Shown here in pieces: positions 1 through 64,000 of a DNA stretch of 64,000 nt. Where the stretch lies: positions 27,060,364 through 27,124,363 of the forward strand of contig CM073322.1 of NCBI GenBank assembly GCA_037043015.1. The letters are read 5' to 3'. The position numbers and the translations under genes were made by a program. Under the pieces are notes generated by a model, which saw only the letters and a program-made list of their open reading frames with translations, did no database searches and was not told where the DNA came from. Position 1 is the first letter of the stretch, and each line of letters starts with the position of its first letter. The stretch comes from Bryum argenteum (taxonomy: Eukaryota > Streptophyta > Bryopsida > Bryales > Bryaceae).

Positions 1-310
1 TGCTGGAAATGTTCTCCTCCAACCCCAACAGGTCCAGAGTGGTGAGTTGCCTATCCTTGCACCTTTGAACAATCATAACCATTGGAAAAAGAAAATAGTA
101 ACACTGATTATTACATGTTACGATTGTTAACTTTTGGCCACTTTTGGCCATGGCGGCCATGCTGCATTTGATGTTGGGGACTAAAAGCTGTGTTTTATGT
201 CCTCAGGTTATATTATTGGCAACGTTTCACGATTCGACACATACTATCGCGTTCGCAACCTTGACCGCAAGTGCTATCAAACTCTTCGAGTTATTTGCAC
301 TTTTGTTTAG

Positions 311-948
311 TCATTGGGCTTCAGCGGGCAACGATTACGGATGATTTGCAAAGGTGGCTTGCGTTAAACTTCCAACAAAATGGCCTTCTGAACGAGCTAC
401 GGAACATGATTGAGGAAGACTTAGCGAAACTGGACTCACTCCTGGCCTGTAACCAAGAGACCACCGTAAAGTACGTGCACTGCGTCGTATCCTTTCTAAG
501 CAAAATGAAGAGCAACAAGAGCCTTGATACTCCACTTCTGCGAGCAGCTTGGGAAGCTAAGTTTCAAAAACTCTTTACCGATGAACCCTTTATTTACGGT
601 GCTCATGGAGCATCAACGTACTATTTGGAGAGGCGAAAGGAAAACAACAGGTACGCAGAGCTCGTGGAAGAGAGAGGAAGAGAGAGCTCGTGGTAGAAAT
701 GGAATCCTGCAAAGGGTGACTTCTTGTCATTAATACAGTCTTGTCACCATAGATTCACGGAACTACTAACTATTTATCGATCTTAGCTATTTAGCTATTT
801 ATAACTGTAATGTCTGATAATACAGAACTCTACGGGGGTCCATAGCTAGTGTCTATAGTTGAGATGTTGATTTTTTGCGTCATATTTTGCAGGGACTTGT
901 ACGGTGGCACAAGCAAGGTGGTGAAGCAAGTGTTGGCTTGTATACAAG
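311..948 (+). CDS. Unidentified spliced gene fragment (two candidate exons)
   Basis: I do not recognise this protein. Two candidate exons join in frame: 311-650 (preceded by a tttag acceptor, followed by a gtacgc donor) and 893-948 (preceded by attttgcag, followed by gtttgt). The split AGG codon across the junction keeps the frame. The first exon reads as a charged, helical stretch of about 113 residues, including EEDLAKLDSLL and LLRAAWEAKFQKLF; the second adds a short Gly/Lys/Val-rich stretch. No start or stop was located, so this is internal to a gene running beyond what I can define, or a relic. A 23-bp direct duplication (about 935-980) overlaps the second donor and repeats it. Alternative: chance ORF with chance splice signals. 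Confidence 0.35.
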
Positions 949-980
949 GTTTGTGCTGGCTTGTATACAAGGTTTGTCCT
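935..980. repeat. 23-bp direct duplication
   Basis: The unit beginning ggcttgtatacaaggtttg occurs twice in tandem. It duplicates the candidate donor site of the preceding exon, which could give alternative donors. Confidence 0.7.
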
Positions 981-1370
981 CTCTAGGCAGTAAGATGATT
1001 GTGGTGTTTGCAATGCTGAAGTATAATTTCCCTGTAAAAAGAACAGCCTGTCTTGTCCTCTCCATGTTAGTCATGTTATGAACAGCTATTTCAAACCATA
1101 CTTGTTGTTGATGTTCCACAGATTCTCTAAAGTGAACAGCCTTCATGAAATCTGCAGCATCTACACAGCAGGCCCTCGAAAATATTATCTATAAACATTC
1201 AAGGTTGAGTGAGCTAAGTCAACTCAAAATTTAGCTTTCTCCTCATCTGAAATTGGAGCTGTCTCCAAGCTAATAAAGAATCCTTCTCTTAATGTTGCGC
1301 CCACTAACTCTCTGTCTTTGAACAAATGTGTCCAAATGATAGTGTCGATCTTCCCTTTAACCTGGAAGTT

Positions 1371-4300
1371 CTAGTTGCCCTCATCAAGCACAAAGTTTCG
1401 AAACGTCCAGGCTAGACTGTCGTCAATCTCATCATCACAAAGGTGAGTAGCGAGTTCCGATGCCTCTTCATACGACTTCCTCAGTTGTTTAAGGATATTC
1501 CATTTTGTGGGAAAGCATAGTCGGAAGTCCCTCTTCAAAGACCATCGTAATTGTTGGTCAATACTTAATAGATCCTTAGAAACCATGTCACACATCATGA
1601 GCAATGTTGAAAATGTAAACGGACGATTAACCTCCAAATTGTTAAAAGTGATGCTCAAGATTAGGTGCCCCAACATACGCGCCTGTTTTGGTATGAAATT
1701 CAGTATGTATATTTTGCAATGAAGTTTGAATTCCAAAACATTTCAATTTAATACAAGTAAATGCGTACCACATCCAATTGTCTCTTAGGTGCGATGATAT
1801 CTCTATCTTTTAACGGGTGTAAATTTGTTCCTTCCCGATTGCTTCGATATTCAAAAATCTTGCTATAATTCTGTCCGAATCACATTTTGCACGTAGTATT
1901 AGGCAAAAAAATGGTTTTGGATCATGGAACATACATGAACGCTAGGAAATATTCCCTAGACCCTAGGAAATATTCCCTGGACCTTAGGAAATATCCCCTG
2001 GACCCCAGGAAATATTCTCTGCATCTTCAAGATTTCAACTGCTATGTAAATTTTTGAAGAAATATACTTTGTTCACTTTTGCAATATATGTTGATTCACA
2101 GGTTCAAATGGTTTCTAGAGACTTACAAACTGATATGATGTGAATTGCTTCCAGCATGAGGTAAGCCAAGCGTTTCTCAAGCCTTTAAAATCAATCGTCT
2201 CTTTTTCTTTAATCCTGCTCTTGTGGACAAACTTGATCTTTACATTGTTACATGCTTTGTTTTCGAGTGCCACTTCATTCCATTTCTTGCAGAATGCCTC
2301 GTATTCCTTTCCTTGATGCACGTGAATTCAACTACACAAAATTTCTTTAGCATATCATTGTTGTTAATTGTTTGCATTAATTATCACAAGTGATTCACAT
2401 TGTACCTTTATGGTTTCTTCAGGTACCAAGGGTGAAGATTTGCAAAAGAACTTGAAGGGGAGGAAGACCCTCTTCTTAATATAATATCTTTGGAATGTGA
2501 GGAGTGTTGCCTCCACCGCTTCCCTCTTTTGAATGAGATCTTCCTCAGTATGGTCTTGGCCTATTTCTGCCTCGTTTGATTCGCACATTAACTTAAGCAA
2601 TTGTCTTCTGATTCTCATATTAGAAGGGTGGTTAAATATTTCATCTAACCTGCTAATGTGCTCTTTGCCTTCTTTACCATAAGTTTAAAAATTTAGTTGG
2701 GCGTGCTCCTTGCACATAGCATCATTTGAAAGTGAGTGAACTAATCTTCTATATTCTTCCCATTCTCTCCAAAACGGTCTTGCATTCAACTCAAACTCTC
2801 TCCAGATGTTTGCTGTTGTGTACATTGCAATCTCCCGCACCGTCTCTTCTTCTGTGAATTTCACTAGATTACTTTCTGAACTTGTTAGTCTCATGCGACT
2901 ATTTCTGCAATTAATGAGTTGTCGTGTTGTAACCTCAATCTCTGCTTGTTGTTTTTCAGCTCCCTGAAACACTGTCGTTTCCAGTTCTTGAATCGCTTTC
3001 CAAAACAATCGATTATGTGGATTGTTGTCAACAACTTGGTGAGTACCGGAATTTCTTCTCTCAAAAGCTTTACAGTATGCTCTTTCTGCTTTTACCGATA
3101 ATTCAAATAAATAGTCTAAATGACTCTCGCTGTTGATTTCCACTTGTCCACTCAAGTCAATGAATGTTGCCGACTTGCCGTGGGTCTTGGTGTGGGAGTT
3201 GTAGGTGCGGGAGCAGCCCATGACGTTGATGAACTTGTGATGATTTCAGCAACACTATTTCAATCATAAAGGTTAGTTAATTTCTAAGACATACAAATTA
3301 ACTAAATTTTTTATAGAAGCACCTTGTGGAACCCAAACCTTCTCCTTGAGTTGCTTCTGAAACTTCAATTAGTGTCAAAGGTGGAAGAAACAAATTGGAT
3401 GCAATTGTATCTGCATCTGAATTGGAGCTGCAAGCAATGTTATTCGTAAAGTCAATATCATTCATTTATTTTTTAATTTGTTAAACTTCTTAAATTTATA
3501 TGAGTATATTCTGAATCTATAAACAAAAAATTTGTTGAATTTAGCTGACGTTCATGATAAATCATTCAAACTGAAATGATTTTGAGGACCTGAGGAATGA
3601 TTCCAAAGACCTTGATAAAGATTCCAAGTACCGTTGGAAAGATTCAAAGAACTTTGAAATTTAGACCTTGTGTCAAAATAAGAAGTTTGAAATGTATTAC
3701 CTTGTTTGTCCCTTAGGTGGTAGATCATAAACTGATAGGAATAATGGTACTGTGGTTGGTGGAGGGGAAGCAGCTCCAACTCTTCTGTGGTAAGAATCCA
3801 CCGCAACTTGTGGAAGAATAGTGGGATCTAGACAATAGACTAGATTAGTTTGTGGTGGAATTGATCCAAAGGGAGCTCCTTCTGGTCTCGAATAAGGCTC
3901 CAAGAAAAACCTAGAATCATCTCTACATTTTTTTCGTTTATTGGTCCTCTTGTAGAAAAGGCCTTTGTAGTTTGATGTAGTTGATGAAAGGGCTCTTGCA
4001 AATGCCTAAGCAAGGCCGTATTCCATTGAATGTGCTGAGAATGGACGTACTAATCCTCTCCACCTTGTTGTATTTGGCAGAGTTACAAGCACACTTGGAG
4101 AATTAGTTTCCCAAGACTGTAGAAATGGAATCACCTCTCTTGCCTTGTCAATCTACAAGGTATTTTCGGTGAAAAGTAGATTATAGTCTTTGTGAGTGAG
4201 TGAGTGGGTTCACTTGTTATGTTTTCATTTGGTGCTCCTTGTCTTGATGTCTCTCCTGTCCCTCCTCGTCTGGCTACCTATAACGCGCAATTAAGCAATT

Positions 4301-5465
4301 ATGCACCCGGCTATTTAAAAGTGCACTTGGGTACTACGATGGCCATTTCTTGCAAAAATGGAATTTTTTATTTTTAAACTTGATTTTTTCTGGAAAAAAA
4401 GGTGTTTTGCAAAGAATGTTGCGTATTGTCAGAAGTGGTAATATAAAAAGACTTCTAATGGCATTGTGAACATATTTTTGGTATAAATCCATGTGAATAA
4501 TACAAATATTTCTGTCCAGGGATATTTGAAATGCTTAGTATATGCTACAAATTGTCTAGATTATAGTTAATATATTTTTGGTGAGCAAAATGACGCGAGC
4601 ACCAAACTATTAATAAAAGTAGGCACCAAATTGTTCCAATGGACATTTAATAAAAATATACTCCATGTTGTACTTTGTATATATGTGGTAGAGAAGTATC
4701 TAAATACACAGATTCTAAATGTATACCAAGTTATGTATATAATTCATAATACAACTAAATTCAACCCATATGTCCATCGCAACAACACGTCTGAAAATAA
4801 TCCTTGCGATCTTGTACTATCTAGTACGTATATACACTTAGAAACACCATGTGTACACAAAACACATGGACTACGTACTAATATCTAATGCGGCTTGCAA
4901 CCGGTCATTGTCGATAGCTTGGGTTTGCATTGCGATATATTCTAATATGTGGGCCTTCGCAGATTGGATAATGCAAATGTTGCTTGGAACCTGCACTCCA
5001 AAGACATTGCGGTTTCTCCCCCGACTATGACCAGACATGATTCTTTCTGGTTCGTCCGCCCATGAAAAAATACATGCCTCTTTCTCTATCCAATCGTGAT
5101 TCTCCCTAGATGGCTCCCACAATGAATCCAAACAGTTTGCATACCGTTGTAAAGAGGAACTCGGTCCGTCAACAACTCCCCCTCGAATGATTGGCCAATA
5201 CCAACAAACTTTCATCTTGATTTTATTCTGGCCTTTTCCGTCTTCAATCACCTTCCCTAAATAAAATGGAACACCCTTGTCTACTTCTGCACGATCAACA
5301 CTGAGGGCTACAAATTGTCCGGAACGGATATCAGATTGAGGATCAAATTGGGGAAAAGGATCGTCAGTACCTTCTCATACCGCTCTTTCTTCGGTTCCAT
5401 CAAAGATGTGACTGCGAGCCATTCTTTGTGCCCTACGCACTGCTTGGTTAGGTGGCCTCTCTCTT
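1371..5465 (-). pseudogene. Decayed multi-exon gene of unknown family
   Basis: Minus-strand exons can be traced but the gene looks broken. Exon 4152-3701 (acceptor ccttgtag, donor gtaata), exon 3427-3323 (acceptor cttgcag, donor gtgctt) and an exon starting at 3233 join in consistent phase. The encoded stretch is Pro/Ser/Thr-rich, with motifs such as SWAAPAPTTPTPRP. Within the first of these there is an in-frame TAG at 4008-4006, and the frame closes at 3154-3152 while another frame stays open for 178 codons (3221-2685), suggesting a shift. Further coding-like pieces lie at about 2670-2405, 2330-2120 and 1736-1371. An upstream piece (5465-4871) has an in-frame TGA at 5377-5375 and reads GQFVALSVDR...PFYLGKVIE...VCWYWP, which looks like a small beta-barrel domain. 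Whether all pieces belong to one gene is inference. I do not recognise the family. Confidence 0.4.
1941..2022. repeat. 21-bp minisatellite, about four copies
   Basis: Four imperfect copies of a 21-bp unit containing aggaaatattccctggac lie head to tail. Copies differ by single substitutions. No coding role is visible. Confidence 0.85.
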
Positions 5466-5519
5466 CAATGACCAAAGTATCCTCTAGGCTCACACCACAT
5501 GTCCATTCTTAGACATGCT

Positions 5520-5904
5520 CTTCAATAGATGTAAAATATATAGACCTGGAAACATACAACAAATAAACCGGAATTTAGCAATGCAAACACTTGTGCGTTA
5601 GAGATTATTCAACTAGTAACTTACATTTTGAGTCATCTTGGAATTTGAAAGAAAAAATAAATAAATAAATTTCATTTTCAGTCAATTTTAAGAATTAAAA
5701 AAATGATTCACAACACACAACAAAATTTCAAGAATTTAGTGAAACAATAACTTGTAGATTACATTAGCCTTCTACTAAAATCATTCAATTGTTTTCATAA
5801 TTAATTATAGAGATTTTTTTTTTAAAACTTAACACACAACAAAATTGCTATAATACAGCAATAAAAATACCTTTGATTAGACATCCATCAACTAAAAAAT
5901 GACA

Positions 5905-5936
<32 letters not shown>

Positions 5937-5938
5937 CC
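5520..5938. other. AT-rich spacer ending in a 26-base A run
   Basis: No gene is visible. The stretch is AT-rich with short aaataaataaat runs and ends in about 26 consecutive A at 5911-5936, directly abutting the foldback at 5939. Confidence 0.5.
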
Positions 5939-6071
5939 AAAAACAAAAGAGGAGGTGGTAGAGGTGTTCGCCCGGACACCCCCGCCCCCGCCTTCTTTGT
6001 CGGGGGGGACTGCGCCCAAGGTGGCGGGGGGTGTCCGGGCGAACACCTCTACCACCTCCTCTTTTGTTTTT
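5939..6071. repeat. Long near-perfect inverted repeat (foldback, about 49-bp arms)
   Basis: The left arm (about 5939-5987, starting aaaaacaaaagaggaggtgg) is the reverse complement of the right arm (about 6023-6071, ending ccacctcctcttttgttttt), with one length difference in a C run. The loop of about 35 bases is itself G/C-rich. An A run of about 26 bases precedes the left arm. A transcript from either strand would fold into a stem long enough for Dicer-like processing. It could be a foldback transposable element, the core of a MITE, or a small-RNA hairpin; the sequence alone does not decide. Confidence 0.85.
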
Positions 6072-6111
6072 CATCTGACCTCCCCGCTTCTGATCTTCTG
6101 GCACACTTGCC

Positions 6112-6254
6112 TTTTCTTCCTCCTCCGCTCTTGCTCGTGTTTTTGAAGGTCGTTGTTGCCATTTCTTCCTCCTCCGCTCTTGCTCGTGTTTCTGCAGGTT
6201 GCTATTGCCTTTTCTTCCTCCTCCGCTCTTGCTCGTGTTTCTGAAGGACGCTGC
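6112..6254. repeat. 49-bp tandem repeat, three copies
   Basis: Three copies of a pyrimidine-rich unit starting ttcttcctcctccgctcttg begin at about 6114, 6163 and 6212. The array starts 40 bp after the foldback, so the two may belong to one element. Confidence 0.85.
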
Positions 6255-6259
6255 TAGGA

Positions 6260-7370
6260 CGATCCAGAGAGCTAGGAGAGTTTCGTGACTTGTTGCAACC
6301 AAAAATCTTTTTGCCGATTCTCCTTGCCGCTTCTTCATGTCAATCAATCGTTGCTTGCTCTAGTACCGAATCGGCTTCTTTGTTGTTGTACCGGATCGCC
6401 TTTTTGTTGCTACCGAATCGATGCTTGCTACTTGCGATCTTGTTGCTATTCCTCATTGCTATCATTGGTGTTGTTGCTCTCATTTGCGGCGTGCATTTTG
6501 GGTTCTTGTTCGCTCTTGAACAGTGCGCTACTATTCAAGTCATCCCACTTTGTACTCGATATGTTAAAATCTTCGTCTTCCTCCCTTCATCCTCTTTGTG
6601 GTCTTTGTTGCGACCATGCACCACCACCAAAGCCACCAAAATCCCAATATTAAAACCTTAAACCCTAAAAAATTTAAGAATCTTTAAAAAATAGAAATAA
6701 TAAAAAATTATCGAGATTGCAAGGGTGTGCGCGCAAGACACCCTTGAACAATCAACCAAGTGAATTCCAATAAACATCCCATTTACTATATTAAAGCCAT
6801 TTCAAACGTCTGATACCCGCCCATGAGGGATACCCGACTATATTGATACCCGTCATACATTATAGTTACTTGCTTAAGAACAAGAAAAATGAAAACATTT
6901 AGCAACACATGATAGTAAAAATATTAATGTAGATATTGTAGAACTAACATCTTTCACATACAGTCGTTTGAGACTAAAGAATATTACCTTCTTTTACGAT
7001 TCCAAATTTCTAAAATTGTCTTCACTGTAAAAAGAGCATTTAACCCCAGTCAAACATGTTCGCACATTTTGGTCAAGGGAGAGAAAAAAAACACTATTTT
7101 CTACATAAAACCTATAGATATTCATTTTATTTTTTTTTTTTCCTAGCGAAAAATTTATGTGATAAATAAATTCTTATCAATCATTTTGGATTTTCATTCT
7201 AAAGCATGTTGAGTTCACAAAAGAATAAAATGTGGCATAAAAGTTTGTCAAATAATTTCAATCTCGATCCTTTGCATATTTGTTTTGAATATGCTACACA
7301 CCTTTTCCATGTCTAGAAATTGGTTTTAAGGTAACCAACATGATCATGCCAATCATGATTTAAAGAAGTT
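6260..7370. other. Intergenic, no gene supported
   Basis: Leucine-rich open frames at about 6285-6661 look like composition effects of a T-rich strand. A short palindrome (caagggtgt...acacccttg) lies at about 6719-6745. The rest is AT-rich without coding signal. Confidence 0.4.
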
Positions 7371-7375
7371 AGACC

Positions 7376-7759
7376 TTGTATAGTGAATTTTTTTTAAGCC
7401 AAGTGAAATTAAAGTGTGCTAGACCACTCAATACAATTAAGCAAATGAATTATTCTTATGATTTCAAATGCTATAATATTTTAATCCTTCATGGAGGTTT
7501 CCATGGATCGGAGATCATTGTCATAGACGATAGCCTAGAAAGGCTAAACTTCTTGTATACAAAGTTGTTTGTCAACTTCCAAGGACAATTTCAGATCCCT
7601 GAGATGACAGGTGCAACAAGGAGCACTAGCGTTGGCATTTCCGAGGGCGAAGATCCGATAAACATAGGTTCAGAGGAAGGCGGTAGTGACGAGGACGAGC
7701 TTGGAGATGAAGCGGATACTTCTATTCCAGCACCATACACATTGGCAAATGTACGATAG
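7376..7759 (+). CDS. Unidentified ORF with acidic C-terminus
   Basis: I do not recognise it. The 127-codon frame ends in an acidic Gly/Ser/Glu/Asp stretch (SEEGGSDEDELGDEADTS). The C-terminal half is GC-richer than its surroundings, so the real exon may start near 7580. No splice partner was found with confidence. It may be a fragment of a transposon-associated gene or a chance frame. Confidence 0.2.
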   Translation: MYSEFFLSQVKLKCARPLNTIKQMNYSYDFKCYNILILHGGFHGSEIIVIDDSLERLNFLYTKLFVNFQGQFQIPEMTGATRSTSVGISEGEDPINIGSEEGGSDEDELGDEADTSIPAPYTLANVR

Positions 7760-7969
7760 CCGCGTGAGTATGACACAGATGTACTCTCGCCTGATCATAA
7801 CTCATGTGACGACGGTGTCGTGATGATATCAGTTACATGTTGTAAAAAACTAATATAAGTTGATAACCTCATGGTTTTCCATATACCTGGTACGTGGTAA
7901 ATATATGAGTGTATTAATAGATTAAAAATATGTTTTGTGGTGAGAACCACAGTATAGGCTTAGAAGAAT

Positions 7970-8215
7970 GTATAATAAATTCTTCGTGACAGGCCTGTAT
8001 CTTGGAGGCACTGCATCTTGTCACAGTCTGGAGGTAGGAGCGCCGGTTGGTGGCATTATTTCCTGCTGTTTGGTCTCGCTAGCAGAGCCAAGTCGCGAGC
8101 CGATAATGTCGCTCAACGAGTTCAGCGGGATTCGAACCCGGACCGACAGAATGCGGCATCGACTTATCAAGCCAACCAACCAAGTCCGCGACTTGGCGAT
8201 TATATTTGAAGCCGC
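7970..8215 (-). mobile_element. tRNA-derived SINE-like element
   Basis: On the minus strand the sequence carries an exact Pol III B box (GGTTCGAATCC, about 8126-8136) about 40 bp downstream of an A-box-like region (TTGGTTGGCTTGATAAG, about 8165-8185). The spacing is that of a tRNA gene, but the acceptor stem cannot be closed convincingly and a GC-richer body of about 150 bp follows the B box. This is the layout of a tRNA-derived SINE. The boundaries are approximate and no target duplication was identified. A degenerate tRNA gene is the alternative. Confidence 0.55.
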
Positions 8216-8259
8216 GACAGATTTATTACGCCATCGGGATACCTTTAAGTCTTAAATGA

Positions 8260-9745
8260 CTTGATGGAGTGAGTTTTTATTAGATGGAGTTATTTGATGT
8301 TGGTTTTAATAGAATGTTAGTGTTTATTATTACTCTCAGTCAAAATCCAATCTTTGGATTGATAACTGGGAAGGTAGAATGTAAAAACAAGTGATAGAAT
8401 AGTTATATAAGAGTAATAGAAGTTGATAAGGGAGTAGATGAGGCTGATGATGCAAGCCCAATGGTATAGGAGATGCTATATGGGCATGGCATGGGACCTA
8501 GGTGGTCCCCTTCTTCTTCTTCCTCCCCTTAGTGTAGTGTGCGGATTTTGAGAGAGTGGTGGACATTGTGTTTTTGGAATTTCGAGATGAGCTTTGAGTA
8601 TGCTGTAGATGTTGACATGAGCTTTGTAAAAACCTATCAAGCGTGGTGAGATGAGTTGTAGTGAGGGAGCAACACCTTTTTGAGTACAAAAAGGTCTGCT
8701 GCCATGTATTTTTGATTACCGTGACTTCGAGGAGTCACTACGTTTTGTAAAAACCGTTTCTAAGTGTGATATTTGGAGGGTTTGTGCATCTTGAGGTTGT
8801 GTTTGTAAAAAGCTATCAAGTGTGTGATTTGAAGATAGTATGAGGCCGTGGTGCCGATTTGAAGTAGAGAGGGTTTCTTCCTCTCTTAACATGGGAGCGG
8901 TTTGAGATGACCGTTTTTGATTTGACCTCATAACTTTTGTGTGATCTTTCTGAGATTGAGATTCAGAGGGTTTGTAATATAACTTGTTAGCTTTCTATAG
9001 AGCTATCACGCACTAACTTTGGAGCTTTTGAGTGTAGTTGGCACTCTTTTTAGTGAAGAAAGGTCTGCTGCCTTGAAAATTTGATCGCCTAACTTCTACT
9101 GTCCATAGATTTTTGTGTGATAACCTTCAAGACTTGAGATTAGGTATGCTTGTAGTATGTTTTAGTGGCTTTCTATCAACATATTGCTTGCTTGATTCTA
9201 ATTTCGTATGAAGGTGTAGTGATTAACCAAAGTAAGAGGAAAACCACGGTTAGAGTTTACTTAAACTAACAAAGGGTATACCAAGGGTATATCTAGGATA
9301 AGGGTCTTATAGAAGAGGGTATAAAAGGGGCAGGGTATCTAAGGGTAAGGACCTTAAAGGGTTAAGGGTAATTAGAAATAATTACCTTAATCATGTTTGT
9401 TAACACTAATCACAATTAATTAACATTAACTTTGTTTTATTAATCTAATCACAGTTAGAGACTAATCAAGGTTAGAAGTTTTAATTAATCCTATTTAGTC
9501 AACTAATCTTTTATCTAATCACTTATGATTAATTAAGCTAATCTAATCTCAATTAAGGTTTACTTAACACATTAATACTAATCTTTTAACATATCCTTAA
9601 TACTGTCTGAGTTATTTACAATGACTTTCTTATATAGTTTGATAATTTCTCCTGCTTCTCCTACTTCTCATCTGACTTAGGTGCAGCCAGAAACCCAGAG
9701 TTTTCCTAGGGCTAATTCTCTCTACCCGACAACGGACTTCATTCG
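8260..9745. other. Intergenic with degenerate direct repeats
   Basis: No gene is supported. Two related stretches sharing aggtctgctgcc and following text occur near 8690 and 9060, a period of about 370 bp, and the motif tttgtaaaaa(g/c)ctatcaag recurs nearby. 9250-9400 is rich in GGGTA and AGGGTAT on the plus strand, then 9370-9600 is rich in TTAAT/CTAATC. These look like decayed satellite or transposon remnants. Confidence 0.4.
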
Positions 9746-9748
9746 TCT

Positions 9749-10120
9749 GTGGAACCTAATGGCTTTGAGAAAGGATCAGAGATACCGGAGGTGGTTCTAG
9801 ATACTCCAATTCAAACGAGACCAATGGTACCATCCATTCCACAATCTACGGAATCAGGGGACACCATAGCTTTCAACGAGGCCTTTGCACCAATGATGAC
9901 ATTTAGAGACGGCTTCTACTATAACACCGATGGCATAAGGTACACTCGCCACGGTGAGTCGGGCAGTTACACGTACGAGGAGTCTGCGTCCATCAGTCTT
10001 CAAGATTCTATTGATCCCCCAGTGTCGTTGGCGGCAGTGGATCGTATGGTACATGAGGCCTATGAAGGCAGTACCGGTAGGACAATGGAGGAGGATGATT
10101 ACAGCATCAAAGATTTATAA
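9749..10120 (+). CDS. Unidentified 123-codon ORF
   Basis: I do not recognise the product. The frame is GC-richer than its flanks, hydrophilic and rich in Ser, Thr and Glu, with RDGFYYNTDGIRYTRHGES in the middle and an acidic end (EEDDYSIKDL). It stands alone in AT-rich DNA. It may be the last exon of a gene or a transposon-encoded remnant. Confidence 0.25.
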   Translation: MEPNGFEKGSEIPEVVLDTPIQTRPMVPSIPQSTESGDTIAFNEAFAPMMTFRDGFYYNTDGIRYTRHGESGSYTYEESASISLQDSIDPPVSLAAVDRMVHEAYEGSTGRTMEEDDYSIKDL

Positions 10121-10124
10121 GTAG

Positions 10125-12000
10125 CAAGTCAATATGATGTTTAGGTGGCATGTTAGGTTTTATTGATATGTTTGAGTAAAGTATGAGATGTTTGGTTATA
10201 GTATTATGCATGTTATATTATAGTATTTACTATCAGTTTCTAAAGTACGTTTATGAATTTTACGTATGGATTTTCATATAATATAGAGCGAGATGCTACA
10301 TATTTTCTCGTTGAATAACACATGTTGGCCTTTTATCTCTTATAAAGTATGTTTATTGTATAAATGCCAAAAATAGTATATAAATGTCATATAGCAATGT
10401 ACAACGTAGAAGTTCATAATCAAAATTGCATTGAATCTAGAAAGAAACACTATAGGAAGTTCAAGGACAAAATTGAATCTTTGAAATTCTTTAAATTTCA
10501 ATTTTTGCACTCCAAGACGTGACGTTGTCCTTCATATTGATCCATTGGGATTTGTATTCCAAAAATTTATATGGTACACAAAATAATAAAATAGATGTTG
10601 GCAATATTTGAATATAATTATTTGGTAGTATTTACAAAGCAATATACATGATTTAGCAACAAATTTGTTATTAGAAAAATACTATTTCTCATTAGTTTAA
10701 GTTTAGTGCCTCCACATTTAAATTTTTTTTTTGTGTGGAATTTTTGTTGTTTTTTTTCATTTTGGAGGAAAATGTTGTTGTTTTGACATGCCATTGAGTG
10801 CACTTGGCAAAGTGCATAATTGCTTAATTGCGTGTTCTATGTTGTTCTTCTTGGTCTGGTTGCTCATGGTGTCCCTCCTCGTTCGGCTGCCCATGTTGTC
10901 CCTCCTCGTCGTATTGCCCCTCCTGATGTTGATGCCCCTCATGGTCTTATTGCCCTTTCTTGTCTTGCTATCCCACGTCCTCTAGCATGTGTTGCCCTTC
11001 CTTGTGGTGTTGATCGTCCTCATCTTGGTGCTCCAAATTGGGGATTGTATGCAAAATCTTGTACCCTAATTACTAAAGGCATGGGGAAAACGGTACTTCT
11101 GATGCTTGGTTGGATGTTTGTTTCTTGTGTGTTAGTTGTCTCTGGTGGAATCTCATCTTCGTCCATTTTGTCCGGTACAACATTTAAACCCTAAACCCTG
11201 AGAGGAGGTGAGCAGCACGTTAAGAATGAAAGATTTCCCACTAAAAATCATTGTCAACGAAAGAAAATTAGTAATCAATCAAACAATTGAACACCAACTT
11301 TGAATCCTGAGGGCACGGTAACGCCAGAAATGACAGTGGTGATTCCCAAAAGGTACTAAGACAATGCGAAACCTCAAAGAGCTCTCAGCTTCTCTCTCAT
11401 CTCTCAGCATCTCTCTCATCTCTCAGCACTAGGTTCTGATCCCTCCCTGTTGGCTATGTGCAGATATCACTCCAAAACTCGGAGTACCTGGTGACTTCTA
11501 CGCCGGGCAAGGAGACATTGTGAAGATTATTGTGTACCACTCTCAGAGCCAAATTAACGGAAGTCAGACAACCTACAAAAAAGGTGGAGCTAAATTTGAT
11601 ACACTTCTCATTCACTTTGTACATGCGAGATTCACATCATTTTGTGCAAGACTGGCATTTTGCATTTTTGTTGGCTTTGGCTTCGGATGCACATATCCCA
11701 AACGAGTATCTGTCCCAAGTGAAAGGAACGACTTCGAAGGGAGGCTTCTTGGGCTCAAACAGTTTCATCACCTCCTTGGCATTCATCACTAACAAGTAGA
11801 GATACGGTCCCTACGGACTTCACAAGGGAGCTGAGTTCACGAGCTACTCACATAGGTTGGTGACTGGATTTACAGCAAAGGGGATAATACTCTTCACCAA
11901 TTTGGAGTGTTCGCCACCCGGGGTATCAAGAAACGTCATTTCATGGCCTTTTTAGCATTCCGTATTGGGCTCCGGGTATCGAGATTCAGAGGCAGGGGTC
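10125..12000. other. Intergenic with coding-like relics
   Basis: 10850-10985 is a degenerate array of gtccctcctcg/ttgcccctc motifs, giving Pro/Val/Leu-rich open frames I do not trust as genes. 11180-11196 has two telomere-type AAACCCT units. 11385-11430 repeats tctctctcatctctcagca. 11460-11960 has coding-like pieces in shifting frames (for example PGDFYAGQGDIVKI and DAHIPNEYLSQ) that suggest a decayed gene I cannot name. Confidence 0.35.
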
Positions 12001-12004
12001 TAGC

Positions 12005-12265
12005 TTCGGGGTATTGGGTTTTAGGGTAGGAGCAGGGGTCTTAGTTGCAGGGGCAAGAGTATTGGGTTTTCAAGGGCAGGGGTCTTGGGTCTCAGGGGCA
12101 GGGGTCTTGGGTCTCAGGGGTAGGAATCTTGGGTCTCAATGGCAGAGGTCTTGGGTCTCAATGGCAGGGGTCTTGAGTCTCAGGGGCAGGGGTGGGTCTT
12201 GGGTCTGAGGGGCAGGAGTCTTCAGTCGCAGGGGCAACGGTGTTGGGTCTTAGAGGGTAGATAGG
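12005..12265. repeat. G-rich minisatellite (about 22-24-bp units)
   Basis: Imperfect tandem copies of a unit containing gggtctcaggggcagg run for about 250 bp. The plus strand is strongly purine/G-rich with repeated GGGG runs, so G-quadruplex formation is possible. The open frame across it is a by-product of the repeat. Confidence 0.85.
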
Positions 12266-12269
12266 GGAG

Positions 12270-15200
12270 TTGGGTTTTACTGGCAAACTTCTGCAAATGA
12301 ATTATGGTAAACTCATTTTGATCATCGTAGTGATTTATTTGTGTGATTATGTCATTTCATTTTAAAATATGGGAAATATTTCTGTTGATCTCCACGATTT
12401 GAACCTGTTGGCAGGACCCCGGGGTCCATAGAAATATTCCATTTTGGAAATACCAGTCATCCATCTCTATCTGAAGGGTTTTGAAAAAGAAAATTGCTTT
12501 TGAGAATTTCCTTGTTGAGATGCGCTCAATAACACAGTTAGTTTTTTCCATAGGGTTTATAAAGATGTGCAATATAATTGAGAAGTTGCTCTTGGGAATC
12601 TTTAAGACCCTACCGCCCCCCCCCCAAGTGCTTTATATATTAACCATAATGTATCATTTGAGTATTGTAAGATACTCATTGTGGAGACCTGACTTTGAAA
12701 ACTCTCGTTGTCTTGGCTTTATTGTCCATGCATGAATTTAGGGCATTCCAAATACACTGGCGAAAGAAACAAGACTACACTAAAAACTATATTTAGTGTT
12801 GGCAACCCTAAACACAAACAACAACACCAATTGTTGTCAACGAGGGTAGAATTCTAGCAACTCTTATTGTCAATCTCAACACCAATTGTGAACAATAGTA
12901 AGAACTGAAGAATTGAAAAATAAAGAAGTTGACATTATAGGATTAGATTTAGATTTAGTGTTAGCCTTAATTATCCAACTTTCAACTTTGGCAGTTAAAA
13001 GGGAGGCTGCCATAAAGAAATAGTGGCCCCCCAATATACTAATTGTCGACAAGTTGACTAATAGTGTTGGAGCATGATGGTGATAACTACGCCAATCGTC
13101 ATTCAACAATAAATATATTTTTTAGTATAGCTGATGTACTTAGGAAAATGTCATTTTTCTTTCCAACGGGCTTGGCTATACAACCCGGCACCTTTGACGG
13201 TTCGCCAAGAGACGCCAAAGGTAGCGGCACACCACAACCTTACACTCCATCTACTTGCATCCAAATGAGTTGTTTACTTCAAGTTAACTTGACTTTTGGG
13301 AGATTTCATTCCCCATTTTGGAAAAACCTCAAAACTTATGAATTTTTGGACATCAAGTACTTTTGATTTTTTTGCATGGTGTAGAGGAAGGAAAAAAATA
13401 ACAAGATCATTTAGCCAATCCATTAGAAAAGGGCGTGAATTCAACAAGGTGCTACATTTAGCAACCCCGTCTCACTAGCTACACTTGGTTGGTAATGCCC
13501 TTATTATAATTATATATTCAACAATAATCTTAGGGTTGTATCATGCATGGATGTTCAGAAGCAATAAACACAAGAGTTGAGGATTTGATTGGATCTTTTT
13601 ATGAGTTGCATAAAATTTTCGTACTTTAGCTATTGGGTACTTGAATAAATCGCCATGTCATCCAACACTCACACAAAAAGTAGCACCCAAGTTTGAGTAG
13701 TAGCATGCAAGTTTGGAACTAAGGTAGAGGCACCTATAACCGACCACTTAAGGATTTTAGCATATGATATTAAGGTATATATTTTTTTAGAATTTTTCAT
13801 GTGTGCAAACATAAGGTTCTTGTTGAATGCAAAAAGTTTTGTGATCTTATTTGCATTATTCAAATAGTTATAATTGTTTAAAGTGAAAAGTTGCTTGGAA
13901 CCTAAAGTCGATCACATGCTCAAATATACAAATGAGGTACTTATGTTCTTTCAAAATCTAGGAATTGGGCTTGATCGGTTATGGGTCCCTAGTCGGAAAT
14001 GGGTCCCTTTACCTTACCTTCCAATGTAATCCCAAACTTGTTCAGAGATCAAATTTCTTCACAACAATTGCCTACTTAAAGATTTCAACTGGCTGAAACC
14101 TCAAACCCTAAATTTTCAGTCATATTCTTCACGTGTACTTCACGGTACTGTGCATGCAAATTTTAGAATGACATGCAAGAAGTCAAAATATAACAAATCG
14201 ATAGTTTATGTACATGTTACAAGATTACATTTTTATAATCGGTAACCTAGAACTCAAATACAATAACTGCATGTCTGGAGCCCATCTGATATCATGAGTA
14301 CGTAGAAGGGGCAGGTGTTTGCCATGTCTCGTAATGCTTGTGGTTGTTAGGCATGTATGAAAGCCAAGGATGATGCAGAAGTGATTCATAATCCCCTTGC
14401 TTGCCTACCATATGCATTCTCCTTCATAGAGCCTGGGGCAACCAACAAGCTAAGCTAAGCTAAGCTACCATTAGAAGGGGCGAGGATGTCACTTTCATCA
14501 TGACCGCCTCTTTTTCCGTCTTTCATCATCGCACAGGAAAGTTTTCTCATTTGCTTCTCCCTGGACAATATCAACCTCTTAAGGAAGTTCATATGGTACA
14601 GCTGATGTTGGATGTTGGGTTCTTCGGCTGAAAAATCGACCATTTAGCGTGATCCAGAGTAATTGCGAACATGTGGCTGTCAACACTACATATTCATTAA
14701 TTTAAAAATAGTGTTAGAAAGGTAGTAGGAGTAAGCACACTATTCATCACCTCACACTAAATATACTATTTTGTATAATGGAAAGGTGCTCTCAGTAAAG
14801 CCATAGTAGCACAATATGATTTTAAAGTGCCACTTGTGGCTTTACTCTAACCACCTTTCCACCAATGTAGATGCCCACACATCACCTTCTACACACACAA
14901 CATCGCCATCTTGTAATTCAGAAAATTTTCTCCAAGTTCATATCTCCTCTTGCGTGTAGGATGGGTAAGCGTTCGTAGTAGCTACCAAGGAGGATGGAGG
15001 AGGGGTAATGAGCCCCTGGCTCAATTTTTTGATGTATAGACATTAAATGCCAAGGAGTAGGCTTCCAAGGGTAGCTTGGGGTCGCAGACCTCAAATTTGA
15101 ATTCAAAATTATCAAAACCAGCCTTGGGAGGTCCCCACGAATTCTAGGGTGCCTTGGTGGCTGCCACGAACCATTGCCCGTGTCGGATAGTTGGTCTATT

Positions 15201-15300
15201 TTTGTTTAATCTTATTTTGAAAATTTTATCTACTTCTCTAGATTCTTAAGAATTTGTAGTCTGAGTTTTTTGTATCAACTTTTGTGAGTTTGGTAGAAAT
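12270..15300. other. AT-rich intergenic, no gene supported
   Basis: No coding region is supported. A C run of about ten bases lies near 12616. A weak terminal inverted repeat pair is visible at about 14708-14735 and 14840-14868 (gaaaggtagtaggagtaag against the complement of ctttactctaaccacctttc), consistent with an old MITE. Confidence 0.4.
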
Positions 15301-15314
15301 ACCACACTTTTTCA

Positions 15315-15968
15315 CTACACTAAATAGGTAGATTAGTGTTAGATTTTTATAAGATTTAAAAGTGCTACAAGTTTTTACTTTTGGTAAAAAAAATTACCAA
15401 GGGTATTGATTCCAATACTATGGAAGGATCCCCATCTTGTCGAATGTAGAGGGTAAAATTATTTACTAGTAGTAAAAACTTATAACATGTTTATATAAAT
15501 TAGTGTATCTAACACTAAAGGCCCCTTCCCACCTGGCCTTTGATAAGAGCATACATTAAAACTTAAGACCTCCACAATTTTGGGGAAATTCCTTATTCTT
15601 AGGGAAGGCCTCATCAATGAGGCTTGGAAAAGTGTCTTGAAAAGTAGCCTCAATTACATAATGGCTCCTCAAAGGCCCCATTAACTAAGACCACTCTTAA
15701 GTCTTCAAAACTTGAGAATATTTCTAATTGTGGTGCTTTCTTAACACTTGCCTACTAATGCTCAACTATCTTTTGTCCTCCCAAATACTAGCTAATATTT
15801 TTTTTGTCCTCCAAGTTTTAGAGTGTGCCATGTGGGCATCCATGTAGGATTGGTAATTACTAAAGAATGTAGGTGTGGACACACACTCTTTTAAAGAGAT
15901 AAGACCACCTTCTAACACCACCTCTAAGGCCAAGTGGGAACGTACCTTAATCTACCTATTTAGTGTAG
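15315..15968. mobile_element. CACTA-like MITE with a second inverted repeat nested inside
   Basis: A perfect 21-bp inverted repeat (ctacactaaataggtagatt plus a final a) bounds the region at 15315-15335 and 15948-15968. The left end reads CACTACACTAAATAGG, a CACTA-type terminus. Inside lies a second inverted pair: aggccccttcccacctggcct at about 15520 and aggccaagtgggaacgt at about 15926, the latter in complementary orientation to the first. No transposase is present. The right terminus has one mismatch in the CACTA motif and no clear target duplication was seen. Confidence 0.65.
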
Positions 15969-16962
15969 CGTTCGGTGCTGTCATACTGTTAAGATGAACC
16001 CCTGGGTAGGCGGGCGGTTATAGGGTACCCTACCTGAGTGAGTCAGGTCTGCATCCAGAAACGCCGGCGATGCCAAGAATCATCTCCAGCGATGGGGACA
16101 CGTTGCCACTCACCCTCATGCCATTTCGTGCGCCAGGGTCCCTTCAATAATTGGCACCAATCCACCACAAAGCCCCACTTCATGTGCAAAAGAACCATGC
16201 CCCTATAACCGTCCACTAACTTTTTTAGTTGGAGATATTTCGATTGTCAGTGACAATTCCACTCTAAATTGGAAATCATGAAATTTTATAACCTCTTTTT
16301 AATAATAATATATCAGAAGGCTGACATCTATGAGGTCAAATGACTCACAATTTGATATGCATAAACTTGTCACACAAAAGGGAACGGGAGAAAGTCTACC
16401 CCACAAATTATTCCCAAATCCCCAAGCGCATGGAATCTTCAAGCTCTGTCTTGTCTATGGAACGCTCACACACACGCTTGACGCGAAAGTGGCAGTAAAG
16501 CACCACTCATCAATTGAAGCTACTGAAATCGATCATGGGTTCGAAGCCTCGCGACATTCACCTCCGTCAGTTACACCTTCGTGTGTCACTGTAATTATGA
16601 TTGCAACAACGCTAGCTAGCTCGAGCGATACCGGTAACGACGAATCTGTTGCAATCGCACTCCAAGATCAAAGCTTGCGTCGATGAGTGCTCCGATTTTT
16701 TTGTGAGATGGACTTGGTCGCAGAGATGATCCTTCTTGGAGCTGGAAGGGAATCGTCGTCTTTGTACAGCTGTAGAGAATTTTCATGACTCTTGTCCCCG
16801 GTATTTCCTTGCGACTCGCTGGATGATTCTCACAATACAAGCTGAGAATTTCGCTGTTGGAGGGCAATTCAGCTTCCCTTGATTGAGTATGTCGTGATTC
16901 AACGATGGTTGCTGTGAGTCATGGACAATGGTTGGGGATAGAAGGGGCAAGAAAAGGCTGTC

Positions 16963-19118
16963 ATGGCGCAGAATAGATTGCGGGTTTTGGTGGACTGTTG
17001 GAGAGGAAGGCAATCGAAGCAAAGCGAAAGCAGAAACTCATCGGCGCACGGTCGATGTGCTCATCTGTTGACAGTGCAATCCACGGTTCTTGTGGTGGTT
17101 GTGCTTGTTGCTGCTGTTCTGTTGCTGGACTCGTATAAATGGCGCCGCTTCTCCTTCCCTTGGTCCTCTGAAGGTCCTTACGAGCTTCTGCAGCACTCAT
17201 CTGGTATCAATCCCAGTACTCTTTCCGTCATGTTACGCAGATTTTGCTTGAACTTGCAAATAATTAGGGTTCAGTGATCCTCTCAGAGGAGGCTTTCCCA
17301 TTGCTCGATACGCACATGTAAGTTGGAGAGGTAAAAATCAAAGATCATAGCCTAAATAATTGTTTTCTGAGAAGCCCTGTTTCGAGAATTGGTGTTTTCC
17401 AGATGCAGGAAGCTCGACGAATCTGAGCGTCTCCGCAGGCGATGGCCAGTCATCTCAGTTGTCGTCTCCGCCTCCGGAATTGGAAAGCCCTACAGATGCA
17501 CCAGAGGCTCCGTTGGACACAGTTCCATATCCACCTCCACCACAACTCCCCAAGGTCGCCACTACTTCCCCTGTTGCATCAATGTATTCGTTCATCAATC
17601 CCTGCTTTTGTTTAACATTGATACCGTGCAACAGAAGAAGGCACCGGTTCTATTGACAGCTCTGGACAAGCTGGAGTATGGCTTAGCGCAGGCACGATAC
17701 GCAATTCGAAGTGCATATCAGGCAACGAAGAACGGCAGCACGCTCGTCGAAACCGATGAATTCGAGCCTCGTGGAGACGTGTACAAGAACGCCGCAGCTT
17801 TTCGTCAGTAAGAGCCCACTCTCGACTCCTCCTGGTTTATCGAATGGATGATTGATCGCAATGCTTGGTTATTGCAGGAGCTACAGGGAGATGGAGAAGC
17901 GGTTCAAGATCTATGTGTACGCAGAAGGGGAGGAGCCCCTTGTGCACAACGGACCATGCAAGGAGATCTACGCGATCGAGGGCCGCTTCATTCAAGAGCT
18001 TCAAGGAGACAACCCGTTTCTGACGACCGATCCGGACAAAGCCCACGTCTACTTCCTGCCGTTTAGTGTCGCCATGATGGTGGCCTACTTGTATGAGAAA
18101 GAGTCGGGTAACATGGACCCGTTGCGGCTCTTTGTCGGCGACTATGTCGACGTTCTTATGCACAAGTACCCGTTCTGGAACCGGAGCGGCGGTGCCGACC
18201 ACTTCATGCTCTCGTGCCACGACTGGGTACTCACCCGCTCCTTCCAAACTCCGAAACTTTCAGTACAATTGTAACAATTTATCGATGTGCAGGGGCCAGC
18301 GATAACGAGATCGAATATGGGATTAGGCGAGAAGGCGATACGCGTGTTGTGCAACGCGAATACCTCGGAAGGTTACGTGCCGTGGAAAGACGCGAGCTTG
18401 CCGGAGATTCATTTGGTAGGAGGCCACATTCCTACTCAACTGGGTGGTCCTCCGACGAAAGACAGGCCGCATCTGGCATTCTTCGCAGGCCGCGATCACG
18501 GCCCCGTTCGACCGCAATTGTTCAAGCATTGGGAGGGCAAAGACGACGACATCATCGTGTATCAATGGCTTCCCGAGCACCTCAACTACCACGAGCTCAT
18601 GAAATCAAGCAGGTAGCTCCCGAATCCACATCACCTCGTATTCACACTCTTCGATCGAATGTGACAATCGATCCGTGTGCAGGTTTTGCATATGTCCTGG
18701 AGGATATGAGGTGAACAGTCCGCGGATTGTGGAAGCGATCTACAACGAATGTGTGCCGGTGATAATTGCCGACGAGTTCGTGCTGCCATTCAGCGACATC
18801 CTCAACTGGGAATCGTTTTCGTTGCATGTGCGAGAGTCCGACATTCCCAACTTGAAAACTATCTTGCAGAATGTCACGATGGAGAGGCACGCAGCCATGC
18901 AGGTCATCTTCTTCACCTTGACTTGATAAGAATCATTCTTTCACTAATTTGTGGAGGTCATTTCATGATGATTTTGGGAGTTTTGGATGCAGGAGAGGGT
19001 GTCGAGGGTGCAGAGGCATTTCTTGTTGCATCAACCTCCGGAGAAATACGACGTTTTTCACATGATTCTTCATTCTGTGTGGTTGAGGCGGCTCAATATC
19101 CAAGTTGGGTCGTCATAG
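16963..19118 (+). CDS. GT47 (exostosin-family) glycosyltransferase, seven exons
   Basis: This encodes a Golgi type II membrane glycosyltransferase of the plant GT47/exostosin family. Such enzymes transfer sugars during synthesis of wall polysaccharides or glycoproteins; donor and acceptor cannot be told here. My exons are 16963-17203, 17403-17554, 17635-17807, 17878-18226, 18293-18612, 18683-18902 and 18993-19118, all with GT-AG borders and matching phases, giving 526 residues. A short basic N-terminus precedes one membrane helix (about residues 38-55), then a Pro-rich stem (about 85-130) and the exostosin domain (about 190-510). Visible family motifs are ADHFMLSCHDW, RVLCNANTSEGY, LAFFAGR, FCICPGGYEV, VEAIYNECVPVI and FHMILHSVWLRRLN. 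The start is the first Met before the anchor helix. Five of the six introns are 66-90 bp; the second exon's donor is the least certain junction. Confidence 0.93.
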
Positions 19119-21133
19119 ATTTATGTTTGAATTTAGGTTATAATCATCTTTCAATAAGATCAACTTCAGTTGCTGGAGTTGTGCATAGGCGATTCTTTTG
19201 AAAAGTGGAGAATCGAACTGGTTCATTGCCCATTCATATTGATTACTCATTGTTCATTGGAAATGTTAAATTGTGAATTGAATAGATGACTATGTGGTTT
19301 ATGAATTCATTTAGAGATATGCATATAATTTTCCGGATAGATTGGGCTCCTATGATTCCGAAATTGTGTAGCACAAAAGAATGAGCCTTCATTTTGTTGC
19401 TTTAAATCAACCCCTTAAGGTAGGACACCCATATGGGAGCACCCCCAAAGCTATGTCTCATGAATACACCCATTTATGTACAAAGCTTCATTATTCATGT
19501 GCAAACATAAATGCTGTAATTCAAAAATAAACTCAACAAAAGGCAACCAATGACTATCACAAATCACAAAATAAAAACATAGAATAATGTATAATTTTAG
19601 GAGGGGGCTATGATTACTAATAGTGTTTAGACTTTCTAAACCTTGAAAAACACAATAGTCATATTCATATCATATGAAAAATATTCTCATTTCCCTTTTT
19701 CAATCGTAAAGCAATTAATTATAAGTTCTTAACATATATTAGAAATAGTATGAGAAATATCTGTATAATGGATGGTGTTCAAAAGTTCCAAAAGAGAAAC
19801 CTCGCCATTAATTAAAAGCACAAAAGCGTTTAAACAGAAACAAACTACGTTTAAAATGCCGACGGACCCGGATTTCCGTCAGTCCATCAACGGAACTCCA
19901 CCACGTGGACGCCAACGTGGCACGGTTGTAGGTGAGACCGTAAGTCCCCAGTCGCTTCCGGCGCGGCAATAGGACCCAGTCACAGTAACAGCGTAATGGC
20001 ACTTTCGCAGGGGTAAGTGAAAGTGAGGCAGCTTCACCATCGTCGACTTTGCTTCAGCGCGGCGCCTGCACCGCGTCTGCACTACCGCGTCTTCAACAAT
20101 CATCGTCACCGCCCATCCTCCATTTTCCAGGTAAAGGATCCTCGCTTTCTCGCTAGAATTAGGGAATATCTCTCGCTTCTTCTTTCGTGAGAACAGGCTT
20201 GAATTCAGAGGTGGAGGCGTTGCTGGGAGAGAGAGAGAGAGAGAACAGTGTGACGAGACGATCTTGTTTCGGCGCATGCGTGTTTGTCGAACGATTCGGG
20301 GTGATACTTGTTTCTTGTCGTGCGTGTGTTCTTACTGAAGAAGTTTCTTGCTTTTCGGAAGCCGGATTTCAAGGTATGGTGCTTGAGTGTATGTTTGGGG
20401 TTCTTAAGATGCTGGGGGAGTGCGCTGAAAATAAGGAGATGGGTTGTCTTTGTGTTTGATGCAAATTGGGTTTCTTTTTTTTGTGAGTGTGACGGCATTG
20501 CTAGACTATAGATGCTGGACCGTAGGTGATCAGAAATATTATTAGCGTGTTTATCACATTGATAGGTGTGAGACTTAGTCTTTGTGCCTGAAAGGGCTCG
20601 TACGGTAGCTTGCGATTTTCATTGTATGTATCTTTTGTCGCGCCCCTTGCTTCGTCAATTATTTGGACGGGGGGAGACGTCGCACACCATGATTGTTCAT
20701 GTTGCATAGAACACACCTTAGAACAAGTCCTAAAGTGCCCCTGGTGGATGTCTTTATTCGCATCCAGCGGGACTTGCACAGCGAAATGAAGGGTTCGAAT
20801 TGACTAGTGCGTTAGGTCAATGTTTCGATTGGTGGCCACGATCAGGAGTGTAACTTGTTAGTTGATATCGACTCATCGTGTCAAGAAGAGATTGTGTAAT
20901 GACTTCTAGTTTGTGGGTTGCAAATTCGAAGTTAGATTATAGAGTTACTCTCGCTGCCCGGTTTGGATCAGCATGCACGCCAATGACACCGATGCTTGAC
21001 TGCTGTCCAGGGGAAAGGGTTCGGGTTGAGTAGCTTTTGTTCGAGTCGAGTAGCTTTTGTCCGAGTCGAGCTCCAGTGTGTAACCACTATTGAATTGGTG
21101 GATGCAGAGAGATTGAGTTAAAGGACCGCCGCG
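19119..21133. other. Intergenic; GC-richer leader before the next gene
   Basis: 19200-19850 is AT-rich without coding signal. 19850-20300 is GC-richer and includes a GA microsatellite at about 20228-20245. A 25-bp duplication around tcgagtagcttttgt lies near 21030. This segment may hold the promoter and 5' UTR of the gene starting at 21134. Confidence 0.4.
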
Positions 21134-21893
21134 ATGGCAGGGCGAGGGTTTAAAGGGCACATTGCCGTGTGCTCGACGACGCTACTCCTCATCTTGAACC
21201 TTCTGGTTCTGGCCGGAGGAATCGCCACAGTGGTGCTTGTGTTCGTCATCGAGCATCAGCCGAGCCGGACAGCGTGGTTGATCATTATTGCCGGTGCTTT
21301 CACCGTCGCGTCGGGGTTGATAGGTCTGTGTTCCAGCACGAGACGAGGGTGCTTCACGCTTCAGCTGATTCTGCTCGCGTTCTCCGTGATCGGGCTGCTG
21401 GCGACTGCATTTGCAATCTTTGCTAAGCCCACGTCAGTGCGGAACGCGTTGGACAAGCCGTACTACACCCAGGATACTACCATCACGCTTCTCAAGGTCT
21501 TGAGCGCCGTGGCATTCGTCACCGGATGTGTCCAGGTGGGTTGGGAAGTAGGCTGAGAAGATAACTGGAGACATGATCAGGATATCTATTCCTTGTCTAG
21601 TGGAATGTAGAAGTGGATTATGGTACCGATATGAAGGGAGCATAGCTTGACAAGACGAGTTGTGGTTGTGATTGCAGGCTGCTGTGCTGACACTCGGAAT
21701 CTGCGTGAACTGCTGCGACTTGAACGATTACTACGAAGATATTGAGATGACACGCTCAATGAACGCCAAGGAGGCTAAGGAGGCAGAGAAGCGTGCTGCT
21801 CGGAGAGAGGAATCCAAGTCAGCTCAGCTGGCAGAGCAGATGAAGGAGAAGTATGGAAAGTGGACAGACAAGGCTCCAGGCGGTGCGAAGTGA
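21134..21893 (+). CDS. Four-helix membrane protein with charged C-terminal tail, two exons
   Basis: Exons 21134-21535 and 21678-21893 join in phase 0 (donor gtgggt, acceptor attgcag), giving 205 residues. Four hydrophobic segments are visible at about residues 12-37, 43-65, 72-95 and 117-145, followed by a soluble tail rich in Glu, Lys, Ala and Arg (KEAKEAEKRAARREE) that should form a charged helix. The short loop between helices 3 and 4 lacks the Cys-Cys-Gly signature of true tetraspanins. It resembles plant four-helix membrane proteins of the tetraspanin-like/DUF1218 type in layout only. The Cys cluster NCCD after helix 4 could be palmitoylated (inference). Function unknown; gene reality is well supported by composition and splicing. 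Confidence 0.85.
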
Positions 21894-24800
21894 AGTGGCC
21901 AAAGGATGATGAGCTGAATTGGGATGCAGTGCCCGCAATGGTGTGATGGTTCGTGGCATCACAGGTCCCGAATGGCATAAAGTGACGAAGAAGATGGATT
22001 AAATAGGTAGGTAGCTTGCACGAACCAAGAAGCACCTGGTTGTGGTGGCGTATTCTGGAACGGAGTCGATGGTTGAGGCAGGGGGCTGTATCACTTGTAC
22101 AGGAAGATTGAATGGACAGTAGGGTAGCTTGTTTTTATGATGTGGGGGTTCGGAACGGTAGAAGGAGCTTGAAATTGCAGCCATGGCAGGGATTCACTGA
22201 CATGGATTCAAGGTAGGCTGAGATTGTAACATGATAGATCCTTGTTAAGGATCATTGGAATCGTAATTGAATAACGCCGGGTTCAATGCGCTAATGCAAT
22301 GTACTCTATTCCCTCTCACTATCGCAGTGTTCCCTCAAATCTTTGCATTTAGATATTTTTGTGTTACAGGAATTTTGGGGGTTTCTTATTGGGTGGTAAT
22401 GAAGAGGGGTGGACCACCCTGACGCGACAGAGTACGAATCCAATTGAAAGGGAGGAGCATGGATCATCATGGAATTATTGCGGGATCCAGGGGGTCAGTG
22501 AGTTTGGTAGTTGACTTCGTAGAGTAGGCCTGATGATATGAGTAGCGAAAGCTATCAACTACCCCGGAAAGGGACTCAAATGGTATGAATGCACTTTGAC
22601 GATACCGTATGTCATATTCCATTTTTACAGTCGAATAATCAATTCTTTTTGAATTTTTCAATTTGATTGTTCATTGTATGTGCCAATACCACTACTGTCT
22701 TCTTTTTTTTTTAAATATGAAATTGTGGGGGTTTTGGAAATTTTGATTTTGAGTTAATTTCTGTCGTACTGGCCTATGACATGTGGTAAGAGAATTGCTT
22801 CTACCTCTGCATTAGAGTTGCTGGACTTCAAAAAAGGAAAGTGAAAGCATACATGGGTGTACGTGTTGCAAACCAGAAATGGTGGCCAGTTGTGTGGTAG
22901 CCTAACCTACGCATCCGCTATAACACCTAAAGTCGAAATCAATCAATCACCTTGTGGTCGATTTGACTTTGGTCAGGGTCTCAGTTACTAAATTTAGATC
23001 GTATGGAGTTGTCACTTTGGCACATTGTAGAGTTTTCTCATACCTTTCCGAAAAGTCATTTTATGCTTCGATATTCCTTGTACTTTAGGAGATATTTGCA
23101 GTCAAAGTTCAAAATATTGTTTGAATGAAAGAACTCAAATATCAATTGGTGAAAGGCAAATCGAAACTCAGCTCGTCCTAGGATCACTTGGAAAAAAGAA
23201 TTGCTCTGTTCCATAAAACACTTGAGGTGTTCGAAAAATCACCAGTGGCTACAATTATTGGTGGACAATTTCAAGATTCTACAAAGGGACTTTGTAGTAC
23301 CTTGGTTGAGTACATTTTGAATTTTGTGATCCACCATTCGATCAAATCATGAGGTGTTCGGTCAACATTTGAAAAATATGAACACTCTTACCTAAATCCA
23401 AGCGCCCAACTAAGCCCATTGGGCTTGTTTTTCACATAATTTTTTATGTGGTTTTTTTATTTATTTTTAATTTTTATAAGTTTTTTGTTTTCAAATTTTA
23501 AAATTGTTTTTCCTACTCAATGTTCACTCGGTTGTAGATGTGTCTTAGCAAGAAATACATATGTAATATATTTGGTGATGAGTTCTTGGACCTCGATGTA
23601 AAGGTACTTCAAAACTTCAATAACATAACAATCAATAGTCACTACACAAGTGTTGTTAATTAGTGTTATGTGGAGATTAGTGTAACATGTAACCTTTGGT
23701 AAAGAACATTATTTCTCAACTCTCTTAAGATTATTGTTCACTTTTGGCTGCCATTCCAATAAAAGTCCCTTGTGTTTTCTTCAAGTCACCAACTGCACCA
23801 CTTTCAATAAATTCTCACTTGCAAGAAAGTCTGCATGCTCTCACAATAAGTGTTATGGTTTGATGATTAGTGTTGTAACACTATGGTGACGTGTGACATT
23901 TAGTGATACAGTTCACAATTAACATTTGTAACACTGATTAACAACTCTTGTGTACTGATAAGGTAAGAATTAGCATAGGGTTTACTCCGAGAGGAGTCAG
24001 TAAACCCAGAATTGATGTTAAGACCACCGGTCATACCCAAAGACACATCAAACGGGAACTACATTCACACTAGCCTTAAGAAATTCTGAATTATTGTTTA
24101 CATTTTCTCAGTCAACAACGCTTTTATATAATGTTAGACATTGCTTATGTGATATAAAGAACAAGCTATATCAGAACAGAATTAACACTCTATTCTTTGG
24201 TAGACAATCATGATCATTTATAGAAAGGAAACAGAATCTAGCATCAATATCGAATGATGATTTCAAACTTCTTCCAATTGAGCATTCTAAGATGCGCAAG
24301 ATAAAGAAAGGGGCAAATGATTGCCTTCACATTATACATTATAGAATGGACAACAGGAGTAGGTACCTACACGAAAGTGCCGGCCGTGCTTGCATGCTGT
24401 TGCCAGCAATGCTGCCGGAGCTGGTAGTACCGACCCCAGCCCAGCAGATCCGTGCTGAGGCTTTTTCAGCCCGGCTCCGTCAACTCTGCAATTCAAATGT
24501 CAACTGCAGGCCATTGCCGACCTGTTTGAGCTCGACACATAACCAACCACCATGGACATTGAGCTGCTTACTTTTCCAGACAGGAAGCAGCTTAGACATA
24601 TCCATCATAAAAGAAAGATATCACATCACCATGAACATTGAGCTGCTTACTTTTCCGAAAAGGAAACCCGGCTCCAAAAGGCTTGCTCCATGGCTTGGGT
24701 AGAAAGGAGAAACTGTTCAAGCATTGACTCATACGATATTTTTTTCCCGCCGCATTCTGACAAGCTGTAATCACATGGACAGAAAAACCTCGAGATGGAG

Positions 24801-25179
24801 GAATGATGGGAAATGCACTGGACCTGTTGACTCCAGTGATCCTTCCGTTATTCTGGAAGAGCGCAGAGAGACTGCTCAACAGATGCTTGCACCGTCGTCA
24901 CTCTCAACCGCAGTTGAATCGTCTAGACCTATCTCAGTCTCCAATAAACAATCTATATAACATCGTCGATATCTCCCCGTGTGCGGGTCCACAGGCTTTG
25001 GCAGTCCACAGGTAAAGGTATCGGAGTAAATTCACCCAGCAGAAAAAGATTCAGAGTCGAGCACTTCGGGGGTGTGGATTTGGTCGACGTCAGGGCTCCA
25101 GCTTCAAGTGAAAGATTTACAAGGACGCTCCGAGCTCTGCAATGTTTCCACTTGCCAGGGAGATATGAATCGGCAAAGT
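21894..25179. other. Intergenic, mostly AT-rich
   Basis: No gene is supported apart from the MITE at 23640-23957. A duplicated stretch containing acattgagctgcttactttt occurs at about 24550-24585 and 24628-24664. 24700-25010 is GC-richer and may include the 3' UTR of TRS120. Confidence 0.4.
23640..23957. mobile_element. CACTA-type MITE, 318 bp
   Basis: The left end cactacacaagtgttgttaa and the complement of the right end (cagtacacaagagttgttaa) form imperfect terminal inverted repeats of about 29 bp. The interior has no ORF and repeats gtgttatg/gtgtaaca motifs. A related element lies at 34820-35119. No target duplication was recognised. Confidence 0.7.
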
Positions 25180-28100
25180 TCAGCTAGTTTCTACAACGTG
25201 CACTGCAAAAGGGGGTCCAGTGTAGCTCAGCGTTTCGTGTGTAGGCTGAGAATCAATAACAGCTGATCCCAGTAATGTGTACTGGCCGGGAACTAAGAAA
25301 CAGAGCGCAAATCGGTGCACAACCTCCCCAAGTGCTCCAACCTCCACGTGCACTCCTTCCAGTGTTCCTGTCAACGCAAAAGACATCAGCATTTGAGTTG
25401 CTCATCACCGAAAGCTTGTCACACGCGATTTGAGTGACGAAAATGTCACAATAAGATGCTGAAAGCGAGCAAGAGACTCACCGGCCCACAGTACTGTTCC
25501 TTTGCTACCGGCAGCACCCAAGCAACTAGTACCGGTGACGTCCCGACAGGTGACACTAAGTGTCATCTTGACAGCCTCGTTGGTGTTGTTCCGAACCAAC
25601 ATCTCGATAGGTGCCAGTTCCCGAACACCGATCCCGCCCTTGCTGTCAGGTGATAAGCCTCCATCGTCTGCCTCCACTTTCTGCAGGCCGACTCTAGGGG
25701 AACCAGGGAGATTGTCAACGTCGCCACTGTCTCTGGCGCTTCTCAACGTTGGAGGAGACATGGAGGTTTTCGCAAGTCGGAAACCGAACGTTAAAGGATC
25801 CGTTAACAGAATCTTTAGTACAGATGCCTGTAAAGCTTCTCGCAGGGCGTCCTTTATCGGCAACTCCCCTGCACTGTTACGACCTGAAGTCCACCTCACA
25901 CATATCTTTGAACTCAGCTCTTCGATGATTGCGTTCAGCTCGGCTTTGGCTTGCCGTCCTGTTCCGTCCTTAGACTTCGCATCGTGCTTTAGTATGGCCT
26001 CTTTTCGTATGGAGGCTCGTGCAAGGCTCGCTTTCTCCAAGCCAGCGAGCTTGAAACGCTCCAGTGGAATCAGAACACGAGCAGCGTAATCTCTGTCTAT
26101 TCTTGTGGGAGGGTAAAGACACTCTGGATCCTCCACTAGTCTTCCTTCCTCGTCTGCCTCCTTCCTGGTGACGACGATCTCAAACAGGACATCCGTCGCG
26201 TTCCAAAGCTCCAGCTCGAGAAGTCGCATGCCCCAGCTACCCCTGTAAGGATCCATTTTGACTAGACTTTCTTCTGCGACTGGGTCGGAGAGGGAGCTGT
26301 TGATGTTGGCGGCCACTTCCATGGAGAGTAGCTTGGCTTGCACCAGACACAGGCCCTTCAGGACGTGCAGTTGCAATGGGAGTGCCACTCGCCGGCCAGG
26401 CGGTGCCTCAGCCCCTTCCTCAAGCGACGGCCCTGCGTAGTGGATGACTAACATAGGAGTTGCGGCGTCTTTCTGCGCTCTGACCAGGTTTCGCAGATCG
26501 ACATCGGCAGTTGGCGAGCCCGCTTTCAGAGTCACCGGCACCACCACTGTGGCGCCCGGGGGCAGCGGCAGCGCGTCTTCCAACACGCTGTGTCCGATGG
26601 ACATCACGTGCTGCTGTTGCTTGCCTGTCAATGTCATGTGAGCCTCTACTACTGGGACCACGCCTGCGTTCGACAAACTGATTTGCATCTCACGAATCTC
26701 GCCCTCGTACAGAACAGCGGCTCCCTCGCCACCCACAGCGCGTGCCACGAGAAGTGGCAACGGCGGGACGACTTCCACGCGCTCGTACTGAGCCGGCGAA
26801 CGCACCTTGTGACCACTTCGAAACGGATCCACGAGCGCCGTGCCTTTCACTGCGCCGTCACTGACTTCTTCGAATAAGTGCTCCGTTACAACTCCGTAAC
26901 ACTTCACGATACAGCCTCGCACTGTGAGCGTCCCAACTTTGAGAGGCAACCCCGAGAGCGACACGACCTGACCAGAGCTAGCGGGCAGCGTGACTGAAAC
27001 AGGAAAAGCTTCGAACTGATCATGTTCCACTGACAGGGAGATGCTTTCGACCGTGACCTCGAATACGCAAGGATTGGCGAGCTCCACTAAGACTTCCACG
27101 GGCTCCCCAACGACCCAGGTGACGGGAATTCGGGTGTTCACATCGCCCTTCGCAGTGAAAGGAGTGTAGATGAAGGGGCCCGTCGAAGTGCGACCCTGCC
27201 ACCATTCGTTTATAGTGGCGCTTCGCTTGACAATCTCCCGATCTGCTGGCATTGCAGTGTAGGAATGCAATCTTACGAACGGAATGGCGGGCTCAGACGA
27301 CCTCGTTCCAGGGGCGAGACGCTCAGCAGACATGGAAAGCGCGTTTGCCAGGGTTAATTGCGAACCAGGTGGAATGAGAGGATAGTGATTCCTCAGCAAC
27401 CGAGCGGCCGCATTCCACGCCGTCAATGCATCACCTGCACGAACTGCAGCCGAGAGCATGTCATACAACACGTCCACTTGCAATGTGCTCCACTCACCGA
27501 CTGGTTTCTCCCTACCCTCCGCTTTGCCTAAACACTTGTAGGACTCTGCAGTGAGCGACATCACCTGCAGGGCGCTGACGGCAGCCCAATGACTATGCTG
27601 CTGTTGATACAACAGCGCCACTTGCCGTCCGTAAAACGCAGCTTTGCGATCATACCCGATCGCAGCAAAAATGCGAGATGCTTCGACATTGACCACCAAG
27701 CGATCACTAGCATCCATCAAGCTCTTGGACCATTCTACAGCTCCCATTACATAATCCACTACTTCTTTCGCATTCTCCTTCCTACAAAGAAACCTCGCTA
27801 GCTTCAGCGTCGCCTCCAATTCAAACGACAATGCCGTTGCCCTGCGATAGAGCTGGATCACTTCTAAATAACGATATTGCACCTCCTGTTCTAACAGGTA
27901 ATCCTTATGCCCAGCGTTCATAACAGTAGCACACGCATAACCCTCGATAGCGCCGGCTTGCCACAAACTATCGCCCGTAAGCCGAGCTAACTCAATCGCA
28001 GTGTAGTAGTGCAGATTGGCATCCGATGGTGATCCAGCCAGCAAGCAATAGTCTCCGATCGTTTTCTGTACCCGACCTAACTTCCGCTTCTTACTAACCT

Positions 28101-28713
28101 CGTCCGAGATAAGCGACACCTGCGAATCCAAGGGGGTCGTAAGCCCCACGGGTTTGAGATGCAATACGGAGCTCTCGAATGCCATGAGGAGCGACGCCGC
28201 GAAGTCCTGCATTAGCGTCTCCATGTGATTTTGCAAACCCTGCCGATCTGTGGATGGGAACATCACCAAAAACTCCTTTTTCTTCTCATCGTCCAATTCG
28301 ATTTGCGCGTCGGTCGGATGAAATGCAAAGCATCGCGTTACATGTGCGGAGGGGTACCCCTTGCAGATCGTGAGAAATTGATCATAAGCTGTGCTAATTT
28401 CCGGCGTGAGAGGACAATGGCATAACCCTATTACACCGAGAATCTTCCGATGCGCCTGAAAATCCTCCCAAGGACCCCGCACTGCCCCGCCTACCATAAA
28501 CTTGAGCATTAAGCTTCCAGTCTCCCACGGCTGCTGCGAGAACGGGCTCTTCTGATGTTCGGTGTAGTACGGGCTGACGCTCGAGAGCGGAATTCGCGTG
28601 TGCTGCACCAGCATCGCCACATAGTCTCGGAAATGCGCAGCCGGCATCTCCCCGATTGCCACCACTGCCACTCGGATCATGCTGCCCCCCTCCACTCGCA
28701 CCTCCGGCTCCAT
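25180..28713 (-). CDS. TRS120: TRAPPII complex subunit TRS120, two exons
   Basis: This is the plant TRS120 (TRAPPC9-like) subunit of the TRAPPII tethering complex, which acts at the trans-Golgi network and cell plate as part of a Rab-GTPase exchange factor. Exon 1 runs 28713-25482 and exon 2 25367-25180, with a 114-bp intron (donor gtgagt, acceptor tgacag) and in-phase junction, giving 1139 residues, near the size of the plant orthologues I know. The N-terminus MEPEVRV is followed by YYTEHQKSPFSQQPWETGSL and ILGVIGLCHCP, typical of plant TRS120. The middle is helical-repeat-like, and the C-terminal half is rich in beta-sandwich segments, ending VPGQYTLLGSAVI...GPPFAVHVVE. The frame is open to an upstream Met at 28779, but the leader there is Arg/Gly-rich, so I chose the Met matching orthologues. 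An almost single-exon structure is notable. Confidence 0.95.
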
Positions 28714-28779
28714 CTTCGCTCGCTCCCCCTTGCGAACTCCCCTGCCCCTACCACGATCCAATCCTTGCTTTCCCCTCAC

Positions 28780-30479
28780 TCATACCTGAAGCTCCTGCAC
28801 GACCTTGCTAAGGGCTGGAAATGCAGCACCCGTGCTGCGATGCAAAAGCTCCCTCGCGAGCTGGCGCCTTCTGGTGCCTTCGCCATAGCCATCCCCGCCA
28901 CGAGCTCGACAGCAAGAGCTTCGCCCTGTTTCGCAATGGCTTTTTAGGGTTCCAATAAACAACTCAATGACCAACTTAGAGCATTGCCACATCAATCAAT
29001 GTATGACTAATTTGGAGTTCCTAAGTTATTCCCTTCAAACACTAAAGTTTTGTGTCAAGAAAAAAAATTAATGTTAATGATAGAAATATTTTAAGTAATT
29101 TTGTAAGTATAGGATTTACGAGTCTTAATCCACTAATTACTTGATAGATTCAGCAGGAGGATCTTAAAGTTAAGTTGACTTACTAATCATGTTTTGAAAT
29201 TTGTGAAATTATAATATTCAAAGGGGTGAATTTAGGCTCTTTGAAACCCTCAAATAATGATTCCGATAGTACATAACTTTAGGGACTAAGCAGTGAAGTA
29301 ATCCCTACTCTCTTGTGTAATATTGGGGGACACATTGCGTAGGATTAGGGGCAAATTGATGGTTTAATGAGGGAAAAAATTTCAAGGAACAAAAACAATT
29401 ACATGGGACTACTATTCAACTATGTCGGTATTTGATTTCACTAATATTCTATCATTTTAAAAATTCAATATCATATCCTACAACTATCTTTTCTCAAAGA
29501 ACACAAAAATTGACAAATTGGAAGTTAAAATAAATAAATAAAATAAAATAATTTACTTTAACGATTCTAGCATATTTCAATTACAAGTCAAAATATTGTT
29601 GTTTTATCATTGAGATAGAGACTAAACAATTCATGTAAAAATTAAAGTTTTACATTAACAAGCTTAGAAATCTATTGCATAGTTTAGATGAGAAACAAGG
29701 CAACTCCGCTAAATTTAACTACTTCTAAAGTTGCACATTCGAGGCTTCCTTCATGGCTTTTGTGAGTTTAGATATGAACTTGGTAAGAATTATAATATGG
29801 GATTCCTCACAATGCACAAATAAACCTATTGGCAGGACCTTAGGTTCCCATAAGAATTGTGAGATTTAGTAGATTTAGTAAATGTTGAGTTTATGAATAG
29901 GTGCAATATCATTTTAAAGTTGATGTTGGGTTTAATGAAAACCCATGGCTCTACCATAAGATTCAAATACTCAAATTTTGCATGATATGCTAATTTTCAA
30001 TCAACCTAGTAACCAATCCGTAAATTTGAATTTCCTATACTTGTATTAGTTTCTATTTCTTAAAATTGTCTAGGTTTAGTTACATATGGCATACACACTA
30101 AGTCAAAATTAATAAATACTTAGAGGTTGAACATGTTGCAAAGTCATTATTGCCCTAATGACCAATACCATCTTGAGATATGTAAAATGATAACTTGTTT
30201 TAGTTATGTTACTCATATATTCATTATTTCGAACATGGATACATTTTGCAATATTTTTGTTTATAAAATGATCTTAGAACCAAAGTATCTAGAGAGTAGA
30301 AATATGCAACTATTTCAACCTAATCAATCTCTTAAAACTAATTAGCTACAATAAAATATGAAATCAAATGTATACACCTTAAATATTAGTTCTATTATAT
30401 TGTGCTTGTTTTTAAGACACAAATAAAAATGAAGAGGAAGAAATAATACCATCTTATATATTCAAATGGGAGAAAAAAA
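28780..30479. other. Intergenic between divergent genes
   Basis: 28780-28960 is GC-rich and probably the 5' UTR/promoter of TRS120, including an AACCCTAA telo-box-like site on the minus strand near 28945. 28980-30480 is about 70% AT with taaataaataaaataaaat tracts and no coding signal; it should contain the promoter of the AT-rich gene starting at 30480. Confidence 0.45.
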
Positions 30480-33400
30480 ATGCTACTATTAGAATCTAAA
30501 AACAGTTGCATAAACCACTTGCCAAAATTTTCTGATCAGATGTATGATTATAGCACTTACAAGCTCAAAAGATTTAATGAGTATAAGAACAAGTTCTTTC
30601 ACAAAGGGCCTACAAAACTTGGAAACATAACTAATCAAGTATTCGCAAATAGCTGCAAGCATCAAAATGAGGATTCAAATTCAAGATCTTCATTGCTTTA
30701 TGGAGATCTAGAAGCAAACAAATCAAATTGCGCTACACAAAGTGAAGATAGAATGAAGTTTGAAAATGACAACAAACATTGTGATGAATATCATGACAAG
30801 CAAATTTTTGCAAATAGTTTTCTGTTAAGAAGAAAGGATACCACTGACAAAGTCAATAACATTGAAACAATTGGAAATATGTTGGATAACAAAGGTAGCT
30901 CAAAATACCATCAATTTGAATTGCAAAATTTAACAGAATTTGACCCAATACTTAGAGAAAACATTCATAAGCTTGTAAAGAAAGATCAACAACTCAAACC
31001 TAAAATTGAAAGCAAAACCCTAAACAAAATTTTGAAGGAAATAAGAAATGAACAAAAACAAGAAAATAATGGGTAGAATACAAAACTCAAAGATATTTGA
31101 ATATCAAAACCTATTCATGGTACATGACTTTCTCTTTGTATCAAACTTTATCAATATACCTTCATAGATGAGAATTTTCTTATTTGTAATTTTTATCCTG
31201 AAAATAAAATTCTCTATACACAAGTAGACCATGGTTAGTACTATAATCAATTATATATAATTTGTATAATATTTTGAATAAGATAAAAATAGGTTGAATT
31301 TGGACTTGATTACTAAGTGAATCTTACCATTGCAATTTTTTATGAGTTTTAGCAGCTGTGAAACATCAACAAGTGTCATAGTTGGAAAACAGGACGTTGA
31401 TGATGGACATTATCTAGAACAAAAAGGTAAGTGATTGTTCAATGACACCTGATTATTGAACGAATGATTTTTGAAAGCTCTATATTTTAGTTGTGAATCA
31501 AATTGCTTGTTAAAGTTGTTGTTTGTATTTTATTTGAATATAGAAAGATAATTCAAACTTATTAGTGATTAAATTCTAGAAACTCTAATAATATTCTTTA
31601 ATTTACAAACTAGGAGCTACAATGGCACAAAGGATATGTATGCAACAACCGAATTGTAAAAAACATTATATTCCTTCGGAAAATTGTGTTCTTTATGTGG
31701 ATTGTGATTGTTTAAAGAAGAACCAATCATGGGAGACAAAAGTTCTTAGTGCATATATAAAATCCCTATATGCAAAAGAAAGAAATAGGATTGTAAAAAT
31801 TGATAAAATAGATTGCAAATATCTAAAAGAAATCAATTCAAACCCTTCATATATACTAAACTTATTGATTATGTGTAAAGATTTTCAACAAATACAAAAA
31901 TTAAAAAGTAATATTTTAATGAGTTCTAAAATTCTCAATGAGGATACAACTAGAATATTAAAACATAGTGGTGAAGTTTACAATAATTTGGAAAATAAAT
32001 TAACAACTGAAACTTTGACATGTAATACATGTAACACCCCAAATTCAGCCATTCTTTCCAATCATCCATGTTTGATGTTCTATCTGTTATTAAAGTGTTA
32101 TGAACCACTACAAATTGAACTTATTAATCAAGTTTTAATCAAAACAACTAAAGTCATTCACCTAGAGATAAAAGTCAATGATAAACCAAAAAATGTTCAT
32201 GAATCCTTCAATAAGCATTGCAATAGTCCCGTGAGTATGGATACTAGATTTGATGGGCTACACAAAGATAGAAGGTGTCCAAAGTCAATAGAGGAAAACA
32301 AATTGGATATGTACAAAAGACCATCAATTAATAATTCATTCATAAATCCAAATAGTAGCAAACATAAATATAATTCCAATGATATGTGTTTTGAAACTTC
32401 TTCCAAATGCAATATTTCTAGTGAAAGTAATTATATACATAGTTCTAGAGACAAAAATTCAGCTACATTTCCATCAAATGGGTCTTACCTTGACATTGAA
32501 TTATGTACAAAAAATCACAAATTTCAGAAAAAGAAATCAAATATCACAAAAGATCTGGAACCCTCAATTTTAAAGCTACATTCTAGAACTTTAGATCTTA
32601 ATGATAGTAGAAGATCTTTGAATGATATAGAATGTAGTAATGTTGCAACAAATGATTTGGAAGATTGCAAAATTTCAAATTTTTCATCTAATATCAAGGA
32701 AACCAATTTTGAATACCGTAACTCAAAACTTTCACGATTAGATAATCAAGAAAATGAATGTAAAGAAAGTTATCTATCTCGTCAACATACATTGGGCGCA
32801 AACAAGAACGATGCAAAAAAGAATCTAATTGGATTAAGTATTGTTTTTTCAAATTCTTATGAAAACTTGGATGAAAGTAAGGTCATAGACATTTATGATA
32901 GTAAGCTAGATTCAACTCCAAACAATTTTTCTATTGAATCACCTGACAACTTGAGAGAAATAGTCATTGAGAAATGTAGCAGTGATTGCTTCAACAATGT
33001 TGTTGAACAAACTCCAATGAATGAAAATAACTTAGCATCAAGAGTACACAATACTCGTAGTAGAAGTCAAATTATTGGAGATTATTCTAGTCTACAACTG
33101 ATAAATGGAAATTGTCAACGAGTTGTACCAAGTTCCAACTACTCAGAAAACAATCAATCAAATGGAAGGCCAATATATTATTTAAATGATCAATTGGACG
33201 TTGAAAATTCTAAAGAAAATGGTAACATAAAAGTGATAAAGAGGTCTTGTGATATTAGCAATTGTATGTGCGATGGAACTGCAAATGCTACTTCCAATGA
33301 ACTTGAAAACAAAATGCATGTTACAGATAAAGTGTCTTCATTTATCAATGAAGACAATAATATTGCTCAAATCAAAACCAAAAGAAAGTATTCATTGGAT

Positions 33401-34162
33401 TCTAACCATGACAAAGAACCAAAAGAATTACTTGGTCTAAATCAAAAAGAATCTAGTCAAGAAGCTTTGACAAATTATTCCAAATTACATCAAAATAAAC
33501 TAGTATGTTCATCACATATTTCAAATGAATTACAAGGTTCTAGTTGTGAGAAAATTTATTCTTCAGAATTTAATTCTTATGTTAATCCATGTTTATCCAA
33601 TGTTGAAGAGTTCAAGGAATTTCCTCGCATCAAGAATATAAAATTTTATGATAATTTTAGTAATCTATCACAATATAATGATCCAATAGAAATTATAACT
33701 CAACCACCACCTATAAAATACTCAAATGAAAACCTTGAGGACAATACAAACAATAAAAATTTTGCTTTCCAAAATAATATATCTTCACATGGAAAGTTTT
33801 TGGACAATTATTGTTCAAAAACTATCCATCAGGCAAATAAATGTCAAAACTTGAACGAATTTGAAAGTAGGAGTTTTGATTGGAAAACTTATGAATGTGA
33901 AAACTATAGAAGTCCTCAACTTTTGGAGATAGTTGTTGAGCATCCAAGCATTGAAGAGCCTTGCAATCAAAAATGTTCATTCCAAAATGATAGAGACTCA
34001 AATCATGGAACATCTGAACCCAAAATTTTAAAGAGAAAATGTAAGGCAAATAAACTTAAGAGGAAAAAAGTATGTAAGGAAATACAAACAGAACTTAGTA
34101 GTCCTCCTGGAGATGAAAGCATATTTTTCAAGCTTAATGGGCAATTGTGTTTTCGAGACTAA
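30480..34162 (+). CDS. AT-rich gene for a large Asn/Ser/Lys-rich protein of unknown family, three exons
   Basis: I do not recognise this protein. Exons 30480-31072, 31356-31426 and 31614-34162 join in phase: donor ggtaga with acceptor agcag rebuilds GGC, and donor gtaagt with acceptor aactag rebuilds GGA. The result is about 1070 residues. The last exon keeps an 849-codon frame open in DNA of roughly 70% AT, where chance stops would be dense. The start of exon 3 looks folded and Cys-bearing (LYVDCDCLKKN, LTCNTCNTPNSA, a hydrophobic LMFYLLLKCYEPLQIELI); the next 600 residues are low-complexity, rich in Asn, Ser, Asp and Lys and probably disordered. The C-terminus has a basic cluster (KRKCKANKLKRKKVCK) that could be a nuclear signal. 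Base composition is unlike the other genes here, so transfer, a fast-evolving lineage-specific gene, or a reproductive-cell gene are all possible. The 5' end could include further exons. Confidence 0.75.
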
Positions 34163-34388
34163 TTATTCAATATTAAACATTTTGGTAAGTTTAGAGTGAA
34201 GGTTTACATATTTGTATGTACCTTTTCTTGAAGTGAAGTCATATCAATACCATGATGGTGTAGCCATTTGAGGATTTACTTTTCTACTTGAAGTTGATCA
34301 ACAAATCACAAACTCTCTAAAACACTATTCACAAACCTTAAATAGTTTCAACCTCTGTAATTAAACACTACATAAAATGGGACACTAT

Positions 34389-34670
34389 GGTAGGCAGTCC
34401 TAAAAGCGCCACAGGGACCCAAAAGCGATCTGTCCTCATTTGTAGATTGTGAAGATACAAATGTACCTCATTTGTATATAACGCATTTGGGTCAAATCTT
34501 ACTTAGCACTTTGGAATTTTGTATAAAATTCACAAATGCGAATTACATGTTGCAAATTTTTGCAATCCTCCCGAAAACCTATTTCGAATGTGGTCATAAT
34601 TTTATTTTGAATTTACTAGTGCTAAAAATAGGTCAGATCTCTTAAGGTGGCGCTTTTAGGACACTCTACC
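34389..34670. mobile_element. MITE with 23-bp inverted ends (GGTAG...CCTAAAAGCGCCA)
   Basis: Left end ggtaggcagtcctaaaagcg (34389 on) matches the complement of the right end (ggtagagtgtcctaaaagcg, ending at 34670) with four mismatches over 23 bp. The 282-bp element has no ORF. Similar GGTAG termini occur in the elements at 42005 and 43330. Confidence 0.75.
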
Positions 34671-34819
34671 TTATATGAACTCAACAATGCATTGACTATA
34701 TAGACACGAATCCATTCCTCACCGTCATCATGGATGAGGGTTTCATAGTCACACATCATCAGCACTATACAAGAGTGCACAAACATAAAGGGCAAGTGCC
34801 TCTTGATCACAACTCTACA

Positions 34820-35119
34820 CAGGACACAAGAGTTGTTTAGTAGTGTTACAAACGTTAATTGGGAACCATACTACTAAATTTACACATTACCATAGTCTTA
34901 CAACACTAATCTCAAAAAGATAACACCAAATGTGAGAGAATGAATGCAAGCAGAAGAATTTATAGGAATTGGTGTGATTGGTATCTTGAAGAAAAGACAA
35001 GAAGCATTGATTGCAGAGGCGACTCAAAGTGAATACTTATCTCAAAAGAGTTGAGAAATAGTGTAATTGGTAACTTTCTGAAAAATTCCCTAATCTTGAT
35101 CAACAACTCTTGTGTAGTG
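34820..35119. mobile_element. CACTA-type MITE, 300 bp
   Basis: The complement of the right end reads cactacacaagagttgttga and the left end caggacacaagagttgttta, forming imperfect inverted termini shared with the element at 23640-23957. No ORF is present inside. Confidence 0.65.
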
Positions 35120-37460
35120 CAAATGTGGTCTGAGTATATCCCAAATGGCACGTTGTGATACTATTTGAAAAGTTCACAATATACAAAATCCAAAATCCAC
35201 CCTTAGACTTTTGCAAGTGCATCAAAAATATTCCCTCTGATCACTTCAAGCTCCAAGTTGCTTGTTTCCTTAATTGGTCAGAAATGAGCATGGAATCCAG
35301 TGGTTGCTAATGCACCTTTTAAGAACAGGCCTGAGTGGTCCCAGGTACTTTGCCACAGATGCAAGTTAAGTTACAGCCAGTGTACCTTTTGCCACAGATC
35401 ATAATCCATTGCTTGTCATGTACCTTGACGCAGTTCATCATTTAGTGCTTACAGCCATGTCCTTGTTCAAACTCCTTCAAAGGTGGGTGATCGACAGTGA
35501 CCACTTACTTACAGTTGAGGTACTAGAACTGCAGATTTCTGCACAATGTAACATTGTCAAAGAGAAAACCAGATGGCTTCAACTAGAGTACGAATGAAAG
35601 GAAGTTTATAAATGGCTTCAACTAGAGTATGAATGAAAGGAAGTTTAAGTAGCTCTTAATCTATCAAGCATGTTTGTCTCTCGAATATAATTTCGTTGCA
35701 CAAAGTGATAGTGATTTTGAGACTATACGAGCCATTTTTTGCGCACTCATCGATTGAAGCATATGTGTCTACAAATCACAACTCAAATGTTGTTAGTATT
35801 GAGAAATGCTCATAACACCACTCCAACCTTGCAGTCGGCAGTTCAGTAGAGAGCCATGAGAATTTCCACCTATCCAATATATGAACCTGTTTCAATAAAG
35901 AATCAGGGAGAAACAATATTCTTGCTCAAGAATCAATATTGCAACAAATCAGTGATGAAACAGTGCAACATTTCTTTATAAAGATTGTCACAATGCAAGG
36001 CAATACAAGCATTGCTGTAATCCAAACCAAAATCCTTCAAATCCATAAAGAACTAGAACCTCTCTCTCTCTCACTCTCTCTTGGTTCGAGAGTAAAACAC
36101 CTCCGATCGCCAGAGAATCAATCGAACTCTTCGCAATCACGAAGGCAATCGACCTCTTCGGAATCACAAAAGCTCTGTGAGCCAAAAAGTAACAATGTAT
36201 GGAAAATCAACAAGTATGTTCATTTCGCTTCTCCATCTTCCAATCCTGCACAAGAAATGTGCTCATCCCGCGGAAGCTTCCATTCCAGCACAAGAAACGT
36301 GCTCAGCCCGCCAAGGCGATTGCTGATGAGCCAAACCGATGTCACGCAAAGTCGTTTTGATATTTTCGTTCTTTCTTCATCTCGGCCTCTATACAGAAAG
36401 CTCCCGTTCTTGCTCCATTCTCGGAGCCGAAAGTTGCCGGGCATTGTAAAACCCTAAAGGGAGTAGAAACTGGTCAATTGTTCGCCAAGAGCCGCCTCAC
36501 TCATCGTATTTGTGAGAAAAGAGCAGCATAGTGACGCAGCGACGCACGATGTAAAGCTTCCCGCGCTGCTGCTTGAGGTACGCGAGCGTGTTCTTGGTGC
36601 CATTCAACAGACAATTGTTGCGGAGCGAGTAAAATCCCCGCGAGCTCGATCGCCCCTCATCACTCTCATCGCTCGTCATCCCCATCGCTATTGCAGAAAC
36701 TCTTTCTCTCGCAATACTCTGTCCTGTTACAATCTTAGGCACTAGTGTAATCTTATATGAAAAAGAAAGGGCAGACAAAGGAGCAGTACAGCGAATCGGA
36801 AGCTATGACGGTGGCCGACAATTAACAAGTGGAGCGAGTACCCGGAAATGGAGCGGGAGGCAGAGGTCTTATGCAGCAACTGTGGCTATGGTGGTGGCGA
36901 GCTCTCTTGCGCCCCAACCAAGGGGGAAGCATCGATACTGCGGCGGCACCGGCGGGTATGGAATCGGAACAGGGTCCGGGTATCTATTGGACGCGGCGGT
37001 CGAGGGAGATAGGAGATTGGATCTCGGTACATGTGCCTCCAAAAGGCAAATTTAATCACCCAATTTAATTCTGTGGGGAATAGCAACTCCCTTTTTATGA
37101 CCAAAAGCTGATCATGATTCAATTCCCTTTGGAAATTTTTTTCTCTTTTTGATTATTTAACCAATCTCTTTGAGGTTTTTTGGGTAGCCACTGAAATGCG
37201 GCCAGGCGTTAATGGCGTGTCAATTGGTAGAACCTATGCCTTTAATGTTTTTATTATTTGGTTCACAAATTGGTATTTTTTTTTGTTCATACCAATAATA
37301 AGTTCATCATTTAAATCACTATTTTACAAAAGTCCAATTGAATATAATCAGTTCGAGATTTTTAATGAACGTTAAAATAATGTATTGAACGTTAGAGAAA
37401 CAAGGTAATCGAGATAATTGCCTTGCGAAGATTAGCGCTATATCAATGTGTGTAGTGTTG
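35120..37460. other. Intergenic; GC-richer island 36.0-37.07 kb without an assignable gene
   Basis: A 37-bp direct duplication (atggcttcaactagagta...) lies at 35571-35649. 36060-36080 is a CT microsatellite. 36238-36313 contains tandem copies of gcacaagaaa(t/c)gtgctca. On the minus strand a 74-codon frame begins at 36444 just after a taggGTTTTACAATG context, but its product is not recognisable and I do not call it a gene. 37070-37460 is AT-rich. Confidence 0.4.
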
Positions 37461-37463
37461 TAA

Positions 37464-37916
37464 GAGCATCCCCAATGGTACATGAAGCAAAGGTCCCTCC
37501 AAACGCCAAATGCCAAGCCCCCTGTCTAGTGGCGAGTCGTTTTGGGGAGGCTATCTTCCAACGGAGACGCCATCGACTCCACGCCATTAAGGATAATAGT
37601 TGAGGTGGCCTGTGACCTCCGCCACCGTGGCCAGGAGGTGGGCCAGCATGGCAAAGCACTCTCTCCTCATCTGCAGAAAAGTTCCTCCCCTTCTTCCCTC
37701 TTCCTGCCTCTGCAAGTGCCATCATGGCGTTGACTGGGTGATAGCGTGAAGAAAATGTCTCCCTCTACAGGAAGGAAATTTGGCGAGAGCGGGGCAAGAG
37801 TGGCGAGGTACGACAGAATAGAGGGTGGGTTGGCACAACCATTAGGGCGGGAGTTTGGCCGCGGGCCCGCCAAGAGCGGTTGGAGGGGCCTTGATGGCGG
37901 GCCATTGGGGATGCTC
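37464..37916. mobile_element. PIF/Harbinger-type MITE with TAA target duplication
   Basis: The termini gagcatccccaatgg and its exact reverse complement ccattggggatgctc bound a 453-bp GC-rich element. It is flanked by TAA at 37461-37463 and TAA at 37917-37919, the 3-bp TWA duplication made by PIF/Harbinger transposases. No transposase is encoded; open frames inside are by-products. Confidence 0.85.
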
Positions 37917-38235
37917 TAAGCTCCTATACATTCAAGCAAGCATCTTGCTAATCACTAAAGACTTGCCTATTTTACATTCTCTATCTTGATCATGTTCATT
38001 TATCTTTAAGTTTGGCTTTTATAATCAATTGTTTTGGATAAAGGTTGGATATTTATTTAAGTCTTGTGAAACAAGCAAAGTGTTATTCAGTGGAGAAGAA
38101 ATGATTATGAGGATAGGTAGTTTACTACTGAGCAGTGAGTTGAAAACTCTTTTAAATATATCATAATTGTGTGTATATCAAGGTTAGTATACTTTTCTTG
38201 TATTTTTAATTATCCTAACGCTGCGTTTGGAAACC

Positions 38236-38808
38236 AAGAAGAAGAAGAACACCAAACCCGTTAGGGTTGGCGTGCGGAAAGTGTCCGTTTGACCTACACT
38301 TGATGATATGCCCACATGACATAACAACAGTGGTATAGGACTAAGTTTGGCAACCACTCAAATATCACAATAGCTTGAATTTCACAATATTCACCAGCGA
38401 TGGCATGTTTGGCAAGCAACCAATATTATCATATCGAATATCTCAATATTGGATTATTATGATATTTAAGTTTTAAGGTGTAGGGTGCCCTTCAAAATTC
38501 GACCGGTCACGCTAAATAGGATCCTTTTAGAGGGAGCTACATCCAACCGTATAGCAACAACGAGACAAAGACAAATTGTTATACATTGGGTGGCCCGTAG
38601 AAGTGGCTCCCAATAACCATGCATGTCACTCTTGTCGACTCTCGTTAGCTCTCGCCTTTGCATAACTCAAGTCACCAATGGGTGGATTATTCATTCATCT
38701 CTTCTCGTAAAGAAAGAAAGAAAGAAGAACAATAGACCCGTAAGGGTTGGTGTGAATAAAGTGTCCGTTCGACCTACCCTTGATGATATGCCCACAGGAC
38801 CTAACAAT
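38236..38808. mobile_element. Possible TRIM: direct repeats of about 90 bp, 480 bp apart
   Basis: The segments 38236-38326 and 38716-38808 are direct repeats of about 90 bp at an offset of exactly 480 bp, sharing aagtgtccg and cttgatgatatgcccaca. The first repeat is followed by cagtggtataggac, which resembles an initiator-tRNA primer-binding site (TGGTAT...), and the second is preceded by a purine tract (aaagaaagaaagaaagaag). This is the layout of a terminal-repeat retrotransposon in miniature. The repeat ends are not clean TG...CA, so a simple segmental duplication remains possible. Confidence 0.45.
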
Positions 38809-38861
38809 TAATCTCTTCTCGTATCTTATGGTGAAGCAAAAAGCACTCCATCCTTATCATA

Positions 38862-38904
38862 CACCGTTTGGAGGGCAAGTTGCGGGGACCGATAGGCGAT
38901 GCTC
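38862..38904. mobile_element. Right-end fragment of a second GAGCAT-type MITE
   Basis: The stretch tttggagggc...gatgctc resembles the right end of the neighbouring element (tttggagggc...catgctc) and ends exactly at the shared TAA at 38905-38907. Its left end was not found. Confidence 0.55.
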
Positions 38905-38907
38905 TAA

Positions 38908-39367
38908 GAGCATGGCCAATGGCCACGACAACGTCTCCCGCTAACGGCTCATGGAGGGCCTGGCCGAAATTATGAACCCCAATGGGCTCCGCACTGCTCC
39001 CTTCATCCTGCCGCGACCCTCCATTCTGCATATTTCGCAGCTTTGCAGGGAGACAAGTTTGCTCCCGTCAAGCACAGTCAACGGCACGATATCAGGGTTA
39101 GAGGTTGGAAAGGGAAGGAAAAGGCAAAAGAGCGTGAAGCTCGCCGGCCGCATTTACTGCAGTGCAGGCTGCAGCTGCCACGCTGGAGGGCTAGACAACC
39201 ACGCTGGAGGTGGACCGGGCGCATACAGTGAGGCTCAAGGCGCGTTTGACGGGCGTGGGTTGGATCTGGAGCCCGTCAATTTTGAAATGCACCGCATGTT
39301 CCGTCAGCGTGAGTCCCGTTACAGCACGTTTGGAGGGCGCTTTACAGGGAGCTGATTGGGCATGCTC
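38908..39367. mobile_element. PIF/Harbinger-type MITE with TAA target duplication
   Basis: Left end gagcatggccaatgg and the complement of the right end (gagcatgcccaatca) are inverted termini of a 460-bp element flanked by TAA at 38905-38907 and 39368-39370. The interior is GC-rich and gives Ala/Gly/Arg-rich open frames that are not genes. It sits directly against another element end, so insertions are nested or tandem. Confidence 0.8.
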
Positions 39368-39436
39368 TAAGTCCTTAAATTTCTAAGGAGATGCCTCTAG
39401 GATAAAATAGGGGCGTAGACCCCATAAAATTATTAA

Positions 39437-39508
39437 TATTAAAAAAAAATAAAAAAAAATAAAAATTAAAAAAAAAATTAAAAAAAATTAAAAAAAAATA
39501 AAAAAAAC
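39437..39508. repeat. A-rich low-complexity tract
   Basis: The tract consists of runs of 7-9 A broken by single or double T. It creates a Phe/Asn/Tyr-rich frame on the minus strand that is not a gene. Confidence 0.9.
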
Positions 39509-39509
39509 T

Positions 39510-42000
39510 TCCAGGGATCAACAGTGAAAAAACAAAAAATTGGGGCCCAGCCCCTTTGAGAAGCAGGATTGAAAGTAGTGAGCGATCACTAGAAAGCATG
39601 CATGCAGTCAGTTGGAACAGAATGAAGGTCATGATCCCAAAGATATGCCCACATATCAGATACACTTTGCTTTCAAGTTTAGCCCCTACCCTAGATTCAT
39701 TTTAGATTATGTAGCCCTTCTTAATGCAAATCTTTCAAAAAGAAGCATTTGGCCTTGCTTTTGAGCATAACATGATATTGCTCTGGTCTTATATAAATAT
39801 ATTTACCTCCAACAAACAAATCAATTAAATAAAAAATAAATTTAATTACCAAAAGTGGATACACTTACGAATGTCCTTACCTTCCCAACCATTTTTTGAT
39901 CTTTTTATCATCTGGTATTGTGAGGCATTTAGAAAGTCACATTGTAATTCGCAATTTAAGTGTAAAATCTTTCTATTTGACCCCAACAACCACCAAAACC
40001 TTTGAAACTGTCCTCTTTTGATGCAAGGTGCAAAATTTCTATTCTTAACGTAGTGTGAGGTATGTTACTGGAGGATATCGTACCTAATTTCTATGTGTAC
40101 ATGTACATGAATTTTCAAATTTAATTCCTCAATATTTGTGAGATTATAATGTTCGAAGTTAGAATTAAGGTTTTTTTTACTTGTTGCAAAGAGGGATGGA
40201 AGTGTTTTGTCAGCAACCAAACCATTTTTGATAGTAATTTTGACATGAGGCTCTTCAAATTATTGTTCTTAAATGAGTTAGCTTCATGTTCACATTATTT
40301 TCAGGCTGGACAAGAAATCACTCTTCCGGAGAAGCCCTTGTCATTTAATTTTTAATTTTTTTTAAAAATTTCTCCAAAAACAGATCTCGACTGTTAATTT
40401 CAAATCTAATTTTCTAAAATTCAAGGCATTGGCAACGAGAATGGAATCATGTATCTCAAGCCAACCAATGAAGACCATTTGGGCTAGCCATCCATCCTCG
40501 CTTCCTCCTTGAATCCCAATTCACTTGGGATCGCATATATACACTTCCTACTCTAGCTCCACATGCTATAGTAAATTTTATGAAGCCAATTTGAAAGCTT
40601 ATTTTTTCGGCATTTTATCATCTTCTCCTGCACATGTGTAAGCATGATAATAATTTTGATATTGATTAGGTGTTGATATATGGGTTCGAATTCAAGCACG
40701 AGCGATAGTGGTAATTCCTGGATTTTCACACACGGCTGATGCATGTCGACAGAAATTTGAGATGGTTTTCAAGGAATCCAAGGAGGACAAAATTGCTTTT
40801 TCTTTGATTAACCCCTAAATGGTTTGACTCATTTGTAGTAAAATGAACACATCCTCAAAAGCATTGTCATAGGTGGAGGTAAAAGTGTGTTATCCAAATC
40901 TCAACCGTACAATCTTGTCGTAGACATATTGAACATCATGTGGGTCAAATTTTGAGTCATGAGGCTTCATAGATTGCGAGATCATAATGTATTAATACTC
41001 AAAAATGATCACATAATTTCATCATTTTCACTTTAAAGTGAAAATGCTACCATTAGACTTATTGCAATGAAAAAGTCACCAATTAGAATGTTGTTCACCT
41101 TCATCTCAGTAGCATCCTTGAACAAAAAAAAACCATGAGAAAAATTTCTTTGTGCAAATAATGGCCCTGCAATGGTGAAAACTGCCCTAAATTTTACAAA
41201 GGAAAAAATGTCTAAAACTAGGCTGCTGTCACTGAAATGCATGCCATTAATTCATACTTCATTGTATGGGTCTGAGATTTTTATGACATGAACTAGACTT
41301 GATTTGGGACCCAACCCAAGTGATTTCGTCCAAAACGGAGTCCGGATGAAGAAGTTATGGCTCTCCAAAGTTTCTGTCATCCAAAATGTCGTTTTTCGAC
41401 ATTCGGCCCGCTTAAGGGTTAAGGTAAAATGAACCATAATAAATTATTAGTCTACGCCACAAGCTCATAATAAAATTGATTTGGAGTTTACTCAAATTGC
41501 CATACATATGCCTATATCTTCCTATGAAAAGAAAATTTTGTCGATGTATTTTCATACAATGTGAATGTAGAGGATTATGATATTTTTATCACAAAAAATC
41601 TTCACCATTAGGTAAACTTCTCTTCACCGGTGGACTTATCCGGTGGACATTACCGCTAAACTTCTCCTATAGGAATTTAGACTACAAAGGATCAAAACTT
41701 CTTAAGAAATTATTTTATTGCCTTTAATTCTTCTCCGGCACATTCACCATTTCTCTCAGATAACCATGTTTAGGCCAAACATTCCTGATTGACAGGAGGC
41801 CTTCTTCACCGTAGTCTGAATTGGCCTTTAGTGGCTCAATACATGCTCAAACCTCCTACTCACAAGCTTATTGAGGAGTAGACACTGGAATCTAATTTTG
41901 GAACAAGTGCAAAGTATGTAAAAATTTAGATCAATTGGAATGACTAGTCATAAATTTCTTCATCATTAGTTATGAGATTTAATAGTGACACCCACTCTAA
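39510..42000. other. AT-rich intergenic, nothing recognised
   Basis: No coding region, RNA gene or clear repeat was seen. A ggttcgaattcaagc stretch near 40683 resembles a Pol III B box but has no A box at the right spacing. Confidence 0.4.
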
Positions 42001-42004
42001 AATA

Positions 42005-42311
42005 TAAGGTAGACCATGCTAAATCCGTGCATTTAAGGACTACACTACAATTGGAAAGTTGGAATATGTGAATCAATATTTTTCAATTATAAATACGAAA
42101 AAATGAAGAAGTTTCCATATTTTTTGATATTTTTTAAGCACTTATAAAAATAAATAAAGAATTCAGAAGTGACATGTACCACATTACCTACAACCGTTCA
42201 CATGCTCCATGTGCACGCAAGGCACATTCTTCTACATGAAATTTAGAAAGTAGGCAAGAATCTAGAGTGGGTGGTTTAAGGAGATGCACGGATTTAGCAT
42301 TGTCTACCTTA
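42005..42311. mobile_element. MITE with TAAGGTAGAC inverted ends, 307 bp
   Basis: Left end taaggtagaccatgctaaat and the complement of the right end (taaggtagacaatgctaaat) match over about 28 bp with one early mismatch. No ORF. Part of the interior and downstream DNA (about 42085-42245) recurs in degenerate form at about 42550-42700. Confidence 0.75.
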
Positions 42312-43090
42312 CACCATGAGTACATTCCTACAACCCAAATCATGCCTAGATCCTCCGTGTGAGCAATTTGTGGTGCCATGTGTATTCCGAACCACTTATC
42401 ATAATGCTTCATTGATATATAAGGAGTAGATTCTATGGTCATAAAGGTATGAATCCTCACTATATTTAAGGTATGAACACCTATTTTCGTGCATTTAAGC
42501 AATTCACTATACTTGGGAGTGGAAGCTTCCTATTTAAGAGTGATGAGCAAATAGAAAAACGAAGTTTTCCTATTTTTACAATATTTTATAAGCACTCACT
42601 GTGATGACTACAAAGTTTAGAAGTAACCAATGTAGATTAACCTATCATCGGACACTTTTCTGTATGTACGCATGAGGTACATTATGAGTGATTGTAGGGT
42701 GCTCAAATCTTCATCAAAGTAAGAATCTGACATGCACAATAAGAGGAGTAGGCGGCTCGGAAGGAGCACTGAAAACACATGTGATGGAATTGCAGAGCTG
42801 TCTATCCCAGTTGTGCCACTTGGAAGATCTGCACTGTTTGCCTGGGGTGGGGGCAGAATTGCAGGGCCCCTCCTCCATCCATTCATTTTGCAGTAAAATT
42901 GGGAGTTCTGGTTGCCTTCTGTACGGTCGAAGTACCCATAACCACCAACATAAGAAAATTCGCCCATTTGTAGCTGGTCTATTTACAGTGGGTAATTTTT
43001 TGGGGGTGACAAGATAGTTTTTAGGAAGGTTTGTAAATTTTTAATATTTTTTCGTAAAACACATGAATTAATACAAATTTTCAAACAGTA

Positions 43091-43330
43091 AAGTACTGCA
43101 GGACCCCTTATCAACCTATAGGGTATGCAAAAACCACCTTAGTTGGTACAAATTTCCATTCATGATTCGACCCAAAACCACCAGCTTTTTGATTGTTTTG
43201 ATTGGTCAGTTTGAATTGAGTGTTCTGACAATGCTAGTTCAAGCTAGGTGCGGTTATGGGGAGACCTATAGGTTGATACTAGGGGCGCTGGTGGTTTTAG
43301 GTACTTCTACCTTATCATACAATGCTCATC
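43091..43330. mobile_element. MITE-like inverted repeat region
   Basis: ccccttatcaacctatagg at about 43105 is the near complement of cctataggttgatactagg at about 43265. The complement of the right edge reads taaggtagaagtacctaaaa, the same terminal signature as the elements at 34389 and 42005; the left edge is more decayed. Confidence 0.55.
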
Positions 43331-43373
43331 TGCACCGCAATTTTGGAATCTTTTTGAACTCATACAATGGTTA

Positions 43374-43646
43374 GAGCATCCGCACCCATACTCGCTAAGG
43401 GTCTGACAGACGCAATAAGTGGATGAGATATGCTAAGGGTCCTTCAAAAATGCCTCTTGGCTCTATTTTGGGGCGTCAAGAAATGACCCTCCAAATTTAA
43501 GTTTAGTTAATGCATTGACAATTTCATATGCACTTCTGGTGCTTGAGGGGCCTTTAAGGGTGAGGGAGTGTGATTTCAAGGGCTCTTCAAATATAGAGGA
43601 ACATTTTTTTGCGAGTCACCTTTAGCACGTATGGGTGGAGATGCTC
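43374..43646. mobile_element. PIF/Harbinger-type MITE with TTA target duplication
   Basis: Left end gagcatccgcacccatactc and the complement of the right end (gagcatctccacccatacgt) form inverted termini of a 273-bp element. TTA at 43371-43373 and 43647-43649 is the target duplication. A second copy of the same family is at 58146-58437. Confidence 0.88.
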
Positions 43647-43649
43647 TTA

Positions 43650-45779
43650 TCCTCTTTGTGATAGAATCTTTTGGTGATATAATACTGATACTTGGAAGAT
43701 ATTTATGTGGTACTTGGGTAATATTTAGGATTTGAACATGGATAATATGCTCTAGACATAAGTTGGTAATTTTGACAATTTCATTCAGTTGGTAAATTGA
43801 TAGGCTGCAAGATTTCCTTGATAGTTGAAGGAATTCATATGTTGCCTACATGCACAAGTGGAGTTTTTAACCTCTAAAGTTGCACAAAGCAAGATTTTGG
43901 TTGTTTTAACTCTAGTGAAGCTCGTACCAACTCAAACTTAACTTTACACTATGGAGTTGAAACTTATTCTTTAGAATTGCGAAGCTAATCACTTCCAAGT
44001 GTGAAAGTGCAAGTCGTGAAAGTGCAAGTTACCGTAGACTAAAAGTTGTCTAATTGTACGATATATTCCAAAATTTTCTCATATTTGCGTAAAGACGACC
44101 AAACTACATAAAATTTTTCAACAAAGAAACAATTTTTGAAACTATTGTTCTCTCCAACATTATACAAAGTAACATATTGGATCATACGGTTCTAGTCCTC
44201 AAATTACATCTGAAAATACAAATTTTCAGCTTAAATTGGAAGATGGCAGTTTTAGGGCAAGGCAGAGAAACGAGGCCTTGCAATCTTAGGATTTCAGGAA
44301 TGGATCCTCATAATGCAACGGGGCAGACGACTTGCAATGGCGATGCTCGAAGTTGCGTTGTACAGACCAATTGAAGTGCAGGAGAGTCACGGAAGGTCAG
44401 AGCATGCGGAGAGCCCGGCTTCATTCGCGATGATGCAACGTCTGTTTTCTTTGTGATCCCCTGTCTCGCAATGGAGTCTGTAATGGATCGATTGATTTCA
44501 AGCTCACTCTGAAGGAATTCGAAGTCCTTCTATCTCGGACAAGGATTAAGTAGCTAATGCTTTATATCAGACAATTCTGTTGTGATTTTGTGTTCAGATA
44601 AATTTTTGATCACTTCTATTGAACATAATAAAATTCAAGAATTGTTCCAAGAAGCTCCTCAAAAAGAAACCGATGAAACGCTGTAATTTGTATATAAATG
44701 GTTATTTAAGACTTCAATCCTTCCTGTTAAGGTTTGTCAAGTCGTATTGTTTCTTGAGTCTCGAAACTAAAACAAGGATACCAAAAGTCTCATCGTAATT
44801 GATGCAGTGGTCGAACATCTTCATCCCCGTATCTACCGTTTATTCAGACTATTTTGATAGTTTGTGTTTTACGCTGGTTTGTGCATTCAGAGTTGAAGCA
44901 TCTCTGCAGAGCAAAGACGCTCCAAACAAGCCCTTCAACGGAATTGCGGAGGTATCCACTCAGTGAGTACCGTAAATCTGGAAAAAACCTGAGACTCTGT
45001 GTTCGCACCGCCAATCCTCGATCATCGACCGCTTCAGATGCTCTATACTGAATGAGAAAGATGCTATGAACTCCAGCCATATTATGCACTTTGCTGCGTT
45101 CACGTGTTCGATCGGGGATTAGTGGCTCAGTGCAGCAGGAGTGGAGATCAATGACCCGACCAGGGACCATCCAACGATGATTCCGACATGAGGAAGGGGA
45201 TTTGTGATCTGGACAACCGCCTCCTATGAATCCCTTTCGACCTCGAGGATGCTCAGCAATCATGAATCATCTGAGCTTCCCTTCAGTTTCGATATCGTGC
45301 AAAGTTTGTGTTTCTCGTCAAAAATCGACCGACTACTGTTTTCTACTCGAATGCTCTAGTTTTCCGGTCACAGTCCTTGTTCACTACATGAGATTGATTC
45401 GTGTACTTCAATTTTTATAACGTTCGTATCTGTAACCACTCCCAAGAAGTAAGTGACATTCATCACTAGCTTGAAGACAAATAATAATTCTCCGCAATAG
45501 GAGTGACATTATCAAAGAATGATATGTACAAGAAGAATGAATTCCTGTAGATATGAACAAATGGGGTAGACAGACAGATATATCTCCCCTACAAGCTTGT
45601 GAAGTTCAACACAAGATATCCCATAATAGAATCAGTTCCAATGAACTTGAATATTGAATGAACCCAACCAAGGAATTTATCAAGAAAAGAATGGCTCTCC
45701 TCTAAGAGAACTAGGATAGGCTCCCCATAACCTTGCTCTCCTCGGGTATCCCATATGTGCTCAGTCATGGGGACCAGCA
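43650..45779. other. Intergenic downstream of the Ca2+-ATPase
   Basis: 43650-44200 is AT-rich. 44250-45300 is GC-richer; a 139-codon minus-strand frame at 45263-44844 is Cys/Arg-rich and unrecognised, and I leave it uncalled. 45400-45779 probably contains the 3' UTR of the ATPase gene. Confidence 0.35.
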
Positions 45780-48700
45780 TTAGTGGTGGATGGTGATAAC
45801 ATTGCTGTGGGCCCTGGAAGACGTGATCTGAGGGCCGTTCTTAATGCGACGGCTGTTGGCGGCGGATTTCTGTCCCACACGACTGCTGCTAATTCTGGAG
45901 GAATCCGAGAACTCGTCGTCACTCGTGGTGCCCAAGTGGTTGGGTCGCTGCCGGCGCTTCAGTCGCAGGCACGCCTTGCTGGGGAAACAGGAGATTTCCA
46001 GCAACGGCTTCTTTGGCACCGGCACGCACTTGATCAACACTGCCAGAGGCAACGCTACCGCCCCAATTCCCACGCACAGTCCCCACCACTTGATCGCAAG
46101 ATCCGTTGTCTCCGCGAACTTGTTCAGGAACGTCACGATGATCACTTGGAAGAACACCGTGATGCCGATGATGGACAAGAAGAGGTAGTTCTTGTGGATT
46201 CCTTGGAACACGTTGAAAGACTCCGGGCGCCGCGCGTTGATCTCGTTGAAGACCTGGCAGAACACGAACGCGTTGAAGATGATGGTGTTCCGCTCCAGCA
46301 CTTGCTCCTCGTGCGTACCCTTCAGCCCCAGTAGCTTGATCCCGCGGTATGTCAGGAAGAGCAGCACCACAATTTGGTAGATCGCCTGCCCGAAGATGTT
46401 GCGCCACATGATGTTGGTGATGAGCGGCGCCGTGTTTCCGATCGGCTTCCTGTCCATGAGCTCGTCCGTCGGTGCTTCTGTGGCCAGAGCCAATGCGCCC
46501 ATGGTGTCCATGATCAGGTTCACCCACAGGAGCTGCACGGCCGTCAGCGGGACCTCGCCCGAACTCACGGCCGCCACGAAATTGATGGAGAGCGCCACCA
46601 CGTTCACGGTCAGCTGGAATTGGATGAACTTCTGGATGTTGGCGTACACGGATCGGCCCCACCGCACTACTTTCACGACCGACGTGAAGTTGTCGTCCAG
46701 GATGATGATGTCGGAGTTTTCCTTCGCCACCTCTGTGCCGGCGATCCCCATGGACAGGCCGATGTTTGCTTCCTTGAGCGCTGGTGCGTCGTTCGTCCCG
46801 TCGCCTGTTACAGCCACCACATCGCCGCGACGCTCCTTAAGGGCTTTCACCAGCTTCAACTTGTCCAAAGGTGACGATCTGGCCATGACCACCAGATTGT
46901 CCAGATCGCTGCTGTTCAGTCTGGCGTCGTCCCACATGCGGAAATCCTTGCCTTCGACCACCAGCTGGCCGGGTTGTGTCAGGATCCCGCATTCCGCCGC
47001 GATGGCCTTGGCTGTGAAGATGTTGTCGCCCGTCACCATTCGCACCTTCACGCCTGCTCGTTGGCACTGCGCCACCGCCTCGCGCACTCCAGGTCTGCAA
47101 GGGTCCTTGATGCCCACGACGGCCATGAGTACGAGGCCGTCGTCGGGGGCCTTCCAGTCCGAGCGTGCAGCTTCGCTTTCGGGGATTTCGGTTTCGTCGA
47201 AGGGTCTGTACGCAAATGCAATGCAGCGCAGTGCTTGTGCCGCCATGCCCTCGATGACGCCATTGAATTCGTGTCGCTTCTCGTCAGTCATGGGCCGGCA
47301 TACTCCAGAGGCGTCCATCCAGGTATCGCAGAGGTCGAGGATGATTTCAGCTGCACCCTTCCAATGCAACTCCACCATGCCATTCCTGCTTTTGTACACA
47401 ACCCCCGCGCGCTTCTTCTCCGAGTTGAATGTCTCCACATGCAGCACCTCGTTCTCGTGTCGGATCGCATGGAAGTTCATCCCCAGCTTCAGTCCCCATG
47501 TAAGGATTGCGGCTTCGGTCGGGCTGCCTGTCACAGCTGGCTCCTCGCCTTCCTTGGGTGGAGAGACGTTCCCATTGCTGTTCAGGCACACGGAATTCAC
47601 CAGCGATGTTTGCGAGTCCTTGGGAAGACGGTCGACGTCAGCCAATGAGTCATCCACATCCTTCGTCTGCGCCGCCAAACACACTCTCGTGACGGTCATC
47701 TTGTTCGTGGTCAGAGTCCCCGTCTTGTCGCTGCAAATCGTGGTGGCCGATCCCATAGTTTCGCACGCGGCCAGCTGACGGACCAACGACTTGTCAGCCA
47801 TCATCTTCCGCATCGAGTACGCCAATGTGAGCGTCACTGCCAATGGCAAACCCTCCGGCACAGCAACCACCACAATGGTGACGGCGATGGAGAAAATGTT
47901 CACCATGTCCTTGATTACTTGCATTGGCCTCCGGTTCCGCGCCGTCGCATTCTTGAACGTGATTGCGAAGTATCGAATGATCAAGATGACGAGCACCACG
48001 GACGCCACTGCAAGACCCACCTTGCCTATCAAAGTGGCCGCGCCGTTCAGCCTCACCTGAAGCGGCGTCTGCTCACCATTGTCCTGGCTGATGGACGCCA
48101 TGACCTGCCCCCATTCCGTGTTCAGCCCCACGCCCGTCACTAGCATCGTCCCTTGCCCGTCCTGCACTTTGCAACCGGACAGCAAAAACGGCCGCGTCTT
48201 GTCCTTCTTCACAGGAAAGCTCTCGCCCGTCATGGTGGACTCGTCAATGGACAGCGAGTGACCCTCCACCAACACTCCGTCGGCGGGGACTTGGCCCCCG
48301 ATGGACAGCGGCACAATGTCGCCTACCACGAGGTCGAAAATGGATACCATCTGTCTCTTCCCGGCCCGCAAAACTTCCAGCTGAATATTCTCTTTCTCAT
48401 CATTGAGGTTGCGGAAGTTGAGCCCCTGCTTGTAGTCGCTTGTAGCGGTGACGACAATGACGAGCAGCACCGCGACTCCAATGCTGGTGCCCTCGTACCA
48501 CCCCTTTTTGATGCCCTCCGTCCAGATCCCCGTCCCGAGCGAGACTATGGCGCACACCATGAGGATGTTGAGGGTGGTGTCCTTGCATGCATCCCACACG
48601 AATGACCAGAAGCGTTTACTAACCTTCTTCGGGTACGTGTTGGAGCCAAAAGCGTCACGTCTCTTCCGCATTTGCTCCTCCGTTTCGTCAAGTCCATACT

Positions 48701-49019
48701 CTTTATTTGTGTTGACTTTAAAACACAGTTGGTCGATTCCACCCAATGCATCGAGGTCTTCTGGTTGCCGGTCTTGCAGCAATCGCGTCAAGGCGGCAGG
48801 GGCGATCCCAAAGCCGTGGGGAATGGGGTCGACTGGCTGAATACGAGCCCCTTTTTTGAATTGCTTGCAAGCGCAAATGGCTAACGTGGCAACTCTCAAC
48901 CTGTTATTCAGATACACTCTCCTTGATTTGGAGAGTGACAGGTTGACACCACAATGACTAGGCTGATCGGCACTCGTACCTGCGTCCATGACTTTGGCGA
49001 AATTTATGAACGGGTACAA
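45780..49019 (-). CDS. P-type Ca2+-ATPase, plant autoinhibited (ACA, P2B) type, intronless
   Basis: This is a calcium pump that exports Ca2+ from the cytosol using ATP, probably at the plasma membrane. The 1079-residue frame has no introns. In order: N-terminal tail (1-100), actuator TGES (264-267), helix-4 PEGLPLAVTLTLAYSMRKMM (from about 388), phosphorylation site CSDKTGTLT with Asp 431, nucleotide-binding KGAAE (554-558), hinge VTGDGTND (737-744), helix-6 VNLIMDTMGALALATEAPTD (833-852), and a long basic, Ser-rich C-terminal tail. Sequence around SGCKVQDGQGTMLVTGVG places it in the ACA8-13-like clade. The N-terminal tail is shorter and less canonical than in typical ACAs and lacks the usual Trp of the calmodulin site; RRVYLNNRLRVATLAICACK may replace it (inference). 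A Met at residue 11 (48989) is an alternative start. Confidence 0.96.
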   Translation of the reverse strand: MYPFINFAKVMDAGTSADQPSHCGVNLSLSKSRRVYLNNRLRVATLAICACKQFKKGARIQPVDPIPHGFGIAPAALTRLLQDRQPEDLDALGGIDQLCFKVNTNKEYGLDETEEQMRKRRDAFGSNTYPKKVSKRFWSFVWDACKDTTLNILMVCAIVSLGTGIWTEGIKKGWYEGTSIGVAVLLVIVVTATSDYKQGLNFRNLNDEKENIQLEVLRAGKRQMVSIFDLVVGDIVPLSIGGQVPADGVLVEGHSLSIDESTMTGESFPVKKDKTRPFLLSGCKVQDGQGTMLVTGVGLNTEWGQVMASISQDNGEQTPLQVRLNGAATLIGKVGLAVASVVLVILIIRYFAITFKNATARNRRPMQVIKDMVNIFSIAVTIVVVAVPEGLPLAVTLTLAYSMRKMMADKSLVRQLAACETMGSATTICSDKTGTLTTNKMTVTRVCLAAQTKDVDDSLADVDRLPKDSQTSLVNSVCLNSNGNVSPPKEGEEPAVTGSPTEAAILTWGLKLGMNFHAIRHENEVLHVETFNSEKKRAGVVYKSRNGMVELHWKGAAEIILDLCDTWMDASGVCRPMTDEKRHEFNGVIEGMAAQALRCIAFAYRPFDETEIPESEAARSDWKAPDDGLVLMAVVGIKDPCRPGVREAVAQCQRAGVKVRMVTGDNIFTAKAIAAECGILTQPGQLVVEGKDFRMWDDARLNSSDLDNLVVMARSSPLDKLKLVKALKERRGDVVAVTGDGTNDAPALKEANIGLSMGIAGTEVAKENSDIIILDDNFTSVVKVVRWGRSVYANIQKFIQFQLTVNVVALSINFVAAVSSGEVPLTAVQLLWVNLIMDTMGALALATEAPTDELMDRKPIGNTAPLITNIMWRNIFGQAIYQIVVLLFLTYRGIKLLGLKGTHEEQVLERNTIIFNAFVFCQVFNEINARRPESFNVFQGIHKNYLFLSIIGITVFFQVIIVTFLNKFAETTDLAIKWWGLCVGIGAVALPLAVLIKCVPVPKKPLLEISCFPSKACLRLKRRQRPNHLGTTSDDEFSDSSRISSSRVGQKSAANSRRIKNGPQITSSRAHSNVITIHH

Positions 49020-49102
49020 GTACTGAACACACGGGAGATTTTCTCAAATCGGGAATCTCTCTGTAATTCGCCTCAAAGAGCCGAACGCTGTTGTGGTTGG
49101 TT

Positions 49103-49173
49103 TCGGTAGTTAGTGTCGGTAGTTGGTGTCGGCAGTTAGTGTCGGTAGTTGGTGTCGGCAGTTAGTGTCGGTA
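49103..49173. repeat. 13-bp tandem repeat (26-bp higher-order unit)
   Basis: About five and a half copies of gttagtgtcggta, alternating with gttggtgtcggca, lie in the probable 5' leader of the minus-strand ATPase gene, about 85 bp upstream of its start codon. Confidence 0.85.
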
Positions 49174-52100
49174 GGTCAAGTTCTCAAAAATTAAATTGTA
49201 GATCGGAAAGTCTAATCTATGGCACTCGACCTCTTCAATATGGTCAGGAACTCAAGGTCAAAACGATATCAAGTGCCTCTATGAACAGTTACGCGATCTG
49301 CATGCACCCCAACAGAATCATCATCGTCAGAAATATGCACCAGATACATAGCCTTCTCAGTACTAACCGCTCGTAATTTGTACTCGTCTATGGCACACCT
49401 GAACTCCAAATTTCTAGTATCACAAGTCCATGCAGCATGTCCATGCAGTATACGATGATAGACCAGAATGACATCAAGCTGGAGTAATGTTAATTAACCT
49501 CAATTCATTGATACCGGAGTACGAGAAGTTTCCACGATTTCAGATCTCCAATCATGCCTAAAACTCTACCTAAAACTGTAATAGCCCGAGACTACACCTG
49601 ATACTATACGTACTTGACGATAAATAAATTGTTGTATTCAGAAATACCCGCAATCAGAACATTTCAGAAACATTACAAGCGTGAAGAAAAGCGTATGTAT
49701 GTGGACGACACAGCTACGGAAGTTTCCTCGCACTCTGCTAACTACACCACTCCTGAAATCGGCAGTATTTGTCTCTACAGCTTCAGTATTGAACTGCTCA
49801 CTCGAAAGCAATCAGAAGAGTATTTGTAAGCAGCCTCACTTGCACTAGGCAAAGATCACTGACACGAACCATGCAAACTTGCATTGATTGGTAATCTCTC
49901 TTAGGTCCCAATAGTTGCAATTGGCACCTGAAGCGAAGAGGAGGAACACGAAAGGAAAAGTAAGTCAGATGACGAACCCTGAAGGTGGTGGAAGTCGAAT
50001 ACAACGCTGATTTCTCCTCGGTAGGTCAACGCGTCTGCTGAGTGATCGATGAAGGAGACACCGTGACGAGAGCACTGAACGTCCTAAACCTTGCAGTTGC
50101 AAGTTGTGATTCAGATATCTGGTATCGACCATCCGTCACCCTTGTTATAGAGCTGAAGTTCATTCCGTCCACTACGCGTACCGACAGTCTCACCATCTGA
50201 CCATGTCCTAGTTATCATCTGACCATCTGCAAGTGATTCGCCACGTACCCGCTCGAAAGTGGGGCAAAGCCCGAAACCCCACTAGCCACGGAGCTGAAGT
50301 TCTGTCGGCATGATCTTTAGCGGCGGATGTGACTTACAGCAACCGAGTGAACTATGGGGCGTCCCACCGACACACTGGGCTTTCCCCGCCACTTGGAGTC
50401 ATTTTAGGCATTTGCAGACATAGCAGACATTTTGCAGACCCTGGTACAGTGCACCGATGGGGTAGGTTCCGGGTACACTCGGGGTAACATCCGGGTATGT
50501 TCGGGGTAGGTTCCCGGTGCACACTGAGTAGGATCCGGGTAACATGCTCGTGTTGGGCCTCAAGCGGTGTGTTCAAGGATATCAGGAGTGAATATTGTAA
50601 AATTTGATATGAAGGGGGTTTGATATGGTTTCAAGCTTGTAGATTTTTTTGATATCTTTAGGCATTATTTGCAAACTCTTAACTCTTCGTTCAAACCCTT
50701 AACCCTCAAGAATAGATTATCCATATTATGTGACTAGAATGTAGTATTGAAAATTGGTATGACGGATTTTGTATTAAGGCCAAACTAATGAAATGTAGCC
50801 CTTTAGATTTATCATCAAATTATTTTGAAATTTTGATTCATTCTTTATTTTTTGAAATAAGTAAGTTATTGGTGTTTCAAGTTGCGTGTATAATCTTGTC
50901 TACTATATGGTTGTTGTGAAGGTTGATTCATGATGATTACAAAGCTTACAGGAATTATCAAGTATTGTAGTAGTTTTATTTTTCTTTAGTAAGAGCTAAC
51001 CAACATTATTCTACTTTTTTATATGTGTTTTAAGTTGTAGCAGTTCTTTGAAAAAACCGAACGTTTAAAGCTTTTGTGGCTAAGAAAATATAATTTAAAT
51101 ATAATTTATTACTGTAGTGAATATAAAATACATAGTCCTTGGATACGGAATTTGTAAAGATGATATTTTAATAACTTCATAAGTATGAAATTTATCATCA
51201 AATTTTTGTATAAAAACTCTATGGCTCTTTTGGAAGTTGAAAGTCTACCAACTCGTTTTAGATTTATTGCTTTCAGGTTGCCCATAAGGAATCCATTTAT
51301 ACATAGTTCTTGATTATTAAATTTTCAAGTTTTCTTCTTAGTTTAGAGAAAATAAAAACTAGTGAGGGCACAAAGAGCTCTTTGGCAACACCCCATGCAT
51401 TTGTTTTCAATATTATAAAAATGAGAGTTAACACCAACTCTACGATTTTTTGCCTCAACTATAATTAAAAATTGCATCATATTTAATTTGGGCCAAATAT
51501 GATGTGGCCCTCAATTTTTTGAGGACTCTCTGGCACTAATGTCTTAACTTTCAAAATTTATTTAGTCAGATGGCTACATGGGATACTTGTGAGCAAATTT
51601 TGTTAAGGGAATTTTTTAAGACAAGTAGTCAAATTTTGTACAATATTTGTGAAGAAATTGTCAGGAGCTCTTATATAATTACCAAATATAGTAAGTTCTT
51701 ATAGATTCAAAAATCAATCTAGAATATTATATCAATAATGGCTACCAATATATCAACTATACAACAATTTCATTGATTTGAAAAACTTGAAATTAACATC
51801 TTGATGGGCACCCTAGCTTGTGCACGTTGTCCATATTGCGGCGCTTCAAAATGCAAGTTTTGGTGTGTGACACCTGCATGTTGCTGTTACTCTATCAAAT
51901 TCTCTCTGGATCTGTTGAATCATTATGCCATCTGGAAATTATGTGATACAAAGTGTTGAAGGCTTCAATCCCTATCTCCTAGCATGTAAGGTGTTGAGAG
52001 TGAACCTCAAGGAGTTTCAAATGAAGTGATTACGCAAAATGATATGGTCATCGTTAGTCGATGATTTGATGGAACATGAGGTCATGATCAGGTTCCTTAT

Positions 52101-52689
52101 CACGGTACTCGTGAAATTAAGCGTAAGGCAGCTTAACAAGCAGCAACAACAACGAAAACTCCACAGGTGGCACCAGGTTGTATTATACTTTCAACTAGAG
52201 CAACAAGAATGATACAGCTGTGTAAAACAAGCCTTATTGATAAGTTGGCGACAAAGTGAGGTGGGTTGTATTAAATGGAATCAATGTGTGAATTGCTTTG
52301 TGATACTAGGAAAGCTTTGTTGTAATTAGAGAGTTTGAATTGCCGCAGGCCTCATCTATGGCTTTTCATTGAGTTTCCAAAAACACCAGTCTGATTCTTA
52401 TAAAAGGTTGATAATACTCATATCAAAATGTGAGCGTGCTTTCAAAATGAGTGCATACGTGAGTATCAACACAATGTGCAATTTAATTCTAATATCAAAA
52501 TGTGAGCATGCAATCATCGAATAGGGCATTCTTTTTGGTGCTGAAATTATTGAAATATTTAATCAAACTTGCATTGAGGTTGGTACACTTAAGAAAGTCA
52601 TATTCTCAAATATGCCACCCACCGAATTTTTGGTATACTTGATTCAATGCTCTTGGTGAGAACTATCCATCCAATAAAGCCCTAACTTT

Positions 52690-53000
52690 CCTTGAAGCGT
52701 GAAACGAGTTTTTGCACTTTTGGGCAGCCTAGATGAAGTGGTTAAGAGTAATATTTTTGCCTAAGATTTTTACTCGGTGCTCTTTATATATACTGCAAAG
52801 TGTATGTGGTAAAATTTGCAAAGTCTGATTCCAATTCTGAAACCTTCATCTAGAAATTTTAGGTTTCACGTCAAAAAAGGGCAGCTTGAAAAAGTATTTT
52901 TTTGTTCTTTTTTTGGAAATATGTTTCTTACTAAATCACTACTCAAATTTCAAAATCATCTAAGTCAAAAAAGCTTACCAATTTTAGAAGGGCAGCCTCC
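52690..53000 (+). repeat. Dispersed repeat, copy A
   Basis: The segment containing gatgaagtggttaagagtaa and ccttcatctagaaattttag matches the reverse complement of 58960-59290 with scattered differences. It is an old mobile-element remnant of unknown class. Confidence 0.65.
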
Positions 53001-53337
53001 AAATTTTTCAAAACCAATCTTTGTAATGCCCAAAAAAACGTGGGAGACAAACTTTGGATGTTATGATCTCTCAAATGGTAAACATCCAACGGTCAAATTT
53101 TGGATATAAACTAAAAATAGTCTTAGGTACAAGATCTTACAGTTGGAAGTTCTAAAAAAGAAAAAAAAAAAATCATTCACACCTCTGGGAGTGCATCGAA
53201 GTAAATAATTGTAGTTTTGAGGTTTCAAGCTCCCAAAAGACACCAAGGAAAAGTTAGGGGTTAAAGTAGCAAACTCAATTATCAAATTTGACCTTCATCA
53301 CAAAAATGATATGCTCACCCAAAATGTGGTATCGTGG

Positions 53338-53469
53338 ATGCACAAAAATAATTCTATGCACAAAAAGAATTCTATGCACAAAAAGAATTCTATGCACAAA
53401 AAAAATTCTATGCACAAAAAGAATTCTATGCACAAAAAAAATTCTATGCACAAAAAGAATTCTATGCAA
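53338..53469. repeat. 18-bp tandem repeat, about seven copies
   Basis: The unit atgcacaaaaagaattct repeats head to tail about seven times, some copies with A for G. Because 18 is a multiple of three, several frames on both strands remain open (repeats of MHKKNS, CTKRIL, FVHRIL and FLCIEF); none is likely to be a gene. Confidence 0.95.
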
Positions 53470-53738
53470 GTTCCACAATATTTGTTCAACGTCTCCTTAG
53501 TTCAACCAATCCTTGATGGTCAACTTGTGGGTCCTAACCATAATAAGAAAACATCTCCTAATTGGACTTGTCTACTACAATGAAAAGCATTGACTATTCT
53601 TTACGGATCATTGACAACACTTTCTATTCATGGTAAACAAGTTGTAAAAATTATAAAACTCCGATTCTTTTACTTAACATCAATTGTGGTAGTATGAGCT
53701 CCTCACAATTTGAAACATCAAGTACTCCCAAACGAGCC

Positions 53739-53750
53739 TAAACCCTAAAT
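53739..53750 (+). promoter_or_regulatory. Telo-box (AAACCCTAAA) upstream of the methyltransferase gene
   Basis: The sequence cctaaaccctaaatg lies about 95 bp upstream of the start codon at 53844. Telo-boxes are common near transcription starts of plant housekeeping and translation-related genes. Confidence 0.5.
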
Positions 53751-53843
53751 GATTGGTATTCGTCGCAACTGTTGTACCGACAGATCGTCTGTTTAGAGAA
53801 ATAGCTTCGCAGTTCGTTAATTGTTTCCGCCAAATGTATCGAG

Positions 53844-55310
53844 ATGGCGGCACTCGATCGCCGCGTATTCGAGAATCTGCACCCCGGTCGGAGAATTGTC
53901 TTCAATTTGCCGGTTTCCGATCAGGAATTGGTGCGCTTCGCAGTTCTGGACTCAGCTATGGAGATTGAGGACGAGGTGACCTGTGCCGCCATGCTGGTGC
54001 CTACAGGGGTAGAAGACGACTGGATCTACAGCTCCGAGGGGGGGCAATGGCAACTTCTAACAACTGCTAGCGTCTCCCGACTGATTGTAGTGGATAGAAT
54101 CGGTAAAACTAGGGTTCAAGAAAAGTCGGCATGTCTGCAATGCGATGACCAGGCCCTGGCGACCAGGTTAGGTCCCATCGTTATCGCACTTGCGCCACGA
54201 AGCTGCTTCAAATATGGCGTACCTATTGTTCCGTTCGTAGATTATACTCACAACATTATTCATCGCGTAGTGGTCGAGGAATCGTACTCGTCTTTGACAG
54301 GTTCTATGGTGGTAGAGGATGTCACCTTGGACACGGCGAGCTTCGACTCCAATCACGCAGACGTTTCAGTAGAAACTGGATGTGTTCACAGACAAGTTCG
54401 GAAAGCGGACAAAGTGGTTTACCGACGTTGGTTGCGGTTTAAGCGTATGCCGAATTTAGTGCAGACAGAAGTGTCGCTCGTCAACTCGAGTACGTGTGAC
54501 AGGGACGCGGTCTTGAGCGATTCCCAAATTGATCATAGTTTATTAGTTCACAAGTATCTTCCACCAATTGTGGCGGGGTTAGTTCTTGCTGCATCAAGCA
54601 TTGAGCCTTTCATGGAGCGCGGGGAGAAAGTCAATGTTTTGGCTCTCGGAGTTGGTGGAGGCGCTCTTCCAATTTTTCTTCAGAAGCATTTAGGGTTTCA
54701 TGTTCAGGTATAAACCATTGATTTTCTTTGCTGGAACCACGAGTTTATGAAAATTGCGGACTTAGAGGTTGAATGTGTGCAGGCTGTGGATATAGACAGA
54801 GTTGTACTCGATCTCGCCCATCGACATTTCGGTCTGCAGAATGGCGTTGACATGGAGGTCGAAGTGGGAGATGCACTTCAGATCATTAGCAAGCTAGCCG
54901 TGAAGGTCACTGACGAATTGGCAGATAAGAAAAGTAACGATCATCGAGTACATGTAATAGTTCTTGACGTGGATGAAGGAGATGCCCGGTGTGGATTGAG
55001 CTCTCCTCCATCAAGTTTCCTGGAACGTAGCTTCCTCTCAGATGCGAGGACTGTGCTTCACGACGGCGGTATACTTGCTATCAACGTGGTTCCTAATGGA
55101 GCAAAATCGTACTCTGGGGTAATCAGATCGCTACTGTCTGTCTTTGATCATGTGTACGAGACTGTTGTAGAAGATGACGTGAATCGAGTAGTTTTTGCAT
55201 TGCCATCCAAGCGTACAAGCGTGAGTTTAGAAGGCCCTTTGGCTCGTCTTGTGACGAAGTTCTTAGATGTAAGGTTAATCACTGCGATACAAAAAGCTCA
55301 TACCGAATGA
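53844..55310 (+). CDS. METTL13/spermidine-synthase-like methyltransferase, two exons
   Basis: Exons 53844-54707 and 54783-55310 join in phase 0 over a 75-bp intron (donor gtataa, acceptor gtgcag), giving 463 residues. The C-terminal half has a SAM-binding Rossmann fold: motif I VLALGVGGGALPIFL (about 268-282), an acidic strand end AVDIDRVVLDLA (289-300), and a strand VIVLDVDEGD (about 356-365). This is the arrangement in METTL13-type and spermidine-synthase-like proteins. The N-terminal 260 residues match the layout of the region preceding that domain in METTL13 relatives. METTL13 of animals methylates elongation factor eEF1A; whether this protein does is not shown. The other METTL13 methyltransferase domain is absent, so it is a single-domain form. 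Its stop lies 60 bp from the stop of the convergent gene. Confidence 0.85.
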
Positions 55311-55370
55311 TGCGATTTTTACAAAACTTTATACAGAATAATATACACCTCGCTTCATTTCTATACTACT

Positions 55371-57250
55371 CTAATTGTATGAATTTACATTAACCCTCTC
55401 AAGGAAGTTCTTGATTGTTGCGTCTCTTTCTTCTACGCTGCTGTAATGTCGTCTGCGTCCATGGCCTGAAAACGGAAACACTCATCAGGTACACTAATTT
55501 TCCATGTGTTGCTTAGCTTGTGAAACTACTTGCAGCATCCTCAGGAACAGGTTCGCAACGATTGACATACCTGGTAAAAGCCATGTGAACTCCAAAGGAA
55601 GCAATTTCTTCACACTCTCGAGTTGGAGGTTCACTGCAATCAATCCATCAGCGAGGGCAATTGTAAGTCCATTTATATTTATCCACTTTGACACTTTGCT
55701 CATAATAATTGCTTACAAAACTTAATTCATAACTCAAAAAGCACCTGCTGGATCCTTTTTCTCTCTTCAGATAGCAACGTACCAGAATACCAGTTGTAGT
55801 TCATGTTGGCAGAGAGCTCTAGACTCGAAGATTCCTCCCCGCCTAAATGGTCACCGGAAAACAGAACACCCGGTCCTTTCTTATAATGTAGACAGACGTG
55901 TCCCTGTGATATCAAGATTGTTGCATCAGCAATGTGGTCAGTTCAACTTTTTGTGATTCCAGTGGCTATTAACACCTCTTACAAGGAAAAGATGCAGTTG
56001 CCAACATGCTCCAAGAAAAATTGAGGATATTTCTACCTCTCAGGATGACAGGAATGGAGATTTACGTACCCTTGTATGACCTGGAGTAAAAACGAGGTCG
56101 ATGTCAGAGCCCAAGAAGGTCCACGGACCTTCACCCTCCAATTTGATTTCTACATCTTCAGTTTGAGGCTGCACCTGAAGATCACCATTCACAACAGAAC
56201 GGTCAAATCAGATGCCAAGTGCTAAATTCTTCAGATTCAAAATGAGCAGATTCGTAACTCTTAGTACCTCTAATTGATGAAGGATGCGCTCACAATTGAA
56301 ACGAGCTTGCCACTTTTTGTGATCTGCAATGTCATCCCTGCACAGCCCATGATTCAGTATCGAAATAACGATATGGACATCGAGTTCAACTGTCAAACGT
56401 CGTGAGAGGGATCAATTTTTCTACTGTAATCGACTTACTTGTGAGTCAGGAACATGTAACGCACCCCGCCCAAGGCCTCCAACTGCTTCGCCAGAACCTC
56501 CGAATAGCGAGGACTGCAAAGCCAAATTAACACTATCAGCCTCAATCGCCTTACAATGAGCTCAACGAACTCCAAACGACTGAGTAATTGACGCTCACCT
56601 GTCGACGAGGATGTTGCCGTCGGGCCGGGTGATGAAATACGAAGTTGCAGCAAATGATAGCTCTGAGTGATATCCACAATGATAAACTCCCTGCCAAGCA
56701 AAGAAAAAGCTCATTACTATCAAAGCCTATGGCTCCGCGGTACAGATTAGGGCTCTGACAACAAAGTGACACTTACCGGAATCTCCTCGGCGTCGACTGG
56801 TATGGGAAACGATTTATGAGCCTCCTTGATGTCTTTGGGAGGGCGTTCCGTGTGGATAGAAGAAGTGGGGCATGCCAGGAGGGCTTGCAAGGCTCGTAGT
56901 CTCTCTTCCGCCGACTCCGGCTGATGAATCACCGCGGTTTGCGAGTTCACGTGCTTGAAAACCGAGGGCGCCATCCACCGACATGTATCACAGTCGATGC
57001 AAGTCCGGTCTGAGCACCCACACCCCAATCAATTACAAACTCCGTTCATTGATTATCAACAACAACGAAGAGACTGGAATAGTTTCGTACCGACGTAAAA
57101 TTCCCCGTCCACATTCTCGGCTCGCCGCTCACGCTTCGAGCCTGCAGTTTGAACAGCACGAATTGCCCCAATGCTAGTTCGGACTGGTGCTTGCAATCTC
57201 GTAAGACCGAACAGCGACGGGGTCGACCGCGCTAAACACGACAACTCCAT
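55371..57250 (-). CDS. Ferredoxin-like/metallo-beta-lactamase fusion protein, nine exons
   Basis: This is the plant metallo-beta-lactamase family protein with an N-terminal ferredoxin-like module, probably plastid-targeted. My exons are 57250-57091, 57009-56777, 56690-56599, 56513-56439, 56337-56268, 56174-56070, 55903-55783, 55633-55571 and 55465-55371, all in phase, giving 337 residues. Residues 1-45 are Ser/Arg/Ala-rich like a transit peptide. The iron-sulfur module shows CIDCDTC (57-63) and a distal ACP (Cys 100). The hydrolase domain has THKDDIADH (185-193), a variant of the THxHxDH metal site, then TPGHT (His 243), SGDH (Asp 263) and LLPGHGR (His 308). The family is related to glyoxalase II-type hydrolases; substrate unknown. 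The sixth exon has a tandem acceptor (gtgcag after cag) that would add or drop two residues. An in-frame Met at 57280 is an alternative start. Confidence 0.93.
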
Positions 57251-57280
57251 CTCAACACAGAATTTGGAACCAATGTACAA

Positions 57281-58145
57281 GTCTGCAATTTAACGAACTT
57301 TCGGTTTCTCCTTGGAGCCGAAGTCGATGAAGCACAGATATATATGGCAGGAAGTGAGGGGTGGAGGTCCTCGTTGCTATACCTGTTTCCCAGAAGAGGA
57401 CCGTACCTATAACTGTCAACTGAGCTACCTGTACTAGAAGAGAATGGAATGTATCTTTGCCATGCAGTAGTTGGGGGATCTAGAAGTGCGATTGCGAAAC
57501 GGAGCGCGAAGGTTCCGGATACAAATCCAAAGATTGTGCTTCGCAATTGGCTGTCGTGCACTGACCAATCGGAAGATTCAAGTGCAGGTGCGGACGGTGG
57601 CGTGAGCCTCACTCGAGAAAGTCTCGATTTATCGATGAAATGCACATCATTCTCTGTCTCTTTACTTTGAAATATCATTGTCAGAATTGAACTTATCACA
57701 TTCAGAACTTCACAATACTGAGGGGCACTCTCAAGCGACCACTCAAATGAATGCATGTAGCACATATTGGTGGTCCCTTTTTGGAAGTTTCCAAGATGAT
57801 GAGCACCACCATAAACTCAAATTGGAACACCTGCTGATACCTTTGGTGATATACGAATTTTCAATGGTCAATGGTCACTTATCATTGGAACTTTGAATTT
57901 CCATAATTTTGCATATCCAGATCACACATTCTTGGTTTATGTTCAGTTTTATTTATTTGTTTGATGATTTATTATTTACTTGATTTTCCAAAATTCTACA
58001 CAACAATTAAAGCAGGCATATAAAGACGTGATCTGTTTCAGATGAGTTGGTATTCGTAGCTTTGCCATGTGTAGCTTTCCATTGCCAATGTCGTGAATAG
58101 CTGAGCAGCAACATGTGGTCGTGCATGAAGTGCATGCAGATTTGA
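57281..58145. other. Intergenic upstream of the metallo-beta-lactamase gene
   Basis: 57281-57770 is GC-richer with a 177-codon minus-strand frame (57765-57232) that overlaps the start of the gene; I read it as promoter and leader rather than a gene. 57780-58145 is AT-rich with no signal. Confidence 0.4.
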
Positions 58146-58437
58146 GAGCATCCGCACCCATACTCGCCAAGTGTCTGACACACCTAATAAGTGGATGAGG
58201 AATGTTAAGGGCTTTGCAAAAATGCCTTTTGGCTCTCCACTTTGGCGAGTCAAGAAGTGGCCCTCCAAATCTAAGTTTAGTTGACTAGATGCGACATTCT
58301 ACTTGGGATTGGTGCATTGACTATTTTACATGCCTTGAGGGGTCTTTAAGGGTGGGGGAGTGTGATTTCAAGGGCTCTTCAAATATATATGAACATTTTT
58401 AGCGAGTCTCCTTTAGAGAGTATGGGTGGAGATGCTC
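58146..58437. mobile_element. PIF/Harbinger-type MITE, second copy of the 43374 family
   Basis: Left end gagcatccgcacccatactc and the right end (complement gagcatctccacccatactc) match those at 43374-43646, and the interiors align through gtgtgatttcaagggctctt. Flanking triplets are TGA and TAC, so the target duplication has decayed. Confidence 0.85.
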
Positions 58438-58959
58438 TACAACCTATCGGCATCTCCTATGATGTTCATAAATTGGTTCCTCGAAACAAAATAGAAGATG
58501 GCGTCAGCCTCAAGGTGCCGAGAGTGGTTTACTTGAATTCTCGTCAACGCTGCCCGTGGACAACAACATAACCGATGTGCAAACAATGGCTTTGTGAACT
58601 TCAATTCAATCAGGAAGGGAGCTATCAAAGAAAGCAACGATTTTCACTTGTAATAGGACAAAGAAGGGCTTGTCATCTTGCTACTGTAGGGAGAGCGAGA
58701 ACTCACTACAAGTGAGGTATATTGAACGTGACCACGAGTTGGTTGGAGTGAGACGGGAAAATAACGTGAGTTTTGGCGGTCGCGTTGGGGCAAGAATATT
58801 GAGATTCTTCTTGCAAGTGCCGTTTGCGGGCCTCTTGGCGAGTCTTTATGATTTTGTGGATTTTGAGAAAAAAATATTTGGAAATAATCCGAAATCTAGA
58901 ATTGTGACAAATTTTGTAAGAAATAAATGAGAAATTACCAGAAGTTATCAGGATTGTTT

Positions 58960-59290
58960 TTGTTATCTTTGGAGGTTGTTCTTGTGAAATTGACAAACAT
59001 TTTGACTTAGGTCAATTTAGAGCTTGAATAATGATTTTGTTATGAAAATATTTCTTAATTTTTTTTTTCAAATTAGGTATAAATCAAAACTGTCCTATTT
59101 GGACTTGAAACCTAAAATTTCTAGATGAAGGTTTTAAAACTCGAATTTGGCTTTGCAAAATTTACTACACACACTTTGCACAATAGGGAGCACCGAATAA
59201 AAATCTTAGGCAATAGTACTCTTAACCACTTCATCAAGGCTGCTCGAAATCGCAAAAAGCATAATCCGCTTTCATGAACTTCCGGGGTTA
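58960..59290 (-). repeat. Dispersed repeat, copy B (inverted relative of 52690-53000)
   Basis: The complement of this stretch aligns with 52690-53000, including the ccttcatctagaaattttag block and the gaagtggttaagagta block. No transposase or tRNA-like head is visible. Confidence 0.65.
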
Positions 59291-59733
59291 AGCATTCAGC
59301 CTCATTTGAATCCAATATCCAAATCTACCACAAACTAACTCAAAGGAAAGGCACTACAAAAATATGAACATACCCTTGAAAGCTAAGTTTCCAAAGTATG
59401 GATGAAACTTGACCAAGGATAAACTTTGCACCAATGTCAACATTGGATTCCTAGTCGAAATGCTTGATTGGCATTTGGCAAGGGCAAATTAAATCTACAA
59501 TAGGAACATAGGTTAATGTGTGGCTCCCAGTTGAATGTCAAAATTGCTGACGTGGGATTCAAAGAGGTGCAACTGTAGGATTCTGCTGACGTGGGAGTCA
59601 ACGACGTGGCCAAAGTGGATGCGGCTATACTTTATAGGCTCTGACAGATGTGAAAACTTGTGTGGAGCCATATTAAAGTAGGCTGAGTCAGCCGTTTCCT
59701 GATTGGGCCATCGGGTGGGCACTAAATTTTGTA

Positions 59734-60430
59734 CTCCATCTGTCCTATAATGGCGCAATTTTCAGCACAGAAAATCTGCAGGAATGTTGCTAGTGCAAGC
59801 AATTTTTGTGCATGGGGAAAATTAGTAGAAAACTAGAGCAAGTAGAATCATCATTTTTCGACTATTCTACAGTAAGTAATGAATTTTTAAAGACGGAAAT
59901 ATAGGTGTTCTTAAGATGGTGCCCTAAAGTGACGTCCTATAATCTTTGCAGTGTGTACATGGTACTGTTGTATGGAGAAGCTATTATGTACGTGACAGTG
60001 AAGATTACTAGGGCTCCATTTTCGGCACTGCGCCATTTTTGGCTGCTTTACCATATACACATGCTGGGGTTGGCTGGAGAGCGGGCTGGATTCAATGGCT
60101 AGCACTCGGGCCCAAGTTGGGAAGTTCGGGTCGGGGTAAACCTTGTCCCAGTTGCATCACTTGGGCCCGAACATTTTGGCGCCAAAACAGTGCCACATAG
60201 GATGCCACATAGGATAAATTGAAGTTTTGGTCGGGCCCTAGTATAAAGCCCTTGGGCCCGATTTGAAAGAATCGAGCCATCCTATTTGTTGAAATTTGAA
60301 GTATTCAGGCGGGCCCTCAATTTGGCCCCAAGTATAAAGTGGCCCTAATTGTACAGTAGGTTCTTTCAAATCTATATCGAGAAATAGAGTTGAGAAAACC
60401 TACTGAACACTTATAATGGGACAAAGGGAG
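59734..60430. mobile_element. Mariner/Stowaway-type element, 697 bp
   Basis: The left end ctccatctgtcctataatgg and the complement of the right end (ctccctttgtcccattataa) fit the plant Stowaway/mariner terminal consensus ctccctccgtcccataat. TA dinucleotides flank both ends (59732-59733, 60431-60432), the expected target duplication. Interior has GGGCCC-rich repeats and no long ORF. Confidence 0.75.
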
Positions 60431-60669
60431 TAATAAGGTAAGAGGTCTAGAAACCACACAACATCAGAAATCGCTCACTTGGGGTATTCAAGGTAGAGGT
60501 ACATTATAGCTTTCAACTATAATATTTCACCACTAAAAATTCTTGTAACTCAAAATGAGTTTTTGGAATTTTGATCAAATTAAATAGGTTCTATTTTAAA
60601 TAGGCTAGGCAAAATTTAATGTCACCTTCTATACTTTTTTATAAAATCTCAGATGGGAGGCAGTATTGT

Positions 60670-61048
60670 TGGAGGAAGAGAGGAGAGCATCTTTTAGATT
60701 AACATGTGCAACGTACTTTCAAATTTGGAGGTGGTAATATTATGGTTTGTGAATGCATGACGTGGGAGTGAGTTGGCAACCTTCGTCTTACAGAAGAAAC
60801 ATACACAAGTTTGTGTATCGTGAAATTTTAGAGATGGAAGTCATGAATACCATACACATGCATGATTCAGGAGAGGAGAGTGTTATTTTTCAATACGACA
60901 ACGATCCCAAACATACTTCTAAGTATGTTACAGATTGGTTGTTAGTAAAGAAGATTCAACTAATGTGGCATCCGCCTAAACCTTTTGACCTAAATTTTGT
61001 AGAACACCTATGGGGTGAAGTAGGTCATTGTATGAGAATGTTAAAGTA
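60670..61048 (+). pseudogene. Broken Tc1-like (DDE) transposase
   Basis: The remnant begins with KFGGGNIMVCECMTWE, corresponding to the KFGGGxxMVWGC block of Tc1-like transposases, then shifts frame and continues with the block FQYDNDPKHTSKYVTDWL carrying the second catalytic Asp and ending in FDLNFVEHLWGEV, which holds the last acidic residue (Glu). The first part contains in-frame stops (for example after GEHLLD and after MTWE) and a frameshift, so the gene is dead. The spacing is that of DD34E Tc1 proteins rather than the DD39D type of plant mariner-like elements. The N-terminal DNA-binding part was not found. Confidence 0.85.
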
Positions 61049-61240
61049 GAAACCCACTAACAACCAAAACATGGTGCGAAGCCCATGTTTTGACAGAGTG
61101 TTGGAACATGTTTTGACGCTATAGCATGTGAACGCCCAAAGAGTGTTTAAAAGGGGTGGTTCAAACCGAAAAAAGGTTGTGAACAAACAGAGTGTTTGAG
61201 ATGTATCAATCTTGTCAACAACAAGAGATCATTTCCTTAC

Positions 61241-61518
61241 CTGATTACCGAGCGCCTCCGAAGCCGCACATGCTGATCCCGCCACAAAGACCTACACAAT
61301 GCAATGAAGCAACAACAATCAGAAACGACTTGAACTAGCCACAGGTAGTCGACATTCAAATTAAACACTGAATCAAGAACTCGTGGCTACAATCTATCAT
61401 CACTACAATTCGTCACGAATGTAATCGAAACGAAAGAGGACAGCTAGAATTTGACGATGCCACTCACCAGTCAAGCCGGGGGTGAGAGCGAGCTGTTTCG
61501 CAGACTGAGGTAGCCGTC
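61241..61518 (-). pseudogene. Broken inverted copy of the 5' part of the gene at 63224
   Basis: On the minus strand an exon-2-like block (61291-61241) reads ggcgggatcagcatgtgcgg then gatctc-flanked gtaagg donor, matching exon 2 of the 63224 gene with one extra base. An exon-1-like block ends at 61468 before a gtgagt donor and matches exon 1 around tctgcgaaac, but the start codon is lost. The intron between them is 176 bp, against 175 bp in the intact gene. No later exons were found. Confidence 0.75.
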
Positions 61519-61529
61519 CCTCGGAGTTC

Positions 61530-63220
61530 TAATTTTCTAGAGACGAGTATGAGCACTTGCAATGGAGATCGAACACCAGTGAGGTACGTAGTCCACTGCC
61601 CAGTCGGGATCAAGAGTAGTAGCGCAAGATTGACCCCACAGAGACGATCTCCCTACGTGACATATCTTTGGAATGAATGAGCTACGGCAGCACGATCTGT
61701 CGCCTCGTCCCATCCTAGTCATGATGCGGGATTCCTGGAGTGTCGAGACGAGGTGGTGGATGCCCAGCAGTCATGGCACAAATAAAGCTCCCCAGCGAGG
61801 AGTTCGAAGTACTGTATTGGATTTGAGAGTATATTTTTTAGTACTCTATTGCATTTTTGTCTTGTTATCAGACTAAATTCCTATTCATTTGTCAAACACA
61901 ATTTACATGATATGTGCATTTGATACATTGAAAACGTCTTAGATGTACATAAATTGTGTTTAACAAATGAATAAGAATTTTGTCTGTTTCTTTGTTTTTT
62001 GTGTAGAATGAGGGAGAGAATAAATCGTTGAGTATCTGTCACATACCGCTAGTTTTATAAACTCCAAGTTCTAATTAAAAAAATCACAGAGGATGATACT
62101 TTCGCCTTAGTATTTCATGTTTCAACTACTTGAAACAAAATTTCTTGATTGCTCCTTGTCGTCACATGTTATTGTTCTCTCTGTCTCTTTAAAAAAATCC
62201 ATGATTCGTCAAAAATGGTTGGAAATCAAATATGGGTTTTTTCCAGACAGGGAGAGTATTTGAATATTTTTTAGAACTTGAGTAGCTATTTTGACTTGGT
62301 TCATACATTTTTATTAGCTATAAAAATGTCCCAATGTGATTGTTTGATATGATATCCTCCCCTTGGACGATATCCTCCCCTTGGACGATATCCTCCCCTC
62401 GGTTGATATCCTCCCATTGGTTGATATCCCTACTTGATTGATATCCTCCCTGGTCGCGGCAGGGTATACTGGGCTACGTCAAGGTGACGAAAGGTGCAAT
62501 GTGAGCTCGAGGCGAACCTCGTGAGCGATCGGCCACGCCGTCACTGCCCATCAAATCTCAATATTCCTCGGAATCGAATCTGTCTCCTGGCTGCGGCACT
62601 GCGACCAGCTTCAGTAATCTCCGCCTTGAAACGATTTCTGACAAGGACGGGACGAGGCCACCAATCGTCCTGCCGTAACTCATTCGTTACCAGAATTCTC
62701 TGCTCAGGACAAGCACCCCTGTCGTCAATGTTGCACTAGTCGTCTTGGTTCACAATCCAGGCTACACCCGTTGCCACGCCATATTCGTCATTTTCATAGC
62801 ACAGTCCAGAAGTTTCTGAGGTCACCCTGTTAAAATCCTTTACTTCCGTGGGGTATTTTTCAAGAATTTTAATCGGCAGAAAGCCTGAACCTTGAAACTC
62901 CATTCGGGAATTTTCAAAATCAACTTGTGACCAAATGGCGGTACTCCCCGTTCATTGGTTCATAGGGATCTGTACTCTGCATGAGCATGAAAGACACAAC
63001 ATTCATTGAGGGACCCGCACCCATGATACTGAGACCCGATCACGGACGAGACCAGGTGATGCATGTGAGCACTAGCATCTATGCGGATCATCCTTGATCT
63101 CATGCGTAAAGGTCAGCAAGACTTGGTGGATTTAAACCGGCGACCTGGTGGCCGCTTTTCATTGCAAGTGTTGCTGAGAAAGTACTCGTACTCATCTCGA
63201 GAAACTGAGGACTTCAATCA
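61530..63220. other. Intergenic containing inverted leader duplication
   Basis: 61670-61720 (complement) matches 62640-62690 around gggacgaggc...tgccgta(g/a)ctcattc, extending the inverted duplication into the upstream region of the 63224 gene. 61860-62340 is AT-rich with no signal. The region just before 63224 is the likely promoter and leader. Confidence 0.5.
62351..62453. repeat. 18-bp tandem repeat, about six copies
   Basis: The unit gatatcctccccttggac repeats about six times, with the last copies diverged (…ccattggtt, …cctacttgatt). Confidence 0.9.
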
Positions 63221-63223
63221 ACG

Positions 63224-64000
63224 ATGGCTGCCTCTGCGAAACACCTCGCTATCACGCTCTGCCTGCTCGGTGCGTGGCATTCTCAAACTCCAGCTGCTTT
63301 TCTCTGTTCAAATTAGATCTATCCCAAAACTCTTTGGCGCAATTGATTATGTCCGAGGTGGTTTCAGTGGTTCTAGATTCCGTTGTCGATAACCAGTACT
63401 GGCAAGTCCATGCCTTAACTGTTGTTGCTGCATTGCATTGCCAGGTCTCATGGCGGGATCAGCATGTGCGGCACCGGAATCGCTCAACAATCAGGTATAC
63501 AATCATCTCACATTTTTGAAATGATTGTTGCATTGTGGAGGAGGAGGAGCCTCTTGGGAATTGAGATTGCAACTAACCATGAGACTGATGCTAGCTGTAA
63601 TGGGGTTTTACAGGTACCTAATCGACGACTGAAGCTCCCGCCCATGTATAAAATCTACCACCCCGCTCCAGCACCTCCGTCGGCAAATTACGCCGAACCA
63701 GCTTCACCAGTTCCCGAGGCACAGTACGACGCTCCACCAACGGCATCGCCACCCAGCGCCATGGAGAACGAATCCACGACAGCTCGAAAACCAGACCCAG
63801 GTATCTACACTTTCCCTTGCAAGTACATTGATACCAGAAGGAGAAATCAACTGACTGGGGGTATTGGCAACTCGGTTACTGATGGATTTCGTGTTCGTGT
63901 TGGTTGCTCAGATGCCCCTCCAACCGTGAACGACATGTGTGGCGAAAATCAATGTGTTGGCATGTATATAAACAGGGATACATACTTAGTAATTAAATTT
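63224..64000 (+). CDS. Secreted Pro-rich protein, 5' part (runs off the window)
   Basis: Exons 63224-63269, 63445-63494, 63614-63800 and 63912 onward join in phase with GT-AG borders. The product begins MAASAKHLAITLCLLGLMAG, a clear signal peptide with likely cleavage near SACA-APE, so the protein enters the secretory pathway. Then follows a short linker with a dibasic RR and a Pro/Ala/Ser-rich segment (HPAPAPPSANYAEP, ASPPSAMENES) containing a possible N-glycosylation site. The fourth exon starts DAPPTVNDMCGENQC, which suggests a Cys-bearing mature domain beyond the window edge; where that exon ends is not clear. I cannot name the family. The gene has a broken inverted partial copy at 61241-61518. 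Confidence 0.7.

Follow-up and report, generated by a model that had tools for sequence, protein, structure and literature searches.

In a land plant, dynein heavy chains are a mark of swimming sperm. The dynein heavy-chain family PF12774 has matches at eight places on seven contigs of the Bryum argenteum genome, and this plant should therefore make motile sperm. Methylated cytosine mutates to thymine, and cytosine methylation repeated in the germ line would over time leave genes that are AT-rich, CpG-poor and TpG-rich. For Marchantia, which is a different species from ours, the published CG gene-body methylation is 54% in antherozoids against 14% in archegonia; a Marchantia table also holds regulatory and RNA-processing terms. 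None of the literature matches listed concerned AT-rich or CpG-poor moss genes.

The locus described here lies in a stretch of 64,000 nucleotides, C2:27060364-27124363 of the genome, referred to below as the window. The sequence at 30480-34162 of the window is almost certainly an intact protein-coding gene. In the reading favoured here, at a probability of about 0.4, it is a nuclear gene that is intact, present in one copy and evolving fast, and that most likely serves the male germ line of a plant whose sperm are flagellate. Fast-evolving sperm genes of plants are easily overlooked by similarity searches.

The reading frame and its product

The gene consists of three exons.

30480-31072, + strand: exon 1, with an ATG start, 197 codons plus 2 nt; its frame is open over 30447-31076 and the donor is G/GTAGAA
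31073-31352, + strand: intron 1, 280 nt, GTAGAA...TTTTAG, with an alternative acceptor 3 nt further on
31353-31426, + strand: exon 2, 74 nt, in phase on both sides, donor AAG/GTAAGT
31427-31613, + strand: intron 2, 187 nt, GTAAGT...AACTAG
31614-34162, + strand: exon 3, 2549 nt, an 856-codon open frame with TAA at its end

The joined coding sequence of 3216 nt encodes 1071 amino acids plus the TAA, and both introns are of the GT-AG type. The acceptor of intron 1 reads TTTTAGCAG; exon 2 can start at 31353 or 31356, and either start keeps the frame. An earlier note on this DNA had proposed three exons joined in phase into about 1070 codons. That model stands, except that its end of intron 1, at 31355, is off by 3 nt.

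The same note held a chance frame of this length to be very unlikely, and simulation bears this out. The 5.4-kb island around the gene was simulated 300 times with a first-order Markov model, which preserves its dinucleotide make-up. The longest frame in these runs had a median of 92 codons and a maximum of 174, as against observed frames of 856 and 209. The remaining five frames of exon 3 contain 44-128 stops each. Twenty stretches of contigs C1 and C2, together 200 kb, contain 71 frames that reach 150 codons. A single one of these has a GC content of 0.36 or less, and this AT-rich frame is a microsatellite.

GC at codon positions 1, 2 and 3 is 0.36, 0.30 and 0.22 (GC3 0.224), and in the introns it is 0.24. 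Silent sites are thus nearer than replacement sites to the composition of the DNA around them. We take the gene to be under coding constraint now, or to have been so until recently. One copy is found in the genome at E <=0.001 (258.8 Mb in 25 contigs). A 114.6-kb contig of the same genome bears rpoB and is therefore the plastid.

The product is rich in Asn (12.0%), Ser (10.9%) and Lys (10.4%), with 3.8% Cys. Its more hydrophobic stretch, at residues 301-400, corresponds to the Cys-bearing ordered part that had been described from the letters alone, and the C-terminus is basic as described, with a net charge of +6 over residues 1001-1050. The long Asn/Ser/Lys-rich arms that flank the ordered core look disordered.

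34022-34069, + strand: basic C-terminal stretch (KILKRKCKANKLKRKK), from the translation and the charge profile
31838-31936, + strand: first repeat unit (q2), which aligns with the candidate relative on contig C10 and with unit q3; strand-helix-strand by eye only
32060-32158, + strand: second repeat unit (q3), HPCLxxxLxxKC, which aligns with unit b2 of the C10 gene at a score matched by 0 of 300 shuffles

Every repeat unit looks like strand-helix-strand by eye, for example HPCLVYKLKIKCEDMDQVRRLEESLFDTSVIVF; the poor AlphaFold2 models are mostly helix and disagree. Computed without an alignment, these models had a pLDDT of 33.9 for the ordered part (212 aa) and 41.9 for the double unit (123 aa). 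Both are unusable.

Known families and a candidate relative

The earlier note recognized no family in the product, and Pfam agrees: exons 1 and 3 are without any family at E <=10, and eight shorter pieces of the protein gave nothing except a WW_1 fragment at E 0.41, which looks like chance. Matches in a PDB sequence search were at chance level (E 0.056-10). Scans that catch mainly close relatives found none in the IMG/VR viral collection, and in the GTDB species genomes 18 stretches fit a pattern and none of them encodes a relative. Exon 1 has three weak places in its own genome (E 3.8-6.9), taken as chance; the frames there are normal in GC and CpG. The gene is likely to be lineage-specific or fast-evolving.

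Two specific domains were considered and rejected. A helical domain of the LEDGF integrase-binding or TFIIS N-terminal (Med26) kind was a lead from a sequence pattern; hmmscan of the ordered part found nothing, and genome searches with PF11467 and PF08711 (E <=10) gave four and nine places, with the gene in neither set. For a degenerate HMA domain (PF00403), likewise a lead from a pattern, hhalign of A1 against four HMA sequences, two of which Pfam confirmed as HMA, gave a probability of 0.2%, and the C10 piece alone gave 0.2% against the same four. The four repeat units contain no CxxC metal site; three have a single Cys there and one has none.

The genome itself offers one candidate relative.

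C10:11038601-11040773: candidate related gene, two exons of 300 and about 238 aa

A search of the genome with the ordered part (31622-32257) finds C10:11038700-11038984 at E 0.16. The same search also brings up a 51-aa match at C2:18836097 (E 0.27, 42%, one internal stop), a locus without a comparable open frame that is taken as a chance match; E 0.16 for C10 therefore proves nothing alone. In the reverse search from the C10 gene, our gene (E 1.66) is the sole further hit up to E 10. Aligned directly, the ordered part and the C10 sequence share 23 of 114 residues, with an E of 4e-6 that applies to a single comparison of a pair picked from the whole genome. For this pre-picked pair the Smith-Waterman score is 87, against 34 +- 5.6 for shuffled sequences, 0 of 500 of which reach 87. 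When the two whole proteins are compared the signal is weaker: a score of 87 is reached by 3 of 500 plain shuffles and by 7 of 500 local ones.

Within each protein, one half of the match resembles the other. The score of q2 against q3 is reached by 2 of 300 shuffles, as is that of b1 against b2, and cross pairs are reached by 0 to 6 of 300. The two units stand in the same order in both proteins, about 75 and about 80 residues apart (counted on A1). A 69-aa half-unit used as a query found only itself in the genome, which counts against a family. Exon A of the C10 gene shows no similarity to exon 1 (399 of 500 shuffles score as high), and Pfam has no family for the C10 exons at E <=10. A 62-aa stretch from the C10 gene drew PF21917 at E 0.018, which is below the family cut-off and looks like chance. 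On these alignments, common ancestry of our gene and the C10 gene is probable, and the case for the C10 gene as a second family member is supported but weak.

Two further units were dropped. A third unit q1 before q2 has scores that 53 to 296 of 300 shuffles reach against the five other units. Unit a1 in C10 exon A is weak, at 14 to 218 of 300 shuffles against q2, q3, b1 and b2, and its region recurs as decayed repeats. Decayed tandem repeats that resemble part of C10 exon A lie at C10:10926551-10926715 (L063; 55% identity, E 1.3e-4), about 113 kb from the C10 gene and apparently inside an intron of what is presumably a plastid signal-peptidase gene.

Base composition of the island and of dynein genes

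The gene stands in an AT-rich island and has two recognizable neighbours.

25405-28779, - strand: neighbouring TRAPPC9/Trs120 gene
29000-34400, no strand: AT-rich, CpG-poor island holding the gene, with GC 0.26-0.30 over 29001-34000 and CpG observed/expected of about 0.22-0.31
45780-49043: neighbouring P-ATPase gene of the calcium-transporting type

Five 1-kb bins, those of 29001-34000, have a GC content of 26-30%, and the remaining 59 in the window have 31-58%. GC is 0.29 in the gene, in line with the roughly 70% AT reported earlier, and 0.28 in the DNA upstream. The observed/expected ratios of the gene are 0.25 for CpG, 1.45 for TpG and 1.28 for CpA; that for CpG is 0.98 in both TRAPPC9 and the Ca-ATPase. 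Among 100 windows of 2 kb sampled from C1 and C2, none combines GC <=0.33 with CpG <=0.40. Frames of 250 codons or more listed from the sampled stretches, among them some that look transposon-like by eye, show a CpG ratio of about 0.6-1.3, so the CpG deficit is not general. The C10 gene also lies in an AT-rich island, about 6 kb long, with 27-33% GC and CpG of 0.33-0.58 per kb.

Several other features of the region were observed. An inverted repeat with arms at 34386-34412 and 34647-34673 (27 nt, 85% complementary, 234 nt apart) begins about 220 nt past the stop codon; the segment 34386-34673 looks like a small MITE-type element. At C2:27040001-27050000 (L018), 10-20 kb upstream of the window, frames judged by eye point to at least one, probably two, more Ca-ATPase copies, and by eye the P-type pumps would form a local cluster near the window. 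Methyltransferase-like frames at 53805-55310, which we take to be METTL13/spermidine-synthase-like, go unmatched in Pfam at E 0.001 and may form a single gene interrupted by an intron near 54714. Minisatellites lie at 53338-53468 (18-bp unit, 7.3 copies, 95% matches) and 12028-12250 (22-bp unit, 10 copies, 75% matches).

The dynein genes were compared with the gene and with controls from the same genome. The dynein set holds one stretch per gene (n = 8) from one flagellar family; the stretches are not fully independent, as L064 and L065 encode a nearly identical sequence start, and L068 and L070 contain stop codons, so that some intron is included. The 16 controls are mostly multi-exon genes: 4 RNA polymerase, 9 MutS and 3 TFIIS-type. 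One (L078) is a single long exon, and L075, L077, L079 and L086 hold a stop, hence some intron. Left out of this set were second exons of genes already sampled (L084, L087, L088, L090 and L091) and also TRAPPC9, two Ca-ATPase genes, the METTL-like frame, a P450, L053, L054 and L055, which served in another comparison, with 11 partly overlapping genes.

The dynein stretches have GC of 0.37-0.48 (0.41 or less in seven of the eight), GC3 of 0.21-0.50 and CpG observed/expected of 0.33-1.42; four of the eight have CpG at 0.33-0.56, and two are at 0.94 and 1.42. GC in the controls is 0.45-0.53. One-sided Mann-Whitney tests on rounded values, with the frame of L056 chosen by eye, separate dyneins from the 16 controls in GC (p 1.4e-4) and GC3 (p 1.3e-3) and do not separate them in CpG (p 0.16). 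With the 11 non-flagellar genes as controls, a set that overlaps the first, p is 1.7e-4 for GC, 4e-4 for GC3 and 0.013 for CpG. AT-richness is thus common to the gene and the dynein genes, the gene (GC 0.29, GC3 0.22) being AT-richer than each of the eight dynein stretches. CpG depletion as a link with the dynein genes is suggestive only. The earlier note had set the composition apart from every other gene. This is true of the long frames in the window and fails genome-wide, where flagellar dynein exons and the C10 relative are AT-rich too, although less so.

One MutS control is presumably MSH4, which is meiosis-specific. It is not AT-rich (GC 0.47, GC3 0.50), so on this one gene meiosis-specific expression alone does not explain the AT bias. 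Another MutS-type gene, at C3:4666234-4666788 (L078), has its whole MutS_V match in one 541-codon frame with GC3 of 0.38; elsewhere in the genome MutS matches are in pieces or partial.

The likeness in composition to genes of the sperm-tail motor hints at a role in sperm-forming cells. The AT-rich, CpG-poor coding sequence of the gene departs in the same direction as the dynein genes and is what repeated germ-line cytosine methylation would leave. The gene would then most likely be transcribed, and methylated in its body, in the lineage that forms sperm. The Asn/Ser/Lys-rich arms may owe part of their make-up to AT pressure acting on a loosely constrained protein. A scaffold role can be guessed at, in which the ordered double-unit core would bind a partner and the arms would recruit others. 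Expression in the sperm lineage, methylation as the cause of the composition, fast evolution and the scaffold role are what we infer.

Other explanations and known systems

A tie to sperm would be needless if this were an ordinary lineage-specific gene in an AT-rich isochore, shaped by regional mutation bias and low GC-biased conversion, and such an origin is a serious possibility at somewhat worse than even odds. Introns, third codon positions and upstream DNA are alike in GC, which makes the bias regional and not one of coding sequence alone, and the C10 relative likewise sits in an AT-rich island. However, the AT bias is common to dynein genes on seven contigs and absent from the 16 controls, and the CpG deficit, with its excess of TpG and CpA, exceeds what base composition would bring about. 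The same methylation footprint could belong to a gene of another narrow stage, such as egg, zygote or sporophyte, because it requires germ-line methylation and not male expression per se. We consider this rather unlikely, given the ordinary composition of the probable MSH4 and, in Marchantia, the higher CG gene-body methylation in antherozoids than in archegonia.

The remaining two explanations deny the gene a native function or a native origin. A decayed or transposon-derived frame without function would fit the small inverted-repeat element downstream and the decayed tandem repeats on C10 that carry a fragment of the relative's exon, but it is very unlikely, given 1071 stop-free codons in 71% AT DNA, one copy found in the genome and no transposase or capsid match. 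The earlier note had also allowed for transfer. Arrival from a virus, a bacterium or another AT-rich donor would account for the unusual composition and the lack of a family match, and is nonetheless highly improbable: the scans of IMG/VR and the GTDB species genomes, which find mainly close relatives, gave none, two GT-AG introns interrupt the gene, its sole candidate relative is in the same nuclear genome, and the native dynein genes are AT-biased as well.

A wider claim can be framed. Our gene and its C10 relative would be the founders of a new family of plant proteins whose tandem strand-helix-strand module serves in making sperm. Islands that are AT-rich and CpG-poor would, in genomes of this kind, be fossil imprints of male-germline gene-body methylation, making sperm genes readable from composition alone. 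This is a long shot. Should composition mark sperm genes, the unknown genes in such islands could be listed genome-wide; should it be no mark, the gene is another long orphan with no immediate lesson.

Among known systems, the gene resembles the taxonomically restricted (orphan) genes of plants in being intact without a Pfam family match. At 1071 aa over three exons, it is long for such a gene. With the C10 gene it appears to share two repeat units, and both lie in AT-rich islands, although the C10 gene is half as long and has no counterpart to exon 1. The genome's flagellar dynein heavy chains are conserved motors without sequence relation to our gene and with a milder composition, but like it they have AT-rich coding sequence and low GC3.
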